Positions 1 to 64,000 of a stretch of DNA of 64,000 bases are shown here, one piece after another; the first letter of the stretch is position 1; the number at the start of each line of letters is the position of its first letter. This stretch comes from an uncultured Dehalococcoidia bacterium (lineage in GTDB: Bacteria > Chloroflexota > Dehalococcoidia > Lucifugimonadales > UBA1127): the NCBI GenBank assembly GCA_951812285.1, contig OX638292.1, forward strand, positions 864,774 through 928,773, given 5' to 3'. Position numbers and translations under genes: made by a program. The notes beneath the pieces are model-generated. The model had not been told where the DNA came from. It was given only the letters and a program-made list of their open reading frames with translations, and ran no database searches.

Positions 1-2
1 CC

Positions 3-3000
3 TATTACCCGTTTAGCGGCACGCTTAACATTCCCGAAGCTGTGGCCAACTATCAGCTCGAGACGCTGATACCCAGGTTTGAGCCCCGCGACATTGTAAG
101 CGCGGCGCCAGCCGCGGACCCCGTGTACCTCCAGTTGCCGGAGGACCTGCCGCGGCGCGTTATCGAGCTTGCCGAGCAGTTCAAGGGCGAGGACTCCCCT
201 TACATCAGGGCCAATGCCATCCACAGGTTCCTGCGTGAAAAGTATGGCTTCTTCACCCCTGAGCCGGGCAGGGTGTACATCGAGCGGCCGGAGGGGCACG
301 ACCCCGTGGACTGGTTCCTGTTCGAGCGGCGCGGGGGCGGCAGCAACAGTTTCAGCAGCGCCTTCGTCGTGCTGGCGCGCGCGGCTGGTATCCCGGCAAG
401 GGTTGTGGCGGGCTGGGCAATCGAGACGGGCCCGGAGCCTCAGACGGTGTTCAGCGACCAGAACCACCAGTGGGCCGAGATTGCCCTCGAGGGCATCGGT
501 TGGGTCACGTTCGACCCAACGCGCCATGACGCGTTCCCACTGGTGGAAGAAGAGCAGCCGTTGCCGGAGTTGATAGAGGCACTGTCCGGCGGCGAAGAGC
601 CGCTTGAGCGCGAGGAGGCCGCGGAGGCCCTCGGCGAGCTGGGCGAGTCGGACGCCCTGCCGGCGCTGGTGGACGCCGCCGAGAACGACGTGTCCATCGC
701 CGTGCGGCTTGCCGCTGAGACCTCCATCCACAAGATCGGCGTGGAGGAACTGATCTGGCTGCTCCTGAACCACGAAGACCCGGAAATGCGCGAGGCCGCG
801 GCCGACGGACTCAGGGTTGCGGGTAGCTCCAAAGCCGTGGACGCGCTGCGGCAGGCGCTCTCGACCGACGTGGAAGCGCGGGTGCGGAAGGCGTCGGCGA
901 AAGCGCTGGGAAAGATTGGTGGCGAAAGCGCTGAACAGGGTCTGCTTGGAGCGGCGCTTGAGGACGTGGAAGCCACAGTCCGGGAGGAGGCTGTCCTTGG
1001 GCTGGGCAAGAGGAAGGCCCGATGGACCGCGGAGGACCTCGTGGGGGTGCTTGTCAACGACCCGGACGCGCCGGTCCGGGCCGCTGCCGCGTGGGCGTTG
1101 GGGGAGTTCGGCGAGGCCGTCGCGTTGCGTCCACTCTTCGAAGCCCGTGCCAGTGATCCTGACGAGGCTGTAATGGAGGCTGCCGCAGAGGCGCTCGCCA
1201 ACTGGAGCGTGCCGGACCTGCTGCGCGACGTGCGGACTGCCGAAGACCCAGTCCAGCGGGCCGCCGCCGCCGAGCTTCTCGGAGAGCTTGGGGACATACT
1301 CGCCGTGCCCGTCCTTGCCTTGGCCCTGAACGACACCCACGAAACCGTTCGCGTCGCCGCGCTTGAAGCGCTCAAGAAACTGGGCGAATACGTCACCCTC
1401 GAAAACGGCTCGGCGTTGCTGATTGTCGGCGGAGAGGTTGTTGGGATGGTCGCCGGCATGTCGGCATTCTCGGCGACGAAGCCGTCGGACCGGCCAGTCT
1501 TTGTGGTGGAGGGGTCGCGCCACACTAGCTATCTCCGCACCGGCGCCGGCGCCGTTTATGCGGCCGGCCGGTGGTTTCCTACGGACGACACACCCATTCC
1601 CTACGAGGCAGATGGGTCTCAGGTCCCTCAGGCCGGCTTCCTGCCCACCGTTCGCGCAGCATACCCAAAGCAAGACACCTTACGAGTTCATAGCCTTGGG
1701 AGCGATTCGAGCATACCCGCCGGATTTGTGCCAACGTCGAAGCGGCTGGAGCAGATTGACGTCTCCGGCAACTATTGGCCCGAACATGCGAGGTTCTCGG
1801 TCGACTTCCCCTTGGAAACGTACGAGTGGGTGTCGAACATCGATGACTTTTCAGAGGAGCAGCTCTACGCCGCACGGAGGATGACGGGCTTCACGACCCC
1901 TGCGTACACCCTGGTGCCCGAGTGGGTCCTGCGCGGGCGCATTCACTCCCTCGCAATAGAGATAACGGCCGGCCACACGACGCCCTATGCCCAGGCCAAG
2001 GCTATCGAACGATACCTCCGTACGGAATATACGTACAAATTTGCCGAGTCCCTCGAGGACGCGACACCGCCGGAAGGGCAGGACCCGGTGGACTGGTTCC
2101 TCTTCGACAATCGCACGGGCACCTGCGGAACCTTCAGCAGCGCCTTTGTGCTCCTAGCGCGGTCGATTGGCCTTCCGGCCCGGGTGGTGTCCGGTTGGGC
2201 TGTCAGCCAGACGCCGCTGAGGCAGACAGTCACGGCGGGCTGGGCGCACCAGTGGGCTGAGGTTGCGTTTGAGGAACTGGGTTGGGTCTCGTTCGAGCCG
2301 ACTGCCGGCGGCGGGCCAAGCGTGCGGGCTGACCTGGAGTCGCCACCAACCAATGACCCGGAGAAGCTGGAAGAAACGTTGGAGGCGTTGGAGGAGTCGG
2401 GCGCCGAGGTTGTCAGACTGGAGAACGGGGGGGCGCTCGTACAGCGGTCAGGCGGTGTAGACGGCGGAGGAAACGGAGGCGGTGCATCCGCTGGACTGAT
2501 AGGCGGTACTTCAACCGCGCAGGTAAGCGAGCTAGTCAAGATACCCTTGTTTCATGTTGAGGGTGCGGCAAATACAGGTTACATACGAACCAACGTGGGC
2601 GACGTCTATGAGAATGGAGGATGGCGGCAACTCGACCCAGTTGTCGTTGACATCTCCCAAGGAGAGAGCGTTCCAGACGAGGTCTGGCGCCAATTCTCAA
2701 GCGGGACAGGTGAGTTCGCTCCATTGCCCTTCGAGCGCCGAAGCAGCGGGTCCCTATTCGGAATCCGGCAGGATGTCTTCAGGCAAAGAGGCGACAGGAT
2801 TCGGGTGTTTGCATTGGATGGGTATGAGACCCTTCCATTGAGGACATTGCCAATATCACCCGACCTCCAGAACGCGGTTGTCGGCGGGACCTACTTTCCG
2901 TTCAGCGGAACGTACCAGATCAAGGACTTGGTGTGGGAATACTCCTATAACTCCAGGATTGCTTCCTACACACAGGACCAATACCAGAGGGCGATGCTTG

Positions 3001-6000
3001 CCCCTGATTCAACCTACCTTCAATTGCCTCCAACCGTACCGGACAGGGTTCGTGAGTTGGCGGAACGAGTAACGGCCAGCCACAGGACCCCCTATGCCAA
3101 GGCCAAGGCTTTGGAGTCATACCTTACCACCACGTATCCGTACCGCTTAGCCGATTCCCCTGATGATTTCCCGCCTCCCGGACGGGACCCTGTGGACTGG
3201 TTCCTCTTTGACCACCGTGAGGGCACGTGCGCCGTATACAGCAGCGCATTTGCCGTTATGGCCAGGTCGGTGGGAATTCCCGCGAGGGTCGTTTCCGGTT
3301 ACGTCGTCAGAGCGACCAACGACGTACAGACAGTACATACGGACCAGGCTCACCAGTGGGCGGAGGTCGCGTTTTCGGGAATTGGTTGGGTAGAGTTCGA
3401 GCCTACAGGGAGTCCGGATGGGCCCCTTGCTCGAGTCAACCGTGACGCCTTCTTTGAACCTCCGCCCCCGCCCCCGCCTCTGGATACCGTGACCACAATC
3501 ACCAAATCCCCGTCGGAAATACGGCGGCAGCAGCCTTTTACCGTCGGCGGCTGGGTCAACTCCGTTACCGGGCGGTTTGTCGATGGGATGAAGGTTGAGA
3601 TCTACATCAATGAGACCAAGGAGCACGGCGGCGAGAAGATCGGCGAGGGGGTTACACGCCAGGGACGCTTCGACATCGAGGTGCAGCTGCCCTCAGCGAT
3701 GGTCCTTGGCGCTTATCAACTGCTTGCGCGGGCGGTGGAGATGGAGGGGTTCAATGAGTCATGGAGCGACCCGGACATCAGCGTCTTCTCCGCGAGCGGC
3801 CTCCAGCTGACCGGACCATCGCAGATACCCGTTGACGTTGAAGCCGTCTTCAGCGGCAGGATTTCCGAAGACAACGGCCGGGGAGCATCGGACCGCGAGG
3901 TTACTGTCGCAGTTGACGGCAGCGCGGTGAACTCCGTGATGACCGACGACTTCGGCCGCTTCTCGTTCACGCAGGTCTTCACAGACCCCGGGCCTCATTG
4001 GGTGGAGGTGGAGCTCGTAGGCCAGGCGTTTCTGCTGGACAACAACGCGCGCATCGACCTGGAGGTGACTCTGCCAACGCAGACCACCCTTGTCACCCCC
4101 GCCGCGGTGCAGGTGGGGAAGGAGTTCAGCGTCACCGGCACGCTCCTCGGCGCCCGAGGCGAGACCCTTGCGGGCCGGTCTGTTGTGATTCACATCGGCG
4201 AGGGCGAGGCGCAGCGAGTGGCTACCGATGCGTCCGGCGCCTTCGATTTCGCGGCAACGCTCGACAGCCCCGGCGCATTCACCGTTCGCGCGGCGTTTGG
4301 TGGCGATGGGCCCATCCTCGCGTCCGGGGCGTCGGCGGCGATGGCCGTGCAGGAGGCGTCTGTCCTGCGCATCGAGGGACCGGGCAGCATCGAACTGGGC
4401 AGCGGCGGAACGTTTATGGGTGTGCTCACGACAGGCTCCGATGCGCCCCTCGGGCAGGCGGAATTGAGCATTGTGGATGCTGACGGCGCGGAGATCACCG
4501 TCGTGACCACGGATGACGACGGGGTGTTCGAGTACGAGCATTCGGCATTCTTCGAGACGGGGCCGCAGTCGCTCTCCGCGAGCTACCCCGGCGCGGACTT
4601 TGTGGTGCCAAGCGTGGCGAGGGTCAATTTCACGGTGCTGGCGCCCACGTTCCTGAGCCTCGAGGCGCCGGACATCGTGCGAGACGGCGAGGACTACGCG
4701 CTGCGCGGGAGGCTGCGAGACGTCAATGGGCAGCCCGTAGCGGACGCCACGGTTGCGGTCACGGGGCAGGGAGACCGCACGCTAACCACGGACGCGGAAG
4801 GCAACTTCACATGGGAGGCGGTCGCGCTGTTTGAAGGCGCCACGGAGGACTCGCCCCACGAATCGCCGCGGTCCGTGGAGGCCGCCTTCGCGGGCACGGA
4901 CCACCTGGCGGCGAGCTCGGCGGCGACGGGCTTCGTGGTCGGCGTGCCGCGCATCCTGCTGGACCCGCTGGAGCCGGTGGCGCGCGGCGGCGCCGTGGAA
5001 GTGCGGGGGACGGTGCTGCTCGGCAACCGGCCGCTGCAAGGCGTCGAGCTGGGGGTGGATGGCGTCGGCGTGATGCGGTCCGACGCAGACGGCGCTTTCC
5101 TCCACCGTTACCCGGTGCCTGCCGACTCGACGCTCGGCGCCCGCGACGTCACCGTCGAGGCCGCGGACCTGGGCGTCAGCGCGAGCGTGCCGCTTGCAGT
5201 GAAGTCGGCAGTCAACATAACTGTAACGCCCCTCGACAAGGTGAGGCCAGGCGAGCTGGTGTTGCTCCGAGTAACGGCGCTGAACGACCGGTGGGAGGGC
5301 ATCCGGGGCGCGACGCTGCGCACGGACGACGGCGTGCAGCTCGTCACTGACGCTCGAGGCATCACCCTGCTCGAACTCACTCCGGCGGACAACGAGGAAG
5401 CGCTGACGGCGCCGCTCACCTTCACGTTCGCTGGTGACGGTCAGCACATGCCCCTGACGTACTTCATCGGCATTCCGATCACGCCGTTGGGATTCAACTG
5501 GCTCCTCTGGGTGGGAGCGCCAAGTGTTGTTGTGGCACTGGCGGCAGCCGGATACGCGGGCCGCCGGTTCAACCTTGCGCCACTGCCGCTGATCGGGCGG
5601 CGGGCCGCGATGGAGGCGCCAGCCGCGGAGGAGATGAGCGACGACGTTGACGTGGAAGCAATCGAATTCCGGATAGCGGTAACGCTCGGGATTGATTTCG
5701 CAGCGCGAGCAGATGACCTGCCGGACGTCTGGACAACCGGAGAGGGCATCAGGGCCACCGTGACTGCAGTCGACGAGGAGGGAGAGGCCGTCGTGGGAGC
5801 GGCGCTCGTCGTCGGGGTGACCGGCGAGGGCGTGGCGGAGATCGAGACCGACGGCGCCGGCGCGCGTGTCCTCGATTGGGTTGCAGGCGAGGCCGGAGAG
5901 TATGCGGTGTCGGTGGAGTTCGCGGGGGATGAGGACCGCCTGCCGAGCACCGTATCGCGGAGCTACCGCGTCGTCGACTTCCGGGAGGAGATTGTCCGGC

Positions 6001-6230
6001 TGTACAACAACTTCCTCGACTGGGCGCGGGACAGGACCGGCGAGCGTCTCGAACAGGCGACGCCGCGGGAGGTTGAGCTCCTGGTGGTCTCCCGGGGGAT
6101 CCCGGTGCCGCAGAAATCGCTGGACGAGCTGATTTCCCGATTCGAGGAGGCGGACTACAGCGAGCACCCCATCGCCCGGCGGCACTACGAATCGATGTAC
6201 CGCGCGTGGCGCGCCGTGGTGGGGGAGTAG
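3..6230 (+). CDS. Triple transglutaminase-core protein with HEAT repeats, Ig-like modules and a C-terminal membrane anchor (5' partial)
   Basis: The reading frame is open to the left edge, and the residues before the first GTG (position 42) match the same segment of the two internal modules (YYPFSG), so the gene starts outside the window. Residues are numbered from that GTG. There are three transglutaminase-like cores: one near residues 60-180, one around Cys695 and one around Cys1063. Each keeps the HQWAE histidine and the F-[DE]-P-T acidic motif. In the first core the Cys position is Ser101 (AGC instead of TGC), so it should be inactive. HEAT-like repeats fill about residues 188-450. Carboxypeptidase/Ig-like beta modules follow from about 1150. 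A membrane segment lies near 1816-1839, and the last 80 residues resemble DUF4129. The architecture recalls TgpA-type proteins encoded with MoxR and DUF58. An envelope role is likely; the substrate is unknown. Confidence 0.85.
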   Translation, partial: YYPFSGTLNIPEAVANYQLETLIPRFEPRDIVSAAPAADPVYLQLPEDLPRRVIELAEQFKGEDSPYIRANAIHRFLREKYGFFTPEPGRVYIERPEGHDPVDWFLFERRGGGSNSFSSAFVVLARAAGIPARVVAGWAIETGPEPQTVFSDQNHQWAEIALEGIGWVTFDPTRHDAFPLVEEEQPLPELIEALSGGEEPLEREEAAEALGELGESDALPALVDAAENDVSIAVRLAAETSIHKIGVEELIWLLLNHEDPEMREAAADGLRVAGSSKAVDALRQALSTDVEARVRKASAKALGKIGGESAEQGLLGAALEDVEATVREEAVLGLGKRKARWTAEDLVGVLVNDPDAPVRAAAAWALGEFGEAVALRPLFEARASDPDEAVMEAAAEALANWSVPDLLRDVRTAEDPVQRAAAAELLGELGDILAVPVLALALNDTHETVRVAALEALKKLGEYVTLENGSALLIVGGEVVGMVAGMSAFSATKPSDRPVFVVEGSRHTSYLRTGAGAVYAAGRWFPTDDTPIPYEADGSQVPQAGFLPTVRAAYPKQDTLRVHSLGSDSSIPAGFVPTSKRLEQIDVSGNYWPEHARFSVDFPLETYEWVSNIDDFSEEQLYAARRMTGFTTPAYTLVPEWVLRGRIHSLAIEITAGHTTPYAQAKAIERYLRTEYTYKFAESLEDATPPEGQDPVDWFLFDNRTGTCGTFSSAFVLLARSIGLPARVVSGWAVSQTPLRQTVTAGWAHQWAEVAFEELGWVSFEPTAGGGPSVRADLESPPTNDPEKLEETLEALEESGAEVVRLENGGALVQRSGGVDGGGNGGGASAGLIGGTSTAQVSELVKIPLFHVEGAANTGYIRTNVGDVYENGGWRQLDPVVVDISQGESVPDEVWRQFSSGTGEFAPLPFERRSSGSLFGIRQDVFRQRGDRIRVFALDGYETLPLRTLPISPDLQNAVVGGTYFPFSGTYQIKDLVWEYSYNSRIASYTQDQYQRAMLAPDSTYLQLPPTVPDRVRELAERVTASHRTPYAKAKALESYLTTTYPYRLADSPDDFPPPGRDPVDWFLFDHREGTCAVYSSAFAVMARSVGIPARVVSGYVVRATNDVQTVHTDQAHQWAEVAFSGIGWVEFEPTGSPDGPLARVNRDAFFEPPPPPPPLDTVTTITKSPSEIRRQQPFTVGGWVNSVTGRFVDGMKVEIYINETKEHGGEKIGEGVTRQGRFDIEVQLPSAMVLGAYQLLARAVEMEGFNESWSDPDISVFSASGLQLTGPSQIPVDVEAVFSGRISEDNGRGASDREVTVAVDGSAVNSVMTDDFGRFSFTQVFTDPGPHWVEVELVGQAFLLDNNARIDLEVTLPTQTTLVTPAAVQVGKEFSVTGTLLGARGETLAGRSVVIHIGEGEAQRVATDASGAFDFAATLDSPGAFTVRAAFGGDGPILASGASAAMAVQEASVLRIEGPGSIELGSGGTFMGVLTTGSDAPLGQAELSIVDADGAEITVVTTDDDGVFEYEHSAFFETGPQSLSASYPGADFVVPSVARVNFTVLAPTFLSLEAPDIVRDGEDYALRGRLRDVNGQPVADATVAVTGQGDRTLTTDAEGNFTWEAVALFEGATEDSPHESPRSVEAAFAGTDHLAASSAATGFVVGVPRILLDPLEPVARGGAVEVRGTVLLGNRPLQGVELGVDGVGVMRSDADGAFLHRYPVPADSTLGARDVTVEAADLGVSASVPLAVKSAVNITVTPLDKVRPGELVLLRVTALNDRWEGIRGATLRTDDGVQLVTDARGITLLELTPADNEEALTAPLTFTFAGDGQHMPLTYFIGIPITPLGFNWLLWVGAPSVVVALAAAGYAGRRFNLAPLPLIGRRAAMEAPAAEEMSDDVDVEAIEFRIAVTLGIDFAARADDLPDVWTTGEGIRATVTAVDEEGEAVVGAALVVGVTGEGVAEIETDGAGARVLDWVAGEAGEYAVSVEFAGDEDRLPSTVSRSYRVVDFREEIVRLYNNFLDWARDRTGERLEQATPREVELLVVSRGIPVPQKSLDELISRFEEADYSEHPIARRHYESMYRAWRAVVGE

Positions 6231-6233
6231 GCC

Positions 6234-8738
6234 GTGGTGAACGCAGCGCGCACCCGGCAGTTGCCGTTGTCGGCCCTGTTCCTGCTGGCTTTCGCATTGG
6301 CAGGGTTCCTGCTGTTATGGAGAACTTCCAGCCCGCTCTCGGAGTTCGTCGGCATTGACTTGGACTTCCTCTTCCCGCCACTGGCGCTGTGGGCGCTCTT
6401 CATGCTGCTGAGCCTGCTTGCAGACTTTACGGGCGGCACCAGGTTTGCCGCGCTGACGTGGCGGCCCACGAGGTCGAGCGACAGGCTGCGGCTGGGCGAT
6501 GCGCTGTCATCCTGCAAGAAGCTGATGATTGACCTGGCATGGTTCGCGCTGGCGCTTGCGACGCTTTCGATGGTCCCCACGTTGGTCGGCGCCGTTGAAG
6601 CCCGAGCGGGCAGCCCGGACCTCTCCTGGCTGAGGCCGTATGTGGAGGTGCTCCATTCGATGTCGCAGTGGGGCATTCTGTTGATGCTGCCCGTCGCGGT
6701 GGTGCGCACGTTGGCTGATGCATGGCCTGAGCTTGGCGGGCTGCTGCCGTCCCCGTGGTCGAGAATTGCCGCGCTCGGCGCCGGTTTCGCGCTGCTGGCT
6801 GGCGGCGGCGTGCTGGACGTGGCATTCGATTTCGACGGCACCGCGCAGTTGCTGGCGTTGACGGGCGCGCTGGGCCTCTCGTACCTCGCGCAAGTAGCCC
6901 GCAACGCGCTCCGGGCGGAACCCAGCCCACGACGGCTCCCGGCGCTCCGCGGGGCGCTCTTGCTGGGGGAGGCCGCGTGGATTGTCATCGCGCTGGGTGT
7001 GGTTGCGGGGTTGCCCTCGGCCGTGGAGCAGGTGATGACCGGACACTTCGGCCAGGACGCCGCCACCGCGGACGCCTACCTTGCGGGCCTCCACGGCCTG
7101 ATTTCGCCGCAAGCATTCCTCGTCATGCTTCCCCTGGCAATCGTGCGCGTTGGGGGCGTTTTCTGGCCAAATGTGGAGCGGATATTCGGCTTCCCTGTTG
7201 GGCTGCTAGCCGTCCTCGGCGCTGTGTACGCGTTGTGCTCGGAGAACGGCATTCTACCGGCCGCGTTTGCCGTGTCCACCTCGCAGCTGGTGACGGTCCT
7301 GCCGATCGCGCTGGCGCTCTCCTACGCCGCCTCAGTGCTCCACAACGCGGCGGCGTTCGAGCTGCCGGGCCGCATGGGCGCCTCGGCTTCCGTGGCGCTC
7401 TCGCTGGCGAGCGCGGCGGTGTCGGCTCTTGCCGCAGGGATGACCGTATGGGTCCTTCTCAACCACCTGCCCGTCGCCAACGCCGCTCTCGTCGATTACG
7501 AGTCTACGCGCACCTTTGGCCGCGACGCGCTTCCCTACTTCAACGTGTTCTTTGACGCTCGGGCGACCGTCGCGGCGCTCGCCGTTGCAGTGGCATTCGT
7601 GCTGTCCCTGCCGTGGGCGAGACACGACCGCACTGCCGCCGGCCATCGACCGATGTTGAACGCGGTCTGCTACGGTGCGACGGGTTGCCTCGCGTGGGCA
7701 GCCGGGTCCACCCTCTCGCCGCTGGGGCATGGGTTTGTGCTGGCGGGTGCTGGCGGTGCGGGGGGCTTCTTCGCCATTGCGATTGCGCAGGCGGTGGGCC
7801 ACCTGGTCACCCCGCGTAGCGCGACGCTGGGCTCGATCGCGAGGTGGCTCACCGCATCGAGGGTGAGGACCTTTGTGCTGGGGGCCGCCGCCGCCGCGTA
7901 CGCGCTCCTGCTGCGGCCCGTGGTGTACGAGGCGCTCTGGTTCGCGGCCCTCTACGAGTACATCGCGCTGCTCGCCCTCCTTGTGCTGGCGCTCATATTC
8001 GTTCTTGACCTGCTTGGACGGGACTCCGAGGCGCCGGCATCGCACGAACCGGAGTGGAACGAGTGGTCGCACCACCGGCAGACGCTGGAGAGCAAGGAGG
8101 ACCCGCGTTCGTCGCTGACAGCCGAGATGCGGCGGGAGTTCGTCGAGTACGGCGAGTGGAAGCCGCTGTGGACCTACCTGATGGGACTGCTCCTCCGCAA
8201 CGGGGCTTCCCGGACGTGGATGCAGGCCGTGTGCCGCCCGCTGCGAATGAGCGCGGTCTCATCACCGGCGCTGCCGTTCCTGCGGCGGAGCAACCTGGGG
8301 AGGCTCGGCAGGCTGTCCGCCCTGAACGAGGCGTTGCGGCGCGTGGACGAGACGCTGGCGATGCCGGAAGCGGCGATGCAGCCGGTCACAGAAGAGGAAC
8401 TCCGCGGCGCCGCCGCGCAGTACGTTGACACGGGCGTCGGGATTGAGCGGCTGGCGATCGCGCTCATCGTTGCGCAGGGCCAGCGGGGCCGCGACCTGCA
8501 GGCCGCTATCGACCAGTGGTTCCCGTTGCTGGATGCGCCGGACCCGGCGGCGGGGAGGATCTCGTTGCCATGGGCTGGCTCGGGCGCGAGGCTGCGTGAC
8601 CGTCGCGAGCGCATGCGCCATCTGACCAACGCCTCGGCGGAGGTTTTCGGTGGGGGCGAGATTGCTTCCGAGAGCCCTGACCCCGCGAGACTGGCCGAGC
8701 TTGTGGGAGCAAGTGAGTCCCGCTTCTCCGGCGCTTGA
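6234..8738 (+). CDS. Large polytopic membrane protein of the transglutaminase/MoxR/DUF58 operon
   Basis: GTG start three bases after the transglutaminase stop, so translation is probably coupled. The 834-aa product has many hydrophobic segments from residue 10 to about 600. A soluble C-terminal region of roughly 220 residues follows, rich in charged residues and beginning near the EWNEW motif. I do not recognise a family. Its place between the transglutaminase protein and MoxR suggests a membrane partner of that envelope system. The 63 bases before the next gene hold a clear ribosome binding site but no terminator. Confidence 0.75.
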   Translation: MVNAARTRQLPLSALFLLAFALAGFLLLWRTSSPLSEFVGIDLDFLFPPLALWALFMLLSLLADFTGGTRFAALTWRPTRSSDRLRLGDALSSCKKLMIDLAWFALALATLSMVPTLVGAVEARAGSPDLSWLRPYVEVLHSMSQWGILLMLPVAVVRTLADAWPELGGLLPSPWSRIAALGAGFALLAGGGVLDVAFDFDGTAQLLALTGALGLSYLAQVARNALRAEPSPRRLPALRGALLLGEAAWIVIALGVVAGLPSAVEQVMTGHFGQDAATADAYLAGLHGLISPQAFLVMLPLAIVRVGGVFWPNVERIFGFPVGLLAVLGAVYALCSENGILPAAFAVSTSQLVTVLPIALALSYAASVLHNAAAFELPGRMGASASVALSLASAAVSALAAGMTVWVLLNHLPVANAALVDYESTRTFGRDALPYFNVFFDARATVAALAVAVAFVLSLPWARHDRTAAGHRPMLNAVCYGATGCLAWAAGSTLSPLGHGFVLAGAGGAGGFFAIAIAQAVGHLVTPRSATLGSIARWLTASRVRTFVLGAAAAAYALLLRPVVYEALWFAALYEYIALLALLVLALIFVLDLLGRDSEAPASHEPEWNEWSHHRQTLESKEDPRSSLTAEMRREFVEYGEWKPLWTYLMGLLLRNGASRTWMQAVCRPLRMSAVSSPALPFLRRSNLGRLGRLSALNEALRRVDETLAMPEAAMQPVTEEELRGAAAQYVDTGVGIERLAIALIVAQGQRGRDLQAAIDQWFPLLDAPDPAAGRISLPWAGSGARLRDRRERMRHLTNASAEVFGGGEIASESPDPARLAELVGASESRFSGA

Positions 8739-8801
8739 CGGGGCTGGCCGCGACATCAATCTCCTGCCCTAAACTCTCAATGAAAGGGTGGCGACCCGCA
8801 G

Positions 8802-9788
8802 ATGAACGAACAACAGCTTGAAGAGGCCCGCCTATCTTGCGAGCAGATCATCGACCGCGTGGCGGAGGCCTTCGTGGGGAATCGCCTGCTGCTACGCAAG
8901 CTGCTTGCCGCCGCGCTTGCCAACGGCCATGTGCTGTTCGAGGACTACCCGGGTTTGGGCAAGACGCTGCTGGCCAAGCTCTTCTCGCGCGCCATCGGCG
9001 GGGACACCAAGCGGGTGCAGTTTACGCCCGACCTGCTGCCCTCCGACATCCTGGGCATGAACATCTACCGCCAGACCGACGGCACGTTCCATCTGATGCA
9101 GGGGCCGGTCTTCACCAACGTGCTTCTCGCCGACGAGATCAACCGGGCGCCGCCAAAGACGCAGTCCGCATTGCTGGAGGCGATGGAGGAACGGCAGGTT
9201 ACCATCGACGGCGATACGATGCCGCTGGGCTCGCCGTTCGTCGTCATCGCCACGCAGAACCCCATCGAACAGGAGGGCACCTACCCGCTTCCGGAGGCGC
9301 AGCTCGACCGATTTCTGCTCAAACTCGCGACGGGCTACCCGGCCAACGACCAGTTGGAGGAGGACATACTGCTGCGCCGCATCCAGTGGCAGAAGGACGA
9401 CCCCTCGGCGGACCTGGAGCCCGCCGTGGAATTGGAGCGCTTTGTTGAGCTGCAACAGTTCGTGGAGACCGGCGTCTACACGGACAAGGTCATCGTCGAG
9501 TACATCACGAGAATCGTCAGGCTGTCGCGGGAGCACCCGCGGGTGGCCGTCGGCGCGAGCCCACGCGGCGGCCTTGCGCTGCTGCGGGCCGCACGGGCCA
9601 TGGCGCTCATCCACGGGCGCGACTTCGTTGTGCCGGATGACGTGAAGATGGTCGTTCCCGACGTCCTCGCGCACCGCGTCATCCTCAACATTGAGGACAC
9701 GCTGGAAGGAGCAAGCGGGGAAGGGGTTGTGGAGGAGGTCCTGGCCGAGGTGCCTGTGCCAAGCGACATGGGCCGGATGGCGCAGTAG
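8802..9788 (+). CDS. MoxR-family AAA+ ATPase
   Basis: The 328-aa protein has the MoxR/AAA_3 layout: Walker A GLGKT near residue 50, Walker B LLADEINRAPPKTQS, then sensor-1 ATQNPIEQEGTYPLPEAQLD, and a C-terminal AAA lid ending near residue 320. ATG start after an AAAGGGTGG ribosome site. MoxR proteins are ATP-driven chaperones that activate partner complexes, typically with a DUF58/VWA protein encoded next door, as here (the next gene starts two bases after the stop). In this operon it probably acts on the transglutaminase membrane complex. Confidence 0.95.
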   Translation: MNEQQLEEARLSCEQIIDRVAEAFVGNRLLLRKLLAAALANGHVLFEDYPGLGKTLLAKLFSRAIGGDTKRVQFTPDLLPSDILGMNIYRQTDGTFHLMQGPVFTNVLLADEINRAPPKTQSALLEAMEERQVTIDGDTMPLGSPFVVIATQNPIEQEGTYPLPEAQLDRFLLKLATGYPANDQLEEDILLRRIQWQKDDPSADLEPAVELERFVELQQFVETGVYTDKVIVEYITRIVRLSREHPRVAVGASPRGGLALLRAARAMALIHGRDFVVPDDVKMVVPDVLAHRVILNIEDTLEGASGEGVVEEVLAEVPVPSDMGRMAQ

Positions 9789-9790
9789 CC

Positions 9791-11119
9791 ATGTTCCAGC
9801 AGTCGCAACTCGCCTGGGCAGCAATTGCGCTGGCGTTGCTGTTGCTCGGGCTTGCGCTGGGCAACCTTGTGCTCTTGACGGGGGCGGTCTTTCTGCTCCT
9901 GATCACCCTGCTGTCCACGGCACTGCCGCCCGCCGCAGGCGTCGTCGTTGAGCGCGGGCTGTCGCGGGCCACGTGCTGGGTTGGCGACATGGTGACGGTG
10001 CGACGGGAATTGACCGTGCTGAGCGGCGTCGGCCCCATCTTCGTGCACGACGAGCTGCCTCCGGAAGCTGAGGTCGTGGAGGGCAGCAACCTGCGCGTCG
10101 TCTGGAAGTGGCCCGGCAGGCTGGATGTGGACCTCTCGTATCAACTTCGCTTTCCAAAGCGCGGGCTGTACGCACTACCCGAGTCGAGCTGGGAATCGCA
10201 GGCGCCGCTTGCCTCGAACTCGGGAGCGTCAGGATCTTGTGGTCCGGTTTTCGAGGTGGCCGTCGTCCCGAGGATTCGCAACGTAACGCGCTTGAACCTT
10301 GTCCGGGCGGTACGGCGCGGCGCTCGCTTTAGTGGTGACCTCGCGAAGACGGGCGCCTCCACCGACGAGTTCAAGGAGTTGCGACCATACCAGCCGGGGG
10401 ACCCGTTCAAGCGCATCAATTGGAAGGCAAGCGCGCGTGCGTCCGCCGCGGGCGGTCTCCCGTTGGTGAACGAGCTGGAACCCGAGACGAAGCGCGCGGT
10501 GTGGGTCTTCCTGGACACCGCCCACTACATGGACGTGGGTGTACCGCTCTCGAACCCGCTGGAGAGCACCGTGGAGGCGTCGGGCACGCTGGCGCAGTAC
10601 TACCTGTCGCGCGGCTCAACCTTCGGAGCATACGCCTACAACAGCGCCGGGGGCGGCAGCGAGCTCCTCACGCCGGAGACTGGCAACCGGCAATTCAACC
10701 GGCTCATGGACATGCTGGCCGGGCTGAAACCGGGCCCGGCGGAGCAGGACCTCCTGCAATCGGTCGAGCGGTGCAAGAGCTTCCTGTACCGCATCCGGCC
10801 CGACGTCTTCGTCATCACGCGCCTGGACGTCCATTACGCGCGCCCCGGCGAGGACTCGACGGAGTTCGACCGATTCCAGACGGCCATCAGCCGGCTGATC
10901 TCGCTGAAGCCGCGCTCGACCCGCACAAGCCGCGTACAAGTGGTGCACGTCGAGCCGCAGGAGGCCGCAACGGAAACGAGCGGGTTGGGGCTGACGCGAT
11001 GGGAGACCCGGCACGTGGCACGCGAGCTGCGGGGCAAGGGCGCCTCGGTCATCGAGTGGGAGCCCGCGAGGGAAGAGTTCACGTCCGTGCTGGTGCGGCA
11101 CGTCGATTCGTACCAATAG
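9791..11119 (+). CDS. DUF58 domain protein (VWA-like partner of MoxR)
   Basis: The 442-aa product begins with two hydrophobic segments (about residues 8-45) and carries the DUF58 signature ELRPYQPGDPFKRINWKASA near residue 200, followed by a VWA-like fold. DUF58 proteins are the usual membrane-anchored partners of MoxR ATPases. The start is two bases after the moxR stop, and a 21-base gap with a GGGGAAAGGGGA ribosome site leads to the next gene. Confidence 0.92.
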   Translation: MFQQSQLAWAAIALALLLLGLALGNLVLLTGAVFLLLITLLSTALPPAAGVVVERGLSRATCWVGDMVTVRRELTVLSGVGPIFVHDELPPEAEVVEGSNLRVVWKWPGRLDVDLSYQLRFPKRGLYALPESSWESQAPLASNSGASGSCGPVFEVAVVPRIRNVTRLNLVRAVRRGARFSGDLAKTGASTDEFKELRPYQPGDPFKRINWKASARASAAGGLPLVNELEPETKRAVWVFLDTAHYMDVGVPLSNPLESTVEASGTLAQYYLSRGSTFGAYAYNSAGGGSELLTPETGNRQFNRLMDMLAGLKPGPAEQDLLQSVERCKSFLYRIRPDVFVITRLDVHYARPGEDSTEFDRFQTAISRLISLKPRSTRTSRVQVVHVEPQEAATETSGLGLTRWETRHVARELRGKGASVIEWEPAREEFTSVLVRHVDSYQ

Positions 11120-11140
11120 GGGAAAGGGGACGGACATCGC

Positions 11141-11818
11141 ATGAGAGCCGCCGCGGCAGAGACGCTGCTGCTCACCGGCCTGCTGTTGCTCGCCGGCTTC
11201 GTCGTGTGGGACGCGGGGCCCGCGCTTGGGCTGCCCGAGTCACGATGGCTGACGTGGCTGACGGGACTATTCCCCGGGCTATTCTCGATACAAGCCGTTG
11301 CGGTGGCGATCCTGCTCATCGGCGTGTACTGGGCGCTGAAGGCGATCGGTTATGGGCAGGTCTCATTCTGGTTGATGGCCGGAGTCACCGTCCTGCCTCA
11401 CGCTGTGCCCATCTGGGGTCACAACGAGCTCCAGTGGTACGAGCTCGTCGGCCTGGAGGCCGAGCTTGTCGGCGAACGTGCGCCGCTCCGGGATGCCGCG
11501 CTCTTCCTGGCGAGCCTGACGGGAATCGTGATACTCCATCGCGTCATTGGACTTCGCGCGTTGTCAGAGCGCATGCGTGTCCGCGCGATAGCTGCCGAGG
11601 ACGGGCGACGAGTCCTGCGAGTCGAGAGCTTGCTGGTGGCCGGGCTGCTTGCCGCAAGCCTGTCGCTCGCGCTGCTGGCGGTGCTCGCTGCGGTGTACCT
11701 CGGCCGCTACGACGAGATCCTCTCCGGCTCGACGTGGGCCGTGGCGGCCGTCGGAGGTGGCGCCGGGCTGCTGCTCGCGCTAACGCTGTTGCAGTGGCGC
11801 CGGGACGGCGACGGCTAG
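11141..11818 (+). CDS. Six-segment membrane protein, last gene of the MoxR/DUF58 operon
   Basis: 225 aa with about six hydrophobic segments: residues 6-25, 40-66, 72-92, 112-130, 162-185 and 193-216. No family is recognised. Position and strand make it the fifth member of the transglutaminase-MoxR-DUF58 operon. Genes at this place often encode small integral membrane partners, but nothing in the sequence shows a reaction. Confidence 0.7.
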   Translation: MRAAAAETLLLTGLLLLAGFVVWDAGPALGLPESRWLTWLTGLFPGLFSIQAVAVAILLIGVYWALKAIGYGQVSFWLMAGVTVLPHAVPIWGHNELQWYELVGLEAELVGERAPLRDAALFLASLTGIVILHRVIGLRALSERMRVRAIAAEDGRRVLRVESLLVAGLLAASLSLALLAVLAAVYLGRYDEILSGSTWAVAAVGGGAGLLLALTLLQWRRDGDG

Positions 11819-11843
11819 GCAGACAATCACCAAGGAGACGCAC

Positions 11844-12842
11844 ATGAAGTTTGGCCTGTTTCTTGGCGCCGAGTATCCCGCCCGCCAATCGATGACGGCG
11901 CGCATCAATTCACTCATCGAGCAGGTGCGGCTTGCGAGCTCGCTTGGTTTCGACTGCGCGCTGGCGGGGCAGCACTACCTCAGCTACCCCGTGCAGATTC
12001 TGCAGCCCACGCCGCTGCTGGGGCGGCTTGCGGCGGAGGCCGGCGACATGCGAATCGGCACGGGCATCGTGCTGCTGCCGCTGCAACACCCGGTCGACAT
12101 GGCGGAGCAGATTGCGACGCTGGACCAGATCACCGGCGGCAAGTTCATCTTCGGCGTCGGCCTGGGGTACGAGAAGGAGGAGTTCGAGGCGTTTGGGCTC
12201 GACGCGTCGCAGCGGGCCAGCCGCTTCGAGGAGTCGCTGGCCATCATCAAGCGCCTCTGGACCGAGGACGAGGTGCACTTCGAGGGGAAGCACTTCACCT
12301 TGCACGCGCGGCCCTCGGCGTGGCCGCTGCAGCAGCCGTACCCGCCGGTGTGGATCGCGGCGAACGGACACGCGCCCGTGCGACGCGCTGCGCGCCTCGG
12401 CGACGTCTGGTTCGCCAACCCGCACGCCAAGTTCGAGACCCTCGCCGAGCAGATGGGCATCTACCGCGAAGCCCTCGCCGAGTACGGCACACAGCAGCCC
12501 GAGGACGTCGTCGTCAGCCGGGAGCTGTTCGTGGCGCAGACGCACGACGAGGCGTTGCGCGTGGCGCGGCCGGCGCTGCACGAGCGCTATCGCGTGTACG
12601 CGCGGCAGGGGCAGGACCTCCAGCTCCCGCCGGGCGACCGCTTCGAGGACGACTTCGACGAGCTGGCCGCGGGCCGGTTCATTCTCGGCGACCCGGAAGA
12701 GTGCATCGAGGAGATCCGGCGGTACGAGGCGCTCGGGTTCAACCTCCTCATCATCGACTACCACTGGCTGGACCTGGACGACGACACGGCGCTGAAGACC
12801 CTTCGGCTCTTTGGGGAGCGAGTGCTTCCGGCGTTCCGCTAG
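11844..12842 (+). CDS. LLM-class (luciferase-like) flavin-dependent oxidoreductase
   Basis: 332 aa with bacterial luciferase/F420-type TIM-barrel features: an N-terminal KFGLF strand, the GTGIVLLPLQHP segment, FIFGVGLGYEKEEFEAFG and RASRFEESLAIIKRLW, all typical of two-component alkanal or nitrilotriacetate-type monooxygenases. ATG with an AAGGAG ribosome site 7 bases upstream. Such enzymes use reduced FMN (or F420) with O2 to oxidise or hydroxylate organic substrates. This one is unlinked to a flavin reductase. Large families of these monooxygenases are a hallmark of SAR202 Chloroflexota, together with Rieske oxygenases like those further right. Confidence 0.9.
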   Translation: MKFGLFLGAEYPARQSMTARINSLIEQVRLASSLGFDCALAGQHYLSYPVQILQPTPLLGRLAAEAGDMRIGTGIVLLPLQHPVDMAEQIATLDQITGGKFIFGVGLGYEKEEFEAFGLDASQRASRFEESLAIIKRLWTEDEVHFEGKHFTLHARPSAWPLQQPYPPVWIAANGHAPVRRAARLGDVWFANPHAKFETLAEQMGIYREALAEYGTQQPEDVVVSRELFVAQTHDEALRVARPALHERYRVYARQGQDLQLPPGDRFEDDFDELAAGRFILGDPEECIEEIRRYEALGFNLLIIDYHWLDLDDDTALKTLRLFGERVLPAFR

Positions 12843-12940
12843 CGCCGTCTGCGGGGCGCGGCGTTGCGCTCTCGTGGAGGCTCTCGGCGAAAGCAACTCC
12901 ACTGTCTTGGCAATTGAATTAGCACGCAAATAGGATTCCG

Positions 12941-12974
12941 CCAATATTGTTGAGTCATCGACTCAAACAATTGG
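12941..12974. promoter_or_regulatory. Imperfect dyad in the 12843-13296 intergenic region
   Basis: The core TTGAGTC-ATC-GACTCAA (12950-12966) is a perfect 7-bp inverted repeat inside a longer imperfect dyad (CCAATATTG / CAAACAATTGG). It has no T-run, so it looks more like a protein-binding site than a terminator. The remaining 450 bases between the flavin monooxygenase and the next gene have lower GC content. They show a TAGAAT-like -10 at 13099 without a convincing -35, and no other gene. Confidence 0.35.
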
Positions 12975-13296
12975 CTGTGTCACAGCCTCAGAGCTAGGAT
13001 GCCAGATACGGGAATCATATGGCGGAGACATGATGCCAAGACCGCCAAAAGTCGGGCAAAACGGGGTTGTATGTAGTGACGCTGTAACAGGCCTATGCTA
13101 GAATCAATTCGCTTGGCCACATTAGAGTCGGCACATAGAAGAAATAATACGTTTTCATTAGCGCCCGGACGTTAGGGTTCTGAAGAAAGTGGGCCACGGC
13201 CGGTCGGCCTTGCCGGGCGGATCGGCTGGATGAATGGAAATGGCTTGGCTCGTTAGCGGTCGCGCCCCAAAGGAACGAGGAGGGCCGAAGGAACCG

Positions 13297-14085
13297 GTGG
13301 AAGCTATTACGAGGATCATCAACCAGACCCCTGCTCGTGTGGCTGCCGCCGCCGCGCTCGCCGGGCTGCTGGCGATTGCGTTCCTCGGCCTGCCGAGCAC
13401 GACCGAGGCGACCACCCACAGCGCGACGCGTTCATTCTCCTCGGACTGGGTGCTGCCCGGCGGTGAATTCAGTGTCACCCTCACTTTCGAGAACCTTGGC
13501 GTGGGTCAGGTCACTGAGTCGTTGCCTGAGGGCTTCACGTACGTCAGCTCCGATCTGGGCGACAACGTGGTCGAGCTGGACGGGCAGTTGCTGACCATCT
13601 TCATTGTGGCGGACCCCAGTGTGACGTACACCCTCACGGCGCCCGATATGGAGAACGTGTACAGCTGGACCGGGGTCGTCCGCGACCTGAGCGGCGACGA
13701 GCAGGTCGTCACAGGCGAGTCCAGCATCCGCGTCGGCCCTGCGCCAACGCCGGAACCGACGGCGACGCCGACGAACACACCAACTCCGTTGCCCACCAAT
13801 ACCCCCACCGCGACGCCGTCGCCCACGCCGACGAACACGCCAACGCCGGAACCGACGTCGACACCGACGCCTGAGCCCACGGCGACGCCGGTGCCGACCG
13901 CGACGCCGTCGCCAACTCCGACTCCCACCGCAACGCCGGTGCCGACGCCCACACCTACGGCGACTGCAGTGCCCGTGGTGGAGGAGGAATCAGGCGGATT
14001 CCCGCCGTGGGTCCTGGCCATTTTGGTTGTCATCGTATTGGGCGTTCTGATCGGCCTGGTGGCCTACAGCCGCCGGCAACTCTAA
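13297..14085 (+). CDS. Secreted surface protein with Thr/Pro stalk and C-terminal membrane anchor
   Basis: The start chosen is GTG 13297, because a GAGGAGGG/GAAGGA purine tract lies just upstream and translation then opens with a normal signal peptide (hydrophobic stretch [15 protein letters not shown]). An in-frame ATG at 13234 would add 21 residues. The mature 262-aa product has one DUF11-like beta domain (about residues 50-150). It then has a low-complexity stalk of TPT/ATPTP units (about 150-225), a hydrophobic anchor ([20 protein letters not shown]) and a short basic tail RRQL. Probably an exported cell-surface protein; no enzymatic signature. Confidence 0.75.
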
Positions 14086-14475
14086 GCCGCCTCTGCGTGA
14101 TCGTTGATATTCCAGTCTAGGCGTTTGGCGCTTTCCTGAAGCTGTTGCTGCCGCGCGTGACCACACGAGCTCGTTGCCTCACGCCCTTTGTCACCTTGCT
14201 TTGTTGGCGCATCTCCTCTCGCCGCCCACGCTGGACATCGTTTGTATTGTCAACGTCATTGCCGGAACGCCGAGAGCCGTCATCAGTCAGGGTGTGAATC
14301 GCATTGCAAATTCTAGACGGAGTCGAGTCCCATTGTCCCTAGCTGGCATAGGCGACGGCGATGTAGCTCGTCGACCAAACCGAAGCCTTCGAACGATAGT
14401 TGTAAGGTGTCAACACGTAGTAATAAAGAGAGTGTGGAACTATATGAACGTGCTAGCCGTTCTATGCTATGACAC

Positions 14476-14504
14476 CAGTCGGTGCACGCCGGCTGTCGAG
14501 GAGA
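14476..14504 (+). promoter_or_regulatory. 5' leader hairpin and ribosome site shared with the downstream paralog (copy 1)
   Basis: CAGTCGG (14476-14482) pairs with CCGGCTG (14489-14495) directly before the ribosome site GAGGAGA. The same arrangement precedes the paralog at 17105, where the right arm is CCGACTG, so one pair changes from G-U to A-U while the stem is kept. The rest of the 14086-14475 gap holds no gene that I can support; it is AT-richer than the coding regions. Confidence 0.45.
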
Positions 14505-14513
14505 CGAGTAGAT

Positions 14514-16823
14514 ATGTTCGCGCTAAGACGGCGCGCTATTGGCGTGTCGGTGGCGTTGGTTGCCGCCGGAGCGCTAACGGCGACGCTCCTCATTTCGACC
14601 ACGCTGGCACAGAGCCCTCCCGACCCCAGCATCGACTCCATCGTGGTGAGCGACATCACGATGACCTCCGCCACCGTCACCGTGAACCTCACGAACGCCA
14701 CCGACGGCGCCTACGTTTACCTGAAGTACGGCCCGGTGAACGACTACGGTACCTCCCCCAGGCCTCCTGCCTACAACGTCGGTAGTGAAGGGACTGACCA
14801 TACGTGGATACGGATCTATGAAGACGCGGCTCCCCTGGAGGCCACCGTAGCGAGTGGCGAGGCTTCGTTCGACTTGCCCGACTCCATGTTGGGCTCGTCA
14901 CAACTTACTTTGGGTGTCCAGCCCCTGTGGGCCTCCTACGATGTCCAGGTGGAGGCCTCTCTCGACGACACGTTCGCGACGGGTGTCGTCACCGAGACGT
15001 TCACCACACTGCCGCCCGAGGCCGAGATTCATTGGGTCGACGCGACGCACACCGAGATGACACTCTCTGCGTCGCTGTCGAGCCTTAGCGGCGTGCCCCA
15101 GACGGTCCACTACCGGTGGCGTGAAGTCGGTGCGGCGACATGGAACACGGGAACGATTGTTGTCCCCTGGGGCAACCCGCAGGTATCGACGTCCAATACC
15201 ATGACGGGTCTCTCGTCTCACACCCAATACGAGGCGGAGGCCTCCCTCGATCCCAACTTCCCTGCTGACAAGACAATGACAAAGACCGCCTGGACGTTCG
15301 AACCGGAGCTGGTACGCATGGGTGTGCGCTTGGTAACGGAGACGGAGGCAACGGTAACCGCACTCATGGACGTGCCCAACGGCAAGGACTACGATCTCCA
15401 GTGCCAGTCGCGGCACGACCCTGTTGACTATTGGTCTTCCACGTTCAGCACTCCGATGGACGGCTACATAGGGGCCACTACCCTGGACTCGCTCGAGAGC
15501 CTTGAAGACTACGAGTACCGTTGCCGGCTGAAGTGGGACTTTGGTGGCTTTGGCCCGTACGGCAGCCGGCTGGGCGGCCAGTACGCCCGCACGCTTGGGG
15601 CGGACCTCGCGCTGACAGAGATTAGTGGGCGTCTCACCGGCACGAGTGCAAACATCACCGTTGACCTCGCCAACATCGACGGCCAGTACCATGACGTGTA
15701 TCTGCGTCACAGGGCATATCCCACAGAGGCCTGGACTGATGTTTCTGCCGCCTCCACGAACGCTGCCACCGCCCTCATTCCCGTTGCCAGCTTGACTGAC
15801 GACTCAATCCACGAGTTTCAGGCGTCTCTTGCGTCGGACTTCCTCCAAGAAAGGACGCTCACGCTCTTTCTGCTCGTCGGAAGCCTGCCCAGTTCCTCAT
15901 CAAGCGGCAACTCCGGCGGGCCGACCACTCCACCACCGCCCGACCCGCCGCCGCCCGACCCGCCGCCACCGCCCGACCCCAACGACCAGAACAGCAACGG
16001 CGAACCGCAGGACCCGAATAACAACGGCGGCGGAGGCGGCACACAGAACCCGAACAACAACACCAATGGCGGTGGCGGTGGTAGCAGCTCCAGCGGCGGT
16101 GGGGGCGGAGGCGGCTTCGGCGGTGGCGTCGTTACGCGCAACACTGCGCCAAACTTCCGCGACAGCGCCGGCAAGATGCGCACCGTGCCCGAGAACAGCG
16201 TGGAGGACGTGAAGGTCGGCGAAGTGATCATGGCGTGGGACCCGGAGAACGATCCGCTGACCTTCTCGCTGCGCGGCGATGACGCGGCGCCCTTCAAGAT
16301 CGAGACCCTGAAGGGCGGTTACAGCGGGCAGCTGCTGGTCGGGCCGGATGCGGGCCTCGACTACGAGGCGCAGAGCGTCTACACGGTCACCGTCGTCGCG
16401 ACGGACCCGGGCGGCGAGGAGAAGACCCTCGACATCGAGGTGCAGGTGACCGACATCAAGCTGCCGGACAAGGCCGACATCTTCGACGTGCAGAACAACC
16501 ACGACGAGTGGCTGGACCAGGAAGAGGTCTTGGCAGCCGCCGCGGCGTATGGGCTGAGGCTTATCACGCAGCTTGAGATGATCTTCATCATGCAGTACTA
16601 CTACGACACGAACTTCGGTGACGTGGACTTCGACAACCTGCCGAGCATGATCGAAAAGTACGACATCAACGCGGACAGCATCATCGACCGGGCCGAAATG
16701 CTTGCGGCGCTCGATGACTTCATGGACGGCAAGATTTCCAAGGCGGACATGCAGGAGGTCGTCAAGACCTACTACAGTGATGGAATGGTCGGCACGGAAA
16801 GCGAGGCGACGACGTCGACGTAG
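14514..16823 (+). CDS. Secreted multi-domain protein A: FN3-like repeats, cadherin-like domain, EF-hand tail
   Basis: The start is ATG 14514 (MFALRRRAIGV), because the downstream paralog starts identically and a GAGGAGA site sits 9 bases upstream; an in-frame ATG at 14469 is not conserved. Layout of the 769 aa: signal peptide (about 1-38), four or five beta-sandwich FN3-like repeats (about 40-450), a Pro/Gly/Asn-rich linker (about 465-540), a cadherin-like domain with DPENDPLTFSL and YTVTVVATDPGG, and a helical tail. The tail has an EF-hand loop starting DINADSIIDRAE. Likely an exported, calcium-dependent adhesion or matrix protein; no anchor or enzymatic motif is seen. Confidence 0.85.
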   Translation: MFALRRRAIGVSVALVAAGALTATLLISTTLAQSPPDPSIDSIVVSDITMTSATVTVNLTNATDGAYVYLKYGPVNDYGTSPRPPAYNVGSEGTDHTWIRIYEDAAPLEATVASGEASFDLPDSMLGSSQLTLGVQPLWASYDVQVEASLDDTFATGVVTETFTTLPPEAEIHWVDATHTEMTLSASLSSLSGVPQTVHYRWREVGAATWNTGTIVVPWGNPQVSTSNTMTGLSSHTQYEAEASLDPNFPADKTMTKTAWTFEPELVRMGVRLVTETEATVTALMDVPNGKDYDLQCQSRHDPVDYWSSTFSTPMDGYIGATTLDSLESLEDYEYRCRLKWDFGGFGPYGSRLGGQYARTLGADLALTEISGRLTGTSANITVDLANIDGQYHDVYLRHRAYPTEAWTDVSAASTNAATALIPVASLTDDSIHEFQASLASDFLQERTLTLFLLVGSLPSSSSSGNSGGPTTPPPPDPPPPDPPPPPDPNDQNSNGEPQDPNNNGGGGGTQNPNNNTNGGGGGSSSSGGGGGGGFGGGVVTRNTAPNFRDSAGKMRTVPENSVEDVKVGEVIMAWDPENDPLTFSLRGDDAAPFKIETLKGGYSGQLLVGPDAGLDYEAQSVYTVTVVATDPGGEEKTLDIEVQVTDIKLPDKADIFDVQNNHDEWLDQEEVLAAAAAYGLRLITQLEMIFIMQYYYDTNFGDVDFDNLPSMIEKYDINADSIIDRAEMLAALDDFMDGKISKADMQEVVKTYYSDGMVGTESEATTST
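16133..16757 (+). repeat. Conserved 3' block of paralog A (matches 18712-19336)
   Basis: This 625-base stretch encoding the cadherin and EF-hand region aligns with the downstream copy at a constant offset of 2579 bases at both ends, so no net insertion or deletion separates them, whereas the upstream FN3-like parts differ in length and sequence. It reflects a tandem gene duplication with strong conservation or gene conversion of the C-terminal block. Confidence 0.8.
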
Positions 16824-16850
16824 CACATTCAGACAACGCCGGCTACTCGA

Positions 16851-16893
16851 CCGGGGAGCGGACGGGGCGACAGGGCCCGCCGCTCCCCGGTTT
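16851..16893 (+). terminator. Intrinsic terminator after paralog A
   Basis: An 11-bp perfect stem, CCGGGGAGCGG / CCGCTCCCCGG, is followed by TTTC, 27 bases after the stop codon. The U-tract is short. Confidence 0.65.
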
Positions 16894-17065
16894 CAATTGT
16901 GGGAGGGCGCGCATGTCGCAGGAGCGTAAGGATGGGCAGTAAAGCCGTATCCAGTAAGAGATGCATAAAGACCAAACAAGTGGTGCAAAAGGTATCACTA
17001 TAGTGCACAAACAGACCAGTATTATGGAACTTCCTTAACTTATGCTGCGTTACACGTCTTGATAC

Positions 17066-17094
17066 CAGTCGGTTTCGGGCCGACTGTCGAGGAG
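17066..17094 (+). promoter_or_regulatory. 5' leader hairpin and ribosome site (copy 2)
   Basis: CAGTCGG (17066-17072) pairs with CCGACTG (17080-17086), then GAGGAG (17089-17094) and ATG at 17105, as in the leader at 14476. Further upstream lies a perfect 10-bp palindrome CACTATAGTG (16996-17005), a possible operator. The 16894-17065 stretch is otherwise AT-rich without a gene. Confidence 0.45.
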
Positions 17095-17104
17095 ACGTGT
17101 AGAT

Positions 17105-19402
17105 ATGTTCGCGCTCAGACGGCGCGCTATTGGCGTGTCGGTGGCGTTGGCAGCCGCCGCGGCGCTGACGGCGACGCTCCTCATCTCGACCGCGCTCGCC
17201 CAGGACCCCGATCCCAGCATCACCTCCATCACGGTGACCGACATCACCATGACCACCGCCACCGTCACCGTGAACCTCGCCAATGACGACGCCGACGGCA
17301 CCACTGTCTACCTCAAGTACGGCCCGGTGAACACGTACATCACCAGTCCCAAGCCACCCGCGTACAACGTAGGCAATCCAGAACGCGTAAACCCAACCTA
17401 TGGCCGATGGGTGTATGCCTACGAAGATGCGGACCCGCTCGAAAGCACTTCCCTGAGTGCCGCTGCAACGTTCAGCCTGCCTGACTCCGCTTTGCCGGCA
17501 TCCAGGCTGTTTGATGGCGTTCAGCCCTTGTGGGCCTCTTACGAAGTGAAAGTTGAAGCATCGTTGGATGACACCTTTGATACCGGCGTCGTGACGCAAA
17601 CCTTTACTACGCTACCGCCTGAGGCTGAGGGTTCCTGGGTTGACTCGGCAAAAACGACCATGGGAATTCAGACGTCGCTCTCATCTCTCAGCGGCACTCC
17701 CCACAGGGTCTACTACCGTTGGCGCGCCGGGGACGCGACGACATGGAACACTGGCTCATTCGTCGTTCCCTGGGGGAATCCCCAGACAGACACCCATACG
17801 GAGTTGACGGGCTTGGTGTCCCACTCTCCGTACGTTTTGGAGGTGTCGCTGGACCCCAATTTCCCCGAAGGCGAAACATATACGGAGACCGCGTGGACCC
17901 GGGAGCCAGAGGTCGTCCGCATTGGCGTGCGCAAGGTGACGGAGACGGAAGCGACCGTCACGGCGATCATCGACCATCCGAACGGCAAAGCGTACGGCCT
18001 CGGCTGCCAGTACCATTTGCGCGAAAAGACTTGGACGTACGTTCGCACCGATGAATCCATGACCGGCTTCGTTGGTGCGACGCTGCTTCAGTCGTTAACC
18101 GCGAACTCGCCATACCGATACAGGTGCAGCCTGTCATATGACCATGGGGAGTTTAAGGAATTCTCCCGGACAGGGGCGTCGGGCGAGAAATCAACGCACA
18201 CGCTGGACGGCTCGAGCACGGCGCTGTCGGAAATCCGGGCGTCGCTCTCCGGCAGGGCTGCAACCATCACCATCGACCTCGTCAACACCGACGGCACCAA
18301 CAACGACGTGTATCTCAGGCACAGGGAGTATCCGTCGACGGAGTGGGGTGCGGGCGCGGGGCGAGCGACGTCAACTGATACGGCCCAATACGTCGTTTCC
18401 TCTTTGACCGACAACACAGTGCACGAATTCGAGGCGTCCCTGGACCAGACCTTCCCGCAGGCGGAGACCCTGACGCTGTACCTGACGGTGGGCAACCCGC
18501 CCTACACCACTGCCGGCGGCAACCAGCCGCCGCAGACTCCGACTCCACAGGAGCCAGTCGACGACGACAACAGCGACACGCGGGTCCCAAATGAAAACAA
18601 TCCGGGCACGCTGGACCCCAACAATAACAACAACGATGGCGGATTCACCCAGACCCCCGTCAACAACAACAATGGGGGCGGCGGTGGCGGCGGCTTCGGC
18701 AGTGGCGTCACTACGCGCAACACGGCGCCCAGCTTCCGCGACAGCGCCGGCAAGATGCGCACCGTGCCCGAGAACAGCGTGGAGGACGTGGAGGTCGGCG
18801 AAGTGATCATGGCGTGGGACCCGGAGAACGACCCGCTGACGTTCTCGCTCCGGGGCGATGACGCGGCGCCGTTCAAGATCGAGACCCTGAAGGGCGGCTA
18901 CAGCGGACAGCTCCTTGTCGGGCCGGATGCGGGCCTCGACTTCGAGGCGCAGAGCGTCTACACGGTCACCGTCGTCGCGACAGACCCCGGCGGCGAGGAG
19001 CGGACGCTGGACATCGAGGTGCAGCTGATCGACGTCAAGCTGCCGGGCAAGGCGGACATCTTCGACGTGCAGAACAACCACGACGAATGGCTGGACAAGG
19101 AAGAGGTCTTGGCAGCCGCCGCGGCGTATGGGCTGAGGCTCATCACCCAGCTGGAGATGGTCTTCATCATGAAGTACTACTACGACACGAACTTTGGCGA
19201 CATCGACTTCGACAACCTCCCGAGCATGATCGACAAATACGACGTCAACTCGGATAGCGTCATCGACCGCGGCGAGGTGCTCTCAGCCCTGCAGGACTAC
19301 CTGGCCGGACGGCTCGCCAAGGCGGACATGCAGGAGATTGCGAAGGAGTTCTTCACGACGTCCATGGAGGACATGGGGTCCGGAACGCCAGCGACAACGT
19401 AG
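17105..19402 (+). CDS. Secreted multi-domain protein B: paralog of the 14514 gene
   Basis: 765 aa with the same layout as its upstream neighbour: signal peptide ending near ALAQ (about residue 36), FN3-like beta repeats, an Asn/Gly/Pro linker (about 465-535), a cadherin-like domain and an EF-hand helical tail (loop DVNSDSVIDRGE). The leader, signal peptide and C-terminal 210 residues are almost the same as in protein A. The central FN3-like repeats have diverged clearly, which suggests different ligands on a common export and assembly module. Inferred to be an extracellular adhesion or matrix component. Confidence 0.85.
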   Translation: MFALRRRAIGVSVALAAAAALTATLLISTALAQDPDPSITSITVTDITMTTATVTVNLANDDADGTTVYLKYGPVNTYITSPKPPAYNVGNPERVNPTYGRWVYAYEDADPLESTSLSAAATFSLPDSALPASRLFDGVQPLWASYEVKVEASLDDTFDTGVVTQTFTTLPPEAEGSWVDSAKTTMGIQTSLSSLSGTPHRVYYRWRAGDATTWNTGSFVVPWGNPQTDTHTELTGLVSHSPYVLEVSLDPNFPEGETYTETAWTREPEVVRIGVRKVTETEATVTAIIDHPNGKAYGLGCQYHLREKTWTYVRTDESMTGFVGATLLQSLTANSPYRYRCSLSYDHGEFKEFSRTGASGEKSTHTLDGSSTALSEIRASLSGRAATITIDLVNTDGTNNDVYLRHREYPSTEWGAGAGRATSTDTAQYVVSSLTDNTVHEFEASLDQTFPQAETLTLYLTVGNPPYTTAGGNQPPQTPTPQEPVDDDNSDTRVPNENNPGTLDPNNNNNDGGFTQTPVNNNNGGGGGGGFGSGVTTRNTAPSFRDSAGKMRTVPENSVEDVEVGEVIMAWDPENDPLTFSLRGDDAAPFKIETLKGGYSGQLLVGPDAGLDFEAQSVYTVTVVATDPGGEERTLDIEVQLIDVKLPGKADIFDVQNNHDEWLDKEEVLAAAAAYGLRLITQLEMVFIMKYYYDTNFGDIDFDNLPSMIDKYDVNSDSVIDRGEVLSALQDYLAGRLAKADMQEIAKEFFTTSMEDMGSGTPATT
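18712..19336 (+). repeat. Conserved 3' block of paralog B (matches 16133-16757)
   Basis: Second member of the indel-free duplicated block encoding the cadherin and EF-hand region. Confidence 0.8.
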
Positions 19403-19433
19403 GGCTGCTGACCTCGCACAGCAAGCGCATACG

Positions 19434-19483
19434 CAGCAGCGGCGCTGAAGGAGGTTCTTCCCTCCCTCGCGCCGCCGCTGTTT
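19434..19483. terminator. Bidirectional terminator between convergent genes
   Basis: CAGCAGCGGCGC (19434-19445) pairs with GCGCCGCCGCTG (19469-19480), with an inner GGAGG/CCTCC stem, then TTT. It lies between the secreted protein B stop and the end of the convergent Rieske gene. Confidence 0.6.
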
Positions 19484-19526
19484 GTCGACGTGGCTGCGCT
19501 GCCGTCGTTGGGGGCGAGCGCGCGGC

Positions 19527-20777
19527 CTACCCCGACGGCGTCGCCTCCGAGCTCTCGCTGCGGTACTGGCGGTAGCCCTCGGGCTTCCACGGCTCGGCGG
19601 GCTCCTGCCCCTCCCTCAGCGCGCGAGCCGTCTCGATGAGGCGTTGGCGGACACGGATGATGATCTTGTCCGTGCTGACCAGGTGCTCCTTCCAGCGCTT
19701 GGAGATGGGGCCCCACTGGTTCTCCTGCATCGCAGTGTCCTGCACCGCCGTCTGCGACATCCCGCTGAAGCTGAACTGCTTCTGCTTGATACGGTCGATG
19801 TTGTAGTCGTTGAAGATGTTGTCCTTGTAGAGGAAGGTGCCCGGTTGCTGCGGGGGGTTGATGTACCCGCCGATGCGCAGGTCCCACACCTGCTGCTCAG
19901 TGAGGGGGCCCGTCGGGCTCCACCGGACGCGGAAGTAGATGGTGTGCTCGTCGTCCGCCGGCACCTTGATGTTCATCGGGTACGTGCCCGCCGACGCCAG
20001 CCCGACGGGGTCGAAGCACGGCATGAGCCAGCTCGGCCCGCGCCCCAGGTTCGACGTCCTGCCCAGCGGGCCCGTCGCGCGGCCGACGTTGCCGACGCCG
20101 CAATCGTAGTCCATGGGCTCCGGTTGCGGCGGCACGAACTCCGGCGACGTCCCCACGGGCCGGCTTGTGGTGCCGGTGAACTTGTTGGCCGGATTGCTCA
20201 TGTTGCTGTCCAGGGTGCTGTGGAGGTAGGCGCCGTGGCTCGGGTCGAAGTCGCCCTCTAGCGCCTGCATGTAGTTGGAGTGGTAGATGTACTTGGCGGA
20301 GTGCGTCCAACTGCTGGGATTGTGGAACCACTCGAAGCCCGGGTCCGGCGGGCGCTTGTCCTGCGGCCCCAGGTAGAACCAGACCAACCCGCCGCCTTCG
20401 GTGGCCGCGTAGCTCGTGATCTGGATCTTCTCCCGGTAGCTTGACCCCTCGACGCAGTTCGGCATATCGATGCAGACGCCGTCCACGTCGAACTTCCAGC
20501 CGTGGTAGATGCAGCGCAGACCGTCGAGCTCGTTGCGGCCGAAGAACAGCGGCGCGCCCCGGTGCGGGCAGTAGGCGTCAAGGCAGCCCACGCGCCCGTG
20601 CGAGTCGCGGAACACGATGAGCTCCTCGCCCAGCAGCGTCAGGCGCACCGGCTCGCAGTCCGGCTCCGGCAGCTCGCTGGACAGCATGGCGGGGAGCCAG
20701 AACCGCCGGAACAGCTCGCCCATCGGGGAGCCGGGCCCCACTTGCGTCAACATGGCATTGTCTTCTACGGACAGCAT
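19527..20777 (-). CDS. Rieske non-heme iron oxygenase, large subunit (phthalate 4,5-dioxygenase-like) 1
   Basis: The start is ATG 20777 (MLSVEDNAMLTQVGPG), which matches the conserved start of the two other Rieske genes here and follows a GAGGAGGG ribosome site; an in-frame ATG at 20852 lacks both. The 416-aa product has a Rieske [2Fe-2S] motif (CPHRGAPLFFGR then CIYHGW) near residues 68-95 and the mononuclear iron motif D-P-S-H-x4-H near residue 170. Such oxygenases hydroxylate or demethylate aromatic and related compounds using electrons from a separate reductase. No reductase is encoded nearby, and the substrate cannot be told. Confidence 0.92.
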   Translation of the reverse strand: MLSVEDNAMLTQVGPGSPMGELFRRFWLPAMLSSELPEPDCEPVRLTLLGEELIVFRDSHGRVGCLDAYCPHRGAPLFFGRNELDGLRCIYHGWKFDVDGVCIDMPNCVEGSSYREKIQITSYAATEGGGLVWFYLGPQDKRPPDPGFEWFHNPSSWTHSAKYIYHSNYMQALEGDFDPSHGAYLHSTLDSNMSNPANKFTGTTSRPVGTSPEFVPPQPEPMDYDCGVGNVGRATGPLGRTSNLGRGPSWLMPCFDPVGLASAGTYPMNIKVPADDEHTIYFRVRWSPTGPLTEQQVWDLRIGGYINPPQQPGTFLYKDNIFNDYNIDRIKQKQFSFSGMSQTAVQDTAMQENQWGPISKRWKEHLVSTDKIIIRVRQRLIETARALREGQEPAEPWKPEGYRQYRSESSEATPSG

Positions 20778-20869
20778 GTCGCCCTCCTCACCCCTGGCGT
20801 TGATGCCGGGCCTCTCCCGGCCGAGGTCCGCTTTGCCGCCAATGTACGCCAACGTAGGAGGTTGTCAAG

Positions 20870-20892
20870 CCAACGGAACCCCAAATCGTTGG
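20870..20892. promoter_or_regulatory. Inverted repeat in the divergent Rieske promoter region
   Basis: CCAACG-N11-CGTTGG lies between the two divergent oxygenase genes. Further GCCAAC and GTTGGC half-sites occur at 20848 and 20920. A shared regulator of both genes is plausible. Confidence 0.35.
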
Positions 20893-20910
20893 ATGGCGTT
20901 TCAGAAACGA

Positions 20911-20939
20911 TTGACATGGTTGGCTTACAGCCGTAAGGT
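20911..20939 (+). promoter_or_regulatory. Candidate promoter for the 21009 Rieske gene
   Basis: TTGACA (20911-20916), a 17-base spacer, then TAAGGT (20934-20939). The -35 is perfect and the -10 is weak (three of six consensus bases). It lies 70 bases before the start codon. Confidence 0.4.
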
Positions 20940-21008
20940 GCGCCAAAACAGGTGTATCAAGCCTAACCAGATACGAATTCGGATTGGTGCAGCACAGGGA
21001 GGCTCGAT

Positions 21009-22280
21009 ATGCTGAGCCAGAGCGACAACGAGCTGCTCACGAGAGTCGGCCCCGGCACGCCGATGGGTGAATTGCTGCGTCGCTTCTGGATCCCCGGCCT
21101 CCTCGAGGAGGAGATCCCCGAACCCGACTCCCCGCCGGTCCGCCTGCGCCTCCTTGGCGAGGACCTCGTCGCGTACAAGGACACCGAGGGCCGCATCGGC
21201 GTCCTCGACAACTACTGCCCGCACCGCCGCGCCAGCCTCTTCTTCGGCAGGAACGAGGAGGGTGGCCTCCGTTGCGTCTACCACGGCTGGAAGTTCGACG
21301 TCGAGGGCCATTGCGTTGACATGCCGTCGGAGCCCGCCGAGAGCAACTTCAAGGACAAGGTGCGCATCACCGCCTACCCCGCCGTAGCGAGGGGCGGCAT
21401 CGTGTGGCTGTACATGGGCCCGCCGGAGCTGCAGCCCGAGCTCCCGGAGTTCGAGTGGTCGGCGCTGCCCGAAGGCCAGCGTGTCGCGACCAAGAGGCTG
21501 GAGGAGTGCAACTGGGCGCAGGCCGTGGAGGGCGGCATCGACTCTAGCCACATCTCCTTCCTGCATCGCAACCTGGTCGATCTCAACCCGGACGCCCCCA
21601 AGACCCTCCACCAGAAGTACGCAGCCGGCGACCGCTCGCCGAGCTTCACCATCAAACCGACCGACTATGGCTTCATGGTCGGCGCGGGCCGCAACGCCGA
21701 GGCGGGGCAGCGGTACTGGCGCATCACCCAGTTCCTGGCGCCCTTCTACACGATGATCCCGCCCGTGCTCGTGCGGGACACGGACTCGCGAAACATGGGC
21801 TACGGCGGCCACGCGTGGGTGCCCATCGACGACGACAACACGTGGACGTGGAATCTCAGCGCCAGCCCTCACCGCGCGTACGAGGAGAACCGGGGCGGCG
21901 GAGGCCTCGAGGAGGCCTTGGACGCGAAGTACCGCCCCCTCCGCAACATCGACAATGACTACGGACTGGACCGCGAGAGGCAGCGGACGGTGAACTACAC
22001 CGGCATCGTCGGCATCAACACGCAGGACCGCGCCGTGCAAGAGAGCATGGGCCGCGTCGTCGATCGGACGGCCGAGCACCTCGGCACCACCGACGCCGCG
22101 GTGATCGCGTTCCGACGCCGCCTCATGCGCATGGCGCTCGCCCTGCAGGAAGGCGTCGAGCCGACGGAGGCCGCCAACGGCGACTGGTACCGCGTGCGCT
22201 CGGCGTCGGCCGTGCTGCCCGGCGGCGTTCCCTTCGAGGTGGGCGCGGCGGCGCTGCTGATGCCGTCGCAAGGTGGGTAA
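21009..22280 (+). CDS. Rieske non-heme iron oxygenase, large subunit (phthalate 4,5-dioxygenase-like) 2
   Basis: 423 aa starting MLSQSDNELLTRVGPG after a GGAGG site. Rieske motif CPHRRASLFFGR / CVYHGW at residues 74-99, and the mononuclear iron motif DSSHISFLH near residue 180. It is divergent from the 19527 gene and similar in sequence along its length, so the pair probably arose by duplication. It is followed after 72 bases by a solute-binding lipoprotein gene on the same strand, which may deliver the oxygenase substrate. No ferredoxin reductase partner is encoded here. Confidence 0.92.
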   Translation: MLSQSDNELLTRVGPGTPMGELLRRFWIPGLLEEEIPEPDSPPVRLRLLGEDLVAYKDTEGRIGVLDNYCPHRRASLFFGRNEEGGLRCVYHGWKFDVEGHCVDMPSEPAESNFKDKVRITAYPAVARGGIVWLYMGPPELQPELPEFEWSALPEGQRVATKRLEECNWAQAVEGGIDSSHISFLHRNLVDLNPDAPKTLHQKYAAGDRSPSFTIKPTDYGFMVGAGRNAEAGQRYWRITQFLAPFYTMIPPVLVRDTDSRNMGYGGHAWVPIDDDNTWTWNLSASPHRAYEENRGGGGLEEALDAKYRPLRNIDNDYGLDRERQRTVNYTGIVGINTQDRAVQESMGRVVDRTAEHLGTTDAAVIAFRRRLMRMALALQEGVEPTEAANGDWYRVRSASAVLPGGVPFEVGAAALLMPSQGG

Positions 22281-22352
22281 GAGTCCATCACAACATCAAT
22301 CACGGAGTGTCCGGAGGAAGACAGAGCTAAACGGTTAGACGGAGGTGCAGCA

Positions 22353-24155
22353 ATGACCAAGCGATTGAGATTCGCGATAACCCTGGTGCTTGCACTCGCC
22401 ACGCTTGTGTTCGTGGCCGCGTGTGGCGGGTCGAGTAGTGACGACACGGCCACGACGGCCACAATGACCGAGCCGCAGTCGCCCCAGCAGCCCGTGCAGC
22501 CCGCTCCGGCGACGGCTCCAGACGCGCCGACGCGACCCTCGACGATAGCTCCACTGGTCGCGCCCACGGCGGCCGCGCCCACGGGGAGCGTCGAACTTGC
22601 TATGCCGGGGCCCGCGCCGGTCGAGCGCCTCGTCATAGCTATGACCGCGCCGACCGACGAGACCAATTCCGCCATCTCCGTCGGTGGCACATCGGGCTGG
22701 CAGCTCGGCCCAATGTACGAGTGGACCGCCTCTGTCGACCCGGAGACGGGCGCGTACACTCCGATGCTCGCTGAGGACTGGTCCATAGCTGAGAAGTCCG
22801 TCACGTTCACCTTCCGCGAGGGGGTGCAGTTCCACAACGGTTGGGGCGAACTGACCGCCTACGATTTTGAAGACTCTATCCGTGACGCTACTCACGAGGA
22901 CAACACTGGCGCAGCCCAGTACCAGAGGGCAATCGAAAACGTGCAGGTGCTGAATGACCGCCAGGCGGTCGTCAACCTCAAGACCATCAACGTGACGTTG
23001 TTCAGGAACATGTCACAGTTCGTTGGTGGTTTCGAGTTGATGAGCAGCAAGAACTTCGACGAGCTTGGGCGCTATCCCAACCTGGACGAACCCCCTGTCG
23101 CCGGCACTGGCCCGTACCAGTTTGTGGAGCGAAGCGAGGGCAGTTACGTCCGATTCAAGCGCGTGCCCTACCAGCACTGGCGCGTCACGCCGGAATTCGA
23201 GGAGCTGGAGCTGCGCTTCATCTCGGAGGAGTCGACAAGACTGGCCGCGCTCCTGACCGATGAAGTGCACATTTCGCCATTGGCCACGGACCTGCACGAG
23301 ACCGCATTCTCCAAGGGGATGTCCTCCGTCAAGGGCACAATCCCGGCCAAGCGGATAAACTTCCAGTACCTCTGCTGCTTCCTGGAGGACAGGACGATGC
23401 CTGAGTTGGGCTACGTCTACCCGGACGTTCCCATGATGGACATCCGTATCCGTCAGGCGCTGAGTAAGGCCATTGACCGCAATGTCATCAACCAGGCCCT
23501 CTTCAACGGCGGCGCCGACATCATGCAGGTTCAGGGCTACAACCCCCGCAGCGACGGCTGGAACCCCGAGTGGCCTGCAATCTTTGAGGCCAACTTCAAC
23601 TACGACCCTGAGGGCGCGAAGGCGTTGCTGGCGGAAGCCGGCTATGGCCCCAATAACCCGTACGAGATGGGCATGATTCTGCTCAGCAGCTACCGCGGCC
23701 TGCCCGAGGGACAGGACGTCGTGCTGGCCACGGTGGACATGCTGCAGGACGTTGGGGTTAAGGTGAACATCGAGAGCATGGACAGCAGCACGCAGGGGAC
23801 GCGCGCCAGGAACCTGGAGTTTGACAACCACCTCAACTTGCGGCAGACGTCGTCAGACCTGTTCACCAACGTCTTCATCTACGGTAGCCAGTGGGGCAGG
23901 ACGCCCGGCGTCTTCGTCATCCCGCGATTGAACGAGCTCCACCTGGCGGCCCGGGCGACCCTGAACCAGGCCGAACACACCAAGATCTTCCGCGAGGTGG
24001 GAGACATCATGGTGAACCAGAACCAGGCAATTCCGTTGCTCTGGATTCCCACTGTGATGGTCTACAACCCTGACATCGTGGGTGAATGGGTGTTCCCTGG
24101 CAGCATGATCGCCCTGTACAGCCACTTCGACAACGTCAAGGCAGCCAGACAATAG
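22353..24155 (+). CDS. ABC transporter solute-binding lipoprotein, family 5 (peptide/opine type)
   Basis: 600 aa. Lipoprotein signal peptide with lipobox VAAC near residue 25, a Ser/Thr/Pro-rich tether (about 28-90), then the SBP_bac_5 fold: MLAEDWSIAEKSVTFTFREGVQFHNG, TGPYQFVERSEGSYV and IRQALSKAIDRNVI are typical of DppA/OppA proteins. It captures peptides or other organic solutes outside the membrane. The two matching permeases are convergent downstream on the other strand (24494-26351). A GGAGGTG ribosome site precedes the ATG. Confidence 0.93.
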   Translation: MTKRLRFAITLVLALATLVFVAACGGSSSDDTATTATMTEPQSPQQPVQPAPATAPDAPTRPSTIAPLVAPTAAAPTGSVELAMPGPAPVERLVIAMTAPTDETNSAISVGGTSGWQLGPMYEWTASVDPETGAYTPMLAEDWSIAEKSVTFTFREGVQFHNGWGELTAYDFEDSIRDATHEDNTGAAQYQRAIENVQVLNDRQAVVNLKTINVTLFRNMSQFVGGFELMSSKNFDELGRYPNLDEPPVAGTGPYQFVERSEGSYVRFKRVPYQHWRVTPEFEELELRFISEESTRLAALLTDEVHISPLATDLHETAFSKGMSSVKGTIPAKRINFQYLCCFLEDRTMPELGYVYPDVPMMDIRIRQALSKAIDRNVINQALFNGGADIMQVQGYNPRSDGWNPEWPAIFEANFNYDPEGAKALLAEAGYGPNNPYEMGMILLSSYRGLPEGQDVVLATVDMLQDVGVKVNIESMDSSTQGTRARNLEFDNHLNLRQTSSDLFTNVFIYGSQWGRTPGVFVIPRLNELHLAARATLNQAEHTKIFREVGDIMVNQNQAIPLLWIPTVMVYNPDIVGEWVFPGSMIALYSHFDNVKAARQ

Positions 24156-24180
24156 CCGCATCTCGATGGCAATAGGGAAA

Positions 24181-24208
24181 GGGGCGCCGGTAGGCGCCCC
24201 TCTCTTTT
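24181..24208. terminator. Bidirectional intrinsic terminator
   Basis: GGGGCGCC-GGTA-GGCGCCCC followed by TCTCTTTT; on the other strand the A-rich side gives CCCCTTTCCC. It separates the convergent solute-binding and small-membrane-protein genes. Confidence 0.9.
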
Positions 24209-24239
24209 GCTTCCGTGCTGTTTTGGTCGATATAGACCT

Positions 24240-24458
24240 CTAGTAGAACGGCCGGTCCCACGACTTGAGCGGCGGGTCCGACCGCTTCTTCCGCCGTTCG
24301 ATCATCCCCTTCCACACCCCCAGCCCGAGCCCGATGCCTGCGCCGATGGCGATGCCAAAGCCGCCGAGGTACGCCATCACCCAGAACATGAAGATGCCGA
24401 ACGCCACGAGTGTTGCACCGGCCAACGCTCCGCCAAGCGCCCACCAGACGACGTTCAT
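24240..24458 (-). CDS. Small membrane protein (72 aa)
   Basis: 72 aa with two glycine-rich hydrophobic segments (about residues 4-27 and 30-48), then a basic stretch ERRKKR and a short polar tail. A GAGGA ribosome site lies before the ATG, and the gene follows the permease at 24494 by 35 bases on the same strand, so it is probably the last gene of that transcript. Not recognised; possibly an accessory membrane peptide. Confidence 0.6.
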   Translation of the reverse strand: MNVVWWALGGALAGATLVAFGIFMFWVMAYLGGFGIAIGAGIGLGLGVWKGMIERRKKRSDPPLKSWDRPFY

Positions 24459-24493
24459 CGCCTAGTCCTCCCGCATACCGCCGAGGGCGACGA

Positions 24494-25405
24494 TCATCGC
24501 CGCACCTGCCGCAGCTTCGGGTCGAGACGGTCGCGCATCCAGTCGCCGAAGAGGTTCAGCGACAGCACCGTCAGGAAGATGCCCAGGCCCGGAATGACGG
24601 CAACCCACCATGCCACGGCCAGGTAGTTGCGCCCGTCGGCCACCATGACGCCCCACGCCGGCGTTGGCCGCGGGATGCCGACGCCAAGGAAGCTGAGCGT
24701 CGACTCCAGGATGATAACGACGCCCACTTCCAGCGTCGCCAGCACGATGAGCGTGTTGGCGACGTTCGGCAGGATGTGCTTGAAGATGATTCGCGGCGTC
24801 GAGCAGCCAGCGACGCGGGCGCGCGCCACGAAGTCCATGTTCCGCAGCGACAGCGTCTCCGCTCGGATCAGCCGCGTATACCGGTTCCATAAGAATATGG
24901 CGATGACGGCAATGGCGACGAAGATGCTCTGCCCGAAGATGCTCACGAAAATGAGCGCCATGAGGATGGCCGGAATTGACGCCTTGATGTCCACGATCCG
25001 CTGCACCACGTGGTCGACCCAACCGCCGTACCAGCCGGACAACAGCCCCAGCGTCGTGCCGACGGTGGCGGAGATGAGCAGCGCCGTCATCGAGACGAAG
25101 AGCGCGATGCGGGAACCGTAGATCAGGCGGCTGAGCTGGTCGCGGCCCTGCCGGTCGGTGCCGAGGATGTGTTCCCAGCTGCCCTCGGCGTCCCACACGG
25201 GCGGGGCGAGCCGTCTCGTGAGGTCGCCGTCCAGCGGGTCGTGCGGCGCGATGATGGGCGCGAATAGGCCCGGGATGACCAGCACCACCAGCAAAATGAT
25301 GACCCACAGCAACGGCAGGCTGCGCAGGAACTCAATCGCCCGCTGGAAGCCGGACTGCGTCCGCTCCATGGCGCCGGCCTGAGTCCTGTCGGCAAACGTG
25401 GCCAT
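24494..25405 (-). CDS. ABC transporter permease, DppC type
   Basis: The start chosen is ATG 25405 (MATFADRTQ), because AAGGAGA lies 7 bases upstream; the in-frame ATG 25465 would overlap the upstream gene by 41 bases. 303 aa with the N-terminal OppC-type helix, ILGTDRQGRDQLSRLIYGSR and the BPD_transp_1 region with the EAA-like loop around VARARVAGCSTPRIIFKHIL. It forms the inner-membrane channel together with the upstream DppB-type protein. Confidence 0.93.
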   Translation of the reverse strand: MATFADRTQAGAMERTQSGFQRAIEFLRSLPLLWVIILLVVLVIPGLFAPIIAPHDPLDGDLTRRLAPPVWDAEGSWEHILGTDRQGRDQLSRLIYGSRIALFVSMTALLISATVGTTLGLLSGWYGGWVDHVVQRIVDIKASIPAILMALIFVSIFGQSIFVAIAVIAIFLWNRYTRLIRAETLSLRNMDFVARARVAGCSTPRIIFKHILPNVANTLIVLATLEVGVVIILESTLSFLGVGIPRPTPAWGVMVADGRNYLAVAWWVAVIPGLGIFLTVLSLNLFGDWMRDRLDPKLRQVRR

Positions 25406-25424
25406 TCGGCTCTCCTTCTGGCCG

Positions 25425-26351
25425 CTACCTGTTAATCCGCGTGAACCGAATGCGCGGGTCGGCATAGACGTAGGCGATGTCCGTGACCAGGTGCATGATG
25501 ATGAGGATGGTCGAGCCCATGAGCGCCAGGGCCTGCACGACGTGGTAGTCGCGGGCGTTGATGGCCTGGATGGCGAGCTGGCCCATGCCCGGCCAAGAGA
25601 AGATGGTCTCGACCACGATGGACCCCGACACGAGCTGCGCGATGACGACGCTCATGAACGTCAGCGGCACGATCGACGCGTTCCGGAAGGCATGCTTCCA
25701 GATGATCTTCCACTCCGGCAGCCCCTTGATGCGCGCCAGCTTCACGTACTCGGAGTCCAGCTGGTTGAGCATCGCCGAGCGCATCAGGCGCAGCGTGGCC
25801 GCGCTGGGCAGCGCGAGAACGATGACGGGGAGCACGAGGTGCTCGACGCCCCCCTTCCCCGACGTTGGCAACCACCCCAACGTCACGGCGAAGATCCAGA
25901 TGAGGATGATGGCGATCCAGAAGTCGGGCGTCGCCTGCCCGACGATGGCAAGCGACTTGCCGCCGTAGTCGAAGGCGGAGTCTCGCCTGACCGCAGTGAG
26001 CACGCCGATGGCGATCGACAGCGGGAAGCTGATGGCCAGCGAGATGCCGCCGAGGAGGAGCGTGTTGGGCAGCCTCCGTTTTATGAGCTCGCCCGCGGAG
26101 GCGTCAAAGCTGAAGGACGGGCCGAACTCCCCTCGTAGCACATTGCCCATATACGTGAAGTACTGGACGGCAAGCGGACGCTCGAGCCCCCATAGCTCGC
26201 GGATGTACTGGGCGGTAATCTCGTCGTCTTCCTCGCTCAGCAGGTTGTCGAGGGGGTCGCCGGAGAGCCGCACGAGGGAGAAGATGATGATGGTCACGCC
26301 AAGGAAGGCGATCAGCCCGTGAAACAGCCGGATGAGGATGTATCGCTGCAC
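25425..26351 (-). CDS. ABC transporter permease, DppB type
   Basis: 308 aa with a GTG start behind AGGGGG. MQRYILIRLFHGLIAFLGVT and the EAA-like loop VKLARIKGLPEWKIIWKHAF are typical of DppB/OppB. First gene of a dppB-dppC-small-protein transcript, with a promoter/operator at 26388-26419. No dppD/dppF-type ATPase is present in the window, so the ATPase must come from elsewhere or be shared with another system. Confidence 0.93.
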   Translation of the reverse strand: MQRYILIRLFHGLIAFLGVTIIIFSLVRLSGDPLDNLLSEEDDEITAQYIRELWGLERPLAVQYFTYMGNVLRGEFGPSFSFDASAGELIKRRLPNTLLLGGISLAISFPLSIAIGVLTAVRRDSAFDYGGKSLAIVGQATPDFWIAIILIWIFAVTLGWLPTSGKGGVEHLVLPVIVLALPSAATLRLMRSAMLNQLDSEYVKLARIKGLPEWKIIWKHAFRNASIVPLTFMSVVIAQLVSGSIVVETIFSWPGMGQLAIQAINARDYHVVQALALMGSTILIIMHLVTDIAYVYADPRIRFTRINR

Positions 26352-26387
26352 GCCGCCCCCTGTTAAGGCGAAACGAGATTACGTGTG

Positions 26388-26419
26388 GGCAACATAGTTG
26401 CCATAAACTGGAGTGTCAA
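26388..26419 (-). promoter_or_regulatory. Promoter with overlapping operator for the dppBC-type operon
   Basis: On the minus strand TTGACA (26414-26419), a 17-base spacer and TATGTT (26391-26396) form a good sigma-70-type promoter. The -10 lies inside a perfect palindrome GGCAAC-TAT-GTTGCC (26388-26402), so a repressor bound there would block RNA polymerase. Confidence 0.6.
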
Positions 26420-26451
26420 GCAGATTTGACCTAGGGAAGCGGCTAGCGTCC

Positions 26452-28299
26452 CTACCCCTGCCGTCGCCGGATGAGCCGCGTCGGCGTGTCCGCGATGTAC
26501 CCCGAGAGGTTGAGCGCCGTGTGGATGAGGCCGATGTGCGAGTATGCCTGCGGGAAGTTGCCCAGCTGCCGGTTCTCGGCCGGGTCGAACATCTCCGCGA
26601 ACAGGCCGAGGTGGTTGGAACAACGCGTTATCATCTCATGGAAGTAGTCGAAGGCCCTGTCCGTCTGGCCCGTGTAGATCAGGTTGCCCATGAGCCAGAA
26701 GCTCAGCAGCGTGAACGCCCCCTCCGGCTGCGCTTCCAGCCCGTCGTCCGTCTCCTCGGGGATGTAGCGCCACACCAGCGGGCCGTCGGTCAGCTCCCGC
26801 TCGATGGCGTCGACGTTCTGCCGGACGCGCGGGTCCTCGCGGGGGACGAGGCTGAAGAAGGGGATCGCCAGGTTGGAGGCGTCGAGGGCGTCGCTGCCGT
26901 AGCGCTGCCGGAACGCGCCCTTGGTGTCGCTCCAGCCGAGGTCGAGCACCTCCGTCTTGATGTTGAACGCCTCCTGCGCCCACCGGCGGTAGTGCCGCCG
27001 GTGCCCGACGGCCGCCGCGATGTACGCCGCCGTGTCGAGCGCCGTCCAGCACAGCACCTTGGAGTAGACGAAGTGCTGCTGCTCCCCGCGCACCTCCCAC
27101 ACCCCGCGGTCGCGCCGCTGCCAGTTGTCGATCACCGTGTCCGCCAGCGACACCACCAGGTCCCACGCCTCCTCCGGGATCTCGCCGTGCAGCACGAGCA
27201 GCGAGTGGATGGAGGCGATGACCTCGCCGAAGACGTCCATCTGCAGGTGCTCGGCGGCGCCGTTTCCGATGCGCACCGGCCGCGAGTCCTCGTACCCGCG
27301 CAGGTGGTCGAGAATCTGCTCCTTGAGCGAGGAATTCTGCGTGATGCCGTACACGATGCGCGTCCTGCGCGTGTTCAGCTGGCATTGCTCCAACAGCCAT
27401 CGGATGTAGTGGTCGGCGCCGTAGACGTCGCCGAGCCGGTAGAGGATGTCGACGGTGAAGCTCGTGTCGCGAAGCCACGAGTAGCGGTAGTCCCAGTTCC
27501 GCGAGCCGCCGATAGTCTCAGGCAGGCTCGTCGTGGGCGCCGCGACGATGGCGCCGGTGCCCCGGTACATCATCAGGTGCAGCAGCAGGAAGGAGCGCAC
27601 CACCTGCTCGCGCCAGAGGCCCTGATAGTGCATCCCCGCTACCAGGTCCTGCCAGTAGCGCTGCGTCAGCCGCAGCTTCTCCTGCGTGCGGTACCGCTCC
27701 AGGCTGACGGGGCGCCCATTGCCGTAGGCCATTACGAAGGTGGCCGTCTCGCCCTGCGACAGCGTGAAGACCCCGGATACGCCGTCGTCGCTCACCTGCA
27801 GGGGCACGTCGGCGAGCAGCGTCATGCTCTGCCGGCCCCCCTGCGCCTCGACGGCGGTCCCGTTGCCGCTGCTGCGCACGCCGCGGAATGACGGGACTGC
27901 GCGCGCGTAATCGTGGCGGGGCTCGTAGTCGCAGCGGACCTCTACGCTGCCCGCCGAGCAGGTGACGATGCGGTGAATCTCCGGCGGTTCGGCTGGGTCC
28001 GTGTCGGGCTTGCCGTCCATGTCGCTGTCGCGGATCGGCATGAAGTCCGTGATGGACAAGACGCCGGTGGGTGTGGAGAAGGCCGTTTCGAGGACGTTGG
28101 TGTCCTGCACGTAAGTCTGATACGTACTGGAGTATGCCCCGTTGGGTCGGATGCGGAAGCGTCCGCCGATGTCCTGGTCGAGGATGGCGGCGAAGACGCT
28201 GGGAGAGTCAAAGCGGGGAAGGCAGCACCAATCGATGGAGCCGTCGGTGCCGACGAGCGCCGCCGAGGACATGTCGCCGATGAGGCCGTAATCGTACAA
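26452..28299 (-). CDS. Glycoside hydrolase family 15 protein (glucoamylase/trehalase-like)
   Basis: 615 aa. The N-terminus DYGLIGDMSSAALVGTDGSI, then DWCCLPRFDSPSVFAAIL, is the usual start of bacterial GH15 proteins. The (alpha/alpha)6 barrel follows with NWDYRYSWLRDTSFTVDILY near residue 275. GH15 enzymes hydrolyse alpha-glucosidic bonds in trehalose, maltodextrin or glucan; the substrate is not decided by sequence alone. The TTG at 28299 is the only upstream start after an in-frame TGA, so TTG or the ATG at 28272 must be used. No signal peptide, so it is cytoplasmic. Confidence 0.92.
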   Translation of the reverse strand: MYDYGLIGDMSSAALVGTDGSIDWCCLPRFDSPSVFAAILDQDIGGRFRIRPNGAYSSTYQTYVQDTNVLETAFSTPTGVLSITDFMPIRDSDMDGKPDTDPAEPPEIHRIVTCSAGSVEVRCDYEPRHDYARAVPSFRGVRSSGNGTAVEAQGGRQSMTLLADVPLQVSDDGVSGVFTLSQGETATFVMAYGNGRPVSLERYRTQEKLRLTQRYWQDLVAGMHYQGLWREQVVRSFLLLHLMMYRGTGAIVAAPTTSLPETIGGSRNWDYRYSWLRDTSFTVDILYRLGDVYGADHYIRWLLEQCQLNTRRTRIVYGITQNSSLKEQILDHLRGYEDSRPVRIGNGAAEHLQMDVFGEVIASIHSLLVLHGEIPEEAWDLVVSLADTVIDNWQRRDRGVWEVRGEQQHFVYSKVLCWTALDTAAYIAAAVGHRRHYRRWAQEAFNIKTEVLDLGWSDTKGAFRQRYGSDALDASNLAIPFFSLVPREDPRVRQNVDAIERELTDGPLVWRYIPEETDDGLEAQPEGAFTLLSFWLMGNLIYTGQTDRAFDYFHEMITRCSNHLGLFAEMFDPAENRQLGNFPQAYSHIGLIHTALNLSGYIADTPTRLIRRRQG

Positions 28300-28397
28300 G
28301 TCTACTTCTTGCTCAGATATCGAAAAGCAGCGTCACTCTAGCACTTCAAAGCTATAGGCTGCAATCTCGCGAATGACTAATATGTGTCCGATCGTGG

Positions 28398-29198
28398 CTA
28401 CTCCTCATCCATCGGCTGCACCTTGCCGAGGAAGACCTCCGTCAGGATGTTGGTCTCCCGCACGTCGTCCGGTGTGCCTTCGAACACGACACGCCCGTTG
28501 TCGAGGATGTACGCCCGGTCCACGATGTCCAGTACGCCCTTAATGTTGTGCTCCACCACCATGATCATCGTGCCCAGCTGCTCGCTGATGAGAGAGACGT
28601 TGAAGAAGACGCTGGCGACGATGTTTGGCGCGAGCCCCAGCGTCGGCTCGTCGAGCAGCAGCACCTCGGGGTTGGCCATCAGGCCGCGGCCCAGCGCGAG
28701 CATCTGCTGCTGCCCGCCCGACATCTGGCTGGCGAGGTCCTTGCGCTTGTCGGCCAGCACCGGGAAGAGGTCCATCACCGTGTCCATGCGCCGCCGCCGC
28801 TCGACTTTGTCGCGCAGGTAGGGGCAGCCCATCTCGAGGTTTTCCTCGATGGTCAGGTGCGTGAAGAGCCGCCTGCCCTGCGGCACGAAGGAGATGCCAT
28901 GCTTGACGATCTCGTGGGTGGCTGTGGTCAGCGGCGCGTCGCGCCAGTACACGTGGCCCTCGGAGACGGGCGCGAGGCCCATGATCGCTTTGAGCACCGT
29001 CGACTTGCCGGCGCCGTTCGGGCCCATCACGGCGACCACCTCGCCCCTGCGGATGCCCAGTGACGCGTGCTCCAGCGCGACGACGGCGCCGTAATGCACG
29101 GAGACGCTCTCCATCTCCAGCATGTACGGCTCGGCCGCCGCGCCGTTCGTCGCCTCGGCTTGCTCCGGGTGTCGTTGTGCCTCGTGCTCTTCCGCCAT
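28398..29198 (-). CDS. livF: Branched-chain amino acid ABC transporter ATP-binding protein LivF
   Basis: 266 aa. Walker A GPNGAGKST near residue 59, signature MSGGQQQMLALGRGLM and Walker B VLLLDEPTLGLAP. The N-terminal 25 residues are a polar extension not usual for the family. Last gene of the livJHMGF cluster, 24 bases after livG. It drives uptake of branched-chain amino acids, or another HAAT-type substrate such as amides or urea. Confidence 0.93.
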   Translation of the reverse strand: MAEEHEAQRHPEQAEATNGAAAEPYMLEMESVSVHYGAVVALEHASLGIRRGEVVAVMGPNGAGKSTVLKAIMGLAPVSEGHVYWRDAPLTTATHEIVKHGISFVPQGRRLFTHLTIEENLEMGCPYLRDKVERRRRMDTVMDLFPVLADKRKDLASQMSGGQQQMLALGRGLMANPEVLLLDEPTLGLAPNIVASVFFNVSLISEQLGTMIMVVEHNIKGVLDIVDRAYILDNGRVVFEGTPDDVRETNILTEVFLGKVQPMDEE

Positions 29199-29222
29199 GT
29201 GTCTCCGTCGTGAGGGCCGCGG

Positions 29223-29984
29223 TTACGCGCCCAGGTACGCCTCGATGACCTCTTGCTTCGCGAGGACCTCGTCCACGTCGCCCTCGACGAGCAGCTCACC
29301 GCTGTCCATGACGATGAGATGGTCCGAGAGCTCGCGCACGATCTCCATGTTATGGGAGATGAAGAGGATGCTCTTCTCCCTCGCTCGCAGCTGCTTCAGG
29401 ATGTCCTTCACCCGCACCAGCATCTGCGGGAAGAGCCCGGCGAACGGCTCGTCGAAGAGGTAGATGTTGACGTCAAGCGCCATTGCCCGGGCCATCTCGA
29501 GCAGCTTCCGCTGACCGTAGGAGAGGTCCTCCGCCATTGCATCCCGCTTGTCCCACATGCCCACGTCGCGCAGCACCTGCTCCGCCCGCTGCCTGTGCTC
29601 CGACTTGCTCCGCTGAAAGAGCGATGGCCACAGCTTGCGCTCGGTCAGAACGACCATGATGTTGTCCATCACGCTGATCTGGTTGAAGAGGCGTACGTCC
29701 TGGAACGTCCGCGTGATGCCAAGGTCCGGCGTCTCGTACGGGTGCACCGTGCGCAGGCCGACGCCGTCGACGATGACCATGCCGCTGTCCATCGGCAGCA
29801 CGCCGCTCAGGATGTTGATGAGCGTCGACTTGCCGGAGCCGTTGGGGCCGATGACGCACGTGATCTGCCCCTTCGGAATCGAGATCGAGAGCCGGTGAAG
29901 CGCCTGCACGCCGCCGAAGTTCTTGCTCACGCCCACTGTGCCGAGGGCGTAGTGTTCTGCGTCTCGGGCCGGGACCTGTGTCAT
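29223..29984 (-). CDS. livG: Branched-chain amino acid ABC transporter ATP-binding protein LivG
   Basis: The start is ATG 29984 (MTQVPARDAEHYALG), which overlaps the livM stop as ATGA and so is translationally coupled; the longer open frame upstream lies inside livM and is not used. 253 aa with Walker A GPNGSGKST near residue 45, signature LSYGQRKLLEMARAM and Walker B YLFDEPFAGLFP, typical of LivG. Confidence 0.94.
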   Translation of the reverse strand: MTQVPARDAEHYALGTVGVSKNFGGVQALHRLSISIPKGQITCVIGPNGSGKSTLINILSGVLPMDSGMVIVDGVGLRTVHPYETPDLGITRTFQDVRLFNQISVMDNIMVVLTERKLWPSLFQRSKSEHRQRAEQVLRDVGMWDKRDAMAEDLSYGQRKLLEMARAMALDVNIYLFDEPFAGLFPQMLVRVKDILKQLRAREKSILFISHNMEIVRELSDHLIVMDSGELLVEGDVDEVLAKQEVIEAYLGA

Positions 29985-31027
29985 AGCCTGTACCTCCCCA
30001 GCAGCCCCTGCGGGCGGAAGAGCATGAGCAGCACCAGCATCACGCCCAGCACCACCTGCCGCGCCTGCCCCACGTACACGTCGGGCAGGAACGGAATGAA
30101 CCGCATGCCCTCCTCCAGGAGGACAAAGGTCATCGCGCCTAGCAGCGAGCCCCAGATGGTCGCCAGCCCGCCTAGGATGACGATGGACACCAGCAGGATC
30201 GACTCGAGGAGGATGAAGGAGTTGGGGTCGATGAAGGACGTCCAGCTCGAGAAGAGCCCACCCGCGACAGCCGCCATCATGGCGGAGATCACCCAGATGG
30301 CCAGCTTGTAGTGCGTCACCTGGTAGCCGAACACCGAGGCCGCCTGTTCGTCCTCGCGAATGGCGGTCAGCACGCGCCCGAACGACGACGTCACGATGAA
30401 CCAGGCCAATGCCGAGACGAGCGCCAGGCATACTAGAGCCATTACGAGGAACTCCAGCTCGCCGTCCAGCACGCGCGTGCCAATCACCGGCCTCGCGACG
30501 TCGTGGATGCCGAACGCGCCGCGGGTAATAGCCCGAGCGTTGAGGAAGAGGTTGAAGGAAATGATGGCGAATCCGAAGGAGACAAGCACGAAGACATCGT
30601 CGCGGAAGCGGTTGAACACGACGCCCACCACGAGCGCCGTCAGGCCCGCTAGCGCTATGCCGACAGGCAGCGCCGCGAAGAACGGCAGCTCATATGTTGG
30701 GATGCCCTCGGTCCGCAGCAGCGAGTAGTCGGTCTTCGAGGTGAGGATGGCCACGCTGTACGCGCCGATGCCGAAGAAGCCGATATGCGCGACGGAGAGC
30801 AGCCCGGTGAACCCGATGACGAGGTTCAGGCTCACCGCAAGGATTGCCCAGATAGCGAAGACTGTGCCGATTGTGATCGCGAAACCGACGCCCTGCCACA
30901 GCACGAACGCAATGACCCACACAAGCACGATGAGGTTCGCCCACAGCTCGACATTGCCGTTGGCGAGCCGCGGGATCAACCCGGGCCTGCGTCCCTCTTC
31001 GGTAGTCTCCGGCGTGTTCGTTGCCAT
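29981..31027 (-). CDS. livM: Branched-chain amino acid ABC transporter permease LivM
   Basis: 348 aa with about eight to ten hydrophobic segments. Family motifs are SLNLVIGFTGLLSVAHIGFF (about residue 68) and IREDEQAASVFGYQVTHYKL (about 230). It pairs with LivH as the transmembrane channel. Starts 4 bases after the livH stop. Confidence 0.94.
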   Translation of the reverse strand: MATNTPETTEEGRRPGLIPRLANGNVELWANLIVLVWVIAFVLWQGVGFAITIGTVFAIWAILAVSLNLVIGFTGLLSVAHIGFFGIGAYSVAILTSKTDYSLLRTEGIPTYELPFFAALPVGIALAGLTALVVGVVFNRFRDDVFVLVSFGFAIISFNLFLNARAITRGAFGIHDVARPVIGTRVLDGELEFLVMALVCLALVSALAWFIVTSSFGRVLTAIREDEQAASVFGYQVTHYKLAIWVISAMMAAVAGGLFSSWTSFIDPNSFILLESILLVSIVILGGLATIWGSLLGAMTFVLLEEGMRFIPFLPDVYVGQARQVVLGVMLVLLMLFRPQGLLGRYRL

Positions 31028-31031
31028 TCCG

Positions 31032-32390
31032 CTACTTTCTTGGCAGCAGGCCCTTGGGCCAGAACGAGAGGAAGAGGATGAGCACCACGAAGGAGATCAC
31101 GTCCTTCCACTCGCCCGCCAGGTCCCAGATGCCGAACTGTTCAACCATGCCCAGCGCGAAGCCGCCGACCAGCGCGCCGTACAGGTTGCCAATGCCCCCC
31201 ACGACGGACGCAATCCACCCCTTCAACAGGAGCAGCAGGCCCATCCGAGGCTGAATCGCAGTGTCGTGGCCGCTCAGGATGCCCGCCATCGCGGCGAAGA
31301 CCGCGCCGATGAAGAACACGATTGCGATGACCACTGTGGTGTTGATGCCGACCACCTTGGACACGTCCTCGTCGTCGCCGATGGCGCGCACGGAGCGCCC
31401 GAACGACGTCCGCTGCAGCAGCCACAGCAACCCGGCAAACCCCACCAGGGACACGCCGACGGTGAAGAAGTTGAAGCCCTTGATGTTGCCGCCGGCAATC
31501 TCCAGCGGCCGGCTGCCGAAGGCGTCGGGCAGCGGGCGCGGCGCGCTCTCGAACACGATGGTGATGGCCGCGCTGATCGCCAGCAGGATGCCCATGGACG
31601 CCACCAGCATGACCAGCGGCGAGCGGGCGCGCTGCCGAAGCGTGACGTACAGGCCCCGGTAGATCCCGAGTCCGACGCACCCGGCCAGCAGGCAGGACAC
31701 CGCCCAGCTCAGGTACAGCTTCGTCTCCGGCGTCCCCGCGATGAGCGCCGCCGCAACGACGGCCACGGCCATCCCGACGGCGGCGGAAACGTAGGCCGCA
31801 ACCCGGCCGCCCTCGTCGCCGGTGAGCCGCTGCAGCGCCTCGCGCACCCCAAGCGCAACAATGACACCGATTGCAAGCCCGGCCACGGGGCCGAAGAGAA
31901 GGTGGATGTTGTCGGTGTAGGTGAACACCAGCCCGGAGTAGACGCCCGCGGCCGCCCCGGCCGCCGCGACGATGCCGTACATGCCCCGCTGGCTGACGCG
32001 TCCGCGCAGGCGCGGCCAGAGGATCTCATAGAGCGCCCACGCCACAACGCCGGCGACCACTGCGGCGAAGAGGACGTTCACGACGGGGTTCTGCACCTGG
32101 TACAGGCCGCCAATCGCCTCCTTGGAGCGCAGGTAGAAGACGCTGTACGCGCCTATGGCGGCGGCGGCGCCGTAGTACAGGTCAAAGAACCAGACGGTGC
32201 TGTAGACGAGGGTGAACCCCATCGCGAGCAGCGCGTACACCGCGCCCACGGAGAGGCCGTTGAAAGCAAACTGGACGGACTGCGAGGGGGATTCCGTGAC
32301 CTTCCAAGCGAGGTATGCGACCACAAGGGTCGCCAAAGCGATGGCAAGGATGTTGCCCTGGCGGCTCCCGGACGCTATGAGGCGTCGCAC
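31032..32390 (-). CDS. livH: Branched-chain amino acid ABC transporter permease LivH, enlarged
   Basis: 452 aa, about 150 more than a normal LivH. The N-terminal part NGLSVGAVYALLAMGFTLVY and the C-terminal part with RSVRAIGDDEDVSKVVGINT are ordinary LivH. Between the second core segment (near residue 75) and VTLRQRARSPLVMLVASMGI (about 220) lies an extra hydrophobic region of roughly 130 residues with four or five predicted helices. GTG start; 84 bases separate it from livJ, with a strong hairpin between. Confidence 0.88.
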   Translation of the reverse strand: MRRLIASGSRQGNILAIALATLVVAYLAWKVTESPSQSVQFAFNGLSVGAVYALLAMGFTLVYSTVWFFDLYYGAAAAIGAYSVFYLRSKEAIGGLYQVQNPVVNVLFAAVVAGVVAWALYEILWPRLRGRVSQRGMYGIVAAAGAAAGVYSGLVFTYTDNIHLLFGPVAGLAIGVIVALGVREALQRLTGDEGGRVAAYVSAAVGMAVAVVAAALIAGTPETKLYLSWAVSCLLAGCVGLGIYRGLYVTLRQRARSPLVMLVASMGILLAISAAITIVFESAPRPLPDAFGSRPLEIAGGNIKGFNFFTVGVSLVGFAGLLWLLQRTSFGRSVRAIGDDEDVSKVVGINTTVVIAIVFFIGAVFAAMAGILSGHDTAIQPRMGLLLLLKGWIASVVGGIGNLYGALVGGFALGMVEQFGIWDLAGEWKDVISFVVLILFLSFWPKGLLPRK

Positions 32391-32422
32391 GTATCTACAC
32401 CCCGCGCTTCAGAATAAGAGCG

Positions 32423-32461
32423 GGGACGGAGACCGCCCAGGATTGCGGCAATCTCCGTCCC
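32423..32461 (-). terminator. Intercistronic stem-loop between livJ and livH
   Basis: GGGACGGAGA (32423-32432) pairs with TCTCCGTCCC (32452-32461), a perfect 10-bp stem, with an inner CCGC/GCGG stem. There is no U-run, so partial termination or mRNA stabilisation is more likely than full termination. It would give more binding protein than permease. Confidence 0.55.
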
Positions 32462-32473
32462 ACCCACTCAGTT

Positions 32474-33649
32474 CTAGATGATTGGCGCCGGGCCCAACAC
32501 CTTGTAACCCTGGTTGTCGTCGTTGCGCTCACTGACGGGCAGCACCTCGATCACGACGTTGGACAGACCCACAACCTCGCCCTTCTCGTCGAAGCTGTAG
32601 TTCTCGCCGATGGTGCCGCTCCAGGTGATGTCGTACAGGCAGTCGCGCATGCCGTCGGCGTCCTGGTCGTCCTTGGTCTGCTTGAGGCATTCGGCCGTGA
32701 TGTAAACGTCGTCATACGCCGAACCAAGGTACCACTGGAGCGTGACGTAGTCGTACTTTGAGCGGAAGTTGTTGACCACCTCGGTGGCCTTGGTGTTGTT
32801 GGGGTCGAGGTCCGTGATAATCGCCTTGACGCCGGTTGCAGCGTCCCCGGCGACTTCCAGCGCGGTGGTGCCCACGACCACGATGTCCCCGTAGATGGGC
32901 CCCTCGTACCCGAGCTCGCGGGCTTGCTTGACGATGGTGCCGCCGGTGAACTCGGCCTGCGCCGCGACCAGCAGGGCGTCCGCGTCGGTGGCCAGGAGCT
33001 TCGTGAGCTGGCTGCGGAAGTCGGTCGTGTCGGAGGGGAAGCTCTCCTCCGCCTCGACCGTGCCGCCGAGCTCCAGGAAGCGGTCCGTGGACGCGCTCCG
33101 CACGCCTTCCGCGTAGTCCGTCGATTCGGCGATGGAGGCGATGGAGCGTACCCCGTCATCCCACATCGTGTTGCCCATGTCGACGCCCAACTGCGCGTCG
33201 TTCAGGGACGTGCGGAAGATGTAGTCGCCAGCCTCCGCGATGTCCGGGTTCGTCGCGAGCCCGGAGAACATGATCACGCCGTCGGCCTCGGCCAATGGCG
33301 CGGCGCCGAGCATCGCTCCGCTGCAGGACGTGCCCAGGATGATCTTGATGTCATCCACGTCCGTCAGCTTGTTGTACGCGGTGATGGCGTCCTGTGCGTT
33401 GCACTTGGAGTCCTCAACCACCAGCTCCAGCATCTTGCCGTCGATGCCGCCCGCCGCGTTTATCTCGTCCACCGCCAGTTGCTTGGCCTGGTTGGACACG
33501 GTGCCGTACGTCTCGCCCGGGCCGGTAAGCGACTCCATCACGCCGATCCGGTACGTGTCGTCGTCATCCCCGTCACACGCGACGATCCCTATCACCATTA
33601 CAGGTAAGAGGACAAACAGGAGAATGGCTCTTGCAGAAAGTGCTCTCAT
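32474..33649 (-). CDS. livJ: Branched-chain amino acid ABC transporter binding lipoprotein (LivJ type)
   Basis: The start is ATG 33649 (MRALSARAIL) behind GAGGAGG; the frame upstream to 33709 lacks a ribosome site. The 391-aa product has a lipobox GIVAC near residue 25. The Peripla_BP_6 fold follows: YRIGVMESLTGPGETYG, AVDEINAAGGIDGKMLELVV, VDDIKIILGTSCSGAMLG and VIMFSGLATNP. It delivers the solute to LivHMGF encoded immediately downstream. Confidence 0.93.
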   Translation of the reverse strand: MRALSARAILLFVLLPVMVIGIVACDGDDDDTYRIGVMESLTGPGETYGTVSNQAKQLAVDEINAAGGIDGKMLELVVEDSKCNAQDAITAYNKLTDVDDIKIILGTSCSGAMLGAAPLAEADGVIMFSGLATNPDIAEAGDYIFRTSLNDAQLGVDMGNTMWDDGVRSIASIAESTDYAEGVRSASTDRFLELGGTVEAEESFPSDTTDFRSQLTKLLATDADALLVAAQAEFTGGTIVKQARELGYEGPIYGDIVVVGTTALEVAGDAATGVKAIITDLDPNNTKATEVVNNFRSKYDYVTLQWYLGSAYDDVYITAECLKQTKDDQDADGMRDCLYDITWSGTIGENYSFDEKGEVVGLSNVVIEVLPVSERNDDNQGYKVLGPAPII

Positions 33650-33700
33650 ATCGGCCTCCTCTTCCCACATCACTTGCACCTGGCCTTGCGGCCGTGCCCA

Positions 33701-33740
33701 ACCCCACATGGGGTGAAAACAGTATGCCCCTACATTGGGG
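33701..33740. promoter_or_regulatory. Two similar G/C-clamped dyads upstream of livJ
   Basis: ACCCC-ACAT-GGGGT (33701-33714) and CCCC-TACATT-GGGG (33727-33740) have centres 26 bases apart, 50-90 bases upstream of livJ in the divergent region. They could bind a dimeric regulator. The rest of the 33650-33993 gap has a T-rich stretch near 33868-33900 and no gene. Confidence 0.3.
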
Positions 33741-33993
33741 TTTCTTCAAGGCACGTGGTAAGAACATTACAGCGTCTACAATCAAGAATGAAAGCCTGGC
33801 GCGGATGGCAACAATGCCTCCGTGTGCTTTGTCGCTTCCTTTCGTGTCAATCTAGTCACTTGGTGTTATTCTTTTGTTACTCAGTCTTTAGCGTCTTTTT
33901 GCACAGAGTTTCCACGCATGGGTGACTTCGACTGCTTGGGACGCAGCTTGCACGGCTACGACATGAAATGCACGGGAGAGCGGGAGGAGTGGC

Positions 33994-34743
33994 GTGTTGA
34001 TGACGGCGAGGGGACGGGTGGTTGCGGGTCTGGCCCTGGCGGTGTTCCTCGCTGCTCTGACGCTCGCCTGCGGCGCCCCGGAGCCCGTGGTAATCGCCAC
34101 GGACGGCGAGTACCACCCCTTCAACTTCGTCAACGACGCTGGTGAAATCGACGGCCTTGAGCGCGAAATGGGCGACGAACTCTGCCGCCGTGCGGATCTC
34201 GAATGCGAGTGGGTCATCAACGAGTGGGACACCATGATCCCGCACCTGCGTGCCGAGGATTTTGACGCCATCGTCGCGGGAATGAGCATCACGGACGAGC
34301 GCGACGAGCGGATCGACTTCACCGAGCCCTATTACCCGCCAACGCCCTCGGTGTATCTGGCGAGGGCGGACGCCGGTGACGACGCCGTCCATGGCATTCT
34401 GGGCGCCCAGGCTGACACCATCCACTCCGACTACTTCCTGGACTCCGGGACCTTCTTCAAGACGTTCCGGGACGCGCAGGACCCGGTGGACGCCGTCCTG
34501 AACGGCGAAGTCGACGCTATCCTCGTCGACCACGCGTTCGCCGTGGAGAAGTTGACGGAATTCAGCGGGCAGCTCGCCATCGTCGGGCCGGAAGTGCCGC
34601 TGGACCGCGGCATCGGCATCGGCGTTCGCACGGACAGCGAGCTCAAGGCAAAGCTCGATGAGGCCATCGCGTCGATGAAGGCGGACGGCACGCTCAACGC
34701 CCTCATCCTCAAGTGGTTTGGCGAAGACGCGGCAACCTTCTAG
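33994..34743 (+). CDS. Amino-acid ABC transporter solute-binding lipoprotein, family 3
   Basis: 249 aa. Lipobox TLAC near residue 26, then the SBP_bac_3 fold: IATDGEYHPFNFVNDAGEID, FDAIVAGMSITDERDERIDF and the C-terminal DGTLNALILKWFG. It binds a polar or acidic amino acid outside the cell. GTG 33994, TTG 33997 and ATG 34000 are consecutive possible starts behind GGAGG. No permease or ATPase lies beside it, so it is an orphan binding protein. Confidence 0.9.
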   Translation: MLMTARGRVVAGLALAVFLAALTLACGAPEPVVIATDGEYHPFNFVNDAGEIDGLEREMGDELCRRADLECEWVINEWDTMIPHLRAEDFDAIVAGMSITDERDERIDFTEPYYPPTPSVYLARADAGDDAVHGILGAQADTIHSDYFLDSGTFFKTFRDAQDPVDAVLNGEVDAILVDHAFAVEKLTEFSGQLAIVGPEVPLDRGIGIGVRTDSELKAKLDEAIASMKADGTLNALILKWFGEDAATF

Positions 34744-34958
34744 GCCCGTTTGAGAAGGCCTGGCCACGGCGCTCCTAACCTCCCGCAATCCGCAGCCGTT
34801 ATTGTTCGGAAGCGACCGCAGCAATGACGCTGCCGGAGTAATTGTGTTACGCTAATTGGTGGAATATTTCACAATTTCCGCCAACTCCTTCCCACTCATT
34901 ACTGCCGCCCCCTTTACAGCAGGCCCTCCCTGCCGAGGGCAGAAGTGGAGTAACCCAC

Positions 34959-37900
34959 GTGACGTTCCTCACGGCCATCGCCTTGCGCCGCCCGACCGTT
35001 GCCATTCTCGCCATCATCATCATCCTCGCCGCCGGCATAACGGCCTACCGCTCCCTTCAGGTTGAGTTATTCCCTCAGATTGAGTTTCCCCTCGTGACGG
35101 TCTTTGCCACCTACCCCTCGGCGGACCCCGAGGCCGTCGTGCGTGACGTCACGGGGCCCATCGAGCGCGCAATCGCCGGCGCCGACGGCCTCGAGAACAT
35201 CCAGTCCAACTCCTCCGAGGGCCGCGCCGCCATCTTCGTGTCGTACCGCTACGGCACCGATATGGCGGCCGCCGAGACCCATGTGCAAAACGCCGTGAGC
35301 AGCCTGACCTTCCCCGCAGGCGTCGAAGATCCCCTCATCGGCCGCTTCAACCCGGAGGAGATCCCCGTAATCCAGTTCGGCGTCGTCTCCGACCGGCCGC
35401 TGCCGGAGGTCCAGGCCCTCGTCGAGGACCTCCTTGTCCCCGAGCTTGAGAAGATCGAAGGCGTCTTGACAGTCTCGTTGGATGGCGGCGTGGAGCGCCG
35501 GGTGGCTGTCTCGGCCGACTTGGCGAAGATGACCGCCAACGGCGTAACCCTCGACCAGGTGGCGACTGCCCTCCGAGAGAATAACGTCTCTCTCCCTGCT
35601 GGCCTCCTGTTCCAGGGCGGTCAGGCCGTTATCGCCAAGACCACCCACTCCCTCGACTCCGTCGACGACGTGCGCAACCTCGTCGTCGCCTCCAATGACG
35701 GCAGCCCGGTGCGCCTCTCCGACGTCGCGACGGTCTCCTTCGGCGAGGGCCGCCAGACAAGCTTCACGCGCGTCAACGGCCGGCCCGGCGTGGCCGTCTA
35801 CGTCACCAAGGAGGCCGAGGCCAACACCCTGGACGTGACGACCGTCGTCAACGAGGTCCTCGACGGCGACACTGGCCTCCCCGACGACGTTGAGATCATC
35901 ATCGTCAACGACCAGGGCCCGGATATTCAGCGGCAGATCGACAACCTCGTCCGCGAGGGCACGTTCGGCTTCCTGTTTGCGGTCTCCGTGGTCTTTGCCT
36001 TCATGCTGACCATCCGGCCGACGTTCATTCGCGGCCTGTTCACTACCATCCGCCCCACTGTGGTCATCGGCCTCTCCATCCCCCTCAGCGTGTTCACGGG
36101 CATATTGCTGATGTTCTGGCAGGACATGACCCTGAACTTTATGACCCTTGGCGGCCTAGCCATCTCGGTGGGCCGCGTCGTTGACGACTCCATCGTCGTG
36201 CTTGAGAACGTCTACCGCCACATCCAGGGCGGCCGGGAGCGTTGGCGCGCCGCCCTCGAGGCCACGGCCGAGGTGGGGCCCGCCATTTTCGCCTCGACGA
36301 TGACCACCGTCGTCGTCTTCGTCCCCCTCGCTTTCATCGAGGGCCTCGTGGGCGCCTTCTTCCTTCCCTTCGCGCTCACCGTGACCTTCGCCCTGCTGGC
36401 GTCGCTGCTCGTCGCGCTCACCGCCGTCCCGGTGCTTGGCGCGCTCTTGCTGCGGCCCGGTGACCTCCCCGATGCCGCCGGCGACGAGGGCGACATCCCC
36501 ATGCGGGAGACTGCCCTCCAGCGCCTCTACATTCGGATCCTTCGATGGGTGCTCGGCCACCGCGCCGTGACGCTTCTCGCCGCTGTCGTCATCACCCTCG
36601 GCAGCCTTGGCCTCCTCGCCGTTATCCCCGTCAACCTCTTCGGCGGCGGCGGCGACCGCTTCCTGCAGATCGAGCTCAGCCTCCCGCCCAGCGCCGACGT
36701 CCAGCAGACCATCGCGGAAACGGAGCAAATCGAGAACCGCCTCGTCGGTATTGCAGAGGTCTATAGCGCCAGCATCGGCGGGACGGACTTCGACTTCGGC
36801 ACCGGCCCGGCGGGCCTGCAGCAGGCCCGGTTCTTTGCCCTGCTTTCGGACGAGGCCCCCGAGGATATCTCAGAAACACTGAGGGAGGAGCTCGCCAAGC
36901 CCGGCCAGACCGTGCGTGTCTCCGAGGCATCAGCGGGACCGCCGGCCGGCGGCGTCGAGATTTTCGTGACTGGCCCGAACTACGACGATATCACCGAGGT
37001 CACCCGCGAGCTTGCGGACTCCATCGGCTCCATCGAGGGCATCGTCAACCTCGAGAGCAACGTGACGCAGGCGCGCCCGGAACTGGCCGTGCAGGTCGAC
37101 CCGGAGCGGGCGGCCAGCATCGGGCTGACGACGCAGCAGGTGGGCACGCAGCTGAACAAGTTCCTCATCGGCGAGCAGGTCACGTCCATCGACATTGATG
37201 GCGAGTCCGTTGACGTGTACCTCTCCGGCGACATCTTTGCCGCCGGAGGCTCCCAGGGCCTGGCGGCCCTTCAGATCGTCGGCCCCGGCGGTGCACTGTC
37301 CCTGATCGAGCTCGCGACACCCGAGCTCCGCGAGGGACCCGTGACCATCAGCCGGACGGACGGTCAGCGCTCCGCCAGCATCACCGCCGACATCGTCGCC
37401 GAGAACACGCAGGCCGTCGGCATCCTCGTTGACGAGAAGATCGACGCCATCGACCTGCCGCCGGGCGTCAACGTCCAGAGCGGCGGCGTATTCGCCGACA
37501 TCGCGGAGGGCTTCCAGGCCATCTTCATCTCCATGGGCGTGGGCATTGTGCTCGTCTACCTCGTCATGGTGGCCAGCCTGGGCAGCCTCAGGAACCCCTT
37601 CATCATCGTGCTGACCCTGCCCCTCGCCCTCGTCGGCGTCATGGCGTCGCTGGCCATCACGGACCGGGCGCTCGGGCTTGCGGCGATGATGGGCATCCTG
37701 CTGCTCATTGGCATCGTTGTCACCAACGCCATCGTGTTCATTTCCTTCGTCGAGCAGCAGCGGGCGCGCGGCCTCGGCGTCTACGACGCCCTCATTTCGG
37801 GTGCGCGCGTGCGGCTGCGCCCCATCCTCATGACGGCCATCACGACGAGCTTCGCGCTGCTGCCCCTCGCCGTCGAGTCCGAGGGCGGCGGCATCATCAG

Positions 37901-38084
37901 CGCCGAGCTCGCGACCGTCGTCATTGGCGGGCTGACCAGTTCGACAGCGCTGACGCTGCTGGTGCTCCCAATCATGTACATGCTCTTCAACGAAAGCATC
38001 CCGCGCCTCTTCGGCCGCATCATGCGCCGCGCGCCCTCAGCCCCAGCGGTTGCCGCGACGCCTGAGCCCGCCACTGACGGCTAG
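34959..38084 (+). CDS. RND-family efflux permease (HAE1/AcrB type)
   Basis: The start is GTG 34959 (VTFLTAIALRRP) 8 bases after GGAG; the open frame upstream to 34842 encodes a non-conserved leader. 1041 aa, the normal RND length: first helix at about residues 10-30, two large extracytoplasmic loops, and two groups of membrane helices. The helix-4 acidic pair Asp409-Asp410 (RVVDDSIVVLEN) is kept for proton coupling, while the helix-10 lysine is replaced (GIVVTNAIVF). No membrane fusion protein or TolC-like partner is adjacent. It exports lipophilic compounds or lipids. Confidence 0.93.
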   Translation: MTFLTAIALRRPTVAILAIIIILAAGITAYRSLQVELFPQIEFPLVTVFATYPSADPEAVVRDVTGPIERAIAGADGLENIQSNSSEGRAAIFVSYRYGTDMAAAETHVQNAVSSLTFPAGVEDPLIGRFNPEEIPVIQFGVVSDRPLPEVQALVEDLLVPELEKIEGVLTVSLDGGVERRVAVSADLAKMTANGVTLDQVATALRENNVSLPAGLLFQGGQAVIAKTTHSLDSVDDVRNLVVASNDGSPVRLSDVATVSFGEGRQTSFTRVNGRPGVAVYVTKEAEANTLDVTTVVNEVLDGDTGLPDDVEIIIVNDQGPDIQRQIDNLVREGTFGFLFAVSVVFAFMLTIRPTFIRGLFTTIRPTVVIGLSIPLSVFTGILLMFWQDMTLNFMTLGGLAISVGRVVDDSIVVLENVYRHIQGGRERWRAALEATAEVGPAIFASTMTTVVVFVPLAFIEGLVGAFFLPFALTVTFALLASLLVALTAVPVLGALLLRPGDLPDAAGDEGDIPMRETALQRLYIRILRWVLGHRAVTLLAAVVITLGSLGLLAVIPVNLFGGGGDRFLQIELSLPPSADVQQTIAETEQIENRLVGIAEVYSASIGGTDFDFGTGPAGLQQARFFALLSDEAPEDISETLREELAKPGQTVRVSEASAGPPAGGVEIFVTGPNYDDITEVTRELADSIGSIEGIVNLESNVTQARPELAVQVDPERAASIGLTTQQVGTQLNKFLIGEQVTSIDIDGESVDVYLSGDIFAAGGSQGLAALQIVGPGGALSLIELATPELREGPVTISRTDGQRSASITADIVAENTQAVGILVDEKIDAIDLPPGVNVQSGGVFADIAEGFQAIFISMGVGIVLVYLVMVASLGSLRNPFIIVLTLPLALVGVMASLAITDRALGLAAMMGILLLIGIVVTNAIVFISFVEQQRARGLGVYDALISGARVRLRPILMTAITTSFALLPLAVESEGGGIISAELATVVIGGLTSSTALTLLVLPIMYMLFNESIPRLFGRIMRRAPSAPAVAATPEPATDG

Positions 38085-38109
38085 GCCCAGGGATGTAGTT
38101 CATGAAGAG

Positions 38110-38143
38110 AAGGCCCCCGCCGTCAGCGGGGGCCTTCTTCGTT
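38110..38143. terminator. Bidirectional intrinsic terminator between the RND and MMPL genes
   Basis: AAGGCCCCCGC-CGTCA-GCGGGGGCCTT followed by CTTCGTTT. An 11-bp perfect stem between convergent genes. Confidence 0.9.
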
Positions 38144-38169
38144 TGCCGGTTGAAGACGCTGCGAGCGCC

Positions 38170-40584
38170 TCAGTCCCCCTCGACCCGCAGGTCAGGCAGC
38201 CAGTTCAGCCATTTGGGCAGGTACCAGTTGCCGCGCCCCAGCACCTCCATGCTCGCGGGCACGAGGATTGAGCGCACAAGCGTCGCATCGAGGAGCACGG
38301 CGACCGCGAGGCCGAAGCCCATGAGCTGGTTGACCACCGTGTCGCCGGACGCGAATGCGCCGAACACCACCACCATGATGAGCGCCGCGCCCGTGATCAG
38401 CCCCGCCGTCGAGCGCAACCCGTAGGCGACGGCCTCGGTGTTGTTGCCCGTTTCGTCGTAGCGCTCGCGGATTCGGCTCAGCAGGAAGACGTGGTAGTCC
38501 ATCGACAGCCCGAAGAGGATGGTGAACAGGAAGAGCGGCAACCACGCGTCGATGACGTCTGCCTGCTGGAACCCGAACAGGTCCGCGCCCACGCCCTTCT
38601 GGAAGACCAGCACCAGCAGCCCGTAGGTCGCCCCCACGGAGAGCAGGTTCATGATGATGGCCTTGATCGGGATGACGATCGACCGGAACACCATCATCAG
38701 GATGATGAAGCTCAGCCCCAGCACAAAGACGAAGACGATGGGCGTGTACACGCTCACGATGTCGTAGAAGTCCGTGACCTCAGCCGTCAGGCCGGACACG
38801 AGGACCTCGGCGTCCACGCCCTCGAACGCCGGCGCCACGATGTCGCTGCGCAGCCGCCGCATCTCATCCGCCGCCTCCGGGCTCGCTGTCTTGCCCGGGT
38901 ACGGCACCGTCAGCAGCGCGAGGTCGCCCGCATCGTTGACCACCAGCGGGTTCGGCGGCACCGGGAAGCCGGCGTCCGCGACGAGCGCCGCCTGCAGCCG
39001 CTCGATGCCGCCCATCACGGCCGGGTCGTTGATGTTGCCGGAAATCACGATCTCCGCGGGCGTCAGGAACCCCGCCGGGTTCACCTCGCCCAGGGAGAAC
39101 TCCTCCTCGAACACCAGGAAGGCCTGCTTGGTCTCCGCCTTGTCGGGGTAGGAGTTGACGTCGTTCAGGCCGGTGCGGATGTCAAGGTAGAAGGAGGACA
39201 GCACCAGCATCGGCACGCCCACCAGCAGGATGCTCACCACCGGCATCTTGGTGACCACCCGCGTGATGGTGTCCCAGAAGCCGTGCTCGTTCTCCTCCGG
39301 GCTCTTGAGCGAGAACCGCTTGAGAAAGCCGATGGACAGGAAGTCGATCCGGTGCCCAAGCAGCGTGAGCACCGCCGGCAGCAGCGTCAGCGTCGCAGCC
39401 AGCGTCGCGATGACGACGAGGATCGCGCCGAGCGCCAGCGACTGGTAGAAGGACGCTGGGACAACTAGCAGCCCAAGCAGCGCCAGCACCACCGTCGCGC
39501 CGCTGAACAGCACCGTGCGGTTCGCCGTGTCGCCCGTCCGCCCGACGGCCTCCTTCGGCGACAGCCCGTGCAACAGCTCCTCCTTGAACCGAGAGACGAT
39601 GACCAGCGAGTAGTCTATCCCCACCGCCAGACCCAACATGACGACCATCACGGTCACGAAGAACAGCAGCGGCGACGCCTGCCCGATGACCGCAACCACC
39701 GCGAGCGCAACCACGATGGAGAGGATGGCCAGGCCCAGCGGTAGCAGCGTCGCTACCACCGCGCCGAAGAGCAGCAGCAGCACCAGCAGCGCGACCGGCA
39801 CGCCGAACTGCTCGCCCTGCTGCAGGTCTTGCTCGGAGAGCTCGTTGTTCTCGTACGCCGTGCTCGCCGACCCGCCGATGAGCACGCGGAAGCCGTCGAC
39901 TCCGTTCAGCTCCTCGACGACGTGGAGGACCTCCGCGACGTTGTCCGTCGCTTCCTCGGTGTCGCCCGCCATCGTGTAGTGCATCAGCACCGTGTTTCGC
40001 GCCGGCGAGACCATGATGGCCAGCAGCTGCTGCGCCTGCTGCGGGTCGGACAGGAGCGCGAGGAGTTGCCCGGCCTGCTCCGGCGCCGCCAGCAGCCCTG
40101 CCACCAGCTCCTCCTGCCCGGCCGCCGCGCCGAGCGCCTGCAGCTGCTGCATCTCCTCGGGCGAGAACGGCGGCGTGATGCCGAGCTGTTGCACCACGGC
40201 CGCGCCCTGTAGGACCTGGTCGGCATGGTAGTAGTGATACAGCAGAGGATTATCACCAAGACCGCCTGAGATTATCTCAGGACCAAGCGAGGAAATGTTT
40301 GCGTGCACTTCCTCCACCTTCGCGCGGAACGCCTCGTCGTCCACCGTCAGCGACGGCGATTGCACGACGACGATCTCCGCCAGCTTCTGCGGCCCGCGGA
40401 GCTTCTCCTCCAGCAGCGCGGCGCCCTTCTCCGAGTCGTACTGCCCTCCGATCCGCAGGTCGGTCGTCGTGGCGCTCGGCAGCAGCTCCCCGGCGACGCC
40501 AAGGGCGACGACGAGCAGGATGACCCACACGATGATCGTGCGGAGCGGGTGGTTGGCACACATGCGAGCGAGGGCGCCTGTCAT
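38170..40584 (-). CDS. MMPL-family RND-like lipid/drug exporter
   Basis: The start is ATG 40584 (MTGALARMCANHP) after AGGAAGA; the frame upstream to 40686 overlaps the neighbouring promoter. 804 aa with two repeats of one helix, a large extracytoplasmic domain and five helices. MMPL hallmarks are GLAVGIDYSLVIVSRFKEEL near residue 325 and FGLSMDYHVFLLSRIRERYD near residue 710. Family members export lipids, hydrophobic signals or drugs using the proton gradient. It is divergent from the imuB-dnaE2 cassette. Confidence 0.93.
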   Translation of the reverse strand: MTGALARMCANHPLRTIIVWVILLVVALGVAGELLPSATTTDLRIGGQYDSEKGAALLEEKLRGPQKLAEIVVVQSPSLTVDDEAFRAKVEEVHANISSLGPEIISGGLGDNPLLYHYYHADQVLQGAAVVQQLGITPPFSPEEMQQLQALGAAAGQEELVAGLLAAPEQAGQLLALLSDPQQAQQLLAIMVSPARNTVLMHYTMAGDTEEATDNVAEVLHVVEELNGVDGFRVLIGGSASTAYENNELSEQDLQQGEQFGVPVALLVLLLLFGAVVATLLPLGLAILSIVVALAVVAVIGQASPLLFFVTVMVVMLGLAVGIDYSLVIVSRFKEELLHGLSPKEAVGRTGDTANRTVLFSGATVVLALLGLLVVPASFYQSLALGAILVVIATLAATLTLLPAVLTLLGHRIDFLSIGFLKRFSLKSPEENEHGFWDTITRVVTKMPVVSILLVGVPMLVLSSFYLDIRTGLNDVNSYPDKAETKQAFLVFEEEFSLGEVNPAGFLTPAEIVISGNINDPAVMGGIERLQAALVADAGFPVPPNPLVVNDAGDLALLTVPYPGKTASPEAADEMRRLRSDIVAPAFEGVDAEVLVSGLTAEVTDFYDIVSVYTPIVFVFVLGLSFIILMMVFRSIVIPIKAIIMNLLSVGATYGLLVLVFQKGVGADLFGFQQADVIDAWLPLFLFTILFGLSMDYHVFLLSRIRERYDETGNNTEAVAYGLRSTAGLITGAALIMVVVFGAFASGDTVVNQLMGFGLAVAVLLDATLVRSILVPASMEVLGRGNWYLPKWLNWLPDLRVEGD

Positions 40585-40669
40585 TCTATTCTTCCTGCCT
40601 TTCCTGTAATACGAATGCGGCACTATCCTACCACAAGGCGTACGCAGCAAATGGCCCGGTTCCCGCCTC

Positions 40670-40698
40670 TTGACAAAAGAACACATGTTCTATACCAT
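40670..40698 (+). promoter_or_regulatory. SOS-type promoter of imuB-dnaE2 with a LexA box
   Basis: TTGACA (40670-40675), 17 bases, then TACCAT (40693-40698), or TATACC two bases earlier. The spacer holds AGAAC-ACAT-GTTCT (40678-40691), a full match to the Gram-positive-type LexA/DinR site GAAC-N4-GTTC, which is also the type reported for Dehalococcoides. LexA bound between -35 and -10 would repress the cassette until DNA damage. Confidence 0.85.
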
Positions 40699-40743
40699 CC
40701 GCTCACCCACTCCTGTGCGGGATTTCTCTATCTGGGAGCGCCT

Positions 40744-42189
40744 GTGAGAGTCGCCTGCGTCGTCATCACCCACCTCCGCGCCAAGGTCGAGATGCGCCGT
40801 CACCCCCACCTCGCCGAGCGGCCCGTCGTCATCGTCGACCGCTCCCACGGCCGGCCCGCCGTCGCCGACCACTTCCCCGCCGCGACGGGCGTCGCCGCCG
40901 GCATGACGCTGGAGCAGGCCCTCTCCCTTCACGCAGGCGCCGTCGCCATCGACGCCGACGAGCCCGCCTACCGCAAGGCCTTCCAGCAGGCCGTGACCGT
41001 CCTCCAGAGCGTCAGCGACCGCGTCGAGGCCGGGGAGCTCGGCGAGGCCTACGTGCAGCTCGACGGCCTGCAGGAGATGTACCGCGGCGAGGCCCGCCTC
41101 GTCTGCGCCCTCGTCGACGCCCTGCCCGCCTACCTGCGCCCCCGCATGGGCGTCGCCGACGCCAAGTTCCCCGCCTTCGTGGCCGCGCTGAACAGCGCGC
41201 CCGGCGGCGCGGCGCAGGTCCCGCCCGCCGCCGCCGCCTTCCTCGCGCCGCACTCCGTCGACCTGCTCCCCCTGTCCGACGAGGACCGGCTGCGCCTCCA
41301 CCGCTTCGGCCTGCACACCATGGGCCACGTCGCCGCCATGCACCCCGACGCCTTCACCGCGCAGTTCGGCGCCGAGGGCCGCCGCGCCTGGGAGCTCTGC
41401 CACGGCGTCGACGACGACCCCGTCGTGCCGCTCCCGTGCGAGGAGTCCGTCACCGAGCACACCGCGCTCCCCTTCGCCTCCACCTCCGTCGAGCTGCTCC
41501 TGACGGCCGTCGACACGCTGCTCAAGCGCGCCTACTCCCGCCCGCAGATGCAGGGCCGCTACGCCGGCCGCGCCGAGCTCGCCTGCATCCTGGAGCGCGC
41601 CGCGCCCTGGGAGCGTCCCGTCAACTTCAAGCAAGCTGTCGGGAGCTGGGAGCGCGCCTCCCTTCTCGTGCGCCGCCAGCTCGAGACCGGCCTGCCGGAG
41701 GCGCCCGTCGAGGAGATGACCCTCGCCCTCGCCGGCATCACCGGCGAGGCCGGCGTGCAGTCCGGCCTCTTCCACGACGTCAAGCGCGACCGCCGCGAGC
41801 GGCTCATGGAGGCCGAGCGCCAGATCCAGACCCGCTCCAGCGGCGTCCAGGGCCTCTACCGCGTCGTCGACGTCGCCCCCTGGCACCCCGCGCCCGAGAT
41901 GCGCGCCGTGCAGGTCCCCATCGACCCGGCGGGCCGCGACGGCATGAAGCCGCTCGCCGAGCCCGTCTCCGTCGCCGTCCGCGAGGGCCCCGGCCGCGAG
42001 CCGGAGGCCGTCCGCCTCGGCAGGCAGTGGCACCCCCTCGGCGGCGTCGAGGACCGCTGGAGCTTCGACCTCTGGTGGATGCCCCAGCCCGTGCGCCGCA
42101 CCTACTACCGCGTCAGCCGTGAGGACGGCGGGCAGCTCATCCTCTTCCGGGACCAGCACGACGCTTGCTGGTACCAGCAGTCCGCGTAG
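40744..42189 (+). CDS. imuB: ImuB-like Y-family polymerase homologue, catalytically inactive
   Basis: The start is GTG 40744 (VRVACVVITHL) behind GGGAG. 481 aa with Y-family palm and little-finger resemblance, but the catalytic carboxylates are lost: the N-terminal strand reads VVITHLRAKVEM instead of an Asp-bearing motif, and the SIDE motif is LGEAYVQLD. That is the state of ImuB, an adaptor that brings the DnaE2 polymerase to damaged DNA through the sliding clamp. It lies 9 bases upstream of dnaE2 under a LexA box, the classic mutagenesis cassette, here without imuA. Confidence 0.88.
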   Translation: MRVACVVITHLRAKVEMRRHPHLAERPVVIVDRSHGRPAVADHFPAATGVAAGMTLEQALSLHAGAVAIDADEPAYRKAFQQAVTVLQSVSDRVEAGELGEAYVQLDGLQEMYRGEARLVCALVDALPAYLRPRMGVADAKFPAFVAALNSAPGGAAQVPPAAAAFLAPHSVDLLPLSDEDRLRLHRFGLHTMGHVAAMHPDAFTAQFGAEGRRAWELCHGVDDDPVVPLPCEESVTEHTALPFASTSVELLLTAVDTLLKRAYSRPQMQGRYAGRAELACILERAAPWERPVNFKQAVGSWERASLLVRRQLETGLPEAPVEEMTLALAGITGEAGVQSGLFHDVKRDRRERLMEAERQIQTRSSGVQGLYRVVDVAPWHPAPEMRAVQVPIDPAGRDGMKPLAEPVSVAVREGPGREPEAVRLGRQWHPLGGVEDRWSFDLWWMPQPVRRTYYRVSREDGGQLILFRDQHDACWYQQSA

Positions 42190-42198
42190 GCGAGGCCC

Positions 42199-45100
42199 AT
42201 GCAGGCCGGATACGTGGAGCTGCACGCCAAGAGCTTCTACTCCTTCGGGGAGGGGGCATCCCACGCCCACGAGCTCCTGGCGCAGGCCCGCGAGTACGGC
42301 TACCCGGCCCTCGCGCTGACCGACGCCAACCTCTGCGGCGCGCTGGAGTTCGCGCGGCTGGCCCGCAGCCTCGGCGTGCAGCCCGTCACCGGCGGCGAGC
42401 TCACCCTGCGCGACGGCTCGCGCATCGTGCTGCTGGCCGCGACCCGGCAGGGCTACGCCAACCTCTCGCGCCTCTTCACCCTCGCCAACGCCGTCGACCG
42501 CCGCGAGCCGCGCCTCGACCCCGCCTGCCTCGCCGACCACGCCGAGGGGCTCGTCCTCCTCACCGGCGGCCGCGGCGGCCCCCTCGACGCCCTGCTCGCG
42601 CAGGGCCGCCACGCCGAGGCCCGCGGCCTCCTCCACGACTGCCTTGAGTGGTTCGGCCCCGGCGCCGTCTACGTCGAGCTCCAGCAGAACTTCCTGCAGG
42701 GCGACACCCGCCGCTGCCGTGAGCTCGCCGGCCTCGCCGCCGCCGTGGACGCACCCGTCGTCGCCACCAACGACGTCCACTACCACGCGCCCGAGCGCTA
42801 CCGGCTGCAGCACGCCCTCGTCGCCGCCAGGCGCAACACCACCATCGACCGCGCGCTGCCCTTCATCCGCCCCAACCACCACCTGCACCTGAAGACGTCG
42901 TCGCAGATGCAGCGCCTCTTCCGCGAGCGCCCGGACGCCCTCGCGAACACCCTCTGCATCGCCGAGCGGTGCGCATTCGACCTCAGCGCCGACCTTGGCT
43001 ACACGCTGCCCGCGCCCCAGTTCCCGGAGGGCTACTCCGCCGAGAGCTTCCTGCGCCGCCTCTGCCTGGAGGCCGCCGAGCGCCGCTTCGGGGCCGTTAC
43101 TCCCCGCGTCCGCGAGCGGCTGGAGGAGGAGTTTCGCCTCATCAACCGGCACGGCCTCGCCGGCTTCCTGCTCCTCTACCGGGAGATCGTCCTCCTGGCC
43201 CAGCGGATCATGGAGGAGAAGGGCCTGGTCCACCCGGAGACCCCGCTGGAGGAGCGCCCGCCCGGCCGCGGCCGCGGCTCATCCGTCGCCCTGCTGGTGG
43301 GCTACCTCATCGGCATCAGCCACGTCGATCCCCTGCGCTGGGACCTGACGCTGGAGCGCTTCATCTCAGAGGACATGAGCATGCTCCCGGACATTGACCT
43401 CGACTTCCCCCGCGCCCTCCGCGACGACCTCATCGGCCGCGTGCACCGCCACTTCGGACCCGAGTACGCCGTGCTCGCGGGCGCCGTCGCCACGTACTCG
43501 GTCAAGGGCATCGTGCAGGATCTCGGCAAGGCGCTCGGGCTCCCGCGCGAGGACCTGAGGCTCCTCTCGAAGCAGCTCTACTCGCAGGACGCCGAGGACC
43601 TCCGCGCCGAGATGCTCGAGATGCCCGCCTTCCGCGACCGCGTCGACGCCCCCGGCTGGCGTGAGTTCGTCGAGCTGGCGCCGCAGCTCATGGACGCACC
43701 GCGCAGCCTCGGCCAGCACGTCGGCGGCATGATCCTCAGCGACGCCCCCATCCCGGAGATGGTGCCCATCCGCGCCGGCGCCATGGACGGCCGCTACATC
43801 ATGGACTGGAACAAGGACAGCGTCGCGGACGCCAACTTCGCCAAGATCGACATCCTCTCCCTGCCCGTGCTCGACCAGATCGAGGAGGCGCTCGACATGA
43901 TCGATGCACGCGAGGGCGCCCGCCCCGACATCAGCAAGCTCGACCCGCAGGACGCCGCCGTCTACGACATGATCAATGCCGGCAACTCCCGGGGCGTCTT
44001 CCTGCTGCAGTCCCCCGCGCAGCTCAAGATGGGCCAGCGCCTCAAGTCGCGAAACCTCCTCGACCTCGCCTACCAGGTCGCTCTCATCCGCCCGGGCGTC
44101 GGCGTGCAGGGCAGCGCCGTCAGCCAGTTCGTCGAGCGCTATCGCCACGGCGTGCCCTGGGACTATGACCACCCCCTCGAGCGGCGCGCCCTGGAGCGCG
44201 GCTACGGCATCATCGTCTGGCAGGAGCAGGTCGTGCAGCTCGTCGTCGATGTCGCCGGCATGACCGCCGCGGAGGCGGACGAGCTCCGCCGCGCCTTCGC
44301 CCGCCCCAACAACGCCCACCTCATCGCCATGCACTGGGAGCGGTTCCGGGAGGGAGCGCGGCGCAACGGCGTGCCGGAGGAGGCCGCCCGAAAAATCTTC
44401 GCCAAGATCAACGGCCACTACATGTTCCCGGAGTCCCACTCCCACGCCTTCGCCGTCACCGCGTTCCAGGCGGCGTGGCTCAAGCGCTATCACCCCGTCG
44501 AGTTCTTTGCCGCGCTGCTGAATAACCAGCCCATGGGCTTCTACCCGCTGGAGACGCTGAAGGAGGACGCCCGACGCTTCGGCGTGCCCGTGCTCAACCC
44601 GTGCGTCAACCGCAGCCAGGCGCGCTGCACCCCTGCGAACGGCTCCGTGCTGGCAGGGCTGCAGTTCATCAAGGACGTCGGCGAGGAGTCGGCGAAGGCC
44701 ATCGTCCGCGAGCGCGATCTGCACGGGCCGTACACCGACGCGGGCGACCTCGTCCGCCGCACGGGCCTGAAGCCGCAGGCCGCGCTGTCCCTCACGATGG
44801 CCGGCGCCTTCGACGCCGTGACCCCCAACCGGCGACGCGCCCTCTGGGACGCCGGCCTCTCCATCCGTCCGACCCGCGGCGGCCAGCGCGCCTTCCCCAT
44901 GCCCGACGACGGCAACGCGCCCCCGCTCGCCGACTTCTCTGACGAGGAGAAGATGATGGGCGAGTACCGCGCGATGGGCATGTACCCGCGCGGCCACGTC
45001 ATGCAGTTCGTGCGCCCCAGCCTGCCGCGCCACGTGCTCCCGACGGCCGAGGTCGAGTGGGCCGCTGACGACGCGCCCGTGCAGGTGGCCGGGTGGCCCG

Positions 45101-45345
45101 TCGCCCGCCAGCACCCCCGCGGCAAGTCCGGCACCGTCTTCGTCACCGTCGAGGACGAGACCGGCGACGTCCAGCTCATCGTCTGGCCCCACGTCTTCGC
45201 CAAGTACCGCCGAGAGATCGCCGGCAACCTCATCCTCGCCCACGGCACCGTCTCCCGCCACGACGGCACCACCAACATCATGGTCACCCGCGTAGACCCC
45301 ATCCGCACCCGAGCCCCCCTCCCCACCTCCCACAACTGGCGCTAG
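42199..45345 (+). CDS. dnaE2: Error-prone DNA polymerase III alpha subunit DnaE2 (ImuC)
   Basis: 1048 aa, the DnaE2 length. An N-terminal PHP domain is followed by the C-family polymerase core with GRGSSVALLVGYLIGISHVD (about residue 354), the catalytic PDIDLDF (Asp398, Asp400, Asp402), a helix-hairpin-helix region and a C-terminal OB fold (SGTVFVTVEDETGDVQLIVW). The PHP metal motif is degenerate: HAKS instead of HxHS and LTDAN instead of LTDHD. It performs translesion synthesis and induced mutagenesis with ImuB. Its stop is followed at once by a repeat-rich region. Confidence 0.93.
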   Translation: MQAGYVELHAKSFYSFGEGASHAHELLAQAREYGYPALALTDANLCGALEFARLARSLGVQPVTGGELTLRDGSRIVLLAATRQGYANLSRLFTLANAVDRREPRLDPACLADHAEGLVLLTGGRGGPLDALLAQGRHAEARGLLHDCLEWFGPGAVYVELQQNFLQGDTRRCRELAGLAAAVDAPVVATNDVHYHAPERYRLQHALVAARRNTTIDRALPFIRPNHHLHLKTSSQMQRLFRERPDALANTLCIAERCAFDLSADLGYTLPAPQFPEGYSAESFLRRLCLEAAERRFGAVTPRVRERLEEEFRLINRHGLAGFLLLYREIVLLAQRIMEEKGLVHPETPLEERPPGRGRGSSVALLVGYLIGISHVDPLRWDLTLERFISEDMSMLPDIDLDFPRALRDDLIGRVHRHFGPEYAVLAGAVATYSVKGIVQDLGKALGLPREDLRLLSKQLYSQDAEDLRAEMLEMPAFRDRVDAPGWREFVELAPQLMDAPRSLGQHVGGMILSDAPIPEMVPIRAGAMDGRYIMDWNKDSVADANFAKIDILSLPVLDQIEEALDMIDAREGARPDISKLDPQDAAVYDMINAGNSRGVFLLQSPAQLKMGQRLKSRNLLDLAYQVALIRPGVGVQGSAVSQFVERYRHGVPWDYDHPLERRALERGYGIIVWQEQVVQLVVDVAGMTAAEADELRRAFARPNNAHLIAMHWERFREGARRNGVPEEAARKIFAKINGHYMFPESHSHAFAVTAFQAAWLKRYHPVEFFAALLNNQPMGFYPLETLKEDARRFGVPVLNPCVNRSQARCTPANGSVLAGLQFIKDVGEESAKAIVRERDLHGPYTDAGDLVRRTGLKPQAALSLTMAGAFDAVTPNRRRALWDAGLSIRPTRGGQRAFPMPDDGNAPPLADFSDEEKMMGEYRAMGMYPRGHVMQFVRPSLPRHVLPTAEVEWAADDAPVQVAGWPVARQHPRGKSGTVFVTVEDETGDVQLIVWPHVFAKYRREIAGNLILAHGTVSRHDGTTNIMVTRVDPIRTRAPLPTSHNWR

Positions 45346-45350
45346 CCCCC

Positions 45351-45803
45351 CGTCGTTCCCGTGAAGCTTGCCCCGTACCCCGATACGGGGACGGGAACCC
45401 AGGGCACGGGCGGACGCGTGGGGCCGTCCCCACTCCACGCGCCCCCACCGCCGACCGCGCCTCCCAACCGTCGTTCCCACCCACCCGTCGTTCCCGTGAA
45501 AACGGGAACCCAGGGCAGGGGTGTAGCGGGGCGGCGTCCCCCCTCCACGCGCCCCCACCCCCGACCGCGCCTCCCAACCGTCGTTCCCACCCCCCCGTCG
45601 TTCCCGCGAAAGCGGGAACCCAGGGCAGGGGTGTAGCGGGGCGGCGTCCCCCCACCCTGACACGCACCCCCCGCGCGAAAGCCGCAGCCCCCGTTACCCT
45701 ATCCCCATGCAAGCGCTCACCGCCACCCCCACCCTCGTTCCCACCCACCGTCGTTCCCGCGAAAGCGGGAACCCAGGGCAGGGGTGTAGCGGGGTGGCGT
45801 CCC
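45351..45803. repeat. Array of four REP-like palindromic repeats in a 110-150 bp period
   Basis: Four copies start at 45351, 45486, 45596 and 45749. Each has the form GTTCCCGC-GAAA-GCGGGAAC followed by CCAGGG (stem with a GNRA-type tetraloop), and the last three continue CAGGGGTGTAGCGGG. Copy 1 is a nested form in which a second hairpin, CCCCGTA-N6-TACGGGG, sits inside the loop. Between copies lies a shared C-rich stretch with CTCCACGCGCCCCCACC. No ORF here has coding character. The region 45346-46521 has no gene that I can support. Confidence 0.8.
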
Positions 45804-45840
45804 ACCTATGACACGGGCCCCTCGCGCAAACACCCCAGCC

Positions 45841-46020
45841 TCCGTTACCCTCCTCCCATGACATGCATACCCATCCACCACCAGAACGGCGTGCCACGAC
45901 TATGTGAGAGGGTGCCCCTTTTGCAAAAAATTCCGACTCATAGCTGTTTTGCGACACCTTCCCTTCAAAACGAAGGGCAAACAACCTCCCCGTCAGCTAC
46001 GGACATAACGCAACGAATGT
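45841..46020 (+). repeat. Diverged intergenic element, copy A
   Basis: It shares ordered blocks with 46203-46434: a TTACCCT-N3-CCCATG start, GCAAAAAATT then CGACTCATAGC, and CAACCTCCCCGTCAGCTA. It folds with TAGCTG/CAGCTA outside and CCCTTC-AAAAC-GAAGGG (45961-45977) inside. Its first block also occurs once more near 45690-45711. Confidence 0.45.
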
Positions 46021-46104
46021 CAAAACAATGGAATGGAGAGGGGCCGATGCGGCAGCCAACCCCACAACCAACCTCCGTCGCAATCCCCCAACCCCTCCGC
46101 CTCT

Positions 46105-46128
46105 ATCCCGGCGGAGGCCGGGATCCAG
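46105..46128. repeat. Fifth palindromic repeat, variant sequence
   Basis: ATCCCGGC-GGAG-GCCGGGAT-CCAG has the same design as the four upstream repeats (8-bp stem, four-base loop, CCAG tail) but compensated stem bases. Confidence 0.65.
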
Positions 46129-46202
46129 CGGAGGAGCGCCCCCGCATGGACCACCCCATCACCCCCAACCCTGCCACAACCACGTTGCCCGAAAGCCCAA
46201 CC

Positions 46203-46434
46203 CACGGCTACCCTCACCTCATGGAACACATCGAGGGACGCAACCACACCAACCGGCGCCTCAGCATTACCAGGAACATCGTTGCCTGCATATTCGCGCA
46301 CAGCTACGAAGAGTACAGAATCAGGCGGTTGCCCCCCATGAAAAAAATTTTCGGCTTGTAGCCAAGATGTGCCGCATCCGCTACAAGCCTGACAACAAAA
46401 TAACCTCCCCCGCCACTAGGGATGTAAATGAATA
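46203..46434 (+). repeat. Diverged intergenic element, copy B
   Basis: Same block order as 45841-46020: CTACCCT-N3-CCTCATG, GAAAAAAATTTTCGGCTTGTAGC, AACCTCCCCCGCCACTAGGG. A perfect 10-bp stem GGCTTGTAGC/GCTACAAGCC (46353-46389) contains an inner GATG/CATC stem. A 46-codon frame (46221-46361) starts at its ATG but has no ribosome site. It may be a non-autonomous mobile element or a structured RNA. Confidence 0.45.
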
Positions 46435-46521
46435 AATTGGTGAGTGTCGCACCCCCGGCGCCCGTGACATCACCCGTCCAGCCGTAGGAAAATACGCACA
46501 CCCAAGGGAAGGAGCGCGACC

Positions 46522-47193
46522 ATGTGCGGACGCTACAGCCTAGTCGCGGGGGCGGACCAGCTTGCCCTCCGCTTTGACTTCGACGCGGGCGGCCTCGACC
46601 TCGCGCCCAACTTCAACGTCGCGCCCACCCAGTCGGTGCTCACCGTCCGCGCCGCCGAGGGCCCCCACCGCGAGGCCGCCCTCATGCGCTGGGGCCTCAT
46701 CCCCTCGTGGGCCAAGGACAAGTCCATCGGCTACCGCATGATCAACGCCCGCGCAGAGACCGTCGCCGAGCGCCCCAGCTACCGCACCGCCCTCCAGCGC
46801 CGCCGCTGCCTCGTCATTGCCGACGGCTTCTACGAGTGGCAGCGCGAGGGCAAGGCGCGCCGTCCCATGCGCATCACCCTCCGCTCCGGCGAGCCCTTCG
46901 CCTTCGCCGGCCTCTGGGAGACCTGGCGCGACCCCGAGGGCGAGCGCATCCAGTCCTGCACCATCATCACCACCGCGCCCAACGGCCTCGTCAGCTCGAT
47001 CCACGACCGCATGCCCGTCATCCTCCCGCCGGACCTGGAGGACCTCTGGCTGGACCCGGAAGTGAAGGACTCCGCCATCCTCGCGGACATCCTCGCCCCC
47101 TACCCGGCGGAGCACATGCAGGCCTACGAGGTCTCCGCCCTGGTGAACTCCGTCAAGAACAACACCCCGGACGTCATCCGCCGCGTGGAGTAG
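46522..47193 (+). CDS. SRAP (HMCES/YedK-type) abasic-site peptidase-like protein
   Basis: 223 aa. Cys2 of MCGRYSL is the catalytic residue that crosslinks to abasic sites after Met removal. Also conserved are the NARAET asparagine near residue 75, DGFYEW glutamate and the HDRMP histidine. SRAP proteins shield abasic sites in single-stranded DNA and are named for their link to SOS genes, which fits the LexA-controlled imuB-dnaE2 pair just upstream. No LexA box is seen in front of this gene. GGAAGGAG ribosome site. Confidence 0.95.
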   Translation: MCGRYSLVAGADQLALRFDFDAGGLDLAPNFNVAPTQSVLTVRAAEGPHREAALMRWGLIPSWAKDKSIGYRMINARAETVAERPSYRTALQRRRCLVIADGFYEWQREGKARRPMRITLRSGEPFAFAGLWETWRDPEGERIQSCTIITTAPNGLVSSIHDRMPVILPPDLEDLWLDPEVKDSAILADILAPYPAEHMQAYEVSALVNSVKNNTPDVIRRVE

Positions 47194-47241
47194 TGCGGTA
47201 AGTCTGTACATAACCAGCAAATGCGATTGAGGAAGGCCACC

Positions 47242-47571
47242 ATGCCCTACAACCAGGACCTCGCCAACCGCGTCCTTGGAATGCTCTGGCCCGAGCCCAC
47301 GCTCGAGCAGAAGCGCATGTTCGGCGGGATGGCGTTCATGCTGCAGGGCAACCTCGCGTGCTGCGTCCTCAACGACGACCTCATCGTCCGCGTGCCCAGG
47401 GACGAGTACGCCGCCACGCTGGATATTCCCCACGTCCGCGAGATGGACTACTCCGGCCGCCCCATGCGCGGCTGGGTCCTCGTCGGCTCCGACGCCACGG
47501 ACGCCGACGAGCACCTCGCCGAGTGGGTGCGCTACGGCGCGACGACGGCCCTCGCGCTGCCGCCCAAGTAA
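47242..47571 (+). CDS. TfoX/Sxy N-terminal domain protein
   Basis: The start is ATG 47242 (MPYNQDLANRV) after GAGGAAGG; an in-frame ATG at 47221 lacks a ribosome site. 109 aa with the TfoX_N pattern: KRMFGGMAFMLQGNLACCVL and a C-terminal GWVLVGSDATDADEHLAEWV. In gamma-proteobacteria TfoX regulates competence. Stand-alone TfoX_N proteins elsewhere have no established function. Confidence 0.85.
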   Translation: MPYNQDLANRVLGMLWPEPTLEQKRMFGGMAFMLQGNLACCVLNDDLIVRVPRDEYAATLDIPHVREMDYSGRPMRGWVLVGSDATDADEHLAEWVRYGATTALALPPK

Positions 47572-47644
47572 CGCAATACGGCCCGACTGACATTGGCACG
47601 TTGCGCGAGGCTGTTGTGACCGACTAGCGTGGACTATGAAGACA

Positions 47645-48199
47645 TCAAGCCGTCGCCGGCGGCGACCCCGGCTCGCCCTTGAACTGCAGCGGCAGCCCGG
47701 CGGCCATGAAGTAGACCTCGTCCGCCTGCGATGCAAAGAGCTGGTTCACGCGCCCGAGCGCGTCCTCGTAGGCGCGCCCCAGCTCCGTCGGCGGAATGAC
47801 GCCGAGGCCCACCTCGTTGCTGACGACGATCCACGCCGCCGCGCTGCGACGCTGCAACGCCAGCAGTTCCTCGGCGCCAGAGGCGATGACCTCCGCTGCG
47901 GCCGGGTCGGGCGTCCGCAGCAGCAGGTTGCTGACCCAGATCGTCAGGCAGTCCAGCAATACGGTGTCGTAGCCGTCCACCACCGGCGCGAGCGCACTCA
48001 CGAGGTTGACCGGCTCCTCCAGTGTCGTCCACTCCGGCGGGCGGCTCGCCTGGTGCGCTGCGATGCGAGCGGCCATCTCGGCGTCCCCGGCCTCCGCCGT
48101 TGCGACGAAGAGCACGCGTCGTCCGCTGGACGCGAGCCGCTGCGCGAAGGCGCTCTTGCCCGCCCGCACGCCGCCGAGCACCAGTGTCAGGCTACTCAC
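47645..48199 (-). CDS. cobU: Adenosylcobinamide kinase/adenosylcobinamide-phosphate guanylyltransferase
   Basis: 184 aa. The nucleotide-binding GGVRAGKSAFAQ at residues 9-20 is the CobU P-loop, and LLDCLTIWVSNLLL follows near residue 80. It phosphorylates adenosylcobinamide and then transfers GMP to it, in the nucleotide-loop assembly of cobalamin. The GTG start overlaps the cobC stop (GTGA). Last gene of the cobTSCU operon. Confidence 0.95.
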   Translation of the reverse strand: MSSLTLVLGGVRAGKSAFAQRLASSGRRVLFVATAEAGDAEMAARIAAHQASRPPEWTTLEEPVNLVSALAPVVDGYDTVLLDCLTIWVSNLLLRTPDPAAAEVIASGAEELLALQRRSAAAWIVVSNEVGLGVIPPTELGRAYEDALGRVNQLFASQADEVYFMAAGLPLQFKGEPGSPPATA

Positions 48200-48828
48200 G
48201 GGATCGTCCTCGACTGGGTGTCCACGAGGTGGCTGGTGTCATTCCAGAGCTCCAGCACGCAAGCGTCCGGCTGCACGGTCACGACGGAGAGGCTGCCATG
48301 AGAGAGCCGCAGCCGCCAGAAGTGCTCGGCGTCCAGCCCCAGCAGGCACACCGCAACGGCCCGGATGGAGCCGCCATGCGCCACTATAGTGACGTCGTCG
48401 GCCGGGTGCCGCTTGCGGGCGGCGTCGGCGAAGCGCCTGGTGCGCTCCAGCAGTTCGATGGTGGTCTCGCCGCCGGGGGCGGCGTAGTCGGTGTTCCGGC
48501 CGGTGATGCGGATGGCGTACACCTCCGGGTCATTGGCTTTGGCCTGCTCCATCGTCAGACCCTCCCACTCGCCGTAGGAGAACTCGCGGAGGAGGGCGTC
48601 GGGGCGCACGTCGGCAGCAGAACCCGCCGCAATCGCCTGCGCCGTAGCGAGGGCGTGGGCCAGGTCGCTGCTGTACACCGGCCCGGCGACCTGCCCGTCG
48701 AGTCGCTCGGCGAGCTGTCGCGCCTGCGCTCTGCCGCGCTCCGTGAGCGGGATGTGCCGGTGTCCCTGGATGCGGCCCTCCAGGTTCCACACCGTCTCGC
48801 CGTGCCGCACCAGCCGCCATGTGGCCAA
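48196..48828 (-). CDS. cobC: Histidine phosphatase, alpha-ribazole phosphatase (CobC)
   Basis: 210 aa. RHGETVWNLEGRIQG at residues 8-22 contains the phosphorylated histidine of the phosphoglycerate-mutase-like superfamily. TTG start with AAGGAGG 7 bases upstream. Within a cob operon its role is most likely dephosphorylation of alpha-ribazole 5'-phosphate or the cobalamin phosphate. Other histidine phosphatases look alike, so the assignment rests on context. Confidence 0.85.
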   Translation of the reverse strand: MATWRLVRHGETVWNLEGRIQGHRHIPLTERGRAQARQLAERLDGQVAGPVYSSDLAHALATAQAIAAGSAADVRPDALLREFSYGEWEGLTMEQAKANDPEVYAIRITGRNTDYAAPGGETTIELLERTRRFADAARKRHPADDVTIVAHGGSIRAVAVCLLGLDAEHFWRLRLSHGSLSVVTVQPDACVLELWNDTSHLVDTQSRTIP

Positions 48829-48861
48829 GCCCGCCTCCTTGGTGGTGGGTCCGCGTCCACT

Positions 48862-49626
48862 CTAGACCCAGAGAGGAGCAAAGAACAGCGTCGGCCAGAA
48901 GTACACTGCCAGGATGCCCATGAGCAGCGCGGCGACTTCCGCCAGCTCGTTGACCGCGCCGTACGTGTCGCCCGTCATGCCGCCCAGCATCCTCGACATC
49001 CACCAGCCCAGCGCCAGCGACACGACGACCACCGCCCCCGCCAGCGCGAGCCCGCCGCTCCCGAGCAACACCCACCCCGCGAAGAGCGCAATGGCAAGCC
49101 CGACAACGACCTGCCACCACCCCTTGCCTTCGAGGAAGGCGGTACCCAACCCTTCGGCGCGGGCATAGGGGAAGGCGGCCATCGTGGCCAGCATCCCCAG
49201 CCGCGACAGGCACGGGAACAGCACGAGCAGCTCCCATCGCACGTCCAGCGGCAGGCTGACCAGCAGCGACCACTTGAGCAGCAGCAGCGCGACGCCCCCA
49301 GCAACGGCGAAGGCGCCGACGTGGGTGTCCCGCAGGATGCGCAGCCGGTCCTCCCGCGAGTGCCCGCCAAACAGGCCGTCGCAGGCGTCGAGGAACCCTT
49401 CGGTGTGGATGGCCCGCGTGAGCACGAGCAGCACCGCCACCAGGATCGCGTCGACGACCAGCGGCGGCACCGCGGTGTCCATCAGCCAGTCGAGGCCTGC
49501 CAGCACGCCGCCGAGGGCCAGCCCAACCAGCGGGAAGAACGCTCGCGACGGCCCCATAGCCTGCTCCCGTCCGCCGCCGACGGGCAGTATGGTCAGAAAG
49601 CCGAAAGACTGTAGCAGGCTCCTCAT
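48862..49626 (-). CDS. cobS: Adenosylcobinamide-GDP ribazoletransferase (cobalamin synthase)
   Basis: 254 aa integral membrane protein with FGFLTILPV at the start and RAIHTEGFLDACDGLFGGHS (about residues 72-91), the acidic CobS signature. It joins adenosylcobinamide-GDP with alpha-ribazole in the membrane. ATG overlaps the cobT stop (ATGA), showing translational coupling. Confidence 0.95.
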   Translation of the reverse strand: MRSLLQSFGFLTILPVGGGREQAMGPSRAFFPLVGLALGGVLAGLDWLMDTAVPPLVVDAILVAVLLVLTRAIHTEGFLDACDGLFGGHSREDRLRILRDTHVGAFAVAGGVALLLLKWSLLVSLPLDVRWELLVLFPCLSRLGMLATMAAFPYARAEGLGTAFLEGKGWWQVVVGLAIALFAGWVLLGSGGLALAGAVVVVSLALGWWMSRMLGGMTGDTYGAVNELAEVAALLMGILAVYFWPTLFFAPLWV

Positions 49627-50765
49627 GCTGCTCCTCCCGCCTCATCTGAGGGCCGGTCTGACACGCCGGCCTCCTCAAAGGTGGCCATGTCCGACAGCGT
49701 CGCCGCGGCGGCCTCCAGGAGGCCCATCGCGAGGGCCGCGCCCGTGCCCTCGCCGAGCCGCATTTCGAGCTCCAGCAGCGGTCGCAACCCCAGCGCCTCG
49801 AGCACTATGCGGTGGCCCGCCTCCGCCGAGAGGTGTCCAGCCACAAGGTAGTCCCGCACGTTCGGGCAAAGGTGGTGCGCGATGAGCGCTGCCGTGCCTG
49901 AGATGAAACCGTCAATGACCACGGCGCGCCGCGCGCACGCCCCGCCCAGCACGACGCCTGCCAGCACGCCAATCTCGAAGCCACCCACCTTTGCCAGCAC
50001 GTCTAGCGGGTCACTGGCATCGGGCTGGTTGACCGCCAGCGCTCGCTCGACGACCGCCGCCTTGTCGGCGAGCTCGGCATCTGAGCGGCCAGTGCCGCGT
50101 CCCGTGGTCTCGCCCGGCGGCCGCCCCGTCAGCGCCGCCACGATCGCGCTCGACGACGTGGTGTTGCCGATGCCCATGTCGCCCGTGCCGATGGCGTCGG
50201 CCCCTCGCTCGGCCGCTTCCAGCGTCAGCTCGATGCCCGCAGTGACGCACGCCTCGGCCTGCGACCGCGACATTGCTGGCCCCGCGGTGATGTCGGCCGT
50301 GCCACGGCCAATGCCGAGGACGCGCAGGTCAGGGTGTGCGGGCAGCGCCGTCGCGACCCCGGCGTCCACGATGATTAGGTCGATGCCCGCTTGGCGCGCC
50401 AGCACGCTGATTGCCGCACCTCCGGCAAGGAAGTTCAGCACCATCTGTGCCGTGACCTCCTGCGGATAGGCTGTCACGCCCTGATCCACGACGCCGTGGT
50501 CGGCGGCCGCCACGATGATGGCCTTTCCACGGATGATGGGCCGGTCGGTGCTCTGGATGCCGGCGAGCCGGACAGACAAGTCCTCCAACCGGCCCAGGCT
50601 GCCCGGCGGCTTTGTCAACGCCGCTTGCCGAGCTTGGGCTGCGCCCATTGCCGTGGCGTCGGCGGGCGTGATGCCCGCGATGAGATCGCGTAGGTCCATG
50701 GCGGTGGCTGGATCCTCCGACGCAGGATGGCCGGGATAGCTGGTTTGCCCAGTGTAGCCGCTCAT
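49623..50765 (-). CDS. cobT: Nicotinate-nucleotide-dimethylbenzimidazole phosphoribosyltransferase
   Basis: 380 aa from ATG 50765, or 358 aa from ATG 50699 (MDLRDLIAGI). The shorter form fits the family better, although neither start has an ideal ribosome site. Family motifs are LTKPPGSLGRLEDL, AAADHGVVDQGVTAYPQEVT, the catalytic-site region GTGDMGIGNTTSSSAI and the C-terminal RLGEGTGAALAMGLLEAA. It makes alpha-ribazole phosphate for the lower ligand of B12. First gene of cobTSCU. I see no B12-box riboswitch upstream. Confidence 0.94.
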   Translation of the reverse strand: MSGYTGQTSYPGHPASEDPATAMDLRDLIAGITPADATAMGAAQARQAALTKPPGSLGRLEDLSVRLAGIQSTDRPIIRGKAIIVAAADHGVVDQGVTAYPQEVTAQMVLNFLAGGAAISVLARQAGIDLIIVDAGVATALPAHPDLRVLGIGRGTADITAGPAMSRSQAEACVTAGIELTLEAAERGADAIGTGDMGIGNTTSSSAIVAALTGRPPGETTGRGTGRSDAELADKAAVVERALAVNQPDASDPLDVLAKVGGFEIGVLAGVVLGGACARRAVVIDGFISGTAALIAHHLCPNVRDYLVAGHLSAEAGHRIVLEALGLRPLLELEMRLGEGTGAALAMGLLEAAAATLSDMATFEEAGVSDRPSDEAGGAA

Positions 50766-50844
50766 GCGAGGGATGTCGTTACAGAGGGCGACCGCTTGCA
50801 GGTGGAGGCGATTGATAACCTAGTGGGGTACTGACACGTGTAAA

Positions 50845-50873
50845 TTGCAGGGTGGGAGGCAGGTTGCTATACA
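50845..50873 (+). promoter_or_regulatory. Sigma-70-type promoter for the Cache-domain gene
   Basis: TTGCAG (50845-50850), a 17-base spacer, then TATACA (50868-50873). About 90 bases before the start codon at 50965. Confidence 0.5.
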
Positions 50874-50964
50874 ATGATGGAGAGCGGGGCGCCTAACGCG
50901 CCCAGAGCGCCAGAATAATCGCTGGAAGATTGCGCCCGTACTTGGGGCGCATTGGAGGAATCGG

Positions 50965-51456
50965 ATGTCGGAACGCTTGTCGCTGGGCATTGCGGGTGGC
51001 TCGGTCTTGATCGCAGTAGCGGCGCTCGTGGTTGCCTTCCTTGCGCTTACGAAGGAACCGCCCGCACTGCCACCGCCGACTGAGAGCGTGCCCAGCCTGT
51101 ACACGAGGGCCCTCGTTGACGAAGCGATCCAACGCTATGAGCGCATTGGGCGCGAGGAGTCGGTCGAGTACTACAGTGACCCCGCCAATGTCGACGGCGA
51201 GTGGTACGTGTTCATCATCAATGAAGAGGGGCGGACAATCGCTCATCACAACCCTATCTTCATTGATCGCGACCCCGAAGAGCGCGTGGATTCGACAGGG
51301 TATTACTATGGCGAACCTCTGCTTGCAGCAACCGAGGAAGGGGTCTGGGTCAACTACACGCTGCTGAACCCGTTGACCGGGGACGAGTCGAAGAAGCACA
51401 CGTGGGCCAGGCAGCATGACGGACTGATATTCGGGTCCGGTTGGTACGAGCGATAG
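50965..51456 (+). CDS. Membrane-anchored Cache-domain sensor-like protein
   Basis: 163 aa. One N-terminal membrane segment (about residues 8-30), then a Pro-rich spacer and a single Cache domain of the sCache_2 type: EWYVFIINEEGRTIAHHNP, GEPLLAATEEGVWVNY and the C-terminal HDGLIFGSGWYE. Such domains bind small ligands outside the membrane, normally fused to kinases or chemoreceptors. Here no signalling domain follows, so it may act as a stand-alone binding protein. GGAGG ribosome site. Confidence 0.8.
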   Translation: MSERLSLGIAGGSVLIAVAALVVAFLALTKEPPALPPPTESVPSLYTRALVDEAIQRYERIGREESVEYYSDPANVDGEWYVFIINEEGRTIAHHNPIFIDRDPEERVDSTGYYYGEPLLAATEEGVWVNYTLLNPLTGDESKKHTWARQHDGLIFGSGWYER

Positions 51457-51468
51457 CCGAGATCTTCG

Positions 51469-52245
51469 CTACCGGCGGGGCTCCCACCGGAAGAATCGTA
51501 TCGTGAACAGCGCCCCGGCGACGAGCCACGCCGCCATCACCAGCAGGTGCGCCCACTCGAACCCTGCCCCAGCCTCGAATGGGTTGAAGGCCGAGTGCAT
51601 GGCAAGCGCCATGTGCCGCACGGGGAACACGTCGGCCAGCGTGGTGAGCCACACCGGCGCGTCGTCCAGCGGGATGAACACGTCCGATATGAACAGAAGC
51701 GGCAGGATGGACGCGTTTACGATTGCGGGCGCCGCGTCGGCGTTTGGGATGATCGAGGTGACCGCCAACCCCAGCGTGCAGAACGTCGCCGCCGCGATGG
51801 CGAGCGTGAGCAGAACGGACGGTAGCTTGGTCGTCGGCAGGTCGACGTCGAAGGCCAACCAGCCGGCGCCCGCGACGATGATGACCAGCAGCACCGTCAG
51901 CAGTACCGAGTGAACGATCTTCCCGGCCAGGTACGACCAGCTCGGCAGCGGGGTGCCGCGCATCCGCTTCAGCAGCCCGCCGTCCCGCGCGAATGAGATG
52001 CCCATCGCGACGTTGGTGTACGTGGCTCCCACGACGGCAAACACCATGATGCCGGGCACATAAAAGGTGGACAGGTTGTAGGTGTTCCCGCTCTCGTCCG
52101 TGACCTCCTGGCTGCCAAAGATGAGGTTGAAGATCACCATGAACATGAGCGGGAACACAATAGTGAAGAAGGCTGCGGCCGGGTTGCGCCAGAATGCGCT
52201 GTTCTCATAGCGGACCTGCCTCAGCGCGAGCATGATGGAGTTCAT
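51469..52245 (-). CDS. ABC-2 type exporter permease
   Basis: The start is ATG 52245 (MNSIMLALRQVRYEN), two bases after the ATPase stop; the open frame further upstream lies inside that gene. 258 aa with six hydrophobic segments and the ABC-2 pattern LKRMRGTPLPSWSYLAGKIV near residue 95. Partner of the adjacent DrrA-type ATPase in export of a drug, lipid or polysaccharide. Confidence 0.92.
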   Translation of the reverse strand: MNSIMLALRQVRYENSAFWRNPAAAFFTIVFPLMFMVIFNLIFGSQEVTDESGNTYNLSTFYVPGIMVFAVVGATYTNVAMGISFARDGGLLKRMRGTPLPSWSYLAGKIVHSVLLTVLLVIIVAGAGWLAFDVDLPTTKLPSVLLTLAIAAATFCTLGLAVTSIIPNADAAPAIVNASILPLLFISDVFIPLDDAPVWLTTLADVFPVRHMALAMHSAFNPFEAGAGFEWAHLLVMAAWLVAGALFTIRFFRWEPRR

Positions 52246-52247
52246 GG

Positions 52248-53183
52248 CTACTCCTCGCTCCCGCCGGTCTCGCCGACCAGCTCGATGAAGAGGTCCTCCA
52301 GCGTGGGGTGGGTGACGGTGAGCTCTTCCAACTCGATGCCGTTCTCCACAGCCCACGCCGTCAGGGAGTGAAGAGTGCGTGTAGGGTTGTCGGCTGCGAG
52401 CAAGTACGCGCCGCTCCCGTCCGGTGTTGCCGGCAGCTCGTTGGGCAAGGACGGCGCGTCGTCGGGGAGTCGGAAGCGAACGGTGGTCGTACGGTCGCGA
52501 AGGGCGAGATCGCCGGGCGCGCCCTCGGCGACGATCTGCCCCTGCACCAGGATGGCCACGCGGTCTGCCAGGTACTCAGCCTCCTCCATGTAATGCGTGG
52601 TGAGGAGCACGGTCTTGCCCAGCGACTTCAGCCCTCGCACCATCTCCCAAGCCCCGCGCCGGGCGGCCGGGTCGAAGCCCGTCGTAGGCTCGTCGAGGAA
52701 GAGCAGCTCCGGGTTGCCCGCCAGGCCGATGGCGACGTCTAGGCGCCGTTGTTGTCCTCCGGAGAGTTTCTTCACGCGCTCCCGGCGCTGGTCCCGCAAT
52801 CCAACGAGGTCGAGCAGGTCCTCCAGCGGGAGGGGTTGAGGGTAGTAGCCGCGGAACTGGTTGATGGTCTCTTCCACGGAGAGGTACTGGTCGACGCTGG
52901 TTGACTGCAGGACAATGCCGACTCGCTGCTTGTGAGCCCGGTCGTTCAGGCCCGGGTCGTGGCCCAGCACGGACACCTGCCCACTGGACCTGGTGCGGTG
53001 ACCCTCGAGGATCTCGACGGTCGTCGTCTTGCCCGCGCCGTTGGGCCCCAGCAGCGCAAAGACCTCGCCGGACGCCACCTGCAGGTCGATCCCGCGGACG
53101 GCGTCGTGGCTGCCGTAAGTCTTTCGCAGACCGTGCACCTCAATGGCCAATTCAGCGTTCGCGTGGTGCTGGGAGGTAGTCAA
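52248..53183 (-). CDS. ABC-2 exporter ATP-binding protein (DrrA type)
   Basis: 311 aa. Walker A GPNGAGKTTTVEILEG near residue 47, signature LSGGQQRRLDVAIGLAG, Walker B LLFLDEPTTGFDP, and a C-terminal DUF4162-like extension. TTG start with AAGGAGA upstream. It powers the adjacent permease. A perfect palindrome about 80 bases upstream may be the operator of a TetR-type repressor, though no such gene is near. Confidence 0.93.
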   Translation of the reverse strand: MTTSQHHANAELAIEVHGLRKTYGSHDAVRGIDLQVASGEVFALLGPNGAGKTTTVEILEGHRTRSSGQVSVLGHDPGLNDRAHKQRVGIVLQSTSVDQYLSVEETINQFRGYYPQPLPLEDLLDLVGLRDQRRERVKKLSGGQQRRLDVAIGLAGNPELLFLDEPTTGFDPAARRGAWEMVRGLKSLGKTVLLTTHYMEEAEYLADRVAILVQGQIVAEGAPGDLALRDRTTTVRFRLPDDAPSLPNELPATPDGSGAYLLAADNPTRTLHSLTAWAVENGIELEELTVTHPTLEDLFIELVGETGGSEE

Positions 53184-53260
53184 CTATGGTTCTCCTTGTT
53201 GGGAAGCCGGATAGAGTGCGTTAAAGAGTATACATACGTAGCGGGGTTCCACTGCAGATC

Positions 53261-53281
53261 TTAGTTTGTATCGCAAACTAA
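53261..53281. promoter_or_regulatory. Perfect 8-bp inverted repeat upstream of the ABC-2 exporter
   Basis: TTAGTTTG-TATCG-CAAACTAA has the size and form of a TetR-family operator. Downstream on the minus strand a TATACT -10-like box lies in the leader of the exporter gene. Confidence 0.45.
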
Positions 53282-53460
53282 CACAAGACCTCAAGGATGC
53301 CGCACAGAGGCACTGGCCTTGTGGAGCAAAGGGTGTGCTCCCGATCCGCAACCCGGAAATGCCCTAAACCCGCCCGCCAATTGGCTGGCCGGGGGTTGAC
53401 CGCCGAGGGTACAATACCGCATCACCGAACGACAGGCCTTGCCATACATGGAGGTATGCT

Positions 53461-53604
53461 ATGGCCTTCAGTGAGATTGCGGAATTCATCAGCGCCTCCA
53501 CAGGGATCGCTTTAGCCGTCGTGGCGATTGTGGTCACCGTAGGCGTCTTTGCCGCAATTGCACGAATGGGCAACAGCGTGCGCCCATCCGCTGACAAGAA
53601 GTAA
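53461..53604 (+). CDS. Small single-pass membrane protein (47 aa)
   Basis: 47 aa beginning MAFSEIAEFISASTG, then one hydrophobic helix (about residues 16-35) and a polar tail NSVRPSADKK. A consensus GGAGG site lies 6 bases before the ATG, and the spacing, helix and stop support a real gene. A TACAAT -10-like element is at 53410. It could be a membrane-active regulator or a toxin-like peptide; no partner is apparent. The other bases of 53184-53460 hold only dyads, including a palindrome GCCAATTGGC at 53376. Confidence 0.55.
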   Translation: MAFSEIAEFISASTGIALAVVAIVVTVGVFAAIARMGNSVRPSADKK

Positions 53605-53759
53605 CGTACCCTTACTCCTCCAAGTCCTCTAGGTGCGAGGCAATTGCGCGCCCCTACTTCGTTCGCTCAGCTTCGAAAATGCTGTCCCCGCGCACTCATC
53701 TCGAACTCGCGACATCGCAGCACCACGGATCGTTTATGACCTGAAAACCGCCAGCGCGG

Positions 53760-54320
53760 TCACATTGGCGCCAATGTGACGTAGTAGGCGATGGTCTGTA
53801 GAGCCTCCCAGTCGCCCGTCGTGAGTTCGAAGTTCTTGCCGGTCCGAAGGGTCCACCCCTGGAAGATGGTCGTGCGGTTCTGCAGTTCCATGTCCTTCAC
53901 CCGCTTGACCATCTCGTCGATGGTGGCATCTTCCGAGAGTACGTTGATGAGTCCTGTGCCCATATCCTTGCCGCGCCACGTGACGTCCAGCACCTGACCG
54001 AACAGAGGGAAGGACTTCTTGCGAAGGGTTGTCAGTTTGATGGTGCCCTCCTTTGGCATCTTCCGGTTGTCCGGAATGCCGAAGACGAACCACCATTGTG
54101 GCGGGCTCTTGTTTGAGCCGTCCTGCTTGATGACATTTACCCAGGAAATGGGCCCGTTGGCGATGTCTATGATGCCGAGCGAGCGGGTGAACAGCCGCTT
54201 GCCGAGCGACTCTTCCGGCCGGTCGCGTTCGGCAATCTCGGCGGCCACGCCGAGTTCGGACAACGCCTCGGCGAGAGTGTCCCGGGTCTTGTCGCGAAAG
54301 CGCTCGTGCCAGCTTGTCAT
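53760..54320 (-). CDS. Hypothetical cytoplasmic protein (186 aa)
   Basis: The start chosen is ATG 54320 (MTSWHERFRDKTRDTLAEAL), where predicted coding quality begins; in-frame starts exist up to 54401. It is amphipathic with no signal peptide. Segments such as RSLGIIDIANGPISWVNVIK and PPQWWFVFGIPDNRK do not recall a family I know. It is divergent from the VOC gene at 54432. The 53605-53759 stretch downstream is empty. Confidence 0.65.
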   Translation of the reverse strand: MTSWHERFRDKTRDTLAEALSELGVAAEIAERDRPEESLGKRLFTRSLGIIDIANGPISWVNVIKQDGSNKSPPQWWFVFGIPDNRKMPKEGTIKLTTLRKKSFPLFGQVLDVTWRGKDMGTGLINVLSEDATIDEMVKRVKDMELQNRTTIFQGWTLRTGKNFELTTGDWEALQTIAYYVTLAPM

Positions 54321-54431
54321 GGATAAGGGATACATGGTCAACCGGAGGACATACAGGGATTGCGTCGGTGGGCTGGAAATTGAGGTGCTGACGGGCCACA
54401 CTGACTGGACACCTGTGGGGGAGGGAAAACC

Positions 54432-54854
54432 ATGGAGCCTCGGATAAGCATCATCACGCTCGGCGTGACTGACCTGGACCGGTCAACCCGATTCTATCGC
54501 GATGGTCTCGGATTTCCCGTCCATGAGGCGGGCAGTGCGTCCATCACATTCTTCTTGCTTACCAACATGATGCTGTCCCTCTACCCGAGAGACGCTCTGG
54601 CGGACGATGCCGTGCCAAGCCAGGCTGGGGGAGGGGATTTTGGCAGGCACGCTTTCACCATCGCGCATAACGTGGCGTCGCGGGCGGAGGTGGATGCTGT
54701 CCTCGAGGAGGCTGTGGCGGCCGGTGCGCGCATCATCAAGCCGGCTGAGGCGACGTTCTGGGGCGGCTATTCGGGCTACTTCGCTGACCCTGATGGATTT
54801 CAGTGGGAGATTGCGACCGGTTCGGGCCTGCCTATTGAACCCTCTGGGAGTTAG
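54432..54854 (+). CDS. VOC-family protein (glyoxalase/dioxygenase fold)
   Basis: 140 aa with two beta-alpha-beta-beta-beta modules: ISIITLGVTDLDRSTRFYRD and DGLGFPVHE at the start, and GYFADPDGFQWEIATG at the end, with the metal-binding glutamate in WEIA. GGGGGAGGG ribosome site. Specific activity (glyoxalase, bleomycin-type resistance or other) cannot be decided. The 54855-55032 gap has a GGGGGC-GCA-GCCCCC hairpin at 54989-55003 and no gene. Confidence 0.85.
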   Translation: MEPRISIITLGVTDLDRSTRFYRDGLGFPVHEAGSASITFFLLTNMMLSLYPRDALADDAVPSQAGGGDFGRHAFTIAHNVASRAEVDAVLEEAVAAGARIIKPAEATFWGGYSGYFADPDGFQWEIATGSGLPIEPSGS

Positions 54855-55032
54855 AGGATTGGTGGGGATACTATCCGGCAAGTCGCGACGGGTCCGCGGA
54901 CGCCGTCGAACGTGGTTCGCTGGCGCCGCCGGGGTCTCCACACTCCATCCTTGCCTGCGGACAAGCTCCGCACTTGAGGAGAGGAGCGGGGGGCGCAGCC
55001 CCCGACGGCGCCAGTTCCAGCCGAAAGGGGCG

Positions 55033-55863
55033 CTAGACGTCATCCCCCATGTCATGGTCAGGGTGGTTGATGTCCCCCATCTTCCAGTAGCCTTGTGTCC
55101 GTAGCATGGAGCGATCCACGCCGCGTTCCTCCAGGTAGTAACGGCGAATCTCCCGCATTACGTCAGCCTCACAGCTCACCCAAATGCGTCCGTTGCCCTC
55201 CGGCAGCGGAGCCGCCTTCATTGCGTTGGCAAGCCTTCGGCCCGGAGTGCTGCCTCCCTCGCGGTGGAGCCACGTTACTTCGAAGGTCGCAGGCGAGGTC
55301 AGTTCTTGATGTTCTTGCGCGTCGTGCACTTCGGCAAACACAAGGGCGCGCACGTTCTTTGGCATAGCCTCCAGCACGGTGCCAATTGCCGGCAACGCAG
55401 CCTCGTCACCGCCGATGAGGTACCAGTCAACCTCAGCTTCCGGGAAATACGTGCCGCCTGCCTGCCCAGAGATCACGGCGGAATCACCCGCCTTAATGGT
55501 GGACGCCCACGCGGCGCCTGGGCCGTGTTCATGCAGGGCGATGTCGACGACCAACTCACCTGCATCGGCGTCCCAACGCCGCGGGGTGTAGGCGCGACTC
55601 ATCGGGCGCGGCTGGTCTTCCGGGAAGGTTAGCCCGTCGGGCCCATCGACGGGGAGCGGAAGATCTCCGGTCTCCGCATCGGGAAGGTAGATGCGGAAAT
55701 GCTCGGCGGGGCCCTTGGACTGGAACTCCTTCATTTGCTCGCCACCGAGGGTTATGCGCACCATGCGGGGAGTAATCCGCTCCACTTCGAGCACGTCGAC
55801 GACACGGGGCGGCGGGCGCCTTCGTCGGGCGGGTTGGCTGTCGGTCGGGTTAGTTGAGACCAT
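55033..55863 (-). CDS. Siderophore-interacting FAD-dependent reductase (SIP/ViuB type)
   Basis: The start is ATG 55863 (MVSTNPTDSQ), 6 bases after GAGGTG; the frame upstream to 55929 runs across the promoter. 276 aa. FAD-binding domain with ITPRMVRITLGGE and the RAYTPRRWD flavin motif, then an SIP domain with WYLIGGDEAALPAIGTVLEA and ending GYWKMGDINHPDHD. It reduces ferric siderophores in the cytoplasm to free iron. The promoter carries a 17-bp dyad at its transcription start. Confidence 0.92.
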   Translation of the reverse strand: MVSTNPTDSQPARRRRPPPRVVDVLEVERITPRMVRITLGGEQMKEFQSKGPAEHFRIYLPDAETGDLPLPVDGPDGLTFPEDQPRPMSRAYTPRRWDADAGELVVDIALHEHGPGAAWASTIKAGDSAVISGQAGGTYFPEAEVDWYLIGGDEAALPAIGTVLEAMPKNVRALVFAEVHDAQEHQELTSPATFEVTWLHREGGSTPGRRLANAMKAAPLPEGNGRIWVSCEADVMREIRRYYLEERGVDRSMLRTQGYWKMGDINHPDHDMGDDV

Positions 55864-55888
55864 TTGTAGCACCTCATGAGTTGTTGTT

Positions 55889-55939
55889 ATTAGGGATTCT
55901 CTAATCTTGTAAGTATATACGAAGTGCACACTGTGTCAA
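55889..55939 (-). promoter_or_regulatory. Promoter and operator of the siderophore-interacting protein gene
   Basis: On the minus strand TTGACA (55934-55939), 16 bases, TATACT (55912-55917). The expected transcription start falls at the edge of a 17-bp dyad ATTAG-N7-CTAAT (55889-55905; inner GA/TC also paired). This fits repression by an iron-sensing DtxR- or Fur-type regulator, although the sequence is not a textbook box of either. Confidence 0.65.
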
Positions 55940-56015
55940 CACTATAAGTCCAATTTCATCATGATTCTGTCATAGAAATCCAAGAGCATGAGGACCGCGG
56001 GATGGAGTTGGAGCG

Positions 56016-57281
56016 TTAGTGGACGGGGCCGTCGAGGGCGTCCTTTCCCCTGTACTTCTCCACCATGTCACGCGCCACGGGCGAGTGCTTGTACGGGCCG
56101 GTGACGCGGCGCATAAGGTGTTCGTCCGGACCGTTCCACTCGATTGTCGACCCATCCCGCGGAGGAACGGTTATGCAGACGTTCCTGGCGGGGTCACGGA
56201 TGACATTCATCGGCTCTCCGCCGTCCTCGACGATGCGAAGCTGCTGTCGCAGGAGCTCCCGGTACAGGAGCACGCCCCTGTCGGACTCGCCGAGGCGCTC
56301 CTTCGTGCGGTCGACTATAGGCCCCTGCGCGAGCCAGATCATTGCGTCCTGCCCGCCATTGTTGTCGAGCTCGTCCCAGATTGGGTTACCGTGGACGTCG
56401 ATTGACGGTGGGACGGTGTAGTATGGCACGCTCTCTTGCGGCGGCTCCCCCGGGTCCTGGGCGTAGGAAGTGAAGAAGACGTGGAGGGTGTGGGTGTCAT
56501 CCATGGGCACTCGGTACATGAAATCTGTGGTGAAGCTGTTGACGTTGGGGAAGATGGAGGGCCGCACCTCGCGGAGGCCATTTGGCGTCTTGGCGTAGTT
56601 CATGATCCCTTGGTCGTACACCGCCCAATCGCGGCGCTCGCCAACCGGAGTTCGCGTTCCTTCGGGATTGCGAGGCGGTCGCTGCAGGTCCTTCCGGCCG
56701 ATGCGCTCGAGGGCGTAGTTGGAGAAATGGCCGTGCAACCACTCAAGGTGCGCGGGGTCCATGTCATTCTCCTGAACCTGCAGCCAGTTGCAGTTGAGCA
56801 CCTGGAAGCCCACGTCCCGTGCCACGTCCTCCATGACGAATAGGTCCCAGTTCGGGAGCAGCGGCGCTGGCTCCGGCCCGAGGTACGCAAAGACTACTCC
56901 CGCCAAAGCCCGCACCGAGTATGACTGGAGCTTGACGCGACCGGGGAAGGTGGTGTCGGCGGCCTCGTCCGGCATTTGCAGGCACTGCCCCTGGGGACTG
57001 TACAGCCAGCCATGGTACGGGCAGCGGAGCCCCTGGGGCTCTGGGATGCCGAAGCGCAGGTCGACGCGCCGGTGGGCGCAACGTCCATCGATGAGGCCCA
57101 AATTGCCTGACCGGTCTCGGAAGAGCACCAGGTCCTCACCCAGGAGACGGACCGCACGCACGGGATTCTCGTCCAGTTGGGACACGGCCGCGATGGGATG
57201 CCAATACCAGCGCATCAGCCTGCCCATCGGCGTGCCGGGCCCCACTCGGGTAAAGAGTTCGTTCTCCTCTGCGGTCAGCAT
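56016..57281 (-). CDS. Rieske non-heme iron oxygenase, large subunit (phthalate 4,5-dioxygenase-like) 3
   Basis: 421 aa starting MLTAEENELFTRVGPGTPMG after GGGAGGGAG. Rieske motif CAHRRVDLRFG / CPYHGW at about residues 70-97. Mononuclear iron motif DPAHLEWLHGHF near residue 175. It is longer in the central part and more distant from the two oxygenases at 19527 and 21009 than they are from each other, so a different substrate is likely. No reductase nearby. Confidence 0.92.
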   Translation of the reverse strand: MLTAEENELFTRVGPGTPMGRLMRWYWHPIAAVSQLDENPVRAVRLLGEDLVLFRDRSGNLGLIDGRCAHRRVDLRFGIPEPQGLRCPYHGWLYSPQGQCLQMPDEAADTTFPGRVKLQSYSVRALAGVVFAYLGPEPAPLLPNWDLFVMEDVARDVGFQVLNCNWLQVQENDMDPAHLEWLHGHFSNYALERIGRKDLQRPPRNPEGTRTPVGERRDWAVYDQGIMNYAKTPNGLREVRPSIFPNVNSFTTDFMYRVPMDDTHTLHVFFTSYAQDPGEPPQESVPYYTVPPSIDVHGNPIWDELDNNGGQDAMIWLAQGPIVDRTKERLGESDRGVLLYRELLRQQLRIVEDGGEPMNVIRDPARNVCITVPPRDGSTIEWNGPDEHLMRRVTGPYKHSPVARDMVEKYRGKDALDGPVH

Positions 57282-57440
57282 TGGCGTCTCCCTCCCGTGC
57301 CTCTGGCCACTGACCGTCCTCGCCGGCGCCGTTTCGCTGGCGCGATGTGTTCCAGGTGAATGTCAAAGTGACACGCATTGTAGCAGACCAAGTGGAGCTA
57401 CATAACGTAGACCTAAGTGATTCGAAGGTCGACGTGCAGG

Positions 57441-58919
57441 CTATCCCAGGTACCGCCTGAGCTTTGCGGCCTGTTCGACGTAGTGCCGAACCTCGACTGG
57501 CGCGTCATCCTTGATAGCAGCCCAGATGGCGCTCGTCAGTCCCTCGTGAATGCGGTCCACCTCGTCCGTGAACTTCCCGACCACACCCAGCGACTCCTCG
57601 CCGAGGAGCTCGCGCACGTGCCGCTCGTTGGTGTAGCGCAGCGCGGCCCGGAGATCCTCGTCGACGCTTGGGTAGCTCTCGCGCACGAAGGCCCAGTCTT
57701 CCTCGTCGAGTGCGCTCAGGCCGAGGAGATCGGGTGGAACGCCTATGGAGTAGAGGGATGCCGCGAAGCCGATGGCGCGCGGAAGTGTCGCTTCGCCGAC
57801 GCCGTCGAGAGTGCGCCCGTAGCCGAACAGACCCACGTGCATCTTCCGCTCGCGGCGACGTGGAACATGGGCGGATGCCGCGGCGATGACGCCAGTAAGC
57901 TGCACAACTCGCTCCTGGTACGCGGCGGTCGTTTTGCGAATGAGCGCCAGAGCCCGCTCCTCGTCGACCGGGTGGGGCTCTCTGCGGGTGTGCGCACGCA
58001 GCAGGGCAATGGAGTCACGGACGGTCTCCCTGTCATAGTCGTACTTGAACGCGGACTGGACGGTGACTGTCTGCGCGCTGGGATACTCAAGGAATGTGCG
58101 ATCGATGTTGAGCGGCGTGAGGTGGCCCCGGAAGGGTGCGGAGCCCGCGCCGATGATGGGGTAGAGCGGGATGCCGAGCTGTCCCTCGAGCTTATGCAGC
58201 CGCTGCAGCGCCACCTTGAGGATGAGCTCTGCGCCCACGATGCCGTAGTTCAGGGCAGGATCGCTCCTGGCGAGAAACACGCGCTGGTAGGGGAGGTCGC
58301 GGCCACGCAGGTACTCGTCGACGATACTGTCTATGCGGAGCAGGTTGTCGCGGTCTTCGACGAGCGGGATGAGGCGGATGCGCTTCGGGGAAAACTCGCC
58401 GATCCAGTCGCGTATGGTGCTGCCATCCGGCAACGCGTGGGCTTCCTGCCCCACGATGACCTGGCGGTAATAGGCCTCCACCAGCGTGAGCTCCCGGGCG
58501 CTAGTGGTGAACGGGAGGATAACCTCCTGTATGGGAGCGTTTTCTTCCTCCATGCCGGCATAGAAGCCGCTGGCGACGTCCCACGCCGATGGCACGCTCT
58601 GGAGCGCCTCCACCATGGACTTGCGCATGTCGCGCTCGACCGAGGGGTTGGGTACGCGCAGGGTCAGGATGACATCGTGACCGAGGCGGCGGTCGTGCTG
58701 GAAGAAGTCGGGGTAGCCGGTCAGCAGCTTCTGGACGACGTGATTGTCCGCCTCTTTGCCCTCCGAGTCCCACATCTGCTCGTTGCAGCCAAGGGCGAAG
58801 ATGTCATGAGCCTCGTCGACTTCGCCTTCGCCCTTCAGGACGCCTTCTGCGTCGGCGAAGGGCGCCGGCGTGGCATTGTCCGGATGCTGGGTGCTCATAA
58901 CCTTGGGGACGAACCGCAC
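57441..58919 (-). CDS. ppcA: Phosphoenolpyruvate carboxylase, archaeal type
   Basis: 492 aa, about half the length of the usual bacterial enzyme. The start FVPKVMSTQHPDN is diagnostic of the archaeal-type PEPC (PpcA), and YPIIGAGSAPFRGHL and VQSAFKYDYDRETV are core segments. GTG start behind GAGGTG. It carboxylates PEP to oxaloacetate for anaplerosis. This form is common in archaea and occurs in scattered bacteria, so transfer is possible. Confidence 0.93.
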   Translation of the reverse strand: MRFVPKVMSTQHPDNATPAPFADAEGVLKGEGEVDEAHDIFALGCNEQMWDSEGKEADNHVVQKLLTGYPDFFQHDRRLGHDVILTLRVPNPSVERDMRKSMVEALQSVPSAWDVASGFYAGMEEENAPIQEVILPFTTSARELTLVEAYYRQVIVGQEAHALPDGSTIRDWIGEFSPKRIRLIPLVEDRDNLLRIDSIVDEYLRGRDLPYQRVFLARSDPALNYGIVGAELILKVALQRLHKLEGQLGIPLYPIIGAGSAPFRGHLTPLNIDRTFLEYPSAQTVTVQSAFKYDYDRETVRDSIALLRAHTRREPHPVDEERALALIRKTTAAYQERVVQLTGVIAAASAHVPRRRERKMHVGLFGYGRTLDGVGEATLPRAIGFAASLYSIGVPPDLLGLSALDEEDWAFVRESYPSVDEDLRAALRYTNERHVRELLGEESLGVVGKFTDEVDRIHEGLTSAIWAAIKDDAPVEVRHYVEQAAKLRRYLG

Positions 58920-58966
58920 TATGCACCTCTCTGTCCTGTCCGCGCTAAGCCAGGCCGGGTGTCGAC

Positions 58967-60676
58967 CTAGACTTGCTGCGCAGGGGGATTCACTCGAACG
59001 GTTACGATGTCCGTGCCGTGAAACTGCTGGTGGCGGACCGAGCTGGCATACGCCCTTAGCAGCACCAACGAGGTCTCGTCTTCCACGACCGAATCAGCGT
59101 CGTGCTGCTGCAACTGCCGAATGCGGTCTTCTATGTTCAGGTCACCGCTGGGGCCCGCAATGAACTCAAGGTCGGCCGAGAGTCCCTCGCTGGATGCCAC
59201 CACGACGAGACTTCGCTCGTCCTCGGATCCCTTCTCGTTCTCCTGCTCACTCGGGTCGCGCTCCCCTTGCAGATCGAGCGGAGCCAGGGTGAGGAGCGTT
59301 TCTTCGGCCACGGCGCTGAGCCGGTTCTTCATGGCTGCGTTCCATTTGCGTCTAGTCGCAAACTTGTCGATGAACTCGTTGAGTTCGGGCAGCGATTCCA
59401 CGTTCAACCGGGACTGGAAACGCATCCGGCGGGGGTTTGTCAGCTCCAAGTACAGGATCATCAGGATGGCCGCAAAGCCGCCGGTGGTTATGCCGCTCTT
59501 GAACAACCCGCCCAGCACCGGCCCGACGTCCGGCAGGGTTATCAGCCCGAACTGGAAGGCGGCGCCGATCCAGAAACAGATGCCGCCCGCCACCACCTTC
59601 TCCCGGTTGGGCTCGTTCAGGATGATCGTGCGCGCACCGTCGATGAAGAGGGTGCCGCACACCAACATGAGATAGCCAGCCATCACCGGGCCGGGGATGG
59701 TGCTGAATATGGAGGAGAGCTTTGGCGTGAAGGCGAGAGCCAGCAGGATGATTCCGATGCTGTAGCCGACGCTCCGTGAGGCCACGCCTGTGGTCCGTGC
59801 AAAGGAGATGATGCCTGAGTTGATGATGTTGGGAACTGTTGCGCCAAAGCCTGCCATGACGTTGCTCACACCGCTTCCTGCGAGTGCTCCCTGAACCTCC
59901 TTGAAGTCAATGGCGCGGTCCTCTCGCCAGGCAACGCGCTGCATCGAGATGGACTCGCCGTTGGAGTGAATGGAGAAGATGACACCAAGAAACAGGAAGG
60001 ACGGCAGCAGCGTCCAGAAGGTGATGCCGAAGTCGAAGGCCAGGCCGGGCGCCGACGCTGGAACGCCGATCCAGGCAGCATCGAGCACCCGAGTGGCGTC
60101 GTAGCCGCCCATTATCGCAGCAACGGCCGTGCCGGCGACGATGCCGACAACGGGCCCCCAGAGCCGCAACAGCGCCGCTCCCCGGAGGGTGACCGCAGCT
60201 ACCACGGCAAGCGTCACCAACGCAGGCACGAGCGCCGCAACGGGGTCTTCCTGCGCCGCGTCGTCCAAGAGCTTGAACACCACCGACGCGAGGGTGATTG
60301 AGAGGATGAGAATTACAATCCCACCCACTGTGGGAGTGACCACGCGCCGCAGGATGACAAGCCAACGAGAGATGATGATCTGCACCACTGCCGTCGCCAA
60401 GACCAGCGTGGTGAGGGCGGCAGGTCCACCCTCGAAGGCGGCAGTGATGCAGAAGGGTATGGAGACGGCGGCGGTGAACATGGGGAGCACCGCCCCCGCG
60501 CCGATGGGGCCAAGGCGGCGGACCTGCACCAACGTGGACAACCCGACGACCACGAGAGAGGCGAAGACCATCCAGATCAGATAGTCCTCGCCGTGGCCAG
60601 ACTCATTTGCCACGATGACCGGGGTGACCAGCAGCGTGGCCGTGGCCATGAGGCTGAACTGCGCGCCGAGGCCCAA
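58967..60676 (-). CDS. NCS2 (xanthine/uracil-type) permease with fused kinase-like ATPase domain
   Basis: 569 aa from TTG 60676. Residues 1-420 are an NCS2/SLC23 nucleobase transporter with about twelve hydrophobic segments and the region GALAGSGVSNVMAGFGATVP. Residues 430-569 resemble an RsbW-like HATPase domain (NRLSAVAEETLLTL near the start, EDETSLVLLRAYASSV near the end). The frame stays open upstream to a stop at 60758 and reads HERPPVLTSLGLG, as expected of NCS2. A perfect GGAGGT lies at 60747-60752, but there is no ATG, GTG or TTG after it until 60676. The true start is therefore uncertain. Confidence 0.85.
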   Translation of the reverse strand: MGLGAQFSLMATATLLVTPVIVANESGHGEDYLIWMVFASLVVVGLSTLVQVRRLGPIGAGAVLPMFTAAVSIPFCITAAFEGGPAALTTLVLATAVVQIIISRWLVILRRVVTPTVGGIVILILSITLASVVFKLLDDAAQEDPVAALVPALVTLAVVAAVTLRGAALLRLWGPVVGIVAGTAVAAIMGGYDATRVLDAAWIGVPASAPGLAFDFGITFWTLLPSFLFLGVIFSIHSNGESISMQRVAWREDRAIDFKEVQGALAGSGVSNVMAGFGATVPNIINSGIISFARTTGVASRSVGYSIGIILLALAFTPKLSSIFSTIPGPVMAGYLMLVCGTLFIDGARTIILNEPNREKVVAGGICFWIGAAFQFGLITLPDVGPVLGGLFKSGITTGGFAAILMILYLELTNPRRMRFQSRLNVESLPELNEFIDKFATRRKWNAAMKNRLSAVAEETLLTLAPLDLQGERDPSEQENEKGSEDERSLVVVASSEGLSADLEFIAGPSGDLNIEDRIRQLQQHDADSVVEDETSLVLLRAYASSVRHQQFHGTDIVTVRVNPPAQQV

Positions 60677-60855
60677 AGAGGTGAGGACTGGTGGCCTCTC
60701 GTGCGCCTCAAACTTCGGGTTGCGGGACGCCGTAGCCGTGACAGATACCTCCGCCGCTTACCTTGTCGTTACGGGTAAGGCACTTCACACATTAGCACAA
60801 ACCGGCGTAGACAACGAACCCGTGCACAGCCTCGGCGTCACGTACCGCATCCAGC

Positions 60856-61152
60856 CTAGGTCTTGGCGTCGGCTCTCCGCCCTCGCCGTCGACCGTTGCC
60901 GGTAGCGATCCAAAAATACACGGCGTTCTCGACTCGGCGAATCGTCAGCGACTTGCCGAGGGCGGCGGCCGCGGCCCCGATCCTGCGCCGCACGGCATTG
61001 GTAGTCTCGCCCTCGGCGGGTTCAAGTTTCCCTGCGTGGCCGTGTGGCACTTGCTCAATAAAGTCCATGTATTCTCTCAGGAGCTTTGCGCGCTTGCCAG
61101 ATATACTATTTGCCTTGGCCTGTTTCACTGGGAGTGTTTCAAACGTTGGCAT
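60856..61152 (-). CDS. Small basic hypothetical protein (98 aa)
   Basis: 98 aa, ATG with AGAGGAGC 7 bases upstream. It is helical and basic with a KRAKLLREYMDFIEQVP segment, an RRRIGAAAAALGKSLTIRRV strand-helix and an RRRGRRADAK tail. It could bind nucleic acid; no family is recognised. The flanking DNA (61153-61400) is clearly AT-richer than the rest of the window. Confidence 0.6.
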   Translation of the reverse strand: MPTFETLPVKQAKANSISGKRAKLLREYMDFIEQVPHGHAGKLEPAEGETTNAVRRRIGAAAAALGKSLTIRRVENAVYFWIATGNGRRRGRRADAKT

Positions 61153-61504
61153 GAATAGCTCCTCTTGTAAGTGTATGTAACTCCTTAAACACCGCTAATC
61201 CCAAGCAAATAACGCTCATCACTTCCCCATTTATATGATACACCAAACTCTAATGACGTCAAATCGATATTAATTGGAGGCGCCTCAATAGAACATAGCA
61301 CAAATCAATTGGTACAGTTCGATGAACATGTATACCCAATCGCAATGTGCCAAAGGCACTACTCTACATACATTTTGATTGGACACGCCAAGAGCCGGAC
61401 ACGAGGGGATTGCCAAGAGGGAGTCGGGAATGGGGCCCCACTGATTAGCGAGGAAGAGGGCAGAGGCTACCTAAGGTCAGGCATGACAACGTGGGAGTGG
61501 CAAA

Positions 61505-61650
61505 GGGGATTGAACCCGTTGCGCTGGGCTCGCATGAACAAAGTCGCTTGCGGACGAGTCACACTGTCTTCCTCGGTAAGCAGGCGGGAAGGTCATGCGA
61601 GAGCGTACAGCCGTAGCCCGTCACCTGGTCGAAACCTGGAGATTTAGGTG
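61505..61650. other. Structured non-coding region downstream of the selenoprotein operon
   Basis: Long-range complementary arms GCTCGCATGAAC (61528-61539) and GGTCATGCGAGAGC (61591-61604) enclose about 50 bases. Flanking parts are a T-arm-like GGGTTCAATCCC (minus, 61506-61517) and a CACCT/AGGTG stem over a UUCG-type hairpin GGTTTCGACC (minus, 61627-61636). Within the 61153-61669 gap no ORF has coding character. It is not a complete tRNA or tmRNA, because no matching acceptor strand exists. Confidence 0.35.
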
Positions 61651-61669
61651 CAGGGGAAATGTGTGACTT

Positions 61670-61915
61670 CTATTCCGCCCCAGCTGCTGCGAGCGCCTCA
61701 TCTATCTTGTCGGTGCTGTAACCGGCGATCCACTCACTGCCAATGACCGTGACCGGCGTGGTCCGAAAACCGTTCTCAATGAGGGTATCCCTCGCTTCAC
61801 GGTCCTCAGAGACGTTGCGCTCCGTAAAGGAAATGCCCTTTTGTGAAAGGTACACTTTCACCATGTGGCATGGGCCTCAGCCTGCTGATGTAAACACCTG
61901 GATGTTTGTCTCCAT
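61670..61915 (-). CDS. Glutaredoxin-like selenoprotein (UGPC active site)
   Basis: The start is ATG 61915, 8 bases after a perfect AGGAGG. The 81-aa product reads METNIQVFTSAG-U-GPCHMVKVYL, with an in-frame UGA at 61877-61879 (residue 13) exactly where the nucleophilic Cys of the CxxC motif is expected. Downstream, GFRTTPVTVIGSEWIAGYST is the cis-Pro thioredoxin-fold region of NrdH/glutaredoxins, and the total length is normal. A hairpin GTGAAAG-TGTAC-CTTTCAC begins 15 bases after the UGA. Without Sec insertion only a 12-residue peptide, or an internal start that lacks the active site, would result. Second selenoprotein of the operon, 15 bases after the FTR stop. Confidence 0.88.
61843..61879 (-). 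promoter_or_regulatory. UGA-Sec codon with bacterial SECIS-like hairpin, glutaredoxin
   Basis: UGA 61877-61879, 15-nt spacer, 7-bp perfect stem, loop UGUAC with G second. This fits the spacing and the loop-G rule of bacterial SECIS elements. Confidence 0.75.
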
Positions 61916-61930
61916 GGACGTTTCCTCCTG

Positions 61931-62365
61931 CTAACCTTCCCGGCCTCTTTCTTGCCGTCGCTTCTCGTTGAACTCGCGCTTGCCTCCGGTCTCTTCGAAG
62001 AGCTCCTGACCCTGGGGCACGGCCTCGTCTATGGTTTGAACGGCCTTTTCACCTTCCAGATACTTGCGAAGAAACTCTTCGCTTACGAAGAACATTCATA
62101 TACAGAAACCGTCGCGCTCGATGTCCTCATGATGTCGTTCGCAGGGGCAGATTTTCTTGCGATCCTCTACGGGATCGCCACTGAGGGGCATTCAGGGGCA
62201 GTAGCGATAACCGTGAACGCGCTCGTTTTCCGCCAAGCCCTGCTGTACGAGCTCAACTACCTCTCGCTCGGGGAAAAGCTCATAGGGCCCTCGCGCGACG
62301 TAGCGTTCCGAGAACTTGACGGCGCGCTCCATCGCCTCCTCAGGAGTCATTTCCCTCTTCGCCAT
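61931..62365 (-). CDS. Ferredoxin:thioredoxin reductase catalytic subunit with two selenocysteines
   Basis: The start is ATG 62365 (MAKREMTPEEAMERAVKFSE) after AGGGG, 8 bases after the upstream stop. The frame continues through UGA at 62192-62194 (residue 58) and UGA at 62096-62098 (residue 90) to TAG 61931, giving 144 aa. The FTR motif CPC-N14-CPC-N12-CxC reads CPU-N14-CPC-N12-CIU. Ligands of the [4Fe-4S] cluster (Cys56, Cys73, Cys75, Cys88) are intact. The two Sec residues are exactly the redox-active pair (Cys57 and Cys87 of the plant enzyme). GYRYCP, SGDPVEDRKKICPCERHHEDI and MFFVSEEF match bacterial FTR. It should pass electrons from ferredoxin to a thioredoxin-fold partner, probably the next gene. 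Confidence 0.9.
62066..62098 (-). promoter_or_regulatory. Second UGA-Sec codon of FTR with SECIS-like hairpin
   Basis: UGA, 13-nt spacer, stem GCGAAG/CTTCGC, loop AGUUU with G second. Confidence 0.72.
62159..62194 (-). promoter_or_regulatory. First UGA-Sec codon of FTR with SECIS-like hairpin
   Basis: UGA, 13-nt spacer, perfect 7-bp stem GCGATCC/GGATCGC, loop CGUAGA with G second. Confidence 0.75.
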
Positions 62366-62373
62366 GTTAGCCC

Positions 62374-62718
62374 CTATACCCGGCTCGAAGCAGGCCCCAA
62401 GCGCATCTGCAGGTGCAGATCGCACGGCATGCTTTCGAATTGTCGTTGTTGCTGCACAAGGCGGTCAACCAGTGAAGGCAGCGCCTCCCGGATTTCGGGT
62501 ATAGTCTTTTCTTTCGAGACCTCAACGCTGAGGAGGGCGCTGGTGCCGCAAGAGCACCGGTCGGCGAAGAAGACCTTCCTGAAGCCTGGATTGGCGGAGA
62601 GATTCAGCTTGAAGCCCGGCAAAGGCGTGAGGTTCGTGTCCAGTGGCAACGCGTCGCAGATGAGAGCCCTGATGCGCTGCGTCACCTCGGCCTCTTCCGC
62701 ATCCTTGGACATAGGCAT
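62374..62718 (-). CDS. Hypothetical protein upstream of the selenoprotein FTR (114 aa)
   Basis: The start is ATG 62718 (MPMSKDAEEAEVTQRIRALI), or ATG 62712, after GGAG; the longer open frame runs into tRNA-Glu and is not used. 114 aa. It contains KVFFADRCSCGTSALLSVEV with a CxC pair and a helical C-terminus with LVQQQRQFESMP. No family is recognised. It ends 8 bases before the FTR start and begins only 24 bases after the tRNA-Glu 3' end, so it is probably cotranscribed with both. A role in the same redox relay is inferred only from position. Confidence 0.7.
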   Translation of the reverse strand: MPMSKDAEEAEVTQRIRALICDALPLDTNLTPLPGFKLNLSANPGFRKVFFADRCSCGTSALLSVEVSKEKTIPEIREALPSLVDRLVQQQRQFESMPCDLHLQMRLGPASSRV

Positions 62719-62742
62719 TTCTCTGCTCCGCCCGTTGAAAGG

Positions 62743-62819
62743 TGGTGGCGCATACGGGATTCGAACCCGTGGTCTCCGCCTTGAGAGGGCGGTGTCCTTG
62801 GCCGCTAGACGAATGCGCC
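62743..62819 (-). tRNA. tRNA-Glu (anticodon CUC)
   Basis: Acceptor stem GGCGCAT/ATGCGCC, D-arm with TCTAGCGGCCAAGGA, anticodon stem CCGCC/GGCGG with loop CTCTCAA (CTC), T-arm ACGGG-TTCGAAT-CCCGT, discriminator A and an encoded CCA. All stems pair. Confidence 0.97.
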
Positions 62820-62941
62820 ACGCGGATACGGCCAATGAGGTCTGCCAATTGAAGTATAGCGCACTGCGTCAGAGCATGTCAGCACCCGATACGCTCGGTT
62901 GAGGGGCAGTGCCGGTTCCCGTACAATTGAATGACACCCTA

Positions 62942-63027
62942 GCCGAAGTGGCGGAATGGTAGACGCGGCGGACTCAAAATCCGCTGCCCGCGAGGGCGTG
63001 TGGGTTCGACTCCCTCCTTCGGCACCA
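62942..63027 (+). tRNA. tRNA-Leu (anticodon CAA)
   Basis: Acceptor GCCGAAG/CTTCGGC, anticodon stem GCGGA/TCCGC with loop CTCAAAA (CAA), a long variable arm with CCC-GCGA-GGG, T-loop TTCGACT and encoded ACCA. One T-T mismatch lies in the T-stem. Divergent from the tRNA-Glu/FTR transcript. Confidence 0.95.
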
Positions 63028-63052
63028 TCCTTGCAATTAGGCGAGAAGCGCC

Positions 63053-63307
63053 ATGGCCGACATGCACGACGCCTACGACCTTGCCCGCGCGATCGACGGT
63101 CGCTTGGAGCTCGTGGGCGCGGATGCCGCCAATGGGGCCGTCGACGCTTTCCGCGAGGCTCTTTACGACTACCGCGGCGATGGCGACCTCGATGCTTTCC
63201 TTGAACGGTGCGCGGAATTGCTGGCACAGGTTGGCGGCGACGGTGGTGGTACGCCGGCCGAGGGACGGTGCTTCCGCGCGCTAGACTCCGTATTCAGCAG
63301 TGGGTAG
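63053..63307 (+). CDS. Small acidic hypothetical protein (84 aa)
   Basis: 84 aa, acidic and helical: MADMHDAYDLARAIDGRLEL then DAFREALYDYRGDGDLDAFL. It begins 25 bases after tRNA-Leu with only a weak GAAG before the ATG. GC-rich third positions support coding; function unknown. Confidence 0.5.
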   Translation: MADMHDAYDLARAIDGRLELVGADAANGAVDAFREALYDYRGDGDLDAFLERCAELLAQVGGDGGGTPAEGRCFRALDSVFSSG

Positions 63308-63370
63308 CCTGACTCTCAATGCCCCAGTTATCCCGCGCGTTGTCACCAATTCGTGCGGTACACTGTAGCC

Positions 63371-64000
63371 ATGACGACTCAACCATCCGCATCAGACTCC
63401 ACGCCGACCAGCCCCACTTCCCAGAAGTCGGTCGTCGCGGTGGTGCGGACGACGCCTCAGACCGTGCTGGACGACACCGGCGCGGCCATGCGCATGGCCG
63501 GGTACCAGGATGTTCTGCCCATCGCGGACCCTGTCCTGCTCAAGATCAACATCTCTTGGCAGCACTGGTACCCCGCCTGCTCGACCTCGCCGTGGCAGCT
63601 GGAGGGAGTGATCAAGACGCTGCGGGAGGACGGCTACAAGGATCTCATCGGCGCGCACAACGGCACCGTTGTTGTCGACTCGTATGAGGGTGAGGTTGCC
63701 AACAAGCACAAGCCGGTTACCGACCGGCTCGGGGTGCCGACGGTGCACCTCGACGTGCCGCCCAACGAGTGGGTGCGCTACGAGCCCAAGGGCGAGATGC
63801 TGGTATTGGACAAGATTTTCCCCGAGGGAATCACCGTGCCCGCGAGCTTTGCGGGCAAGAGCATCATCCAGTTACCCACAATGAAGACCCACGTCTTCAC
63901 GACCATGACGGGCGCGATGAAAAACGCTTTTGGCGGGCTGCTCAACCGCAAGCGCCACTGGACCCACTCGGTCATCCACGAGACTCTGGTGGATCTGCTG
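63371..64000 (+). CDS. DUF362-domain protein (3' partial)
   Basis: The frame from ATG 63371 (MTTQPSASDSTPTSPTSQKS) is open to the right edge (210 codons). KSVVAVVRTTPQTVLDDT is the domain start, and LPTMKTHVFTTMTGAMKNAF is the DUF362 signature region. Family members are often associated with iron-sulfur or oxidoreductase functions, but the role is unestablished. There is no ribosome site before the ATG; a TACACT -10-like box lies about 12 bases upstream, so a leaderless or nearly leaderless transcript is possible. Confidence 0.85.
   Translation, partial: MTTQPSASDSTPTSPTSQKSVVAVVRTTPQTVLDDTGAAMRMAGYQDVLPIADPVLLKINISWQHWYPACSTSPWQLEGVIKTLREDGYKDLIGAHNGTVVVDSYEGEVANKHKPVTDRLGVPTVHLDVPPNEWVRYEPKGEMLVLDKIFPEGITVPASFAGKSIIQLPTMKTHVFTTMTGAMKNAFGGLLNRKRHWTHSVIHETLVDLL

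Follow-up and report, generated by a model that had tools for sequence, protein, structure and literature searches.

Does an FTR with UGA at both of its redox-active positions contain two selenocysteines, and, if so, which partner does it serve? These questions are raised by a locus in a window (the whole stretch of DNA that was analysed, 64,000 nucleotides) from the genome of an uncultured Dehalococcoidia bacterium (2.86 Mb, one contig, 94% complete). A preliminary description had reported here an FTR catalytic subunit in a single frame with CPU and CIU motifs, without giving its strand.

An FTR gene with UGA at both redox positions

The coding strand is the minus strand (Table 1), on which the frame described earlier is indeed continuous apart from two internal stops, TGA at codons 58 and 90. 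The residues around them read YRYCPUMPLSGD...KKICPCERHHEDIERDGFCIUMFF (translation, U = UGA). The Pfam family FeThRed_B (PF02943) matches the protein with an E-value of 4.7e-21 and 75.2 bits against a curated cut-off of 22, and the NCBIfam family NF041072 (FtrB_double_U), named 'FtrB family double-selenoprotein', with 9.2e-67 and 222.3 bits against a cut-off of 160. With a score above this cut-off and two in-frame UGA codons, the FTR is, judged by its sequence, a member of the known double-selenocysteine FTR family.

Counting columns in the HMMER alignment to 1dj7 places U58 at residue 57 and U90 at residue 87, which we take to be the redox pair; C56, C73, C75 and C88 fall on residues 55, 74, 76 and 85, presumably the four cluster ligands. 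The earlier placement of the UGA codons at the active-site pair, with the four cluster cysteines kept, was therefore correct. We modeled the FTR with AlphaFold2 (mean pLDDT 78.6, pTM 0.68). A Foldseek search of the PDB with this model returned FTR/FDR chains exclusively at ranks 1-13, the best match being 7pwe (E-value 4.2e-07, TM-score 0.58 by query).

Table 1. Positions in the window of the genes, UGA codons and predicted hairpins of the FTR locus
Feature	Position	Strand	Evidence or remark
Uncharacterised 113-aa protein, start codon predicted	62374..62715	minus	Conserved in 61/82 loci
FTR catalytic chain, 144 aa, predicted Sec58 and Sec90	61931..62365	minus	Frame, Pfam, NCBIfam, 1dj7 alignment
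UGA codon 58 of FTR, Cys57 position of 1dj7	62192..62194	minus	Frame and alignment
Predicted SECIS hairpin 1, 7-bp stem, 6-nt loop	62159..62178	minus	13 nt after UGA 58; fold z -1.53
UGA codon 90 of FTR, Cys87 position of 1dj7	62096..62098	minus	Frame and alignment
Predicted SECIS hairpin 2, 7-bp stem, 3-nt loop	62066..62082	minus	13 nt after UGA 90; fold z -1.46
Glutaredoxin-like protein, 81 aa, UGPC motif, predicted Sec13	61670..61915	minus	Pfam Glutaredoxin, 2.8e-15
UGA codon 13 of glutaredoxin	61877..61879	minus	TGC at this place in relative G011
Predicted SECIS hairpin 3, 7-bp stem, 5-nt loop	61843..61861	minus	15 nt after glutaredoxin UGA; fold z -1.58

Decoding of the UGA codons

All the selenocysteine genes sought were found in the genome: selA (541 bits), selB (312.5 bits, or 344.8 bits together with a neighbour in frame), selD (380 bits) and a tRNA-Sec with a TCA anticodon (72.9 bits). 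The selD gene (G000:C1:821296-822213, minus strand, L131) contains one in-frame TGA, which predicts that selenophosphate synthetase is a selenoprotein too. Among the 22 genomes with this FTR, selA scores above its cut-off in 19; the other three, drafts of 81-91% completeness, have a partial match (G001), a weak one (G059) or none (G039).

We searched 98 genomes with NF041072. The model matched 29 of them at an E-value of 0.001 or less, and 21 reached the cut-off; all 21 full-length matches, the window's own included, have two in-frame TGA codons. A 22nd FTR genome (G068), whose gene is split by assembly gaps, was counted in the phylogenetic profile and kept outside the 21 full loci. A separate scan of named genomes, using peptide patterns that leave out the UGA places, yielded 62 loci, all from records titled Chloroflexota, Chloroflexi, Dehalococcoidia, SAR202 or Anaerolineales; the two sets overlap in species. 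One of these loci (L105) is cut by N and was omitted from the codon counts. Of the 61 scorable loci, 58 have TGA at both places, and the remaining three (L106-L108) have TGA followed by TGC or TGT. The protein around the UGA codons is nearly invariant among relatives, and FTR homologues have Cys at both positions, as the preliminary description had expected. Two single truncated database proteins, P0013 (CPC, ending at the second site) and P0014 (CPS), were left out. The natural states of the redox pair are C/C, U/C and U/U, with C/U as a possible fourth. The candidate for this mirror state is a distant FTR (L045) with Cys at the first place and TGA at the second (CHU); found in one genome and followed by no more than a short hairpin, it is a lead only.

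A SECIS hairpin just 3' of the UGA codon, as expected of a bacterial selenoprotein gene, is predicted at both FTR sites and in the glutaredoxin gene described below, each with GU in its loop and a z-score that is modest taken singly (about -1.5, single-sequence folding). After removal of exact duplicates and sequences with N, 58, 54 and 42 distinct sequences remained for sites 1, 2 and 3, respectively. Under the stem of site 2, GAG and CTT are frozen in 54/54 sequences each, and at site 3 GTG (42/42), CTT (41/42) and TCA (42/42) are similarly fixed, whereas most codons neighbouring the stems vary. The mean normalised synonymous entropy inside versus outside the hairpins is 0.43 versus 0.83, 0.21 versus 0.94 and 0.19 versus 0.72 for sites 1 to 3 (column permutation p of 0.007, 0.005 and 0.006, for sequences that are related). 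Site 1 is the weakest: codons of its loop vary, and an A-C mismatch (GAC for GAT) is present in some stems. In a geometric scan, a stem score of at least 6.5 occurred at 32 of the 42 FTR UGA sites as against 226 of 3221 other codons. The Cys-type glutaredoxin of G011 proved not to be a clean control for hairpin loss: the conserved codons are absent, but another hairpin folds there.

Taken together, the sel genes, the two UGA codons kept in 21 of 21 full-length matches and the hairpins with their frozen synonymous codons strongly support reading UGA 58 and 90 as selenocysteine, a proposal of the preliminary description to which the Cys homologues also lend weight. A reading of UGA as tryptophan, or as some amino acid other than selenocysteine, seems very improbable. 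Nine database proteins (P0004-P0012) do have W at both places, probably because gene callers read TGA as Trp; the complete set of sel genes, the homologues with Cys rather than Trp and the SECIS-like constraint speak against such a reading. Moreover, among 34 long ORFs without overlap in the window, of which some are surely spurious, 7 terminate in TGA, which makes wholesale reassignment of the code unlikely, as previously argued. Ordinary ORF finding breaks the FTR gene apart, as it would a pseudogene or a gene with sequencing errors at the two codons. This explanation, to which we give hardly any weight, is in effect refuted by the same codons in 21 genomes and 58 named loci (overlapping sets), where the frame stays open and shows no decay.

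The genome also encodes a tRNA with a CUA anticodon and a long variable arm (G000:C1:1882742-1882826, minus strand, L002), which would read UAG; ARAGORN calls it tRNA-Pyl, and it scores 50.9 bits on the tRNA-Sec model. We considered amber recoding and rejected it: among the 98 genomes this tRNA was matched only in its own, and the TAG of the G011 glutaredoxin gene, whose CGPC site is normal, is that gene's own stop.

Neighbouring genes and their co-occurrence with FTR

Just downstream of FTR, a third in-frame UGA, absent from the preliminary description, lies in a gene for a glutaredoxin-like protein that begins with METNIQVFTSAGUGPC, 15 nt after the FTR stop. The protein scores 56.7 bits on Glutaredoxin (PF00462; cut-off 22.9) and stays below the cut-offs of the NrdH redoxin (TIGR02194; 58.5 against 85.75 bits) and YruB (TIGR02196; 70.1 against 88.55 bits) families. 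A UGPC glutaredoxin directly follows FTR in 21/21 full loci; in the genome scan, the same holds for 42 of the 58 loci with two UGA codons. Close TGA-bearing glutaredoxins (hits below an E-value of 1e-24) are present in exactly the 22 FTR genomes among the 98 searched. The next match is the Cys orthologue of G011 with its CGPC site, and weaker hits, some with TGA, extend to other genomes (39/98 with any hit at 1e-5). More distantly related domains of the glutaredoxin type, in which an in-frame TGA occupies the active-site position, also occur at L111-L114, L116 and L117 and in frames of about 255-340 aa, some of the long frames suggesting fusions.

The gene upstream of FTR ends 8 nt before it. 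No Pfam or NCBIfam family scored above its cut-off for the encoded protein, and no Pfam domain was seen among the 120 matches listed of its 170 database relatives. In this protein, C54xC56 and C98xxH101 are invariant. The structural model is confident (pLDDT 92.4) and shows a helix, a beta hairpin and two helices; compared with the PDB, it gave no solid structural match. In a search with a profile of the protein, the gene was found in 21 of the 22 FTR genomes (not in G002, and on another contig in G003) and in 0 of the 76 others. We see in the protein a probable target or accessory dedicated to the FTR chain, the least certain step of our proposal.

With intergenic gaps of 8 and 15 nt, the three genes likely form an operon. 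A tRNA-Glu gene (anticodon CTC, window 62743-62819, minus strand) is located directly upstream on the same strand. Fisher tests of FTR against the glutaredoxin and against the upstream gene gave p of about 2e-22 and 2e-20, uncorrected for kinship; the 22 genomes carry 11 family labels.

The association has exceptions. In 16 of the 58 double-UGA loci (L068, L069, L087, L088, L091, L093-L103), the glutaredoxin is not directly downstream. Two of these genomes have a close UGPC glutaredoxin elsewhere (G098 and G099; at L069 it lies on the opposite strand of the locus itself), four have only distant TGA-bearing hits, and ten gave no glutaredoxin match at an E-value of 0.001; the glutaredoxin is thus not an obligate partner of FTR. 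Since the upstream protein was found in only L068 and L069 of the 16, the loci divide into a group with all three genes and 14 sister loci in which FTR has neither neighbour. Conversely, L026/L079 and L035/L080 keep the glutaredoxin and lack the upstream gene at the locus.

Links between FTR and glutaredoxins also occur outside this arrangement. At L106-L108, where the redox pair of FTR is U followed by Cys, a glutaredoxin domain with a single Cys and no Sec is encoded in the same frame; both Pfam domains score above their cut-offs in all three. A glutaredoxin/ferredoxin disulfide reductase fusion has also been solved as a structure (7pwe), and at L043 a Cys-FTR gene adjoins a glutaredoxin-like gene. 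Coupling of FTR to a glutaredoxin thus extends beyond the Sec form.

A search of the genome for FtrA (PF02941) returned no match, while the control was found in Synechococcus, and we therefore do not class this FTR as the plant-type heterodimer. The accessible part of one source describes the FtrA subunit as exclusive to oxygenic phototrophs and the catalytic family as not needing it (PMC9025218). We also considered FTR as a replacement of thioredoxin reductase and discarded the idea, because the genome has a trxB match above the cut-off (353.1 bits) for a standard thioredoxin reductase; a relay through FTR would be an addition.

A proposed selenium relay and its relation to known systems

We propose, with a probability of roughly 70%, that the likely operon encodes a relay in which electrons pass from ferredoxin to the double-Sec FTR and on to the UGPC Sec-glutaredoxin. 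The glutaredoxin is our candidate partner because of its adjacency, its identical phylogenetic profile and the natural fusions. Weighing against the relay are the double-UGA loci where no glutaredoxin adjoins FTR, the three genomes short of a full selA match, the modest single-sequence z-scores, the fused glutaredoxin domains with one Cys, the thioredoxin genes beside some Cys-FTRs and the standard thioredoxin reductase. FTR works by a two-step mechanism. Reduced ferredoxin would load the predicted [4Fe-4S] cluster with one electron per step. Sec58, at the Cys57 position, may then attack the oxidised glutaredoxin, the product being a mixed bond of the Se-Se or Se-S type; in the meantime the cluster would hold Sec90, at the Cys87 position. 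The second electron would free the reduced glutaredoxin, whose Sec13-Cys16 pair could reduce further targets. A more elaborate version is an all-selenium chain, in which a diselenide FTR with a selenolate-ligated [4Fe-4S] intermediate and the Sec-glutaredoxin would serve the undescribed CxC...CxxH protein; as a whole we hold it only tentatively and lean slightly against it. As the preliminary description proposed, a diselenide might make the reduction faster or lower its potential.

Alternatively, the double-Sec FTR may mainly reduce ordinary thioredoxins, with the Sec-glutaredoxin co-transcribed and working elsewhere. Plant and cyanobacterial FTR reduces thioredoxins, all-Cys FTRs have been solved in complexes with thioredoxins as substrates, within the same taxonomic order a gene for a WCGPC thioredoxin comes after the all-Cys FTR gene at L041, L042 and L044, and the 14 sister loci have a double-Sec FTR with neither neighbour. 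We nevertheless regard this alternative as unlikely, given that FTR and the Sec-glutaredoxin occur in the same 22 genomes, adjacent in 21/21 loci, and that FTR-glutaredoxin fusions exist. A further role, less probable still, would make FTR a ferredoxin disulfide reductase in a broad sense, with some other disulfide, selenide or metalloid as its substrate; one candidate is the upstream CxC...CxxH protein itself. The upstream gene shares the FTR profile, the structures that best match the FTR model belong to ferredoxin disulfide reductases and FtrA had no match in the genome, all of which would fit; such a role, however, leaves the constant Sec-glutaredoxin neighbour and the fusions unexplained.

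For the proposed ferredoxin-FTR-glutaredoxin relay, three predicted selenocysteines in a row beside an iron-sulfur cluster would raise the question of why selenium serves a whole electron relay. An extra cluster ligand is a presumed part of FTR chemistry, and the relay would ask whether selenium can act as one. The C/C, U/C and U/U states, and possibly C/U, would allow the roles of the two FTR cysteines to be separated, and the upstream protein represents a small family, absent from Pfam and without a clear match in fold, that offers a testable target.

The double-Sec FTR itself is already known, since in addition to NF041072 the accessible part of a 2008 report describes two FTR selenoprotein sequences, one of them a GOS read with predicted Sec at both redox-active Cys (PMC2398784). 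As far as partial texts show, FTR is among the selenoproteins listed in one source (PMC9312934), and another (PMC13188914) lists it with NF041072, CxU and 2 Sec, lists Sec-glutaredoxins and names other operons. We found no description of the FTR and Sec-glutaredoxin pair in the literature searched, from which some likely sources were out of reach. As far as this literature shows, the novelty is the three-gene module rather than the double-Sec FTR alone.

The window FTR shares with the NF041072 and GOS proteins the family and two predicted Sec at the two redox Cys; it differs in its complete genome with sel genes, its candidate Sec-glutaredoxin partner, third gene and phylogenetic profile, whereas the accessible part of the GOS report mentions no partner (PMC2398784). 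A sequence family previously without a partner in the searched literature thus has a Sec-glutaredoxin indicated. The plant and cyanobacterial FTRs (1dj7, 2pu9 and 7bzk) share the fold and all six Cys/Sec positions; they are heterodimers with FtrA that reduce thioredoxin, as far as the accessible text states (PMC9025218), whereas the window's genome gave no FtrA match. The protein of 7pwe, from Desulfotalea psychrophila, couples an FTR domain with a glutaredoxin like the window pair, but as one fused protein with Cys at the aligned FTR places, where the window has two genes and three predicted Sec. With the selenoprotein glutaredoxins, the window glutaredoxin has UxxC and the glutaredoxin family in common; it scores below the YruB, NrdH and Uxx_star cut-offs and, unlike the known UxxC glutaredoxins, appears to be coupled to FTR.
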